Positions 1 through 35,292 of a DNA stretch of 35,292 bases are shown here, one piece after another. The stretch is from contig JAKBHH010000033.1 of NCBI GenBank assembly GCA_021836865.1, forward strand, positions 1 to 35,292. Direction: 5' to 3'. The notes beneath the pieces were generated by a model that saw nothing but the letters and a program-made list of their open reading frames with translations, made no database searches and had not been told where the DNA came from. Positions within the stretch are counted from its first letter, which is position 1. Each line of letters begins with the position of its first letter. The position numbers and the translations under genes are program-made. The DNA comes from Acidobacteriota bacterium. GTDB taxonomy: Bacteria; Acidobacteriota; Terriglobia; Terriglobales; Acidobacteriaceae.

Positions 1-402
1 TAAGATCCCGCCGGGCACGCGCAAGCGCAGCATGAAGGAGTCCTGCGCCGGCGCGACATAGAACAGGCCGTGAAACTTGAAACGAAATATATCCTCGGCA
101 GACGGGGCGCGATTTTGGTCGGCATGGACGAGTAGCTTGTCCCAGATGTCGAGCGGATTCTGATCATGCTTCCACACTTCTTCGCGGCAGAGATCAGAAA
201 CTGGAGTTCCGAAATAGGCTTCTTCCGCACTCTCAGCCTGGTTCGCAGCGCCGGATTCCGGGTCGTGCGTGATGAGACCCTCAGGCGTATGACCAACAAA
301 CGGCTGTACGTTCCGTTGAGTTGCGGATGCAAAGAAGCCCAGAAGATACTGCTTCTGCTCCGTCGTGAATTCCGCTGAAGGTGCCGTTGAAAGTACTTCC
401 AT
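1..402 (-). CDS. nirA: NirA-family ferredoxin-nitrite (or sulfite) reductase, N-terminal part, cut by the window edge
   Basis: The frame is open from ATG at 402 down to base 1, giving 134 residues that begin MEVLSTAPSAEFTTEQKQYL. The stretch FRFKFHGLFYVAPAQDSFML, followed by LRVPGG (about residues 106-132), is the start of the first ferredoxin-like half-domain of siroheme/[4Fe-4S] nitrite and sulfite reductases. In this family the enzyme reduces nitrite to ammonium (or sulfite to sulfide) in the cytoplasm during assimilation. The siroheme-ligand cysteines lie beyond the window, so nitrite cannot be separated from sulfite by sequence. Nitrite is favoured because the divergent gene encodes a HemD-GAF-ANTAR protein, a type linked to nitrate/nitrite assimilation. 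An AAAGGA ribosome-binding site lies about 6 bases upstream of the ATG. A frame opened by ATG at 407 is a shadow. Confidence 0.85.
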   Translation of the reverse strand, partial: MEVLSTAPSAEFTTEQKQYLLGFFASATQRNVQPFVGHTPEGLITHDPESGAANQAESAEEAYFGTPVSDLCREEVWKHDQNPLDIWDKLLVHADQNRAPSAEDIFRFKFHGLFYVAPAQDSFMLRLRVPGGIL

Positions 403-575
403 GCCATGTCCTTTGAAACGCTCGCAGCCGAAGCGATCCGGCAGTGAAGTTCAGTGGATATCCAACCCGCGTGCAAGCGCAGATCGATGTCGAGACCAGG
501 TTGAATGCCGCAGGTACTGCGGAGAATTCAGGCTCGTCACGGAGCATGGAACAACAGAATTGTCTTTTTGAATGG

Positions 576-631
576 ACCCGGCACGGCAGGGTGCGGGGTT
601 TGAGGATGCAAGAGAGACGGCTTTGTCTCCC
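576..631 (-). promoter_or_regulatory. Candidate ANTAR-type tandem hairpin in the nirA leader
   Basis: In the minus-strand transcript, GGGAGAC (631-625), loop AAAGCC (624-619) and GUCUCUC (618-612) form a 7-bp stem with one G-U pair and a six-base loop. The loop has A at position 1 and G at position 4, the signature of RNA targets of ANTAR proteins. After a 12-base linker a second hairpin spans 599-576: its four inner and four outer pairs flank one C-C mismatch, and it has a six-base loop CCUGCC with G at position 4 but C at position 1. ANTAR targets usually consist of two such hairpins that control an intrinsic terminator. I see no U-tract terminator between 575 and 402, so the mechanism is open. 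The divergent gene encodes an ANTAR protein. Confidence 0.5.
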
Positions 632-642
632 ATCTGTAGTGC

Positions 643-671
643 ATAGTAGTGCCTTCTCGAATAAGGATCAA
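643..671 (-). promoter_or_regulatory. Candidate sigma-70-type promoter of nirA
   Basis: Read on the minus strand, TTGATC (671-666) is followed after 17 bases by TACTAT (648-643). Each hexamer matches four of six consensus positions and the spacing is ideal. Transcription would start near 636, only about five bases before the GGGAGAC stem of the hairpin at 631-612, and would leave a leader of about 234 bases before the nirA start. The match is by eye and unverified. Confidence 0.4.
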
Positions 672-1070
672 GGGGGAATCGCATTTTTCACGTCGAGTGC
701 GCGAGGACTAAGTATTCGGCGCGCCCAAAAAGAATAGATCCGGGAGATGGAAGTACTTTTGATGGAAGATATTTGGGGATTGTCTCTTGAATTCCCCTGA
801 GACCCTGTGCTAAATCTCGATATCAGGTCGAGCAATTGCTGCACCCCGATGTGTCGCTAATTGATTGCCGATCAGCGTCGTGCTCCCCGCCTGAGCCGTT
901 CGGCGTTCCCTGAATCGTAAGCCGGCCGGATTCCCCTCTAACGATTTTCGCCATGTGGGCGGTCTTCAATTTCGAGAGGTGAGGAAACACATTGCATTAA
1001 GGTCTCTAGTGGCATTCTGGCTCAATTTGCCTGATTCGCTCATCCTTCATCTTTGCTTCAGGCTTGCGAC

Positions 1071-2978
1071 ATGAGGCATCGGTGTCTAGAATCACAGCAT
1101 CCGGTACCGCAAATCGCCAGTATTTTCCGATACGGCGTGAACACATTGGGCGAGCCTGCCGGTGCAACTACAGACAGTTTTGGCAGGCATCAGAAAGCGC
1201 GCAGACTTGGTCCCGCGCTTGGGAGAGTGCACTTGGCTCATGCGAACTTCAGAGGACTGCGCGTTCTTTCGCTCGAGTCGCGTCGTTCAATCGAGGTCGC
1301 CAAACTCATCCGCACTTATGGCGGAGAGCCCTTCCTCGTCCCCTGTATGCGAGAAATTCCGCTTGCGTCCAATACAGATGCGCTTGACTTTGCCGATGCT
1401 TTACTTCGCGGCGAATTTGACCTCGTCGTCTTTTTCACCGGCATCGGTGTTCGCGCCCTGGTCGAGGCGGTGGCCACGATGCGCGACCGCGAGGCGTTTC
1501 TCAAGGCTCTTCGTAAGGTCAAGATAGCGGCTCGCGGCCCCAAGCCGTACACCGCATTGCGTGAGCTCCAGGTGCCCGTTGCCGCAACAGCGCCTGAGCC
1601 CGCCACCTGGCGCGAACTGATGCAGGCGATCGAACAGGAGTTAGGCCCTTCGCTGGCGGAGATGCGCGTTGCCGTTCAGGAGTATGGAGCCTCGAACCCT
1701 GAATTTCTAACGGATCTGACGCTGAAATGCGGCTCCGTCACCAAGGTTCCGGTTTATCAGTGGGCCTTGCCGGAAGACCTTGCGCCTTTGGAAGAATGCG
1801 TTCATGGAATTGCTCGCGGTAACTATGATGTTTTGCTCTTCATGACGGCTGTGCAGGTGATTCATCTTTTCCAGGTTGCTGAGCGACTGCAAAGTGTGCC
1901 CGCGATGCGCGCAGGATTACTCTCTATGGCCATCATCTCTATCGGCCCTACCACGACAGAAGAGCTTGCTCATTACGGAATCACGCCGGATTTCGAGCCT
2001 TCCCGACCCAAGATGGGCTTCATCGTCAATGAAGCTGCTCAGTATGCGGGGAAGGTTCTCGAGCAGAAGCGCGGAGGAGACGCTCTGAAGGTCGCGATCC
2101 CGCCAAATGCGGAGCCGCATGCACGGCCGGCATCCTTTCCAGGCACGCCAGAGTTTCAAGACAAATCAAGTGTTCCCAGGGTTGCCGTATCTACTTCCAC
2201 GATGGCTGGCTTCCGCGATGGCCTCGCACAGATTGATTTTCTGCATGAAATCAGCAGCCGCATCGCCTCGGCAGATTCCTTCCACGTCGTTCTTAACCGC
2301 ATCGTCGAGTTTGTAACCTCGGTCATACCTTGCGACTCCTGCTTTATCTACGTGCTCGACGAGGATAAGCTCGTCCTGCGCGCATCCAAGAATCCACACG
2401 CAGACCTGGTCGATCGACTAGGCGTTCAATATGGGCAAGGCATAACGGGATGGGTTGCAGAGCATCGTGAGCCGGTAGCGATTTCGTCGAATGCCTCCAA
2501 TGATCCTCGATTCAAGCCCTTCAAAAACCTGCCCGAAGATCGTTTTGAGGCTATGCTCTGCACGCCCATTCTGTGCGCGAGCAAAGTGGTTGGTGTGATC
2601 AACCTGCAGCACCGCCTCACGTATCAACACTCGACAAACGAGGTTCGCCTGCTTTCCATGCTCGGATTTCTGGTGGGCGCAGAGATTGAACGCGCCCGGC
2701 TGGAATCGGAAAACGTCCAACTCACCGGCAGATTAGAGACGCGCAAGGCAGTCGACCGCGCAAAGGGCATCCTGCAACGCGATTTGTCGATGAGCGAGGA
2801 CGAAGCCTACCGGGCCATGCAGACAGAAAGCCGGCAGCGGCGAAAGTCCATGCGTGAGATAGCCGAGGCCGTTATCTTAGGCGAAGACCTCAGGAAGGCC
2901 CAAGCCGGAGGCATCGAAGCGAAGCACTCTAAAGCTGCTTCCGACGATGCCGATCAAGACCGAAAAAGCAAGGTCTGA
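1071..2978 (+). CDS. Uroporphyrinogen-III synthase (HemD) fused to GAF and ANTAR domains
   Basis: From the ATG at 1071 the protein has 635 residues. About residues 58-330 form a full HemD-like bilobed domain (FRGLRVLSLESRRS; VVFFTGIGVRALVEAV; LLFMTAVQVIHLFQ; SIGPTTTEELAHYGI). About 385-540 is a GAF sensor domain (IDFLHEISSRIASADSF; GQGITGWVAEHREPVAIS). About 550-605 is an ANTAR RNA-binding domain (DRAKGILQRDLSMSEDEAYR, then REIAEAVI). HemD closes the linear tetrapyrrole to uroporphyrinogen III, the precursor of the siroheme in nitrite and sulfite reductases. ANTAR domains bind paired hexaloop RNA hairpins and prevent termination. The divergent nirA with such a hairpin suggests a local circuit. 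No in-frame start (TTG 1053, ATG 1071, GTG 1137, GTG 1227) has a well-spaced ribosome-binding site. The first 55 residues look unconserved, so the true start may be as late as 1227. Confidence 0.85.
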   Translation: MRHRCLESQHPVPQIASIFRYGVNTLGEPAGATTDSFGRHQKARRLGPALGRVHLAHANFRGLRVLSLESRRSIEVAKLIRTYGGEPFLVPCMREIPLASNTDALDFADALLRGEFDLVVFFTGIGVRALVEAVATMRDREAFLKALRKVKIAARGPKPYTALRELQVPVAATAPEPATWRELMQAIEQELGPSLAEMRVAVQEYGASNPEFLTDLTLKCGSVTKVPVYQWALPEDLAPLEECVHGIARGNYDVLLFMTAVQVIHLFQVAERLQSVPAMRAGLLSMAIISIGPTTTEELAHYGITPDFEPSRPKMGFIVNEAAQYAGKVLEQKRGGDALKVAIPPNAEPHARPASFPGTPEFQDKSSVPRVAVSTSTMAGFRDGLAQIDFLHEISSRIASADSFHVVLNRIVEFVTSVIPCDSCFIYVLDEDKLVLRASKNPHADLVDRLGVQYGQGITGWVAEHREPVAISSNASNDPRFKPFKNLPEDRFEAMLCTPILCASKVVGVINLQHRLTYQHSTNEVRLLSMLGFLVGAEIERARLESENVQLTGRLETRKAVDRAKGILQRDLSMSEDEAYRAMQTESRQRRKSMREIAEAVILGEDLRKAQAGGIEAKHSKAASDDADQDRKSKV

Positions 2979-3166
2979 TGGGCGACGGCGATGTGTCCGC
3001 GCATGTTTTCCTGCGAAGCATCTCGCCTGTCATCGGCGATGGGCTTGGATGCTTCCGATCTGTGTTCGAGCGGGACAATCCCGCAGGGATGCGGTGCGCT
3101 AAAACGATCGCACAAATCAGCTCCAAACCTGGCAGGTCTGCTCATTCCGCCGCTTTCGTCCCGCAC

Positions 3167-4033
3167 TCAATCTGCCGTAGCTCGCGGAACTCTTGCATCC
3201 GGGTCCAGGCCATAGACCCGCGCACAGCACCCGCCAAGGATGGCGGCCGACTCTGAAGTTGTCAGTCGCTTGACGTATTCCATGACGATGTCCATCGTGC
3301 TTCCGTACTCCCCGCTCAGCGTGCAAACCGGCCAGTCGGATCCGATCATGAGGCGCTCCGGGCCGAATGCATCCAGAACCACATCCAGATAAGGATGGAA
3401 GTCCTTCGCCCGCCAGCCCTTCCAGCGGGCTTCAGTCACCATGCCGGAGACCTTGCAGGCAACGTTGCCGGACCGCGCCAGCTCGCGCAGATCCCGCGCC
3501 CATGGCTCGATCAGTCCCTCTGCAATCGCGGGCTTTGCCATGTGATCCACCACAAACTGCTGCTCTGGGAATTGGCGCACAAACTGGATGGTCAGCGGAA
3601 GATGCCGTGGGAAGATCAGCACGTCGTAAACGAGTCCGAACTCGGCAAGCTGGGCGATTCCGCGACGAAAATCGGGGCGCATCATGAATGCGTCGTCGAG
3701 CTCATCCTGCAACACATGTCGGACGCCAACCAGGCGGCGATGGCCTTCGAACTCTTCAAGCTGCCCGCGCAAACCGGGCGAGCACAGGTCCACCCATCCC
3801 ACCACCCCTTTGATCTGATCGTGGTCGGCGGCCAGATTGAGCAGCCATCGGGTCTCCTCCAGGCTCTGGCGCGCCTGCACGGCGATGGACCCATCGAAGC
3901 CGCTCGCGCGAAGCAGAGGCGCCAGATCTCCAGGAAGATAATCCTGCTTCAAGACCTTCATCGCATCCGTCATCCACGTATGCTCGGCCGGGTTATACCG
4001 CCAGAAGTGCTGATGTGCATCGAGCTTTATCAT
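3167..4033 (-). CDS. Amidohydrolase family 2 protein (L-fuconolactonase/dicarboxylic-lactonase-like)
   Basis: The 288-residue protein begins MIKLDAHQHFWRYNPAEHTW, with the HxH metal-site motif (H7, H9) placed right at the N-terminus as in amidohydrolase-2 TIM barrels. VVDHMAKP supplies the later histidine and MIGSDWPVC the late aspartate. The N-terminal HQHFW and the GSDWPVC block are typical of L-fuconolactonase-like and 2-pyrone-4,6-dicarboxylate-lactonase-like enzymes, which hydrolyse sugar or aromatic lactones. The exact substrate cannot be read from the sequence. ATG at 4033 was chosen because the HxH strand would be too far inside the protein with the upstream frame to 4081. GTG at 4042 is an alternative with GAGAG upstream. 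The gene stands alone, divergent from the permease gene. Confidence 0.85.
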   Translation of the reverse strand: MIKLDAHQHFWRYNPAEHTWMTDAMKVLKQDYLPGDLAPLLRASGFDGSIAVQARQSLEETRWLLNLAADHDQIKGVVGWVDLCSPGLRGQLEEFEGHRRLVGVRHVLQDELDDAFMMRPDFRRGIAQLAEFGLVYDVLIFPRHLPLTIQFVRQFPEQQFVVDHMAKPAIAEGLIEPWARDLRELARSGNVACKVSGMVTEARWKGWRAKDFHPYLDVVLDAFGPERLMIGSDWPVCTLSGEYGSTMDIVMEYVKRLTTSESAAILGGCCARVYGLDPDARVPRATAD

Positions 4034-4229
4034 CTTGCCCACGATTCTCTCAGGCCGGTCGGGGTCGCGCAATCGGCACATTCGGCGGCCCCACTATCCG
4101 CTTAAGGCTGCAACCGGACGGTTGAACCAATATGATGAAAGACGGAAGCAATTCCGCCGGTCCGGGTCTGCGGCAATTCTTTGTCGAAGCCAGTTTGCGG
4201 GCTCGTGCATCTTCTCTTTACAGGACCGC

Positions 4230-5504
4230 ATGAATCCAGTCGAACAGGCCCGTGAGCACGCCTTTCAGCAGACGCTGCTGAGCGCACGCCGTACCATGCT
4301 GCTGAGCGAGATTGTGAAGCTGGCCATCGACAGCTTTCGCGCCAGTAAGCTTCGCTTTGCCCTGACCGCTCTCGGCATGGTCATCGGAACTGCTTCGGTC
4401 ATCCTGGTGGTGACCATCGGGCTGACCGGAAAGCGCTTTATCCTCGATGAAATCCAGAAAATCGGCACCAATATGGTTGAGGTCGAATACTCCGGGGGCG
4501 GAGCAATCGGAGCAGAAAATGTTCTATATAACGACTATCTAACGCTCGAAGATCAGACGGCCGTGCTCGCTCGCGTGCCCAGCGTGATTTATTCATCGCC
4601 CATGCTCGAGATGCATGACCGCATCAGTTTCGGTGGCGGCGTGGTGAAGGACACGCTGGTGCTGGGCGTGACCCCCCAGTACCGCGACGTGCGAAACCTG
4701 ATTGTGCTCTCCGGCCGTTTTTTCGATGACCAGGACGAAAACGGACATATTAAGTGCGCCGTGGTCACCGAGCCCTTTGCGCGCGAAATGTTCGGCAGCT
4801 CCAGCGAAGCCATTGGCCGTACCTTTTCCATCAGCCGCATCCCGTTCACGATTATCGGCACCTTCAAGGAAAGCGTGGACACCTTCGGCCAGTCGGAGAT
4901 TTCCAACGAGACCATCCTGGTTCCCTACTCCGTCGCCCGCTACTTCACCGGAACAGACAGCGTAAAGCAGATCTTCTTCTCCATTCGCAATATGGATCAG
5001 GTTCCCGATGCATCGAAGGAGATTCAACGAGTCATCGCGGCTCGACACAAGCCGAACTCCGTCTACACGGTCTTCAACATGACGGAGCTGCTCACCACAG
5101 CGGCTTCCATCTCCAACATTCTCACCGCCGTGCTGGTCATGGTGGCCGCCGTCACGCTCGCCGTTGGCGGCGTGGGCATCATGAACATCATGCTTGCCAA
5201 TGTTCGGTCGCGCATCCGCGAAATCGGCATCCGCAAAGCGATGGGCGCCACCTATCGCGAAATCAAGCTTCAGTTTCTCGCCGAAGCGATCATCATCTCA
5301 CTCAGCGGGGGGATGCTCGGCATTGTGGTGGGCCTTGCGGTACCGCTCTCGATCCGCTACTTTACGGATTATCCGTTGCCCATCTCTCCATGGTCGGTGG
5401 TCGTTGCGCTGGCCGCAGCCACGCTGGTCGGGGTCCTGTTCGGTACCGTCCCCGCCACACGCGCCGCACAGCTTGACCCCGTCGAGTCGCTCAAATATGA
5501 GTGA
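4230..5504 (+). CDS. MacB/FtsX-type ABC transporter permease
   Basis: The 424-residue protein has the MacB layout. A cytoplasmic start is followed by a first membrane segment (about residues 50-70, LRFALTALGMVIGTASVILV). A large periplasmic MacB_PCD-like domain (about 75-290) follows, and the C-terminal FtsX domain has three membrane segments. The conserved cytoplasmic loop SRIREIGIRKAMGATYREI and the terminal PATRAAQLDPVESLKYE are classic for the family. MacB-type permeases act as mechanotransmitters for export of peptides, lipoproteins or macrolides and need an ATPase partner. None is encoded next to it here. ATG at 4230 has AGGA four bases upstream. The open frame to 4035 adds an unlikely basic extension without membrane character. 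ATG at 4297 is also possible. Confidence 0.9.
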   Translation: MNPVEQAREHAFQQTLLSARRTMLLSEIVKLAIDSFRASKLRFALTALGMVIGTASVILVVTIGLTGKRFILDEIQKIGTNMVEVEYSGGGAIGAENVLYNDYLTLEDQTAVLARVPSVIYSSPMLEMHDRISFGGGVVKDTLVLGVTPQYRDVRNLIVLSGRFFDDQDENGHIKCAVVTEPFAREMFGSSSEAIGRTFSISRIPFTIIGTFKESVDTFGQSEISNETILVPYSVARYFTGTDSVKQIFFSIRNMDQVPDASKEIQRVIAARHKPNSVYTVFNMTELLTTAASISNILTAVLVMVAAVTLAVGGVGIMNIMLANVRSRIREIGIRKAMGATYREIKLQFLAEAIIISLSGGMLGIVVGLAVPLSIRYFTDYPLPISPWSVVVALAAATLVGVLFGTVPATRAAQLDPVESLKYE

Positions 5505-5667
5505 TTTCCGCAAGCCAGAACCGACGCGCGACACGGCGCCAGTGCCAGAGCCAGAACCGTCCAAAGGACCCAATCTGGTGCTGCTCTACAGTCTGCTGGC
5601 GCTGGCGATCTTCACGGCTCTCGGCATCGCGGCGCTAATTGTGCTGCCGTTTTATCACCGGCGTTAA
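5497..5667 (+). CDS. Small proline-rich single-span membrane protein
   Basis: The start overlaps the end of the permease gene by 8 bases (AAATATGAGTGA), which suggests translational coupling. The 56-residue product has a charged, proline/glutamate-rich N-terminus (PEPTRDTAPVPEPEPSKG) and one hydrophobic segment at about residues 28-52 (LVLLYSLLALAIFTALGIAA). It ends FYHRR, so the short tail is probably cytoplasmic. I do not recognise a family. The overlap suggests that it accompanies the MacB-like permease, perhaps as an accessory subunit, but this is inference. Such short genes are easily missed by annotation. Confidence 0.6.
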   Translation: MSDFRKPEPTRDTAPVPEPEPSKGPNLVLLYSLLALAIFTALGIAALIVLPFYHRR

Positions 5668-5778
5668 CGCATCAGCGCGGTGGCTCGCCTGCTTGCGTGC
5701 GGTAGGGAATATGCCGGATGGGGAATTTGATCGCTCTGCGGCTTGCGCCAGGATCGGTCTAGACCTCGGGATGCGAAC

Positions 5779-5964
5779 CTACTTGGATCTCGGAGCCTGA
5801 TCCCGCTCGGCGATCAATACTGGAATCCCATCCATCACCGGATACACGCGTCCGCAGGCCATGCACACCACGGTTTCCGCCTCTTCACGCAACGCGCCCA
5901 GGCAGGCCGGGCAGGCAAGCAAATCCGCCCACGTCTTCAGCGTCCGGTCAATTGATTTGGTCAT
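5779..5964 (-). CDS. Trm112-family small zinc-binding protein
   Basis: This 61-residue protein has two CxxC pairs (CPAC at 18-21 and CMAC at 34-37) and the typical ending GRVYPVMDGIPVLI seen in Trm112p-like/YcaR proteins. In eukaryotes and archaea Trm112 is the activating partner of several methyltransferases. The role of the bacterial short forms is poorly defined. The gene starts 12 bases after the plsX stop, so it is probably the last gene of the dinB-yceD-rpmF-plsX string. No strong ribosome-binding site is visible, which fits coupled translation. Confidence 0.88.
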   Translation of the reverse strand: MTKSIDRTLKTWADLLACPACLGALREEAETVVCMACGRVYPVMDGIPVLIAERDQAPRSK

Positions 5965-5976
5965 AGGATCGGGGCG

Positions 5977-7026
5977 CTACTGGATCGTCGCGTCCGGCTT
6001 GTCGGCATCGCCTTTGGTACGTGGCGGACGCTTGGCAAACTCCGCCTCAATCTTCTCGTTCGTGCCCGCCTTGGCAAACTCCTGCGCCACGCGGATGCCG
6101 TTATAGATCGCCACTTCATTCGACGAACCGTGGCCGATGATGCACACTCCGCGCACGCCCAGGAGCGGCGCGCCGCCGTATTCGGTGTAGTCCAGTCGCC
6201 GACGGAAGTCGTTGAATGCCCGCCGCGAGAGCAGCGCGCCCACCTGCGCCGTCACCGTCCGCGTAAGCGACTCGCGCAGCACATCGCGCACAAACCGCCC
6301 GATGCCCTCGCTAGTCTTCAGCGCCACATTCCCCACAAAGCCATCGCAGACAATCACGTCCGCATTGCCGTTGAAGATGTCGCGCCCTTCCACATTGCCG
6401 ATAAAGTGAATCGGCAGCGCCTTCAGCAGCGGAAAAGCCTCGCGCGTCAGGTCGTTACCCTTGGTCTCTTCCTCGCCAATCGACAGCAATCCGACCCGCG
6501 GCTGACGGATCTTCAACACGCTCCGGGCATACATCTCGCCCATCACGGCGAATTGCTCAAGGTTGTGCGCCTTGCAGTCTACGTTCGCGCCCACATCCAG
6601 CAGCACGCACGGATTCCCCTTGGAAGTCGGCATCGGTGTCGCAAGCGCCGGACGATCCACTCCCGGCATCGCGCCCAGCACCATCTTCGCCGTCGCCATC
6701 GCGGCACCCGTGTTGCCCGCCGTCACAAAACCTGCGACCTTGCGTTCGCGCACCAGCTTCAGGCCCACGCGCATGGAGCTGTCACGCTTGGAGCGCACGG
6801 CATGCGCCGCCTTTTCGCCCATCCCGATTCGCTCTGAGGCGTGGTGGATGACGATCGGCAGGTCTTCATTTTCCAGGTGCTCATCCAGCAGATCGCGCAA
6901 CTCCGGTTCCGGGCCGATCAGATGCACCCGCACCGGCAGTTGCCGGCAGGCAAGTATTGCCCCCCGGATCTCCGGCTCGGGAGCCTTATCGGAACCCACG
7001 GCGTCCAGCGCAATATCGATGAGCAT
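5977..7026 (-). CDS. plsX: Phosphate acyltransferase PlsX
   Basis: PlsX converts acyl-ACP and phosphate to acyl-phosphate, the donor for PlsY in phosphatidic acid synthesis, at the inner face of the membrane. The 349-residue protein shows the family landmarks: [16 protein letters not shown] at the N-terminus, [20 protein letters not shown] (about residues 58-77), [13 protein letters not shown], the block [20 protein letters not shown], and [18 protein letters not shown]. Length is normal. ATG at 7026 was chosen because homology begins there and AGGG lies just upstream. The open frame continues to 7233 only as a shadow of rpmF. The rpmF-plsX order is widely conserved. Confidence 0.97.
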
Positions 7027-7037
7027 TCGCGCCCTGT

Positions 7038-7226
7038 CTACTTGGCTGCTTCCTTGGTATCCACAACCGCGCGGCCCTTGTACTCGCCGCACTTGGGGCA
7101 TGCCCGATGGGGCAGCTTCTTCTCGTGGCAGCTGGGGCACTCTGAGAGCCCGCTGGCCGTCAAAAAGTCGTGAGCGCGGCGGTTGGCGGTACGGCGCGTC
7201 GAGTGGCGCCTTTTCGGATTCGGCAT
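7038..7226 (-). CDS. rpmF: 50S ribosomal protein L32
   Basis: The 62-residue protein begins [20 protein letters not shown] and contains two CxxC pairs (CPSC and CPKC), so it is the zinc-binding form of bacterial L32. It is a component of the large ribosomal subunit near the peptidyl transferase region. It lies between yceD and plsX, an arrangement found across many bacteria. Only 11 bases separate its stop from plsX. The start at 7226 fits the conserved MPNPKRRxS N-terminus, and the extension to 7280 is not credible. Confidence 0.97.
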
Positions 7227-7340
7227 GATGCAATTCCTTTCGTATCTCTGTCCCCAGCGCCAGGCAATTTCAGACCGCACGAGGTCTCCAATGCCACCCG
7301 GCGCGAACAGGACACCCGTATTCTCTGGGGTCGTTTCTTT

Positions 7341-7892
7341 TCAGGACTTTATCTGGCTACGGAGCCCGGAAAGCGCCTCCCAGCGGGGGTCGCTCGGACC
7401 CTCATCGCAGGAACACGGCTCCAGATTGCGATTCTTCCCGCAGCGAGGGCAAAGTCCTTTGCAGTCCGGCTTGCACAGTATCCGCGCTGGCAGGGACAAA
7501 AGCACCTGCTCGCGCAGCACATCCTCAAGCAAAAGACTGTCCTTTTGATAATACCCGATTTCCGTCTCCGGCGCTGTAATCGACCGCTCCGGGGCCCCTG
7601 CGTCCGCTCCCATCGGGCGGAAGATCAGGTCGTACTCCGCCGCCAGGGGAATCGTCACCGGCTCCACGCACCGCGCGCACGGCGCATGAAAGCTGCCCTT
7701 GAACTGCCCCTTCAGCCGGATATCCGCCACAATATCCCGCGGCCCACGGTGCTCGTGGATCACCTCGGCGCGGCCGGAAGCCTCCAGAGGTCCATCCTGC
7801 TCTGCCTCTTCGCCAAAATCGATTGCCCCCGGAGGCATTTCCAGCGCAAACTCGACCGGCTCCTTCTCCAGTTCACTGACCCTGAATTCCAT
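7341..7892 (-). CDS. yceD: YceD/DUF177 family protein (23S rRNA accumulation protein)
   Basis: The 183-residue protein has the DUF177 layout. An N-terminal beta domain is followed by CARCVEPVTIPLAAEYDLIF (about residues 72-91), an acidic middle, EDVLREQVLLSLPARILCKP and DCKGLCPRCGKNRNLEPCSC, with four cysteines likely to bind zinc. In E. coli and plants members are needed for normal 23S rRNA levels. The gene precedes rpmF, as in many genomes, with a 114-base gap that may hold a processing site or second promoter. None is obvious. It starts 9 bases after the end of the DinB-like gene. Confidence 0.93.
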   Translation of the reverse strand: MEFRVSELEKEPVEFALEMPPGAIDFGEEAEQDGPLEASGRAEVIHEHRGPRDIVADIRLKGQFKGSFHAPCARCVEPVTIPLAAEYDLIFRPMGADAGAPERSITAPETEIGYYQKDSLLLEDVLREQVLLSLPARILCKPDCKGLCPRCGKNRNLEPCSCDEGPSDPRWEALSGLRSQIKS

Positions 7893-7901
7893 ACCATGAG
7901 C

Positions 7902-8447
7902 CTACGGCGCAGTCCCCCGCCCGTCAATGCGCATCCCTTCCCGTATCTCCGCAATCTGCTTTGCGTGCCGTGCCGGGTGAACCGCCATTGTCAGCAGAAT
8001 CTCCACCAGGTTCACCGGGCCCGGAATCACCGGATGATCGGTGAGCCAGCGTCGCGGGTCATCCTCGAACGTCTCAACAAAACGCACCGTCTCCGCGCGA
8101 GTCGCATCAAAATCCGCCAGCGCCTCGTCCACGCTCGCGAAGCGCCCCGTCGGCCACCCTCCCTCCGGCGAAGCGACCGGCCAGGAACGGTCGAGCCCCC
8201 GCACCGGAATCCTCTCTTCCCGCACGCGATTCTCCAGCGCCTGATCCGTTCGCGTCGCGCTGGTCAGGCGCGACAGCAAATACCGCTCTGAGATCGCCAC
8301 ATGCTCGGCGCACCCGAGGATCGACCAGCCGCCACCAGGCGGTCTTCGCCGCGCTTGCTCCTCATCCACCCCTGCCAGCGCCTCGCCCAGCGCATCCCGC
8401 CCCACCTGCAGTGCGCGCAATATCTCCTGCTTTTCCGTCTTCAGCAT
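7902..8447 (-). CDS. DinB-family four-helix-bundle protein (DinB/YfiT-like putative metalloenzyme)
   Basis: The 181-residue protein has the DinB_2 pattern. WSILGCAEHVAISERYLL (about residues 41-58) carries a histidine in the second helix, and NLVEILLTMAVHPARHAKQI (about 143-162) has the HxxxH-like pair near the C-terminus. Together these form the usual three-histidine metal site. Many members are thiol-dependent transferases, but a substrate cannot be predicted. AGGGAG lies 5 bases upstream of ATG 8447, which decides the start over the frame from 8504. It is the first gene of the minus-strand string and is divergent from tnaA, so a promoter should lie in 8448-8695. Confidence 0.82.
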   Translation of the reverse strand: MLKTEKQEILRALQVGRDALGEALAGVDEEQARRRPPGGGWSILGCAEHVAISERYLLSRLTSATRTDQALENRVREERIPVRGLDRSWPVASPEGGWPTGRFASVDEALADFDATRAETVRFVETFEDDPRRWLTDHPVIPGPVNLVEILLTMAVHPARHAKQIAEIREGMRIDGRGTAP

Positions 8448-8695
8448 TGGCACTCCCTGCAACCGGCTCAACCCGGGCCAAGCCATTCTTGTCGCCCCTG
8501 GCAAATCGAGTCAACCCTGAGGCCGACGAAGTCTGGAATGCTCCTGCGCAGCTCTGCAGTATTTGCGCGATCGCACCCACGTCACCGCCTGCGCCCGCCG
8601 CGCAGCGTTAGACTCTCTGGTGCGCTGTATCCATGCATTCCCGCCGCCCCTGCTCACACGCGGTGCGGCCTGCACGCAACCATTGGAGCATCTTC

Positions 8696-10051
8696 ATGCC
8701 GATCAGGACCATCATCGAACCGTTTCGCATCAAGAGCGTCGAGCCCATCCGCTGGACCACCCGCACGCAGCGCGAAAAACTTCTCAAGGCAGCGCACTAC
8801 AACCTCTTCCTTCTGCCCGCCGACGACGTCCTGATCGATCTGCTCACCGATTCCGGCACCGGCGCCATGTCTACCCACCAGTGGGCCGCTATCATGGAGG
8901 GCGATGAGAGCTACGCCGGGAGCCACAGCTTTGAGCGCTTCCGCAATTCGATTCAGGAGATCTGCGGCTACAAGCATGTGATTCCCACACACCAGGGCCG
9001 CGCCGCCGAACGCATCCTCTTCAACGTGGCCTGCAAGAAGGGCGACGTGGTGCCCAATAACACCCACTTTGACACCACGCGTGCCAACGTCGAATTTGTA
9101 GGCGCCGAAGCCGTCGATCTCGTCATCCCCGAGGGCCGTCAACCCGCCCTGCATCATCCCTTCAAGGGCAACATGGACGTCGCCGCGCTCGAGGCCCTGA
9201 TCGAGCGCGTGGGCCGCGAGAGAATTCCGCTGGTGATGCTGACCGTTACCAATAACTCGGGTGGCGGCCAGCCCGTCTCCATGCAGAACGCGCGACAGGT
9301 CAGCGAAGTCTGTAAACGGCACGGCATCCCGCTCTACTTTGACGCCTGCCGCTTTGCCGAGAATGCCTGGTTCATCAAGCTGCGCGAACCGGGCTATGCC
9401 GACAGGTCACCGAAGGAGATTGCGCAGGAGATGTTCGCGCTGGGCGATGGCTGCACCATGTCCGCCAAGAAAGACGGCATGGCCAACATCGGCGGCTTCC
9501 TCTGCACCAACGACGACCTGCTCGCGCAACAGGAGAAGGACCTGCTGATCCTGACCGAGGGCTATCCAACTTATGGCGGACTCGCCGGCCGCGACCTCGA
9601 AGCCATCGCCGTCGGCATTCAGGAGGCGCTCGAAGAGGACTACCTGCGCTACCGCATCGCCTCCACCGCTTATCTCGGCAATCACATTGCCGCAGAGGGT
9701 GTGCCCATTGTGCAGCCGCCCGGAGGCCATGCCATCTACATCGACGCTCGCGCGTTTCTACCGCACATTCCCGTCGAGGAATTTCCCGGCGTAGCCCTGG
9801 CCGCCGAGCTCTATCTTGAAGGCGGCGTCCGCTCGGTCGAAATCGGAACCCTCATGTTCGCCGCCGCCGCGCAGATGGACCTGGTGCGGCTCGCCATCCC
9901 CCGCCGCGTCTACACCCAGAGCCACATCGACTATCTCGTCGAGGTGATTCTGGAAGTCTGGAAGAAGCGTGCCTCGATCCGCGGCATGAAGATCACCCAC
10001 CAGGCCCCGTTCCTGCGCCACTTCACCGCGCACCTTCAGCCCATAGGCTAA
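8696..10051 (+). CDS. tnaA: Tryptophanase (tryptophan indole-lyase)
   Basis: Tryptophanase is a cytoplasmic PLP enzyme that splits tryptophan into indole, pyruvate and ammonia. The 451-residue protein matches the tryptophanase/tyrosine phenol-lyase family throughout: FLLPADDVLIDLLTDSGTGA, HVIPTHQGRAAE, TVTNNSGGGQPVSM, and the PLP lysine in CTMSAKKDG (K259). Three specificity positions follow tryptophanase, not tyrosine phenol-lyase. They are D126 in HFDTTR (Thr in TPL), I383 in RSVEIG (Arg in TPL) and H442 in RHFTAHL (Phe in TPL). GGAG lies 8 bases upstream of ATG 8696. I found no TnaC-like leader peptide and no TnaB permease beside it. The 248-base upstream region is shared with the DinB-like gene. 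Confidence 0.92.
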   Translation: MPIRTIIEPFRIKSVEPIRWTTRTQREKLLKAAHYNLFLLPADDVLIDLLTDSGTGAMSTHQWAAIMEGDESYAGSHSFERFRNSIQEICGYKHVIPTHQGRAAERILFNVACKKGDVVPNNTHFDTTRANVEFVGAEAVDLVIPEGRQPALHHPFKGNMDVAALEALIERVGRERIPLVMLTVTNNSGGGQPVSMQNARQVSEVCKRHGIPLYFDACRFAENAWFIKLREPGYADRSPKEIAQEMFALGDGCTMSAKKDGMANIGGFLCTNDDLLAQQEKDLLILTEGYPTYGGLAGRDLEAIAVGIQEALEEDYLRYRIASTAYLGNHIAAEGVPIVQPPGGHAIYIDARAFLPHIPVEEFPGVALAAELYLEGGVRSVEIGTLMFAAAAQMDLVRLAIPRRVYTQSHIDYLVEVILEVWKKRASIRGMKITHQAPFLRHFTAHLQPIG

Positions 10052-10111
10052 GGGGCACACGCAAGTTCGCAACGATCGCTGCGGCAGAGCCCGCCGGCCG
10101 GCAAAAGACAA

Positions 10112-10129
10112 CCCGGCAGAAGTTCCGGG
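10112..10129 (+). terminator. Weak hairpin after tnaA
   Basis: CCCGG and CCGGG arms flank an 8-base loop 61 bases after the tnaA stop. No T-tract follows, so this is at best a weak or Rho-assisted terminator before the TauE gene. Confidence 0.25.
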
Positions 10130-10221
10130 CATCTTGCTAGTAGTATGAGGATTTGAACAAGGCCGCCTTTTTCCAGCCCGCGGCACAGCCCAAAAGGAGC
10201 CCTGCAACACAGGATCACTGG

Positions 10222-11061
10222 ATGACAGCACTCACGTTCTCACTGGTGGTCGGCGCTATCTCCGCGCTTGCGGGTTTTCTGGGCGCACTCACCGGACTTG
10301 GCGGAGGCGTTGTCATCGTCCCCGTTCTCACCCTGGCCCTGGGCGTCGATCTCAAATACGCAATTGGAGCGTCGCTCGTCTCCGTCATCGCCACCTCTTC
10401 CGGAGCCGCCGCCGCCTACGTCAAAGAGGGTTACTCCAACATCCGCATCGGCATGTTGCTGGAGATCGCTACGACCATCGGCGCCGTGCTGGGAGCATAT
10501 CTCGCTGCGTTCACCAGCACCCACATCATCGCCATCATCTTTGGACTGGTCCTGATTCAGTCTGCCTATCAATCGCTTGCCAGCTCCCAATCCGAGGCGG
10601 ACAATCTCGTCTCATCGGACCGTCTGGCCCGCTTGTTGCGGCTGGGCAGCAACTTCCCGGTTCGCGGCACGCGTCAGGAATACGGCGTGCAACATGTGCC
10701 CACCGGGTTCGGGCTCATGTTCGGCGCCGGCGCGCTCTCCGGTCTGCTCGGCATTGGGTCCGGCGCGGTCAAAGTCATTGCCATGGACCGAGCCATGAAG
10801 ATTCCCTTCAAAGTCTCCACAACGACCAGCAACTTTATGATCGGCGTAACCGCCGCGGCCAGTGCGGGCGTCTACCTCAGCCGCGGCTACATTGACCCGC
10901 GCGTCGCCATGCCGGTCATGCTCGGCGTGCTGGCCGGCGCCTATCTAGGAACCAAAGTACTCGTCCACGCGCCTGTGCGAACCCTGCGAATTGTCTTTGG
11001 AGTTGTCATAGCAGCGCTGGCCATTGAAATGATCGTCAACGGCATCACGGGAAAGGTATAG
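10222..11061 (+). CDS. Sulfite exporter TauE/SafE family permease (DUF81)
   Basis: The 279-residue polytopic inner-membrane protein has the two-repeat TauE/SafE pattern. An N-terminal helix has the GFLGALTGLGGGVVIVPVLT motif (about residues 18-37), and a second copy reads GLMFGAGALSGLLGIGSGAV (about 171-190). About eight hydrophobic segments are visible. Family members move sulfite, sulfonates, acetate-type anions or sulfur compounds, and the substrate here is unknown. It is followed after five bases by DUF1634, the usual partner, which supports a two-gene unit. ATG at 10222 has AGGA upstream, and a longer frame from TTG 10153 is unlikely. Confidence 0.9.
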   Translation: MTALTFSLVVGAISALAGFLGALTGLGGGVVIVPVLTLALGVDLKYAIGASLVSVIATSSGAAAAYVKEGYSNIRIGMLLEIATTIGAVLGAYLAAFTSTHIIAIIFGLVLIQSAYQSLASSQSEADNLVSSDRLARLLRLGSNFPVRGTRQEYGVQHVPTGFGLMFGAGALSGLLGIGSGAVKVIAMDRAMKIPFKVSTTTSNFMIGVTAAASAGVYLSRGYIDPRVAMPVMLGVLAGAYLGTKVLVHAPVRTLRIVFGVVIAALAIEMIVNGITGKV

Positions 11062-11066
11062 AGCTG

Positions 11067-11432
11067 ATGGATGACACTCGTTTAGAGGGCTTCATCGGCA
11101 ATCTGTTGCGCGCAGGAGTCCTGCTGGCCGCTTCTGTTGTCTTGGTGGGCGGCGTCTTCTATCTCGCCCTGCACCATGCCGACTCGGCCACCTATCGCAG
11201 TTTCGCCTTGGAAAGCTCTAACCTGCGTAACCTTGTCGGCATCTGCAAGTCCGCTGCGCACCTCAACAGTCTGGGCATCATTCAACTGGGCCTGGTGTTG
11301 CTCATCGCGACGCCTGTCGCGCGCGTAGGCCTGGCCGCCGCAGGCTTCTTCCTTGAGCGCGACCGCCTCTACGTCCTGATCAGCCTCATTGTGCTTGCCG
11401 TGCTCATCTTCAGCCTGGCGCGCGGCACCTAG
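11067..11432 (+). CDS. DUF1634 family membrane protein, partner of TauE/SafE
   Basis: The 121-residue protein has three hydrophobic segments at about residues 14-35 (GVLLAASVVLVGGVFYLALH), 70-92 (LGIIQLGLVLLIATPVARVG) and 98-117. The arrangement ERDRLYVLISLIVLAVLIFS near the end is typical of DUF1634. Members nearly always follow a TauE/SafE gene and are thought to work with it; their role is not established. AAAGG lies upstream of ATG 11067. The stop codon TAG (11430-11432) runs into the left terminal repeat of the element at 11431-11698, so the original 3' end of the gene may have been altered by its insertion. Confidence 0.88.
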   Translation: MDDTRLEGFIGNLLRAGVLLAASVVLVGGVFYLALHHADSATYRSFALESSNLRNLVGICKSAAHLNSLGIIQLGLVLLIATPVARVGLAAAGFFLERDRLYVLISLIVLAVLIFSLARGT

Positions 11433-11698
11433 GGTCTGTTCACACTACCAGGGCGGTGGCGCCGGGAGCCAATTTTTTTGAGTTCAAGGAGTGAGGAGTG
11501 ACGCATACCGGGTGTCTGCTAGCGACGATCGACGCAGAAATCGGGAAAATTGGTCCCGGCCCTTCGGGTTGCGGCAAAAATGGGGCCATACTTCATTCTC
11601 GCCCTCGACGGTGGACCCGCCACAGCCTTCGGGCCCGGCTTCGTCTGGCCCCATTTTCGATTGCAACGCCATCCTCCCTGGTAGTGTGAACAGACCCT
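11431..11698. mobile_element. MITE-like non-autonomous element with perfect 23-bp terminal inverted repeats
   Basis: The left end (11431-11453, starting AGGGTCTGTTCACACTACCA) and the right end (11676-11698) are perfect inverted copies over 23 bases. Looser matching continues inwards for about 10 more. The 268-base element encodes no transposase. Inside it a second inverted pair, AAAATGGGGCCA (11577-11588) and TGGCCCCATTTT (11646-11657), and CCTTCGGG-type repeats would let the single strand fold extensively. I see no target-site duplication (flanks CT and GA). The element fills the gap between two convergent genes, the DUF1634 gene and kdsC. I cannot name a parental insertion sequence. Confidence 0.75.
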
Positions 11699-11722
11699 GA
11701 TTCCAATCTCAACACAGACCGG

Positions 11723-12634
<912 letters not shown>

Positions 12635-12818
12635 GCAACAGGCGCCCGCAAAATCCTGATATTCAGACTCCACCAGGCGGATGTAAGATGCGGCGCAGCC
12701 GGGCAAAGGCCATCTTCACCATGCGCCAAGCTACGGCTCCTTTCTTGAGCCTGCGGCTAGCTCCTGCTCTCCGCGGCTCAGGATGTCCTTGTTACAACGG
12801 AAAGTGAAGGAGGAAGCT

Positions 12819-13070
12819 ATGCATTTTCTGTGGTGGATTCTTGTTGGTCTTGTGGCCGGTTGGGCCACGGGAAAGATCATGAAAGGCGGCGGCTACGGGT
12901 TCATCGTCGATGTGGCGCTTGGCATCGTGGGCGCGATCGTGGGCGGATTCATTGCCGGCTTGCTCGGCATCTCGCCTTCCGGTGGACTCCTCTACACCAT
13001 CCTGATTGCCATTGGCGGAGCAGTCCTGGTGGTCTTTCTCTTTCGCCTGGTCACCAAAGGCAGAGGCTGA
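12819..13070 (+). CDS. GlsB/YeaQ/YmgE family (transglycosylase-associated) small membrane protein
   Basis: The 83-residue protein has three hydrophobic glycine-rich helices: FLWWILVGLVAGWATGKIM, VDVALGIVGAIVGGFIAGLL and LLYTILIAIGGAVLVVFLFR. The GlyXXXGly pattern and the K-GGGYG loop are typical of the YeaQ/YmgE family, whose members respond to general stress in some bacteria. AGGAGG lies 5 bases upstream of ATG 12819, which settles the start. The gene stands alone and is followed 17 bases later by a strong GC hairpin. Confidence 0.9.
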   Translation: MHFLWWILVGLVAGWATGKIMKGGGYGFIVDVALGIVGAIVGGFIAGLLGISPSGGLLYTILIAIGGAVLVVFLFRLVTKGRG

Positions 13071-13087
13071 CGGGCAGGTCACCGCCC

Positions 13088-13124
13088 TCGGGCCGCGGTT
13101 ATGCGACACCATACCGCGGCCCGA
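13088..13124 (+). terminator. GC-rich hairpin after the GlsB-like gene
   Basis: TCGGGCCGCGGT (13088-13099) and its exact complement ACCGCGGCCCGA (13113-13124) form a 12-bp stem with a 13-base loop, 17 bases after the stop codon. No T-tract follows. It may stop transcription or protect the 3' end of the mRNA. Confidence 0.45.
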
Positions 13125-13542
13125 TGCCTTAGCCGCTTCGTCCCCATCAACTACGCAGCCTCGACCACTGAAAAACCCTTCCGGGAAAAATCCGCGCAGG
13201 CGTACCACGAGACTCCAGGGGCAACGATCAGGGCATTCGACCGGAGGCTGTTCGCACCTTTCCGACATCGATGCAAACACTCCGCAGACCCGTCGACGCC
13301 GCAATGTACCCTGACCCCGGTCCCGTCTGTGAGAGCCCAGACTACTGAACCCGATTCCGCCCTGAAAACGCCGCCGATGCCCCCACTCGCATCGACCGAT
13401 TCTTTTCAACGGAGTGAAAGCGTCAGGAAGCCCGGGAGGCTGCGACAAGTAGCATGACGAAATCTTAATCCGCGCAGGAAAAAATTCGCTTGCAATCGCA
13501 TATCCTGCGTGTTAACCATTTATACAATACCTTCCTGGTTGC

Positions 13543-13564
13543 TACCGGACCAGTAATCCCGGTA
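13543..13564. promoter_or_regulatory. Inverted repeat upstream of the XRE regulator, candidate operator
   Basis: TACCGG (13543-13548) and CCGGTA (13559-13564) are perfect inverted half-sites, one helical turn plus a few bases apart, 24 bases before the XRE start. XRE/Cro-type repressors often bind such sites in front of their own gene. Assignment is by position and symmetry only. Confidence 0.35.
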
Positions 13565-13587
13565 AGCCTCAAAGCAGGAGCGAGCAC

Positions 13588-13938
13588 ATGATGAAAATCG
13601 GCACTACCATCCGCGCGCACCGCCTCCAGAAAGGGCTTTCGCAGGGCGACATCGAAAAGAAAACCGGCCTGCTGCGCTGCTACCTCTCGCGGGTGGAAAA
13701 CGGCCACACTGTGCCCTCGCTGGACACGCTGTCAAAGATTGCCATCGCCCTCGATCTACCCATCTCGCAGTTCTTCTCAGAGGACGCGCCCGGCAGGCAA
13801 CTCAGCACGCAAAAGCTCTCGGACGATGAGCTGCGCTTCCTCACGCAGATTCGCCGCTACTCTTCCAACCTGAATGAGAGCGACCGCAAACTGCTGCTGG
13901 CCATGGTTAAGAAATTTGCGGCCACCGCCACGCGATAG
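13588..13938 (+). CDS. XRE-family helix-turn-helix transcriptional regulator
   Basis: The 116-residue protein has an HTH_3 domain at about residues 8-63: IRAHRLQKGLSQGDIEKKTG, then the recognition helix in LRCYLSRVENGHTVPSLDTL. The LSRVENG signature and PSLDTLSKIAIALDLPI are canonical. The C-terminal 50 residues (LSDDELRFLTQIRRYSSNLN onwards) are helical, with no ligand domain. AGGAG lies 8 bases upstream of ATG 13588; ATG 13591 is an alternative. The target is unknown. Self-control through the inverted repeat upstream is possible. Confidence 0.9.
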   Translation: MMKIGTTIRAHRLQKGLSQGDIEKKTGLLRCYLSRVENGHTVPSLDTLSKIAIALDLPISQFFSEDAPGRQLSTQKLSDDELRFLTQIRRYSSNLNESDRKLLLAMVKKFAATATR

Positions 13939-13989
13939 CCGCTCACCTGTCGCCTGGGGCCGCACACGGCACCCGCAGGCTGTGAAGAC

Positions 13990-14952
13990 TTACACGTCAT
14001 TTCCCAGGTGGAAGATCGGTTCCACGCCGCGCCCACCCGCCAGCAACGCCTGCTCTTCATGCGCCTCCAACGGCTTGTAGTTCTGGGCTACATCCATCGC
14101 CAGGCGGAAGTACCGCTCATCGCCCGGCGGAATTGCCGCCGTGATGGGATGTCCCAGCGTCCAACGCAGCCCCAGTGAGGCCTCATCAGGAAACGCCGCC
14201 GGCTGATACCAGCACTTCGGCTCGGGATGATTCTGCTTCTGATCCGCCGGCCAGGTTGTTTTGGCCATGCTCTTCAGTGCCAGGATCCCCATCTTCTTCT
14301 CCTGCGCCTTCTTCAGAATTTGCGGACCGAAACCGGCCTGCGTAAACAGAACCCAGTTGATGGGAAACAGAATGGTGTCGAAGTTGTAGCGATCCATGGC
14401 CGCTACGGCCGTCTCGGCAGAGTGAACCGAGAATCCGATAAAGCGAATCTTGCCTTCCTTCTTCGCCGCTTCGAAGGTCTCCATTGCACCCCCCGGCCCC
14501 AGAACCTTGTCCAGATCGGCCATCTTCGTCAGCGCGTGGAACTGGTACAAATCCACATGATCGGTCTTCAAGAGCCGCAAGGACTGCTCAAGATCCGCTC
14601 GTGAATCGTCCTTCATGCGGCCGTCTGTTTTGCAGGCCAGAAAGCAGTTCTTGCGGTATGGCGCCAGCGCCGGCCCCAGCCGCTCCTGTGCATTGCCGTA
14701 GCTCGGTGCTACGTCAAAGTAGTTGATGCCGCGATCCACGGCCTCGGCCACAATGTTCGAGGCCTCTCCGTTGCTTTCGTTCATCACCACAATCCCACCG
14801 AACCCGATCATGGACAATTGCTCACCGGTGCGCCCCAGCGTGCGGCGCACAATCGGACCCGCGGGAGTTTTGGCGGATGCCCGCATTTTGCTTGCAGATG
14901 CGACGGCAGCGGCAGTCAAAGCTGCATTTTGAATGAATGCGCGACGTTCCAT
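13990..14952 (-). CDS. Aldo/keto reductase with a twin-arginine signal
   Basis: The 320-residue protein begins MERRAFIQNAALTAAAVASA, a twin-arginine (RRAFI) leader, suggesting export in folded form. The AKR barrel follows, with the catalytic tetrad D80 and Y85 (INYFDVAPSYGNAQERLG), K108 (LACKTDG) and H139 (DLYQFHALTK). AKRs reduce aldehydes and ketones with NAD(P)H. For exported relatives the cofactor source and substrate are not clear. The gene is convergent with the XRE gene and lies downstream of the rhomboid gene, about 80 bases away on the same strand. Confidence 0.9.
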   Translation of the reverse strand: MERRAFIQNAALTAAAVASASKMRASAKTPAGPIVRRTLGRTGEQLSMIGFGGIVVMNESNGEASNIVAEAVDRGINYFDVAPSYGNAQERLGPALAPYRKNCFLACKTDGRMKDDSRADLEQSLRLLKTDHVDLYQFHALTKMADLDKVLGPGGAMETFEAAKKEGKIRFIGFSVHSAETAVAAMDRYNFDTILFPINWVLFTQAGFGPQILKKAQEKKMGILALKSMAKTTWPADQKQNHPEPKCWYQPAAFPDEASLGLRWTLGHPITAAIPPGDERYFRLAMDVAQNYKPLEAHEEQALLAGGRGVEPIFHLGNDV

Positions 14953-15033
14953 GGGATTCCTCCTGTAGGTTTGGGGCCACGACCCGCGTGACGGATTTAT
15001 TCTTGCACAGGTCAGACTGCGGTGGCCACCGGC

Positions 15034-15882
15034 CTAACCCGGCAGTTGCGCCAGGAAAAACCCGAACAGCCCCAGCACTCCTACGACCATGCCCACCGCA
15101 ATCCGAAGGCGCGTCACAAACAGCTTGCGCGGTGAGCCCAGGCGCGGCACCAGCGGCATCGCGAAAAGCAGCCCGGAGCTGAATCCGCCCAGGTGAGCCA
15201 TGTTGTCAATGCTCAGCCCGGAGCCAATCACCCGCGTGCCAACGCTGATCGAAAACCCGATCACGAGGTTGATAGCCGCAAAGTAAATCACTGACTTGCG
15301 CAGCTTCTTTAACTCCAGCGGCGGCACCGGCAGTCGATTCGATTTCAGCAGCACAATCAGCGCTCCGGCAATGCCGAACACCGCCCCGGACGCACCTGCA
15401 CCGACTGGCCCATAGGCAATCATGCCGGGATTGCCCTGCCCGTGAAATCCCACCCAGTTCACAAACGTGGACAGCAGGTTGCCCGCCGCACCCGTCAGGA
15501 TATACACGGCCAACACGCCTGCAGAGCCCAGCAGCGGCTCCGCCAGAAGGCCCAGATTCCACAGGCACCACATGTTCGTCGCCAGGTGCAGCAGGCCCAC
15601 GTGGACAAACATGGCCGTTACGATGCGCCACCACTGTCCGCCCAACAGCACCGCGCCCGCGTTATCCGCGCCCCAGGTCAAAAGCTGCTCGGCATTCGGG
15701 TTGCCAATGCTAACGCCGCGTCCCGTCATCGCCAGAAAGACCAGGCAGTTGATCCCCACCAGCACATACGTCGCAGGAGACACTGCCCATTGCGGCCGCC
15801 GGCGCACGGGCCGCGGCGGCGCGCCAAACTCCTGTCCCGGAGGCAGAAGCTCCGGTTCGGGCAACGATGAGTGGGTCCCCAT
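15034..15882 (-). CDS. Rhomboid family intramembrane serine protease
   Basis: The 282-residue protein has a proline-rich cytoplasmic N-terminus (to about residue 33) and then six to seven membrane segments. The catalytic serine is in GAGASGAVFG (S165), the catalytic histidine in NMAHLGGFSSG (H230), and the HxxxN element is HLATNMW (H99, N103). WWRIVTAMFVHVGLLH is the typical L1/TM2 block. Rhomboids cleave transmembrane segments of membrane proteins; the substrate here is unknown. The gene is divergent from purH, and the 182-base gap should hold both promoters. Confidence 0.93.
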   Translation of the reverse strand: MGTHSSLPEPELLPPGQEFGAPPRPVRRRPQWAVSPATYVLVGINCLVFLAMTGRGVSIGNPNAEQLLTWGADNAGAVLLGGQWWRIVTAMFVHVGLLHLATNMWCLWNLGLLAEPLLGSAGVLAVYILTGAAGNLLSTFVNWVGFHGQGNPGMIAYGPVGAGASGAVFGIAGALIVLLKSNRLPVPPLELKKLRKSVIYFAAINLVIGFSISVGTRVIGSGLSIDNMAHLGGFSSGLLFAMPLVPRLGSPRKLFVTRLRIAVGMVVGVLGLFGFFLAQLPG

Positions 15883-16051
15883 GGGTTTAATCGTAATCCA
15901 TTTCTGCTGCAGCCGCTGTCGTCTGTCCTCCGCCCGATGGCCAGCCCGTCCCTCATCCCGCTATGCGGTCAGGCGGTAGGTTGTAGTCTGTTCTTTGGCC
16001 TGCTATGCCACAATTGCTGCCCTGTGTCGCAGCCATCGTCAGCCAGGCCCC

Positions 16052-16067
16052 AAGGAGCAGGACTTTG
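16052..16067 (+). promoter_or_regulatory. Ribosome-binding site that selects a TTG start for purH
   Basis: AAGGAG (16052-16057) lies 7 bases before TTG at 16065. The upstream in-frame ATG at 16005 has no such site, and the 20 residues it would add are not PurH-like. Confidence 0.7.
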
Positions 16068-17639
16068 AGTACGGAAAAACGCATTCGTCGCGCACTCTTG
16101 AGCGTCACAGACAAGACCGGCCTGGTTGAATTCGCCACGGTCCTGGCCAGCTTTGGCGTAGAACTGGTTTCGACCGGCGGCACTGCCCGCGCCTTGCGCG
16201 ATGCGGGACTCGGCGTGCAGGACATCAGCGACCTCACCGGCTTTCCTGAGATGCTGGATGGCCGCGTGAAAACGCTCCACCCACGCGTCCATGGAGGCTT
16301 GCTTTACATTCGCGGTAACGCCGAGCACGAGGCCGCCGTCGCTGTGCACGGCATACTGCCCATCGACATGGTCGTCGTCAATCTCTACGCCTTTGAAAAG
16401 ACCGCAGCGCAGCCTGGCGTCCCCTTCGGCCACCTCATTGAAAACATCGATATCGGCGGGCCTTCGATGGTTCGCTCCGCGGCCAAGAACTTCGAGGATG
16501 TCGCCATTGTTACGCGCGTGGCCGATTACCCTGAGCTCATCAGCGAACTCAAATCCTCCCGCGGCTGCCTCGGCCGCGCCACCCGTTGGCGTCTTGCCCA
16601 GCAGGCCTTTGCCACCACGGCTGCCTACGACACCACCATCGCGAACACCCTCGACCGCATCGCAGAGGCGCCCGTGCCGAGCGAGCCGGCCTCGCCCGAT
16701 CCATCCGCCCTGCCCACCACGCTCCGCATCCACATGCCGCTCGCGCAGTCGTTGCGCTACGGCGAAAATCCCCACCAGCGTGCCGCGCTCTATGCCGATG
16801 GCTCGGGCCTGGGCATCGCCGGGGCCACCCAGCTTCAGGGTAAGGAACTCAGCTACAACAATCTGGTCGACCTCGATGCCTGCTGGGAGTTGACGCAGGA
16901 GTTCGATGAGCCCATGGTGGCCATCATCAAGCACACCAATCCCTGCGGAGCGGCGACTGGCGAGACCATCCTTGAGGCCTACCAGAAGGCGCTGGCCTGC
17001 GATCCTGTCTCCGCCTTTGGAGGCGTCATCGGCATCAACCGCACCGTGGATGCAGACGCAGCCGAGGAGATCGCAAAGCTGTTTGTCGAGGCCATCGCCG
17101 CTCCCAGCTTCACGCCCGAGGCGCGGGCGCGCTTTGCCGCCAAAAAGAACCTGCGCCTCGTCGAAGTCCATGCCGCCGCACCCCGCTTCGTGACCAAGCA
17201 CGTCTCAGGCGGAATGCTGCTGCAGGATGCCGATACCGGACGGGTAACGGAAACGGAGCTGAAGGTCGTCACCTGGCGTCCGCCCACGGCCGAGGAGTTG
17301 CGCAGCCTGCTCTTTGCCTGGCGCGTCACCAAGCACGTCAAGTCCAACGCCATCGTCTACGCCCGCGACGGCCAGACCGTCGGCATCGGCGCCGGCCAGA
17401 TGAGCCGCGTTGACGCCGCACGCTTTGGCGCACAGAAAGCCGTGCTGCCTCTCCAGGGCACCGTCGCCGGCTCCGACGCCTTCTTCCCGTTCCCTGACGG
17501 GCTGGAGGCCGTCGCCGCGGCCGGAGCCACCGCCGTCATTCAGCCCGGCGGCTCGGTCAAAGATCAGGACGTGATCGCCGCCGCTGACCGCCTCGGCATG
17601 GCCATGGTCTTCACCGGCATCCGCCACTTCCGCCACTGA
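16065..17639 (+). CDS. purH: Bifunctional AICAR transformylase / IMP cyclohydrolase
   Basis: PurH performs the last two steps of IMP synthesis in the cytoplasm: formylation of AICAR by 10-formyl-THF, then ring closure. From TTG 16065 the protein has 524 residues, a normal length. The N-terminal MGS-like cyclohydrolase domain shows [29 protein letters not shown] and [16 protein letters not shown]. The transformylase domain shows [40 protein letters not shown] (catalytic K-H), [22 protein letters not shown] and [12 protein letters not shown]. It ends [10 protein letters not shown]. The gene is not in a pur operon here. Confidence 0.97.
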
Positions 17640-17687
17640 ACTTGCAGGCGTCTCGCTGCCCTGTCGGATAAAAATTCAGGCCCGCCA

Positions 17688-17707
17688 GCGGGGCGCGGCA
17701 GCCCCGC
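17688..17707 (+). terminator. GC hairpin after purH
   Basis: GCGGGGC (17688-17694) and GCCCCGC (17701-17707) pair perfectly across a six-base loop, 48 bases after the purH stop. There is no T-tract, so termination is uncertain. Confidence 0.35.
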
Positions 17708-17862
17708 AAAGCAGGCACGCAGAACGGATTTGCGGGCGCGCAAGCGTGACCCATTCCACACTCCAGTCACCAAAATGCCTCATCCTTCCGCGCCAGCGCG
17801 ACAAATCGCAGGTAAAATCGTCATTAACAGTGGGCATGGTGCTCTCGAACCCTCTCTTACAG

Positions 17863-17881
17863 CCATTCTGTTCCAGAATGG
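17863..17881. promoter_or_regulatory. 19-base palindrome just upstream of the TPR gene
   Basis: CCATTCTGTTCCAGAATGG has perfect 8-base arms around a TTC centre and ends 31 bases before the chosen TPR start. It could be an operator or a short RNA hairpin in the leader. I do not recognise the binding protein. Confidence 0.4.
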
Positions 17882-17912
17882 AGCGGATTGCGGTTCTTCC
17901 AGCTCGAAAGGC

Positions 17913-20075
17913 ATGGAATCCCCGAGGATGATGAGATCAATTCGCAATCAGACAGTAACTTGGCTCCTTTTTGCCGCCGCATCCAGTCTCCTGCTCACTG
18001 CGGTACATGCTCAAACGGCTGCAACCAAAGCCGTTTCGACCACCCCTCCGTCTGTCGCACCCGCTGGAACCATCCCCCCCCCCGCGAACCCTCAGGCTCC
18101 CGACCGCTCCAAAGCTTACTTCCATGACGCCATGGCCGCGATCTATGAGGATGACGCTGTCGATTCGGGAAAGCCCGAATACGTAGCCCACGCCATCGAG
18201 GAGTACAAGTCGGCCCTCAACGCCGATCCCAACTCACCTGCGCTCAACAACGCGCTCGCCGACCTCTATCTGCGGACCGGCCGCGCCCATGAGGCGGAGA
18301 CCACAGCGCGTGCGCTGCTGAAAACCTCACCCGACAATCTGGATGCGCACAAGCTGCTGGGGCGCATCTACCTTCGCCAATTGAGCGAGGCTCAAAATGC
18401 CGTCTCGTCCGCCTCGCCCAGCGGCAACGTACTCGACGAGGCAATCGCCGAGTTTGAGAAGATCATCTCGCTCCAGCCCAGGGACGTTGAGGACCACATG
18501 GTCCTGGGGCAGCTCTACAACGTCAAGCACGAGCCAGCCAAGGCCGAAGAGCAGTTCAAGCTGGCCCGCTCCATCGAGCCGGATTCCGAAGATGCGATCT
18601 TGAACCTCGCCCGGCTGTATGCGGAAAGTAACGACATTGCTCACGCGGCCAAGGTAATTGAAGATGTGCCCGTGCAAGACCGCACCTCCAAAATGGAGTC
18701 CGCACTCGGCGCGGCCTATGACCAGCTCAAGCAGCCCACTCAGGCCATCGCCGCCTACAGGCGCGCTGCCGGCCTGGACCCTGGCGATGTGCGCGTGATG
18801 GGCGCCCTGGCGCAGGCTCTGCTGAATGACGACCAGCTGGACGCTGCCTTGACGCAGTACAAGAACCTGTCCGATGCCGATCCCGACGACATCGGCGCCC
18901 TGATCCACATCAGTGAAATTCAGCGCCGTCAGGGCCGTTATGAAGATGCGCTGGTCACCATCCGCAAGGCTGTCAAAAAGGACCCTGACTCGCTTGAAGC
19001 CGGCTACAACGAGGGCCTGCTCCTCGACGTTCTGGGGCGCTATGACGAGGCAGTTCAGGTCTACCAGCACATGGTCGATCTGACCTCACATGCCAACGGC
19101 GCCTACACGGCGGAGGAGAAGAACAACCGCGGCATATTTCTCGACCGTCTCGGCGCCCTGTATCACGAAGAGAACAAGCCAGACCTCGCCATCGCCACTT
19201 ATCAGAAATTGATTGACCTGGGCGGAGACCAGGCGCTGCGCGGCTATCAAGGTGAAGTCGACACCTACCGAGACGCCAAGATGTTTGACAAAGCCATTGA
19301 GGTCGCCCGCAAGGCGGTCGCGACCGACCCGAAGAACACCGACCTCAAGCTGATGCTCGCCGGCGAGCTCGCGGACAAGAGCGATCCGGACGAGGGCATC
19401 GCCCTGGCCAAGAGCCTGCTGACCAACACAGACAAGGACCGCACGATCTGGCTCACGCTGGCCCAGATCGACACGCGCCTGCGCCGCTGGAAAGATGCCG
19501 AAGACGCGCTGAACAAGGCGGCTGCGCTCACCACCAAGAAAGAAGATCAGGTGTATCTGCTCTTCCTGCGCGGTGCGCTGGCCGAGCGGCAAAAGCACTA
19601 TGAGCCCGCCGAGCAGTACTTTCGCCAGGTGCTGGACATCGACCCCTCCAACGCCATGACGCTCAACTACCTGGGCTACATGCTGGCCGACAGGGGAAAC
19701 CGCCTGCCCGAGGCGCTGAAGTTGATTCGCAAGGCCGTCGAGCTGGACCCCATGAACGGCGCCTACCTTGACTCGCTGGGCTGGGCATACTTCAAGCTCG
19801 GCCAGTACGAGCTTGCGGAGGAAAATCTGCGCCAGGCGGCGGATCGCGACCAGACAGATCCCACCGTCCACGATCACCTCGGCGATCTGTATGAAAAGAC
19901 GGGCCGCATTCGTCTGGCCGCTGCGCAGTGGGAGCTCTCGCTCGCCGAGTATGCCCGGTCAGCCCCGCCCGATCTTGAGCCCTCTGAGGTCGCCAAGGTG
20001 CAGCACAAGCTGGAGAGCGCGCGCGTAAGGCTGGCCAAGGAAGACAGCGTGGCGGGCCCAGCCAAGCGGGAGTAA
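17913..20075 (+). CDS. Large exported tetratricopeptide-repeat protein
   Basis: From ATG 17913 the protein has 720 residues. It opens with a signal peptide (NQTVTWLLFAAASSLLLTAV, then HAQ as a likely cleavage site). A proline/alanine-rich linker and at least ten TPR units follow, for example ALNNALADLYLRTGRAHEAE, EDHMVLGQLYNVKHEPAKAE, PAEQYFRQVLDIDPSNA and AYLDSLGWAYFKLGQYELAE. The C-terminal part (LNYLGYMLADRGNRLPEALK, DSLGWAYFKLG) resembles periplasmic TPR proteins that act as scaffolds in envelope assembly. No enzyme domain is present. ATGs at 17928 and 17931 are alternatives nearer GAGG. The frame open to 17730 lacks signal character. The gene ends before a strong bidirectional terminator. 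Confidence 0.88.
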   Translation: MESPRMMRSIRNQTVTWLLFAAASSLLLTAVHAQTAATKAVSTTPPSVAPAGTIPPPANPQAPDRSKAYFHDAMAAIYEDDAVDSGKPEYVAHAIEEYKSALNADPNSPALNNALADLYLRTGRAHEAETTARALLKTSPDNLDAHKLLGRIYLRQLSEAQNAVSSASPSGNVLDEAIAEFEKIISLQPRDVEDHMVLGQLYNVKHEPAKAEEQFKLARSIEPDSEDAILNLARLYAESNDIAHAAKVIEDVPVQDRTSKMESALGAAYDQLKQPTQAIAAYRRAAGLDPGDVRVMGALAQALLNDDQLDAALTQYKNLSDADPDDIGALIHISEIQRRQGRYEDALVTIRKAVKKDPDSLEAGYNEGLLLDVLGRYDEAVQVYQHMVDLTSHANGAYTAEEKNNRGIFLDRLGALYHEENKPDLAIATYQKLIDLGGDQALRGYQGEVDTYRDAKMFDKAIEVARKAVATDPKNTDLKLMLAGELADKSDPDEGIALAKSLLTNTDKDRTIWLTLAQIDTRLRRWKDAEDALNKAAALTTKKEDQVYLLFLRGALAERQKHYEPAEQYFRQVLDIDPSNAMTLNYLGYMLADRGNRLPEALKLIRKAVELDPMNGAYLDSLGWAYFKLGQYELAEENLRQAADRDQTDPTVHDHLGDLYEKTGRIRLAAAQWELSLAEYARSAPPDLEPSEVAKVQHKLESARVRLAKEDSVAGPAKRE

Positions 20076-20107
20076 GCGGCTGCCCAACCCTGTCCAAATC
20101 TTCAGAA

Positions 20108-20150
20108 AAAACAGCGGCCCGCTCAATAGCTCGGGCCGCTGTTTTCTTTT
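20108..20150. terminator. Bidirectional intrinsic terminator between convergent genes
   Basis: AAAACAGCGGCCCG (20108-20121) and CGGGCCGCTGTTTT (20132-20145) form a 14-bp stem with a 10-base loop. TTTTCTTTT follows on the plus strand, and on the minus strand the stem runs into GTTTTTTCTG. It should end both the TPR mRNA (stop at 20075) and the substrate-binding-protein mRNA (stop at 20203). Confidence 0.9.
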
Positions 20151-20202
20151 CTGTTGGCGCATGCTCAGGCTTCAGCCCGGGCCTTCGATGTCGATTCCCG
20201 CC

Positions 20203-21189
20203 TTACTTTGCCTGGCCCGCGGCTGCCTGGTATAGATCCAGGTTGTTTTTGTCCACCAGCGAAGTACCTGTGTCGACAAACACCGGATAGGGCGAGAACG
20301 GATCCGAGCCGTAGTCCTTGCTCAGCTGGGTCGGCGGCGCATGGAAGATCTCGTCCAGTGATTTAAGCCCGTAGTAGCCCATCGTGAAGGGCTTCTGCGC
20401 AATCGTTGCCTCAATCGTGCCCGCCTTGATCCCGTCCAGCGTGTCCTGGTTGGCGTCCCAGGCGATCAGCACACGGTCAGTCAGGTTGGCACGCTTGATC
20501 GCATCGGATACCGGTTTGCCGCTCGCGGACTCAAGGCAGACGATCGCATCGATCTTCTTGGGGCCGGTCAGAGCCAACAGTTCCTGCGCCTTGTCGAACG
20601 CAACGCGAGAATCGCTCTTGGTGTCCACGGTGTCCACAATGTGGATATCGGGCCGGCTCTCCAGCTCATCCTTGAAGCCCCGCAGGCGGTCTTCGATATT
20701 GGGCTGCCCGGCCAGCGTGAAGAACACCACGTTCCCCTTGCCGCCCAGTTTTTCAATCAGCCGCTTGCCGCCCATCCTGCCGGCCTCAATGTTGTTCGTG
20801 CCGATAAAGTAGAGCCTGCGGCTACCGGGGTCATCCGAATCAATGGTAATGACCGGAATGCCCGCCTGCACCGCAGCATCAATCCCCGGTTGCAGAACGG
20901 CGGCGTCGGCTACCGAGATCAAAATGCCGGCAGGCTTTGCCGCTGTCGCCTTTTGCAGTTCGCTCAACTCTGCCTGCGGATCGTAGTTCTCCGGCCCCAC
21001 AACTTTGGCCGTCACCTTGTACTGGGCGGCTGCATGATTGAAGCCCGCCGCCGCGGTCTGCCAGTAGGGCAGCGCGGAGTTCGCGGTAACCAGATAAAAG
21101 ACTTCCTTGTTTGAGTGCCTCTCGCACCCTGCCGTGAATACAATTCCGAGCGCCAGAATGGCCACCCCAACCTGCTTCATCTTATTCAT
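20203..21189 (-). CDS. Sugar ABC transporter substrate-binding lipoprotein (RbsB-like)
   Basis: The 328-residue protein begins with a lipoprotein signal (VAILALGIVFTAGC, C22 the likely lipidated residue). A type I periplasmic binding fold of the Peripla_BP_4 group follows: VTANSALPYWQTAAAGFNHA, GILISVADAAVLQPGIDAAV, GIPVITIDSDDPGSRRLYFI, TNNIEAGRMGGKRL and DAIVCLESASGKPVSDAI. Such proteins bind ribose, xylose, inositol or similar sugars and deliver them to an ABC permease. No permease or ATPase gene adjoins, so it may be an orphan or a sensor. GGGAGG lies 5 bases before ATG 21189. Confidence 0.9.
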   Translation of the reverse strand: MNKMKQVGVAILALGIVFTAGCERHSNKEVFYLVTANSALPYWQTAAAGFNHAAAQYKVTAKVVGPENYDPQAELSELQKATAAKPAGILISVADAAVLQPGIDAAVQAGIPVITIDSDDPGSRRLYFIGTNNIEAGRMGGKRLIEKLGGKGNVVFFTLAGQPNIEDRLRGFKDELESRPDIHIVDTVDTKSDSRVAFDKAQELLALTGPKKIDAIVCLESASGKPVSDAIKRANLTDRVLIAWDANQDTLDGIKAGTIEATIAQKPFTMGYYGLKSLDEIFHAPPTQLSKDYGSDPFSPYPVFVDTGTSLVDKNNLDLYQAAAGQAK

Positions 21190-21434
21190 CGTTGCCTCCC
21201 GTGGTCCTGACGTGAGAAATCCCCAAGGGCACTGCCGGACTCAGCCCGCATCCGCGCACCTTCAAAAGTTCGGCTGGATGGTACTCCGGATTCGCGGCCG
21301 TTGTCCAATGCGAACTACCCAGAGAAGCTTATAACACTGGGAGGTCCGGGCGAAGCGTGACCCCGCTCACCAAATAGTGCCGCACTGCACCGCACCCCCG
21401 GACTGCGGTATAACCAGACGTACGTGCCCCGGCC

Positions 21435-22595
21435 ATGCCCTCGACCCCAAACCCGCCTGCCACATTGCCTGCGGCCATCGCCGTAGATGCCCACGGTTCT
21501 CTTGCGGCGCGGGTCCACGACGAGCTGCCACATCCCTATCGCACGCCTTTTGCGCGCGACTGCGCACGCATCCTGCACGCGCGCGCCTTTCGCCGCCTCG
21601 CCGGCAAAACGCAGGTCTTCACTCGACTGCCGGCCGGCCAGCCCAGCGACCACTTTCGCAGCCGCCTCACCCATACGCTTGAAGTGGCGCAGATCTCCCG
21701 CACCGCGGCGCAGGCGCTCGGCCTCAACGCCGAACTGGCCGAGGCGCTGGCGCTCACGCACGACATCGGCCATCCGCCCTTCGGCCACGCAGGAGAAAAG
21801 GCTCTGGACCGTGCCCTGCGGGGCCACGGACTCAGCTTTGATCACAACCTCCACGCCTTGCGCATCGTCACCTGGTTTGAGGAGCGCTACGCAGGCTTTC
21901 GCGGCCTCAACCTCACGCTCGGCGTGCGCGAAGGCATCATCAAGCACTCACGCGACTACGCCTCGGCCAGTCACCCTGAGCTCGCAGAGTATTTCCTTAA
22001 CCTGCGGCCGCCACTGGAGGCCCAGCTCATTGACCTGGCCGACGAGATTGCCTACCTGACCGCCGACCTGGAGGATGGTCTCGACTCGGGCATTCTCACT
22101 CTTCCGCAGGTGCGCGACGGCGTGGCTGTGTTCCGGCGGTTTCATGATCAGGCGCTGGCCGAGTATCCGGCGGCTGCACAGCGCCTCACCGCCAATGAGG
22201 CGCTCAAGCACATGCTGAATGCGCTGGTCACAGACCTTCTGACTCAGATTCATGCCCGCGTGGCGGAGCGTGGAGCTACCACCCTTGAAGACGTTCGCTA
22301 TGCACCCGAGCGGCTCGTTGCGCTCAGTCCGCCGGTGGAGGCAGAGCGCGCCGGCGCCAAGGAATTCCTCTACGCAAACCTCTACAACTCACCCGGCATG
22401 AGAGAGACGCACGCCCACGCGGAAGAGGTTGTCGCGGGTCTGTTTGCCGCTTTCATTGCAGACCCCGGTCAGTTGCCGGAGGATCACCGGGCGCACATCG
22501 ACACCCAAGGCCTTGCGCGCACCGTCGCAGACTACATCGCGGGCATGACGGACACGTATATCGAACAGTGCTGGATACGCAGCGGCGCGGGCTAG
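21435..22595 (+). CDS. dgt: Deoxyguanosinetriphosphate triphosphohydrolase-like HD protein
   Basis: The 386-residue protein is an HD-domain dNTPase of the Dgt-like group. The HD signature is complete: RSRLTHTLEVAQISRT (H80), LTHDIGHPPFGHAGE (H109-D110, H113, H118), and the late aspartate in LIDLADEIAYLTADLEDG. FARDCARILHARAFRRLAGKTQVF near the N-terminus is the other family block. Dgt-like enzymes remove triphosphate from dNTPs and so control nucleotide pools. Some members act in phage defence, but nothing in the neighbourhood supports that here. No ribosome-binding site is obvious. The 3' end lies 5 bases from the convergent Asd-like gene. Confidence 0.92.
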   Translation: MPSTPNPPATLPAAIAVDAHGSLAARVHDELPHPYRTPFARDCARILHARAFRRLAGKTQVFTRLPAGQPSDHFRSRLTHTLEVAQISRTAAQALGLNAELAEALALTHDIGHPPFGHAGEKALDRALRGHGLSFDHNLHALRIVTWFEERYAGFRGLNLTLGVREGIIKHSRDYASASHPELAEYFLNLRPPLEAQLIDLADEIAYLTADLEDGLDSGILTLPQVRDGVAVFRRFHDQALAEYPAAAQRLTANEALKHMLNALVTDLLTQIHARVAERGATTLEDVRYAPERLVALSPPVEAERAGAKEFLYANLYNSPGMRETHAHAEEVVAGLFAAFIADPGQLPEDHRAHIDTQGLARTVADYIAGMTDTYIEQCWIRSGAG

Positions 22596-22600
22596 CAGGC

Positions 22601-23626
22601 CTACTGGACTGTCCCCTGCGGCCGCAGCCGCCGCAGGTCCAGTGCGCACTCCACCGCGTTCTGCGCATAGATGCGCAGATTGTCAGACGCAGCCCACAGC
22701 CACAGCCGTGCGCACTCCGCGGGGTTGCGCGGACCAGGCTCGGCACGCAGCCGCACCAGCACGTCATTCTGCCCCGTAGCGGCTAGGTTGGATGGCGAAT
22801 CCGTATCTTCCAGCACCAGGTCAAGATGCTCGCCGCCCATGGCCTCTTCCAGCGCCGTAATGGCCACAGGCCGCTCCAGCTCCACGGCGATCGAGAAAGT
22901 ATGTCCGTGAAACACCGGCGCGTGAAGCGCCTGCAATGACAGGACTGGCCCGCGACTGCCGACAAGGGCCGCGTAATGACGGCGGATGCGCGCCTCCACT
23001 GACCGCACACTCGCCACGGCGCCTTCGCCCAGCCCTGAGAGCATGTTGTAGGCCGCCTGAGCGTCATAGATGGCGCGCGGCAGTCCCTGGAAGCTCAGCA
23101 GGTTCACCGTCTGCTGGTGCAGCTCGTCCATGGCGCCACGGCCAAACTCGCTCGCAGGCAGTATGACAGTGGCCGAAGCGACCCGCACCGGGGCAAACTG
23201 CTGCAACCGCTCCAGCACCAGCGCCAGGGCCACGGCGGCCGGGTGCGCCGGCACGATGGCCGGCGTGAACAGGTCCGCGGCCGCCGCTTCCTGACCTGTC
23301 CACGGTGCGCGCACCAGCACGCCCGTCTCCTGGTCCAGGACGCCCGTCATGTCCAGGACCGATGACCCGCAGCGCAAGGCCTCACGCCAGTGCTTGCGGG
23401 TCAACGGCTCGGCCCCGCAGAAAAATGTGAAGTCTACATGGTCAAAGGCATCCGCGCCGATGGCCTGGACGAACGTCACCTCATCGCCCACTTGGTCCAG
23501 CTGCCCCTGCGATTCTTCTTCGTCAAGCAGCACATAGCTGGCCGCAGCCAGCGGCGAGTCCGACAATGCGTCCTTCAGTTCCTTGCCCAGCAGGGTCGAG
23601 GCTCCGGCGATTGCAATCTTGTACAC
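22601..23626 (-). CDS. Aspartate-semialdehyde-dehydrogenase-like protein without the catalytic cysteine
   Basis: The 341-residue protein has an Asd/ArgC fold: the NAD(P)-binding start MYKIAIAGASTLLGKELKDA, then SVLDMTG, a dimerisation part with SEFGRGAMDELHQQTVNLL, and ALHAPVFHGHTFSIAVELER near the active-site histidine region. Where true Asd has NPNC with the nucleophilic cysteine, this protein reads AIVPAHPAAVALALVL, with no cysteine. It is therefore probably not a dehydrogenase and resembles the Usg-1-type homologues of unknown role. The start is GTG with AAAGGA 5 bases upstream. It follows pssA by 26 bases in the psd-pssA unit, which suggests co-expression with phosphatidylethanolamine synthesis. 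Confidence 0.85.
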   Translation of the reverse strand: MYKIAIAGASTLLGKELKDALSDSPLAAASYVLLDEEESQGQLDQVGDEVTFVQAIGADAFDHVDFTFFCGAEPLTRKHWREALRCGSSVLDMTGVLDQETGVLVRAPWTGQEAAAADLFTPAIVPAHPAAVALALVLERLQQFAPVRVASATVILPASEFGRGAMDELHQQTVNLLSFQGLPRAIYDAQAAYNMLSGLGEGAVASVRSVEARIRRHYAALVGSRGPVLSLQALHAPVFHGHTFSIAVELERPVAITALEEAMGGEHLDLVLEDTDSPSNLAATGQNDVLVRLRAEPGPRNPAECARLWLWAASDNLRIYAQNAVECALDLRRLRPQGTVQ

Positions 23627-23652
23627 AGCGTTCCTTTTCAGGGTATCGAAAG

Positions 23653-24552
23653 CTAAGAATGAGTGGCAGAATGCGGCTCGTTCGGCGGCGTGTCCGGCAT
23701 GCCTTCAGCCCTGGCCGGATACCGGCGCCGCCGTGACCAGGAGTATGCCGCCCGCGCCCAGATGCCGGAAAACATATAGACCAGAGCCACGGCAAAAAAT
23801 ACCACCTGGGAATACCGGATGCCGAAGTAGAACACCACCGCCATGACCAGCAGCAACTGGAAGGGATGGCTGCGGGTAAGGTTGATTTCCTTGCCCGACC
23901 AGAAGCGCCACGTGCTCACCATCAGAAAGCCCGTGAGCCCCACCAGAAGCAGCCAGGGAATGGCAATCCACCAGGCCTGCACCGGGATGCCGTAGCACAG
24001 ATGCACCGTCGCGGCCAGAAATCCCGCCGCTGCCGGAATCGGCATACCCACGAAATACTTGCGGCCAGGCCGTCCGGGGTTCCGAGGCGAGGGATCGTGG
24101 CTGATATTGAACCGCGCCAGCCGCGACGCTCCGCCGATAAGGTAAAGGAAACAGAAGAAGGCGCCGGCCTGCAGCAGGTGCATTCGCAGGTGCGGATTGA
24201 TAGAGTCCGGCAGAAAATGAAAGCCCCAGATGAATGCCAGCAGGCTGGGCGCCACGCCGAACGTAATCACATCGGCCAGCGAGTCCAGTTCCTTGCCGAA
24301 ATCGCTGCAGGTGTTCGTCATCCGCGCAATGCGTCCGTCGAGCGCGTCAAATGGAATCGCAAACAGAATGGCAATTGCGGCCCAGTCCAGGTGCATCTCC
24401 GCGTTTCCGCTGATGGCCGCCATGGTCTGCGTGATGGAAAAATAGCCCGCGCCGATGTTGCCTGCCGTAAAGATCGACGGCAGCAGGAACATGCCGCGCC
24501 GCAGTCTGGCCTGCGCGTTCGCCCTCGCGAGTTCAGGGTCGCGATGGTTCAC
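23653..24552 (-). CDS. pssA: CDP-diacylglycerol-serine O-phosphatidyltransferase
   Basis: The 299-residue membrane protein has the CDP-alcohol phosphotransferase motif [20 protein letters not shown], then LAD, with the conserved Asp, Gly, Arg and late Asp residues. About eight hydrophobic segments are visible. [17 protein letters not shown] at the N-terminus and RLARFN after the third helix are typical of PssA of the Bacillus type. It makes phosphatidylserine from CDP-diacylglycerol and serine in the inner membrane. The GTG start overlaps the psd stop by four bases (GTGA), so the two genes are translationally coupled, giving a complete phosphatidylethanolamine branch. Confidence 0.95.
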
Positions 24553-25187
24553 AGCATCTCCCTTGCGTCCTGAGCCGGCATCACCGCCAGCACACTGGCG
24601 CCGCCACGCACCCGCTGGCCCACCTTGACGCGCAGTTCCGCCGCGGCGGGCAACACCACATCCACACGCGAACCGAACTTGATGAGCCCCACACGCTGCC
24701 CGCGCTCCACACGGTCTCCTTCGCGCAGATTGAAGACAATGCGCCGCGCCAAAAGCCCGGCAATCTGCTTGAAGGTGACCTCGTAGCCATCGCCGCGCAC
24801 GGTTACAACATTTTGCTCGTTCCGATCCGCGGATGCAGGATTCATCGCGTTCAGGTACTGGCCCTTCTGGTAACGCACAGAGCGCAGCACCCCGGCCATC
24901 GGCGAGCGATTTACATGAACGTCAAAGACGCTCAGAAAAATACTGATCCGCTGGCGAAGACCCTCAGGAGTCTGCAAGGAAGCGGTCTCCGTCACGAGAC
25001 CATCGCCGGGGGAGACAATGAGCCCGGGCTCTCCAGGAATCTGCCGCTCAGGGTCGCGGAAAAACCAGAGGAAAAACGCAGCAAGCAGCACGGGCAGGAT
25101 CGCCCACACCCAGCCGTGTGTCGCCCATGCCAGCACGAACGCCACAACCAGCAGACTCAAACCGTAGATGTAACCGTCACGAACCAT
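24549..25187 (-). CDS. psd: Phosphatidylserine decarboxylase, short proenzyme form
   Basis: The 212-residue protein has an N-terminal membrane hairpin ([20 protein letters not shown] onwards), then [34 protein letters not shown] and, near the C-terminus, [10 protein letters not shown]. The FGS motif is the self-cleavage site that creates the pyruvoyl group in short archaeal-type Psd. The enzyme decarboxylates phosphatidylserine to phosphatidylethanolamine. ATG 25187 is preferred over TTG 25196, and GGGG lies a few bases upstream. It is the first gene of the psd-pssA-asd-like unit. Confidence 0.95.
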
Positions 25188-25314
25188 CGTCCCCAACGAT
25201 TATACGGTTGAATCGCAACGAAATGATGCCGGGACGCGCACACTCACCGTATCAAGGGCGGCACATGACCCGGGCCGTCCATCGCACGCACTCGCCAGTT
25301 TTCCCTTGGAGCTC

Positions 25315-25524
25315 TTAGACCGCGACCGCGGCCCGGTGCTCCAGGGCGAAGATCAGATCCTTGGCATGAAGCTTGAGCTTCTTCAGGCGGACCTCTTCAA
25401 GCTGCTCTTCGGCGGAAAGATAGGGCTTTTGGAGCAACTGCTCCAAGCGCTGAGCGTAGCGATGGTGTTCGGCGTGCAGGCGGTCAATTTCTTCGCTCAG
25501 CGTGGAATCCTTGATCTCATCCAT
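25315..25524 (-). CDS. DUF465/YdcH family small coiled-coil protein
   Basis: The 69-residue, mostly helical protein reads LSEEIDRLHAEHHRYAQRLE, then YLSAEEQLEEVRLKKLKLHA and KDLIF, the typical DUF465 hairpin of two charged helices. The function is unknown. GGAGG lies 6 bases before ATG 25524. A possible promoter lies 30-60 bases upstream. The gap of 127 bases to psd, on the same strand, may allow read-through. Confidence 0.9.
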   Translation of the reverse strand: MDEIKDSTLSEEIDRLHAEHHRYAQRLEQLLQKPYLSAEEQLEEVRLKKLKLHAKDLIFALEHRAAVAV

Positions 25525-25554
25525 CAAGCACCTCCGTAGGTGACAGAACATTAA

Positions 25555-25584
25555 CATATAGCCCCGTCGGCCACTGGAGGGCAA
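25555..25584 (-). promoter_or_regulatory. Candidate promoter of the DUF465 gene
   Basis: On the minus strand TTGCCC (25584-25579) and TATATG (25560-25555) are separated by 18 bases, each hexamer matching four of six consensus positions. The start codon follows about 31 bases later. Confidence 0.3.
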
Positions 25585-25702
25585 GTGGGAGGGAGAAACA
25601 AAATGGCATTGATTCTGGATTTCCGGATTCTTACCCTGTTTGCGTGACGGGCGTCACTCGCCAACCCGCCGGAGACCTCTCTCGCCGTAAGCCGCAGCAA
25701 GA

Positions 25703-26179
25703 TCAGGGCAGTGCCCGGCGCATGATCACTGCATCTTCCACCGGGTCAACGTAGTAGCGGGCGCGTCTGCCGGCCTCAACAAAGCCCAGCGCACAGTAGA
25801 AGACTTGCGCCCGCACGTTCGACGCGCGGACTTCCAGCAGGACCCGATCCACCTTCGCTCCCTGCAGCGCATCCGCCAGCGCCGTCCACAAAGCCCTTGC
25901 CGCTCCGCGCCTCTGCAATGCTGAGTCCACGGCAATGCTTTCCAGCTCGGACTCGGGCGGCATCAGACTGACCACGGCAAAACCCGCCAGCAAGCCCGTT
26001 GACCGATGCTCTGCAACCAGAGCCATGCGTCGCGGTGTGGCGCCAGGGGTCAGGGCTGCGGCGTAGGCTGCGCGCGGCCAATGCGGAGCCTCACGCAGAG
26101 CTGCGGCAATCTCCATGACACGGTCAAGGTCCGCGGCGGTCATAAAACGCACTTGAAACGCGTCTTCGTCCGGGTTCAT
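25703..26179 (-). CDS. rimI: Ribosomal-protein-alanine N-acetyltransferase-like GNAT
   Basis: The 158-residue protein has the GNAT fold: VRFMTAADLDRVMEIAAALR, ELESIAVDSALQRRGAARAL (the acetyl-CoA-binding QRRGxA loop) and LLEVRASNVRAQVFYCALGF, the RimI signature. RimI acetylates the N-terminal alanine of ribosomal protein S18. Other small substrates are possible. Its ATG overlaps the tsaB stop by four bases (ATGA). The tsaB-rimI pairing is common in bacteria and supports the name. Confidence 0.88.
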   Translation of the reverse strand: MNPDEDAFQVRFMTAADLDRVMEIAAALREAPHWPRAAYAAALTPGATPRRMALVAEHRSTGLLAGFAVVSLMPPESELESIAVDSALQRRGAARALWTALADALQGAKVDRVLLEVRASNVRAQVFYCALGFVEAGRRARYYVDPVEDAVIMRRALP

Positions 26180-26871
26180 CGCTTCCCCGGTTGCGGGACA
26201 GGCTCCGGTACCACCGGCCCGCCAAAAATCTCGGCGTCCGAGCGACGCAGATAATGACCGTCGAGCAGTGCAATGTCGTCAAAGGCGCGCGCGGCAATCC
26301 GCGGCAGTGCAAACTGCATGGCATCCGTCGCAGTGGGTGGCTCCACCGGAACCTGCTGTGCTGCAGGCCACGTGGCGAGCAGCAGAGCCACTGCCTCATC
26401 GCAGACGGCAATCCGCTCCGGCGCCGTCATTGCAGCCAATTCGTCTGTCCCGGCCAACATCTCCCGCGGTTCCGCGCCGGCAACGCCGATGCGCAGGAAG
26501 ACCTCCTGCCGATGGGCGTCCAGGGCGGCTGCCTCGGTCCCGGCCTTTTGCCCCAGTACCGCCAACCGCGAAACGGCCACGACCGGTATCTCTGCCGGCT
26601 CGGCCAGGCCCTTGGCCGCGCTAAGCCCCACACGCACGCCCGTAAAGCTGCCGGGGCCGGAAACCACAACCAATGCAGCCAGGTCACCCAGCGTCGCGCT
26701 GTGCCTCGCCAGCATCGCACCCACGGCGCTCACCAGCGTAGCGGAGTAGCTGCGACCCGCAAGCTCGGCCTGGTCTAGCAACGTCAGCGCCCCGCCCTGC
26801 AGCCGCGCCAGCGCCACCGAGCCAGAAGGCCCGCATGTGTCAATGCCGAGCAGGAGGCTGGCTTCCGGCAT
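26176..26871 (-). CDS. tsaB: tRNA threonylcarbamoyladenosine biosynthesis protein TsaB
   Basis: The 231-residue protein has the ASKHA start LLLGIDTCGPSGSVALARLQ and the characteristic block VVVSGPGSFTGVRVGLSAAK (about residues 69-88). TsaB is the scaffold partner of TsaD in t6A37 formation on ANN-decoding tRNAs. It lacks the metal-binding histidines of TsaD, as expected. The start at 26871 fits the first strand, although the ribosome-binding site is weak. It starts 9 bases after the upstream PLP-enzyme gene and overlaps rimI, so all three probably form one transcript. Confidence 0.93.
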   Translation of the reverse strand: MPEASLLLGIDTCGPSGSVALARLQGGALTLLDQAELAGRSYSATLVSAVGAMLARHSATLGDLAALVVVSGPGSFTGVRVGLSAAKGLAEPAEIPVVAVSRLAVLGQKAGTEAAALDAHRQEVFLRIGVAGAEPREMLAGTDELAAMTAPERIAVCDEAVALLLATWPAAQQVPVEPPTATDAMQFALPRIAARAFDDIALLDGHYLRRSDAEIFGGPVVPEPVPQPGKR

Positions 26872-26880
26872 GATATCCCG

Positions 26881-28029
26881 CTAAGCCTTTGCCAGGGCCT
26901 GGTCAAGATCGGCGATCAGGTCTTCCTTGTCCTCAATGCCGATGGACAGCCGGATGGTTCCCTGGGTAATCCCGGCAGCCTCGCGCTCGGCGTCCGTGAG
27001 GGCAGCATGGGTCGTGGTCGCCGAGTGCGAGGCTAGCGACTCAACCCCGCCCAGCGACTCGGCATTGAGAAAGATCGAGAGCGCGCCCAGAAAGCTTCCG
27101 GCCTTCTCGCGTGTGCCGATGTCAAAGCTCATCATGGAGCCGAAGCCCTTCTGCTGGCGCACGGCCAGCTCATATTGCGGATGGCTCTTCAGGCCCGGAT
27201 AGGCCAGACTCGCAACCTTGGGGTGCGTGGAGAGGAACTCCGCCACCGCGCGGCCATTCTCCTCGTGCTGCTTGATGCGCAGAGGCATGGTCTTGATGCC
27301 GCGCAGCACCAGGAAGCACTCGAAGGGCGAGAGAATGGCGCCTGCGGCCTTCTGGATAAGCAGGAAGCGATCTTTGTGCTCCGGCTTCGAGCCGATCAGC
27401 GCGCCGCCGATACCATCCGAGTGGCCGTTGAGATACTTGGTCGTCGAGTGCATTACGATGTCCGCTCCAAGCTCGAGGGGCCGCTGCAGCACGGGCGACA
27501 TGAAGGTGTTATCCACGCTGACTTCCACGCCGCGCGCATGGGCGATCCTGCTGATGGCGGCAATGTCGCTGAGCACCATCAGGGGGTTGCTTGGCGTCTC
27601 GATATGAATCAGCTTTGTGTTGGGCCGGATGGCTGCCTCAACGGCCTTCAGATCGCTTGTGTCCACGTACTCGATGGCAATGCCGTAGTGACTGACGATC
27701 TGATTGAACAGCCGCACCGTGCCTGCGTAGACGTTGTGCGAGCACACCACGTGGTCGCCGGCGCGCAACATGGCCACCAGTGCGGAAATAGCCGCCATGC
27801 CGCTGGCAAATGCGTGCCCGCTGAAGCCGCCTTCGAGCGTGGCCAGCGCCGTCTCCAGCCGGTCGCGCGTGGGGTTGCCGGCGCGCGAGTAATCCCAGCC
27901 GCGATCGGTCCCGATGCCGGTCAGCTCAAACGTCGAAGAGAGGTAGAGGGGCACATTCACAGCGCCCGTCTGCGGATCCGGGTGCTGCCCGGCATGCACG
28001 GCAAGAGTCGCGTACTTGTATGGGGACAT
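26881..28029 (-). CDS. Cystathionine gamma-synthase/lyase family PLP enzyme
   Basis: The 382-residue protein is a Cys/Met-metabolism PLP enzyme. YSRAGNPTRDRLETALATLE (about residues 48-67) binds the phosphate. FASGMAAISALVAMLRAGDH, IHIETPSNPLMVLSD, VSVDNTFMSPVLQRPLELGA and MHSTTKYLNGHSD with K198 follow, then SLGGVESLASHSATTTHAAL. Members make cystathionine from O-acyl-homoserine and cysteine or cleave it. Sequence alone does not separate MetB, MccB/CGL and homocysteine synthase here. The N-terminus (YATLAVHAGQHPDPQTGAVN) is complete. It leads the tsaB-rimI genes. Confidence 0.92.
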   Translation of the reverse strand: MSPYKYATLAVHAGQHPDPQTGAVNVPLYLSSTFELTGIGTDRGWDYSRAGNPTRDRLETALATLEGGFSGHAFASGMAAISALVAMLRAGDHVVCSHNVYAGTVRLFNQIVSHYGIAIEYVDTSDLKAVEAAIRPNTKLIHIETPSNPLMVLSDIAAISRIAHARGVEVSVDNTFMSPVLQRPLELGADIVMHSTTKYLNGHSDGIGGALIGSKPEHKDRFLLIQKAAGAILSPFECFLVLRGIKTMPLRIKQHEENGRAVAEFLSTHPKVASLAYPGLKSHPQYELAVRQQKGFGSMMSFDIGTREKAGSFLGALSIFLNAESLGGVESLASHSATTTHAALTDAEREAAGITQGTIRLSIGIEDKEDLIADLDQALAKA

Positions 28030-28161
28030 GATGAGGTTTTGTCAGACGCTCCTGACTTCTAGCTTATCGCGCCACACAAGCGCAGGTCACCCGCCCTCGC
28101 CCCTCGCCATCTCATTGCCGGCCATCGGGGCGCAGCGCGCGCAAACCATGCCGGCCTGCCT

Positions 28162-29226
28162 CTATCTGCTGGAAACGCCCGCTTTGCGCGGAGCGCGCGC
28201 CGACGGGAAATATCCGGTCCGAGTGCGCACCGACAGCTTGCCCATGCCCTGGGCCTCGGCGGTCACCTGCACGCGCCGGAAGCCAGGCTCGCTGCTCGGC
28301 TTGGTCGAGTGGTAGCCAATCGTGTACTGACTGCGGATGTCGCGCGCCACCTCGGCCGCAATGTCGTCCACCTGCTCCATGGAGCGGGGAAAGTAGGCCA
28401 CGCCGCCCGTCTCAGTGGAAAGCATCTCCAGCGCGCGGCGGGCGTGGCGCACCTCGGCATGCGTCATCTCGTCGCCAAACAGCAGCCCGATCGAGTAAAT
28501 CTCCGGCCCGGACAATTGCTGCACGCGACGGATGGTCTGCTCAAGGGTCAGCGTCGATGCGTTGTCCTCGCCGTCGGTAATCAGAATGAGCACCTGCTTG
28601 GGTCGCCGGGCGTCGGCCACCAGTTTGTCCGCCGAGGCCACCACGGCGTCATAGAGAGCCGTCCCACCGCGGGACTCAATGTGCCCGAGCCCATCGCGCA
28701 GCTTGTTCACATCCGAGGTAAAGTCCTGGTCAATAAACGCTTCATCGGAGAAATTGACCACGAATGCCTCGTCCTGCGGGTTCGATGCCTCAATCAGGTC
28801 CAGCGCGCTCTTGTTCACTGCCGGGCGTTTCTTGGACATGGACCCCGAGTTGTCCACCACCAGCGCGATGGAGACCGGCAGATCCGTGTGCTGGAAGCTG
28901 ATAATCGTTTGGCGGACGCCGTCCTCGAACACCTGAAAGTTGTCTTTCTTCAGGTCCTGCACCAGCCGGTTGCCTTCGAGCACGGTTGCCGCCAGCACCA
29001 CTTCTTCCACGTCTGTGCGCAGAACAAACTGGCCGCCCTCTTTCTGCACGGGCTGGCCCGCCGGCGAGGGCGCGCCGCCGGTGTCCGGGGAGCGGACCGG
29101 GTCGCGGTCGACGGTCAGGGGTGGGGCTTCCGTTCCCGGCGAAGGGGGCGGCGCCTGTTGGGCACACAACGGCATCGCCGTTGCCAGAAGAACAAGAGTC
29201 AGAGCAGCATTATTGCAAAGGCGCAT
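28162..29226 (-). CDS. Exported VWFA-domain protein of the acidobacterial type (downstream copy)
   Basis: From ATG 29226 the protein has 354 residues. It begins with a signal peptide (MRLCNNAALTLVLLATAMPL, cut near CAQ) and a proline-rich linker. A small beta domain follows (VVLAATVLEGNRLVQDLKKD, then NFQVFEDGVRQTIISF), then a VWFA domain with the MIDAS motif DNSGSMS at about residues 125-131 and ILITDGEDNAS. The tail ends RSQYTIGYHSTKPSSEPGFR, then VQVTAEAQG. The order DL..DNFQVFEDG - VWFA - YTIGY - VRTRTGYF is that of the acidobacterial VWFA family (TIGR03436). These are thought to be secreted or surface proteins of unknown role. The start lies inside the end of the preceding gene (17-base overlap). 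Confidence 0.9.
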   Translation of the reverse strand: MRLCNNAALTLVLLATAMPLCAQQAPPPSPGTEAPPLTVDRDPVRSPDTGGAPSPAGQPVQKEGGQFVLRTDVEEVVLAATVLEGNRLVQDLKKDNFQVFEDGVRQTIISFQHTDLPVSIALVVDNSGSMSKKRPAVNKSALDLIEASNPQDEAFVVNFSDEAFIDQDFTSDVNKLRDGLGHIESRGGTALYDAVVASADKLVADARRPKQVLILITDGEDNASTLTLEQTIRRVQQLSGPEIYSIGLLFGDEMTHAEVRHARRALEMLSTETGGVAYFPRSMEQVDDIAAEVARDIRSQYTIGYHSTKPSSEPGFRRVQVTAEAQGMGKLSVRTRTGYFPSARAPRKAGVSSR

Positions 29227-30289
29227 AGTATCCCGTACGTGCATGGACAGTCAGTGCAGGCAATCCCGGCGGAGGATTGAGCTTCACCTTCACTTTACGC
29301 CACTTGCCGTCGCGGGTCAGGTTTCCGGGCGTGTACCCGATCACATACTGATTGCGCAGCTCGGTCGAAATCTTCTCCGCAATGTCGCCCATCTCGGAGA
29401 CGTCATCGACCCGGTACATGCGCCCGCCCGTCTGCTCACTGATTTCATTCAGCAGAGCGGGGCCGGTACGTTCCTCCGGCGTGGCCGCGTAGGGATCAAA
29501 GATGCCGATCGAGTAGATCTCCACCGCCGACTCCCGCACCTGTGCCCTCACCTCACCCTCCGTGTAGCGCGAGCGATTGTCGCCGCCGTCAGAGACCACC
29601 AGCAGCGCCTTGCGCTCATGCCGGGCCTCTTTCATCTTCATCAGGCTGTAGTAGATTGCGTCCAGCAGCGCCGTTCTGTGACCGCTGCGCACCGTGGCCA
29701 GCCGCGACTGGATGTCATCGACGGAGCTGGTAAAGTCCTCAATCAGCTCGGGGCGGTCGTTGAAGCCCACCACAAAGAACTCATCCTCAGGATTCGCGGT
29801 CTTGATGAACTGCACAATGGATGCCCGTGCGCGGGTGAGCTTGGTGCTCATGGAACCGGAAAGGTCGAAGATGATGCCAATCGAAACCGGTGCATCCTCA
29901 TTCGCAAACGTCCGGATCTTCTGCTCCCCGCCGTTCTCGTAGACTTTGAAGTCTTCCTGTTCAAGGCCGGTCACCAGTCGGTTCATCGGGTCCGTTACCG
30001 TGATGGGCACCAGCACCATATCCACGTTCATGCGAAGCATGGCTCCCGGCCGCGCGTGAAGCGCCGCGGGACCGGTCAGCGGGGGAGCTTCGGCGCCGCT
30101 GGGCGCGCCGGTCGCCGGCGTTGCGGACCCGGGCGCCGGTACGTGCGCCTTGTTGAGTGGATCTTCCTGCGAAAACGCTGAAAGTGCGCACAGAAGCCCG
30201 GCAAGCAGGCAAAGCCGGGCAGTGCCGCGCGCACCGCAAAACCTGTTGCGCCGGCCCCGGTTGACCCGCTGAGTGGGAAGCGTCCTCAT
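29210..30289 (-). CDS. Exported VWFA-domain protein of the acidobacterial type (upstream copy)
   Basis: From ATG 30289 the protein has 359 residues. The basic N-terminus and hydrophobic stretch (ARLCLLAGLLCALSAFSQ) form a signal peptide, followed by an alanine/proline-rich linker. The beta domain is VLVPITVTDPMNRLVTGLEQ, then EDFKVYENGGEQKI. The VWFA domain has the MIDAS motif DLSGSMS at about residues 142-148 and LLVVSDGGDNRSRYTEGEV, and the protein ends RNQYVIGYTPGNLTRDGKWR and HARTGYYAPLQ. It is a diverged duplicate of the next gene and overlaps it by 17 bases, so the two are co-translated. The frame open to 30385 lacks a signal. Confidence 0.9.
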   Translation of the reverse strand: MRTLPTQRVNRGRRNRFCGARGTARLCLLAGLLCALSAFSQEDPLNKAHVPAPGSATPATGAPSGAEAPPLTGPAALHARPGAMLRMNVDMVLVPITVTDPMNRLVTGLEQEDFKVYENGGEQKIRTFANEDAPVSIGIIFDLSGSMSTKLTRARASIVQFIKTANPEDEFFVVGFNDRPELIEDFTSSVDDIQSRLATVRSGHRTALLDAIYYSLMKMKEARHERKALLVVSDGGDNRSRYTEGEVRAQVRESAVEIYSIGIFDPYAATPEERTGPALLNEISEQTGGRMYRVDDVSEMGDIAEKISTELRNQYVIGYTPGNLTRDGKWRKVKVKLNPPPGLPALTVHARTGYYAPLQ

Positions 30290-30508
30290 GTCGCGACACC
30301 TGGGATTGTGGCTGATAGTAGCACGGCCAAGGGCTCGCGCGCTCTTAACCCGCAGCTCACGCTGGCCCTGTTTGCGTCCCGTCAAACTCAGGACCGGTCC
30401 ATGCTGCTGGGATACAATCGAGCCTGAGCGCCTAGCCTGTAGCCATCCTTCGCTATGGGAATCTCGGGCGCAAATTCCGCCGTTTCAACGGGGAGCACGA
30501 CAAACAGG

Positions 30509-31834
30509 ATGGCCAGCATCTACCCATTCCGCGCCTGGCACTACAATCAAACCGCGGTCCGGCTGGAAGATGTCGTAACCCAGCCCTACGACAAAATCTC
30601 ACCGGCCATGCAGCAGGCCTATTACCAGCGCAGCCCCTATAACCTGGTCCGCATCATCCTTGGCCTGCCTGAGCTGTTTGATGCCGAACGCAGGGAAAGT
30701 GTTTACACTCGCGCCGCACGCGACTTCCGCTCCTGGCGCGACCAAGGCGTTTTGATCCAGGAAACAGACCCGTGCGTCTACGCCTATGCGCAGCGCTTCA
30801 AGGCGCCGGGCACGGAGACGGTCCAGGAGCGTCGCGGCCTGATCGCGCTGGGCAAGCTCCACGATTATGCCGACCAGGTCGTCTTCCGCCATGAGCACAC
30901 GCTCTCCAGACCGAAGAGCGACCGGCTCAACCTGCTGGAGGCCACGCGCGCCCACTTCGGCCAGATATTCATGCTCTACTCTGACCCGGCCCGCAGCGTG
31001 GAAAGCATCCTCTACGACCGCGCCGCGACGGCGGATGTAGAAGTCACCGACGAATACGGCGTGCTGCACCGCGCGTGGCGCATCGGCGACCCGGCCACCA
31101 TTCGCCTCCTCACCACGGCCATGGCCGACAAGAAACTCATCATCGCTGACGGCCACCACCGCTACGAGACCGCGCTCAGGTACTCCAGGGAACACGCACC
31201 GGACGCGGTAGCCAAAGCCGAACACAGCACCAGCCAGTTGCCTCAGCCGGCGTATCCTGAGGCGGCCGTGATGATGACCTTCGTCAACATGGACTCGGAT
31301 GGACTCCTCATCCTGCCCACGCACCGCGTCGTCCACAGCCTGGACGGTTTTATTCCTGAGGAGTTTCTCCGCGCCGCGTCGGAGTTCTTCACCGTCTATC
31401 CGATGCCCGCCGCAGACGCCTCTGCCCGCCTCGCCATACTCCACAGCCAGCAGGGACCAGCCTTCATCGCAGTCACACACGCGGGGGCTGTCCTGCTGCG
31501 CTCAAGACCCGAAGCCGCGGCGGCTGCCCTGGCAGGCCTGCCCGAGCATCAGCGCCAGCTTGACCTGGTTCACCTCCACTCGATTGTTCTCGACCGGCTT
31601 CTTGGGCTTGACGCCGAGAAAGTGCGCGAGCAGACGCACATCCGCTATCTGCGCGACGCTGACGAGGCCGTCAGCCAGGTGCGCAGCGGTCAGGCCAACA
31701 TCGCATTTCTTACCAACCCAGTCACGCTGGAGCAGCTCCGGGAGGTGGCATTCGCGGGTGCCGTGATGCCCCAGAAGTCTACTGACTTTTACCCCAAGCT
31801 GCTCAGCGGCCTGACGATTTATGCGCTGGATTGA
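30509..31834 (+). CDS. DUF1015 family protein (putative HTH-containing, SerK-like group)
   Basis: The 441-residue protein shows the DUF1015 blocks: ASIYPFRAWHYNQ at the start, VVTQPYDKISPAMQQAYYQR, SPYNLVRI, FRSWRDQGVLIQE, VFRHEHTLSRPKSDRLNLLE, LIIADGHHRYETALRY (about residues 210-225) and AFLTNPVTLEQLREVAFAGA followed by VMPQKSTDFYPK. ADGHHRYET is diagnostic. The family is related to archaeal free-serine kinases, but the bacterial role is not established. ATG 30509 is preferred because the conserved start begins there, though its ribosome-binding site is poor. It begins a four-gene string with overlapping ends that leads to murI. Confidence 0.88.
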   Translation: MASIYPFRAWHYNQTAVRLEDVVTQPYDKISPAMQQAYYQRSPYNLVRIILGLPELFDAERRESVYTRAARDFRSWRDQGVLIQETDPCVYAYAQRFKAPGTETVQERRGLIALGKLHDYADQVVFRHEHTLSRPKSDRLNLLEATRAHFGQIFMLYSDPARSVESILYDRAATADVEVTDEYGVLHRAWRIGDPATIRLLTTAMADKKLIIADGHHRYETALRYSREHAPDAVAKAEHSTSQLPQPAYPEAAVMMTFVNMDSDGLLILPTHRVVHSLDGFIPEEFLRAASEFFTVYPMPAADASARLAILHSQQGPAFIAVTHAGAVLLRSRPEAAAAALAGLPEHQRQLDLVHLHSIVLDRLLGLDAEKVREQTHIRYLRDADEAVSQVRSGQANIAFLTNPVTLEQLREVAFAGAVMPQKSTDFYPKLLSGLTIYALD

Positions 31835-32498
31835 GCGGGCTCTCGCCTGCGCCGCGCTGGCGGCGTTGCCGGCTGCCGCGCAACAGTCGCCGGCCGCGCC
31901 ATCGGCGCATTTTGTCGTGGTGCTGGACGCGGCCCACGGCGGCACAGACCCCGGCGGCAGACTCGCCGGAGGCCAGGCGGAAAAGGCCGCTACGCTGGCC
32001 CTGAGCGTGCGTCTTCGCTCTCTGCTCGCCGCGCGCGGCATCGCCGTGGTCACCACCCGCGAGTCCGATACGACGCTCGATCCGAACAGCCGGGCCGCAA
32101 TTGCCAACCATGCCAAAGCGCAGGTCTGTCTGAGCCTGCACGTCAGTGAGAGCGGCTCCGGCGTCCACCTTTTTGTCTCGTCGCTCGCTCCCGCGCAGTC
32201 AAGTCTCTTCCTGCCCTGGAAAACCGCGCAGGCAGCGTTGGTCACGCGCAGCCTGGCGCTGGCAGGAGCGCTCAACGCCTCCCTGCAGCACGCCGGCCTG
32301 AATGTGACACTCGGCCGGACTTCGCTGCCCGGCCTCGACAGCATGACCTGCCCCGCGGTCGCCGTAGAGTTGGCCCCGGAACGAGCGCAGGACGGCACAG
32401 TAACCGCGGAACCCGATGACGCCGACTATCGGGCCAAAGCCGCCGCGGCGCTGGCCGCCGCCGTCCTGGAATTTCGCCTGGAGCCGCGCCAGCCATGA
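31821..32498 (+). CDS. Exported N-acetylmuramoyl-L-alanine amidase (Amidase_3)
   Basis: The 225-residue protein has a signal peptide (MRWIERALACAALAALPAAA) and a compact Amidase_3 domain. The zinc and catalytic residues are present: H39 (VVLDAAHGGTDPGG), E54 (GQAEKAATLALS), H107 (VCLSLHVSES) and the general-base glutamate E183 (PAVAVELAPE). It should cleave the bond between MurNAc and the stem peptide in the periplasm. It is shorter than AmiC-type proteins and lacks an AMIN domain. The start overlaps the DUF1015 gene by 14 bases. Confidence 0.88.
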   Translation: MRWIERALACAALAALPAAAQQSPAAPSAHFVVVLDAAHGGTDPGGRLAGGQAEKAATLALSVRLRSLLAARGIAVVTTRESDTTLDPNSRAAIANHAKAQVCLSLHVSESGSGVHLFVSSLAPAQSSLFLPWKTAQAALVTRSLALAGALNASLQHAGLNVTLGRTSLPGLDSMTCPAVAVELAPERAQDGTVTAEPDDADYRAKAAAALAAAVLEFRLEPRQP

Positions 32499-33121
32499 TT
32501 CCCCGCTACCAGAGGGTGATCCTCATCGTGCTGCTGGCTGCCTCGCTGGCCATGGCCGGCATCTTGTGGCATCTGCGCCAGCGCGCCCACCAGCGCCTGC
32601 TGGCCGGCGAGGACTCCGCGCCGACCCAGGCACCGGAGGTGGCGCCCGCCGAGCAGGCTACACTGGTGGCCGCCAGCGACGCCGACGGCTCTCTGCTTGC
32701 TCAGGATCGTTCCCTGCCACTCCCCGCCGATCCCGGCGCGCGGGCCCGCGTACTTCTTGGCAAACTGCTGGATCTCTATGCCGCGCCGGACGCAGCACAT
32801 CCTGTGCCCGGTGGCGCGCCTGGCATCGCGCAGGTCTTTCTGCTGCCTGCCCCTGGCCCGAAAGATCCCCAGACGCCCGACGCCGAACTGGCCGTCGTGA
32901 ACCTGACGGGCGCGTTTGCCGCCAGCCACCCCTCGGGCATCGAAACGGAATCCCTCACCGTGCTGTCCATCTGCGCAACCTTGCGCGCCAACCTGCCGCG
33001 CGTCACGCAGGTGCGCTTTCTGGTAGATGGCCAGCCGCGACCCACGCTGGCCGGCCACGCCGACCTCACTCGCACCTACCTGACGGCGGACGCCGTCCCC
33101 ACGGGAGGAACCACGCCGTGA
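32495..33121 (+). CDS. GerMN-domain protein (GerM-like) with an N-terminal membrane anchor
   Basis: The 208-residue protein has a membrane anchor (VILIVLLAASLAMAGILWHL, about residues 8-27), a low-complexity linker and a GerMN-type domain at about 75-200. The pattern AELAVVNLTGAFAASHPSGI, ETESLTVLSICATLRANLPR and VTQVRFLVDGQP is typical. In Bacillus, GerM affects sporulation and germination; in non-sporulating bacteria the role seems tied to the cell wall. It overlaps the amidase gene by ATGA and murI by GTGA. The same gene order, amidase-GerM-murI, suggests a peptidoglycan remodelling unit. Confidence 0.82.
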   Translation: MIPRYQRVILIVLLAASLAMAGILWHLRQRAHQRLLAGEDSAPTQAPEVAPAEQATLVAASDADGSLLAQDRSLPLPADPGARARVLLGKLLDLYAAPDAAHPVPGGAPGIAQVFLLPAPGPKDPQTPDAELAVVNLTGAFAASHPSGIETESLTVLSICATLRANLPRVTQVRFLVDGQPRPTLAGHADLTRTYLTADAVPTGGTTP

Positions 33122-33987
33122 AACAGCCTGCAACCGGCCTCGCGTCCGCTCCCACCATCGGCGTCTTTGACTCGGGCTTTGGCGGCCTCACCGTGCTGCA
33201 GGCGCTCATCGCCCGCCTGCCCCGCGCCCGCTATGCGTTCCTCGGCGACACCGCCCGCCTGCCTTACGGATCCAAGTCCCGCCGCACCATCGCCCGTTAC
33301 GCCATTGAGAGCGCCCAGTTCCTGGTCCGCGAACAAGGCGCCGAGTTCCTGGTCATCGCCTGCAACACCGCCAGCGCCCTCGCGCTCGACGCCATTCAGG
33401 AGGCGGTTCCTGTGCCGGTGCTGGGTGTGATTGAGCCCGGCGCGCAGGCCGCCCGTGCAGCCTCCAGATGCGGAGACGTGCTCGTCATTGCCACGGATGC
33501 CACCGTGCAAAGCCATGCCTATGCCGCTGCCTGCAACGCCCGCAATCTTCGCGCCCTTGAGAAGGCTTGCCCGCTGCTCGTCCCCCTGGTTGAAGAGGGA
33601 TGGACCGGCCATCCCGTCACCGCCGAGGTCATCCGGATCTATCTTGCGGAACTGAACGCCGAAGCCACTGCACGGAACATGAACCCCGACGTGCTCGTCC
33701 TGGGTTGCACGCACTATCCCCTGCTGCGGCCGCTCATTGAGGCTGCCGTTCCGCCAGGCGTGCGGGTGATCGACTCCGCCGCAGCCGCCGCCGAAGCCGC
33801 TGTGCATCTGTTCAACGGCCGCGCTGCGCCCGCTGCAACACTGGACCCCGAGGCATCATCCAACACCGCCGCAGACACAGAGATTCACTGCTTTGCCACT
33901 GACTCGGTCGAGAAGTTCGAGCGCCTCGGATCGCGCTTTCTGGGCCGCCCGGTAGGCAGCGTGAAACTTGTTGATCTGGGCGGGTGA
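33118..33987 (+). CDS. murI: Glutamate racemase
   Basis: MurI makes D-glutamate for peptidoglycan. From GTG 33118 the protein has 289 residues. It has IGVFDSGFGGLTVLQALIAR, GDTARLPYGSKS, the first catalytic cysteine in IACNTASALAL (C82) and the second in LVLGCTHYPLLRP (C197). It ends in ATDSVEKFERLGSRFLGRPV, the normal MurI tail. GGGAGGA lies 8 bases upstream of GTG, and the start overlaps the GerM-like stop (GTGA), which together settle the start; the frame open to 32416 is a shadow. Confidence 0.97.
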   Translation: MKQPATGLASAPTIGVFDSGFGGLTVLQALIARLPRARYAFLGDTARLPYGSKSRRTIARYAIESAQFLVREQGAEFLVIACNTASALALDAIQEAVPVPVLGVIEPGAQAARAASRCGDVLVIATDATVQSHAYAAACNARNLRALEKACPLLVPLVEEGWTGHPVTAEVIRIYLAELNAEATARNMNPDVLVLGCTHYPLLRPLIEAAVPPGVRVIDSAAAAAEAAVHLFNGRAAPAATLDPEASSNTAADTEIHCFATDSVEKFERLGSRFLGRPVGSVKLVDLGG

Positions 33988-34096
33988 GACGCAGCCGATC
34001 GCGAAGAACTGCGGAAGCGCTCTGGTATCCTGAAAGGAGGTTGGCCAGGGGTTTCCCCACGCTGCGCAGGAACCATTTGGAGGAACAGAGACAAGC

Positions 34097-34864
34097 ATGA
34101 TCAATCTGGCAGGTAAGACGGCTGTGGTCTTCGGGCTGGCCAACAAGCGCTCCATCGCCTGGGGCATTGCTCAAAAGCTGCACGCGGCCGGCGCGACGCT
34201 TGCCATTTGCTACCAGAATGAGCGCATGAAGCTCGAAGCCGAAGATCTGATCAAGGACCTGCCCGGCGCCAGCGGCTTCCAGTGCGACGTCTCGACTGAC
34301 AGCGAAATCGATGCCCTCTTTGCCGCGCTCAAGCAGAAGTACGGCAAGCTGGATGTGCTGGTTCATGCGGTCGCCTTCGCGCCTGCCGCGGACATGCACG
34401 CCGAGTTCATCAACACCAGCCGTGACGGTTTTCGCATCGCCATGGACGTGAGCGTTTACTCGCTGATCGCCGTCAGCCGCGGCGCCGCGGAGATGATGAC
34501 CGATGGTGGCAGCATCATGACGTTGAGCTATTACGCCGCGGAAAAGGTCGTCCCCAACTACAACGTGATGGCCGTGGCCAAAGCCGGCCTGGAATCTACG
34601 GTGCGTTACCTGGCGTGGAATCTTGGCGCGAAAAACATTCGCGTCAACGCCATCTCCGCCGGCCCCATCAAGACTCTAGCCGCGCGCGGCGTGGGCGACC
34701 TGACGGTGATGATGAGGACACACGCCGACCGCGCCCCGCTGCACCGCAACGTGGATCAGCTCGAGGTAGGCGGCGCGGCGCTGTTTCTGGCCAGCGATCT
34801 GTCGAGCGCCATCACCGGTGAAGTGATGTATGTGGATTGCGGTTACAACGTGATGGGCTTCTAG
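34097..34864 (+). CDS. fabI: Enoyl-[acyl-carrier-protein] reductase [NADH]
   Basis: The 255-residue SDR-fold protein is FabI. It has GKTAVVFGLANKRSIAWGIA with the FabI-type nucleotide-binding loop, then FQCDVSTDSEIDAL, VLVHAVAFAP, and Y145, Y155 and K162 in LSYYAAEKVVPNYNVMAVAK. SAGPIKTLAARGV and VMYVDCGYNVMGF close the protein. It catalyses the last reduction of fatty-acid elongation and is the triclosan/isoniazid-type target. GGAGGA sits 12 bases before ATG 34097. A second AAAGGAGG at 34029-34036 has no start codon nearby. Confidence 0.97.
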   Translation: MINLAGKTAVVFGLANKRSIAWGIAQKLHAAGATLAICYQNERMKLEAEDLIKDLPGASGFQCDVSTDSEIDALFAALKQKYGKLDVLVHAVAFAPAADMHAEFINTSRDGFRIAMDVSVYSLIAVSRGAAEMMTDGGSIMTLSYYAAEKVVPNYNVMAVAKAGLESTVRYLAWNLGAKNIRVNAISAGPIKTLAARGVGDLTVMMRTHADRAPLHRNVDQLEVGGAALFLASDLSSAITGEVMYVDCGYNVMGF

Positions 34865-34872
34865 ACAGTCAT

Positions 34873-34914
34873 GCTCTGGCCGTGCGCCCTTCGCGAGATG
34901 GGTACCGCCAGAGC
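34873..34914. terminator. Hairpin after fabI
   Basis: GCTCTGGC (34873-34880) and GCCAGAGC (34907-34914) are exact complements across a 26-base loop, 8 bases after the fabI stop and between convergent genes. There is no T-tract on either strand. Confidence 0.35.
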
Positions 34915-34935
34915 GTATAGCAGCGACGCGCGCTA

Positions 34936-35202
34936 TCAGCGAATGAAGGATTCGCTCTCTGGATGTTCTCTCCGGACAGGCCGTGTGAGCCTGTCTGCAT
35001 GACGCTTCTCCCAGAGCTTCGCGTCCACCAGGAAGCGGAACCAGAAGGTCTGTAAGACCCAGAATATAAATCCCTCGACTCCATCCAGAAAGCCAAGACA
35101 CAGATAATATCGATAGACGAAGAGCCCGAAAGCCCGCACGAAGAGCGGCAAGTGGTTATATTGCTTGTGATCAGGGCTGGACGCTGCTCCTGCGCCACGC
35201 AC
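34936..35202 (-). pseudogene. C-terminal remnant of a family 2 glycosyltransferase
   Basis: The minus-strand frame from GTG 35202 encodes 88 residues. The core LPLFVRAFGLFVYRYYLCLG, then FLDGVEGFIFWVLQTFWFRF and LVDAKLWE, is the C-terminal membrane-associated tail of GT2 glycosyltransferases of the LPS-sugar (WaaE/KdtX-like) kind. In this frame a TAA stop lies two codons before the GTG, and the catalytic GT-A domain is absent. The overlapping frame 34869-35246 begins MHLLYAIFLLLAGNVCVAQE, which looks like a signal sequence but leads into a shadow of the GT2 tail. A frameshift or truncation is likely. Confidence 0.5.
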
Positions 35203-35292
35203 ACATTACCCGCGAGCAGCAGGAAAATAGCGTACAACAGATGCATTCTCTGCGGCTGGAAGATACGGGAAAGTTTGTTCGGAATGAATAAC

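Follow-up and report, generated by a model that had tools for sequence, protein, structure and literature searches.

In the canonical ANTAR systems, the second hairpin of the RNA target overlies an intrinsic terminator (PMC3369931). The conserved loop code of such targets is an A at position 1 and a G at position 4 (A1/G4), with more than 50% conservation in actinobacteria, and a linker of 2-25 nt has been used for the known motifs (PMC8164766). A C:G loop-closing pair is known from SELEX with NasR (PMC7496416), while a single hexaloop is the minimal target of EutV (PMC8934654). A further system to be considered is NnaR, an actinobacterial regulator with a HemD domain, which is needed for the expression of nirBD and narK (PMC6277429).

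Here we describe the leader of nirA in a member of the Acidobacteriaceae. Its hairpins look like an on/off switch for nitrogen use in a soil bacterium. The window (the whole stretch of DNA that was analysed, 35,292 nt) contains the following features, with hairpins numbered hp1 to hp3 from the promoter onwards.

1..402, minus strand: nirA, ferredoxin-type nitrite/sulfite reductase; N-terminal 134 aa only, as the contig begins at base 1
492..535, minus strand: alternative pairing GAGCC...GGUCUC around a CCGCAG/CUGCGG hairpin (522-508); it uses the 3' arm of hp3 and excludes hp3
532..545, minus strand: hp3, GCUC-CGUGAC-GAGC; hexaloop 541-536 with C1/G4, closing pair C:G
576..599, minus strand: hp2, core GCAC-CCUGCC-GUGC (594-581); loop 590-585 with C1/G4, closing pair C:G, outer stem ACCC/GGGU
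612..631, minus strand: hp1, GGGAGAC-AAAGCC-GUCUCUC, 7 bp; hexaloop 624-619 with A1/G4, closing pair C:G
643..671, minus strand: putative sigma70-type nirA promoter, TTGATC (671-666), 17 nt, TACTAT (648-643)
1053..2978, plus strand: divergent HemD-GAF-ANTAR gene; Pfam HEM4 3.6e-33, GAF 4.6e-15, ANTAR 1.3e-17

The promoter pair TTGATC-17-TACTAT described in the sequence-only reading of this region is indeed present on the minus strand, and we infer from it a start of nirA transcription near 636. Of the 68 orthologous regions, 65 have a promoter-like pair of the permissive pattern TTG/16-19 nt/TAnnnT ahead of the leader hairpins, the exceptions being L263-L265. The NirA fragment from the window shares 55-72% identity with the N-terminal parts of NirA from the 24 loci chosen for comparison, and its longer homologue from locus L002 has NIR_SIR domains. 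The divergent gene had been said to encode an ANTAR protein, which is borne out by a match to profile PF03861 (E 1.3e-17, 63.8 bits versus a cut-off of 27.3), the sole ANTAR match in the window's assembly (G000, 96% complete). The listed start is a TTG at 1053, and homology to most relatives begins around residue 60. As a separate HemD gene on contig 60 scores higher than the fused domain (196 versus 118 bits), we consider the fused HemD more likely to be a sensor than a biosynthetic enzyme; the same argument has been made for the HemD domain of NnaR (PMC6277429).

Several other features of this neighbourhood were noted. An outer-membrane-type gene separates nirA from the HemD-GAF-ANTAR gene in L002, L005 (Alginate_exp) and L012 (Phenol_MetA_deg); no Alginate_exp or Phenol_MetA_deg gene is listed between the two genes in the window. 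A DNA palindrome, GACAC-N6-GTGTC, with GACACRTCAAGGTGTC as its commonest form, is found about 320-470 nt upstream of the nirA start and is perhaps a transcription-factor site; the window has a degenerate copy at 841-857. With spacers of 4-7 nt (GACAC-N4-7-GTGTC), it was detected in 19 of the 68 regions (L201-L268) where 0.5 are expected, L212 and L214 matching only at hp2. The sequence GCTC-N7-GAGC, located at 882-896 in the window, was detected in 12 of 70 regions versus 1.35 expected, at 449-514 nt before the nirA start. Its loop is often TACGCCT when read toward the divergent gene, and it could be part of the divergent transcript.

Both hairpins of the sequence-only reading were found where it had placed them, namely the 7-bp stem with an AAAGCC loop carrying A1 and G4 at 631-612, and a second hexaloop hairpin (CCUGCC, G4) at 594-581 within the ACCC/GGGU stem 599-576. 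The minimum-free-energy structure of 636-402 includes both, and on re-inspection no U-tract terminator was seen in the window's leader, again as reported. The proposed extent, 576-671, holds the promoter, hp1 and hp2, but the element runs to 532 and its most conserved hairpin, hp3, had been missed. There are thus three tandem hairpins with six-base loops in this leader, all closed by a C:G pair. Three C:G-closed G4 hexaloops were encountered in only one of 2000 resampled leaders, the shuffles used throughout being first-order Markov resamplings and not exact dinucleotide shuffles. An A1/G4 hexaloop on a stem of at least 7 bp, as in hp1, occurs in 1% of 2000 resampled leaders; if only the first 40 nt are considered, the figure is 0.1%. 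Throughout the window, however, 10 such hexaloops are seen versus 5.75 expected, so that hp1 alone is weak evidence. Total folding energy is by itself unremarkable, as 11 of 200 shuffles fold as well as the leader 636-402 (z -1.68). The linker from hp1 to the hp2 core (17 nt) fits the 2-25 nt of known ANTAR motifs, whereas the 35 nt between the cores of hp2 and hp3 exceed it.

Conservation was analysed in 68 nirA upstream regions (L201-L268), which were chosen among 398 genomes of the family by a NirA search (E <= 1e-150) and not by motif. For L209, tblastn gave no start position, and this was set manually with its hp3 as the reference. The pattern GCTC-N6-GAGC is present in 59 of these regions, while 0.65 are expected. 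When loops of 3-9 bases with free letters were allowed, we found 59 six-base loops, three three-base loops and no others, and all three short versions occur in leaders that also hold the six-base one. Among the 59 hp3 loops, position 1 is always C and position 4 always G, position 5 is A in 52, and positions 2, 3 and 6 vary. If degenerate outer pairs are counted, hp3 is present in 62 of the 68 leaders, the remaining six being L223, L232, L233, L236, L237 and L246. In 22 regions the 140-nt leader stretch is identical to that of a discovery locus. The other 46 are distinct, though they include close relatives of the discovery loci and of one another, and 45 of these 46 held-out leaders carry the hp3 pattern, with C1 and G4 in 45 of 45. 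As its stem is almost invariant, hp3 provides no covariation.

The loop code extends beyond hp3. In 70 leaders (the 68 selected by NirA, the window and L001), all C:G-closed hexaloops on stems of at least 4 bp were counted from the promoter up to and including hp3. Those with G4 number 1.64 per leader versus 0.09 in resampled sequence, while A4, C4 and T4 do not exceed expectation. If hp3 is left out, G4 still reaches 0.77 per leader versus 0.07. Outside hp3, position 1 is C in 0.49, T in 0.23, A in 0.11 and G in 0.06 hexaloops per leader (expected 0.10, 0.08, 0.07 and 0.07). The C:G closing pair is part of the hp3 search pattern, and hp1 of some relatives is closed otherwise. The A1 base, taken as the signature in the sequence-only reading, is thus a minority form and C is favoured; neither hp2 nor hp3 of the window has the A1 that is canonical in both loops. 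When 43 orthologous loci and the window were scanned for two A1/G4 hexaloops in tandem, the matches were no more than sporadic and the actual element was missed.

Compensatory changes are found in hp2. An initial search had returned 79 loci, of which 43 (L001-L043) match along the HemD-GAF-ANTAR protein and the rest over HemD only. A NirA N-terminus lies beside this gene in 26 of the 43; 24 were used (L038 and L039, with partial matches, were omitted), resulting in 25 leaders with the window. The promoter-like pair and hp2 are common to them, and 19 have hp3 in the form GCUC-CNNGAN-GAGC, with degenerate outer pairs in three. In the other six, of the Acidicapsa type, nirA is located downstream of the ANTAR gene, hp3 is missing, and hp1 has the form GAGAC-UNNGNN-GUCUC. 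For 15 of the 19 leaders with hp3, which were not chosen by pairing (alignment A2; L009, L010, L012 and L026 were held out), the only pairs predicted by RNAalifold are those of the hp2 core and the three inner ones of hp3. In this alignment, 93.3% of cells pair, and neither the pairing nor the covariation score was attained in any of 500 shuffles. When the 3' partners were slid by +2 columns as a control, covariation was 0.190 and exceeded the true value of 0.182, but pairing was only 49% versus 93%. The hp2 signal is stronger in alignment A3, which has 34 selected leaders of the 70. Here the two arms of hp2 vary in step (GCAC/GUGC, GAGAC/GUCUC, GUAC/GUAC, GACAC/GUGUC), four of five pairs show changes on both sides, none of 500 shuffles reach the score, and no slid-partner control reaches the true covariation value (0.222 versus 0.366). 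The automatic choice of the best hairpin was frequently other than hp2. In A3, 27 rows were taken by the pattern C-six letters-G with at least 3 bp and seven were placed by hand (window, L001, L216, L217, L219, L225, L247); leaders were omitted if the pick was not hp2, if there was no pick, or if the row was a near-repeat (L213). The percentage paired in A3 leans upward because rows were selected by pairing pattern, and its closing C:G pair, found in 34 of 34, was part of the search pattern for 27 of them.

The least conserved hairpin is hp1. A stem of at least 5 bp occurs in the first 60 nt of 63 of 70 leaders, but 68% are expected by chance, and hp1 was therefore rejected as a conserved hairpin. 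A G4 hexaloop is found at this position in some lineages only. Its first base is A in the window, L001 (with a bulge), L207, L239, L240 and L243, U in L210, L219, L225, L247 and the six Acidicapsa-type leaders, and C in L203-L205.

The proposal of an ANTAR target is supported in part. Conserved tandem C:G-closed hexaloops, the invariant G4 and the adjoining ANTAR gene speak for it, the A1 code does not. Orthologues without A1 in the 631-612 loop had been named as a result that would count against it, and this is partly the case since only some leaders have A1 in hp1. Nevertheless, the ANTAR reading survives, as the signal is carried by hp2 and hp3. A scan with the Rfam covariance models was negative, with no match at the gathering threshold over the window and none at E <= 10 in 300-1300.

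The ANTAR domain can be compared with the EutV-RNA structure, in which G4 is stacked against Tyr164 and kept in place by Arg142, Lys149 and Glu160, while A1 makes no contact and may only block a cross-loop pair (PMC8934654). EutV residues were mapped via the PDB alignment, the chain index being the number in that paper plus 2. Each of the four G4-contact residues (R142, K149, E160, Y164) is kept in 78 of 78 HemD-GAF-ANTAR proteins. Met172 of EutV acts as a loop plug, and the exchange M172A abolishes RNA binding (PMC8934654); this position is Arg in 78 of 78. Binding is also lost in the EutV triple mutant N173A/R175A/R177A (PMC8934654). The corresponding residues here are Q (76) or T (2) at N173, R (77) or H (1) at R175, and S (70), T (4), A (3) or N (1) at R177, with Q (70) or H (8) at R168. 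It was considered whether the Met172 exchange is unique to HemD-GAF-ANTAR proteins, but 16 of 16 other ANTAR proteins sampled from the family (L271-L286) also lack Met and have Arg (12) or Gln (4), so that the change marks a broader subfamily. For these proteins, a non-A1 loop code would be predicted. Arg172 and C1 are correlated, which does not prove that they are linked. In 57 of 59 hp3 loops, C1 occurs without a G at position 5; this would avoid a C-G pair between positions 1 and 5, in line with the cross-loop suggestion made in PMC8934654, the choice of positions 1 and 5 being our own reading.

The leader and the protein also occur together. HemD-GAF-ANTAR proteins are encoded in 84 of the 398 genomes at E <= 1e-120, while any ANTAR domain is found in 174. 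Of the 68 NirA genomes, 66 are among these 84; in the two exceptions the gene is in pieces on two contigs (G021) or an ANTAR match lies in a 580-aa frame beside nirA (G216). Our covariance model R1 matches 37 of the 398 genomes at E <= 0.01, and 36 of the 37 have HemD-GAF-ANTAR; the other, G284, has the weakest match (E 0.0086). In the window's own genome, R1 has one strong match, the nirA leader (1.2e-10), and one at chance level (0.7). Sensitivity of the model is limited: it finds 36 of the 84 HemD-GAF-ANTAR genomes, detects Acidicapsa-type leaders through hp2 only and, on held-out leaders, missed L012 at E <= 1 and matched L026 in part (E 0.06). Because nirA and the regulator are mostly neighbours, the co-occurrence is not independent of synteny and partly reflects common inheritance of a single cluster. 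NirA genomes lacking an ANTAR gene, which would serve as negative control, were sought, but there are none among the 68 NirA genomes of the 398. A sample of 329 genomes from the class has 31 NirA genomes, all from the same family and already in the set of 68. Some genomes of the family have two HemD-GAF-ANTAR copies, and at L011, L016-L018, L021-L023 and L042 the gene was found without a NirA N-terminus in the fetched stretch and without an R1 match at E <= 1.

The conserved hairpins, their C1/G4 code, the co-occurrence with the protein and its G4-binding residues, all of them sequence observations, together indicate that the nirA leader is very probably the RNA target of the adjoining HemD-GAF-ANTAR protein. 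The leader would most likely be a signal-gated, antitermination-like ANTAR switch. The ANTAR domain would bind the C:G-closed C1/G4 hexaloops of hp2 and hp3, in the window species also the A1/G4 loop of hp1, while the HemD-like and GAF domains would sense a signal, probably nitrate/nitrite supply or a tetrapyrrole of the siroheme pathway. In its active state, the protein would stabilise the hexaloop form of hp3 (and of hp2) and thereby prevent the 3' arm of hp3 from pairing with RNA further downstream in the leader, so that RNA polymerase could read through into nirA. Binding by this protein, signal and output are inferred, and read-through as the output has about an even chance in our view. 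The whole explanation, with the nirA leader as a cis-acting target through which the HemD-GAF-ANTAR protein gates read-through, is given a probability of roughly two in three, slightly lowered since three more of the EutV contact positions differ.

In an 80-nt stretch of the window, the alternative pairing is favoured (-24.1 kcal/mol, versus -20.3 with hp3 enforced). Over 62 leaders, the mean probability of hp3 is 0.27 and that of its 3' arm pairing downstream is 0.53. Compared with resampled sequence, downstream complementarity of this arm has a mean z of -0.64; it stands out only in L228 and some of L250-L267. These data fit a protein-stabilised switch without identifying its output, and exclusive pairing is not general across the relatives. 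A conserved intrinsic terminator was not found, with terminator-like hairpins in 10 of 68 leaders versus 6.0 expected in a simple scan that can miss weak terminators; at position hp4, only L206, L209, L210, L212 and L216 passed.

That intrinsic terminators are not clearly enriched brings Rho into consideration. The G-poor hp2-hp3 linker, possibly with the C-rich RNA after hp3, could be a Rho loading site which is blocked when the ANTAR protein sits on the flanking hairpins; the target RNA would be the same and only the output machinery would differ. This linker is long, and in 62 leaders the G content is 13.8% for the 24 nt preceding hp3 and 24.7% for the 100 nt that follow, but base composition is weak evidence, such a bias being possible in any unstructured linker, and Rho sites are not recognisable from sequence alone. 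We regard control by Rho as rather unlikely. Still less probable is translational control, where the start codon of nirA would be exposed or hidden by the opening or closing of hp3. A segment of the window that overlaps the 5' arm of hp3, UUCCAUGC (551-544), can pair without mismatch with GCAUGGAA (404-397) at the start codon, and the duplex has -13.6 kcal/mol, with -14.4 in L001. Strong as it is in these two, the pairing is not general: start regions swapped in from other genomes were equal in 42% of trials on average (64 leaders, with partly imprecise start positions), and start-codon sequestration was rejected as a general mechanism. Simple occlusion of the ribosome-binding site is argued against by the distance of 130-230 nt between the hexaloop hairpins of the window and the start codon further downstream, which sets them apart from targets overlapping this site.

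Two further interpretations are each given very little weight. In several Granulicella-type leaders, ATGCTCC..GA.GAGCC.TGA is a frame of six codons, and hp3 might itself encode a short upstream peptide (MLRDEP-stop), control being exerted by translation of this frame. However, an ATG directly precedes hp3 in only 15 of 68 leaders, which led us to reject this view, and outside the arms it is loop positions 1 and 4 that never vary, just as in ANTAR hexaloops. The near-invariant arms of hp3 would also suit a dyad DNA site for a transcription factor. This was already disfavoured by the location of the hairpins downstream of the promoter-like pair in 65 of 68 regions, and the arms of hp2 change together while C1 and G4 of its loop stay, which is the reverse of what a dyad DNA site would show.

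Under the preferred explanation, binding of the nirA leader by the HemD-GAF-ANTAR protein, the locus is a candidate for the control of nitrate assimilation in Acidobacteria, and its HemD-like domain would have a second, RNA-binding use beside that in NnaR. The published searches considered here presuppose loops with A1/G4 and in some cases a terminator as well, and a search of this kind would overlook the nirA regulon. The role of loop position 1 is left open by the EutV structure as described in PMC8934654, and a clade-wide set which differs in both this base and the Met172 plug allows a direct test of it. As a tentative and rather doubtful generalisation, the Acidobacteriaceae may have a second ANTAR code. 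A subfamily with Met172 replaced by Arg would read C1/G4 on up to three hairpins, the HemD-like domain would sense a siroheme-pathway tetrapyrrole, and nitrite reductase would be made only when its cofactor can be, all without an intrinsic terminator.

No description of a HemD-GAF-ANTAR/nirA leader system was found in the literature searched, and an acidobacterial match may be present in the supplementary tables of PMC3369931. With the eutP, nasF and amiE leaders (PMC3369931, PMC7496416, PMC8934654), the nirA leader shares tandem C:G-closed hexaloops, the invariant G4 and the position before a nitrogen gene; as in those dual-hexaloop systems, the ANTAR gene adjoins and the G4-contact residues are kept. 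It differs from them at loop position 1, which is mostly C in hp2 and hp3 and U, A or C in hp1 instead of A, and in having up to three hexaloops, with 35 nt between hp2 and hp3 in the window. It also has no conserved intrinsic terminator, and Arg replaces the Met172 plug. The divergent targets and a recognisable terminator in few of them are features common with the actinobacterial ANTAR RNAs, but those prefer A1 (more than 50%), and overlap with the RBS or the start codon is seen in about 37% (PMC8164766), while the hairpins described here are well upstream of the start codon. NasR-nasF of K. oxytoca is likewise an ANTAR protein on a nitrate/nitrite assimilation leader, as predicted here, though NasR senses through a NIT domain rather than HemD-GAF and the loop code is different (PMC7496416). 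NnaR from Streptomyces and Mycobacterium also combines a HemD-like domain with the regulation of nitrite reductase (predicted in our case) and a separate HemD paralogue, but its output domain binds DNA, where the protein described here has an RNA-binding ANTAR domain and an added GAF domain (PMC6277429). Since hp2 and hp3 lack the canonical A1 and a conserved intrinsic terminator was not found, we consider that the nirA leader works like an ANTAR target without being a plain member of the class, and that it represents a new variant.
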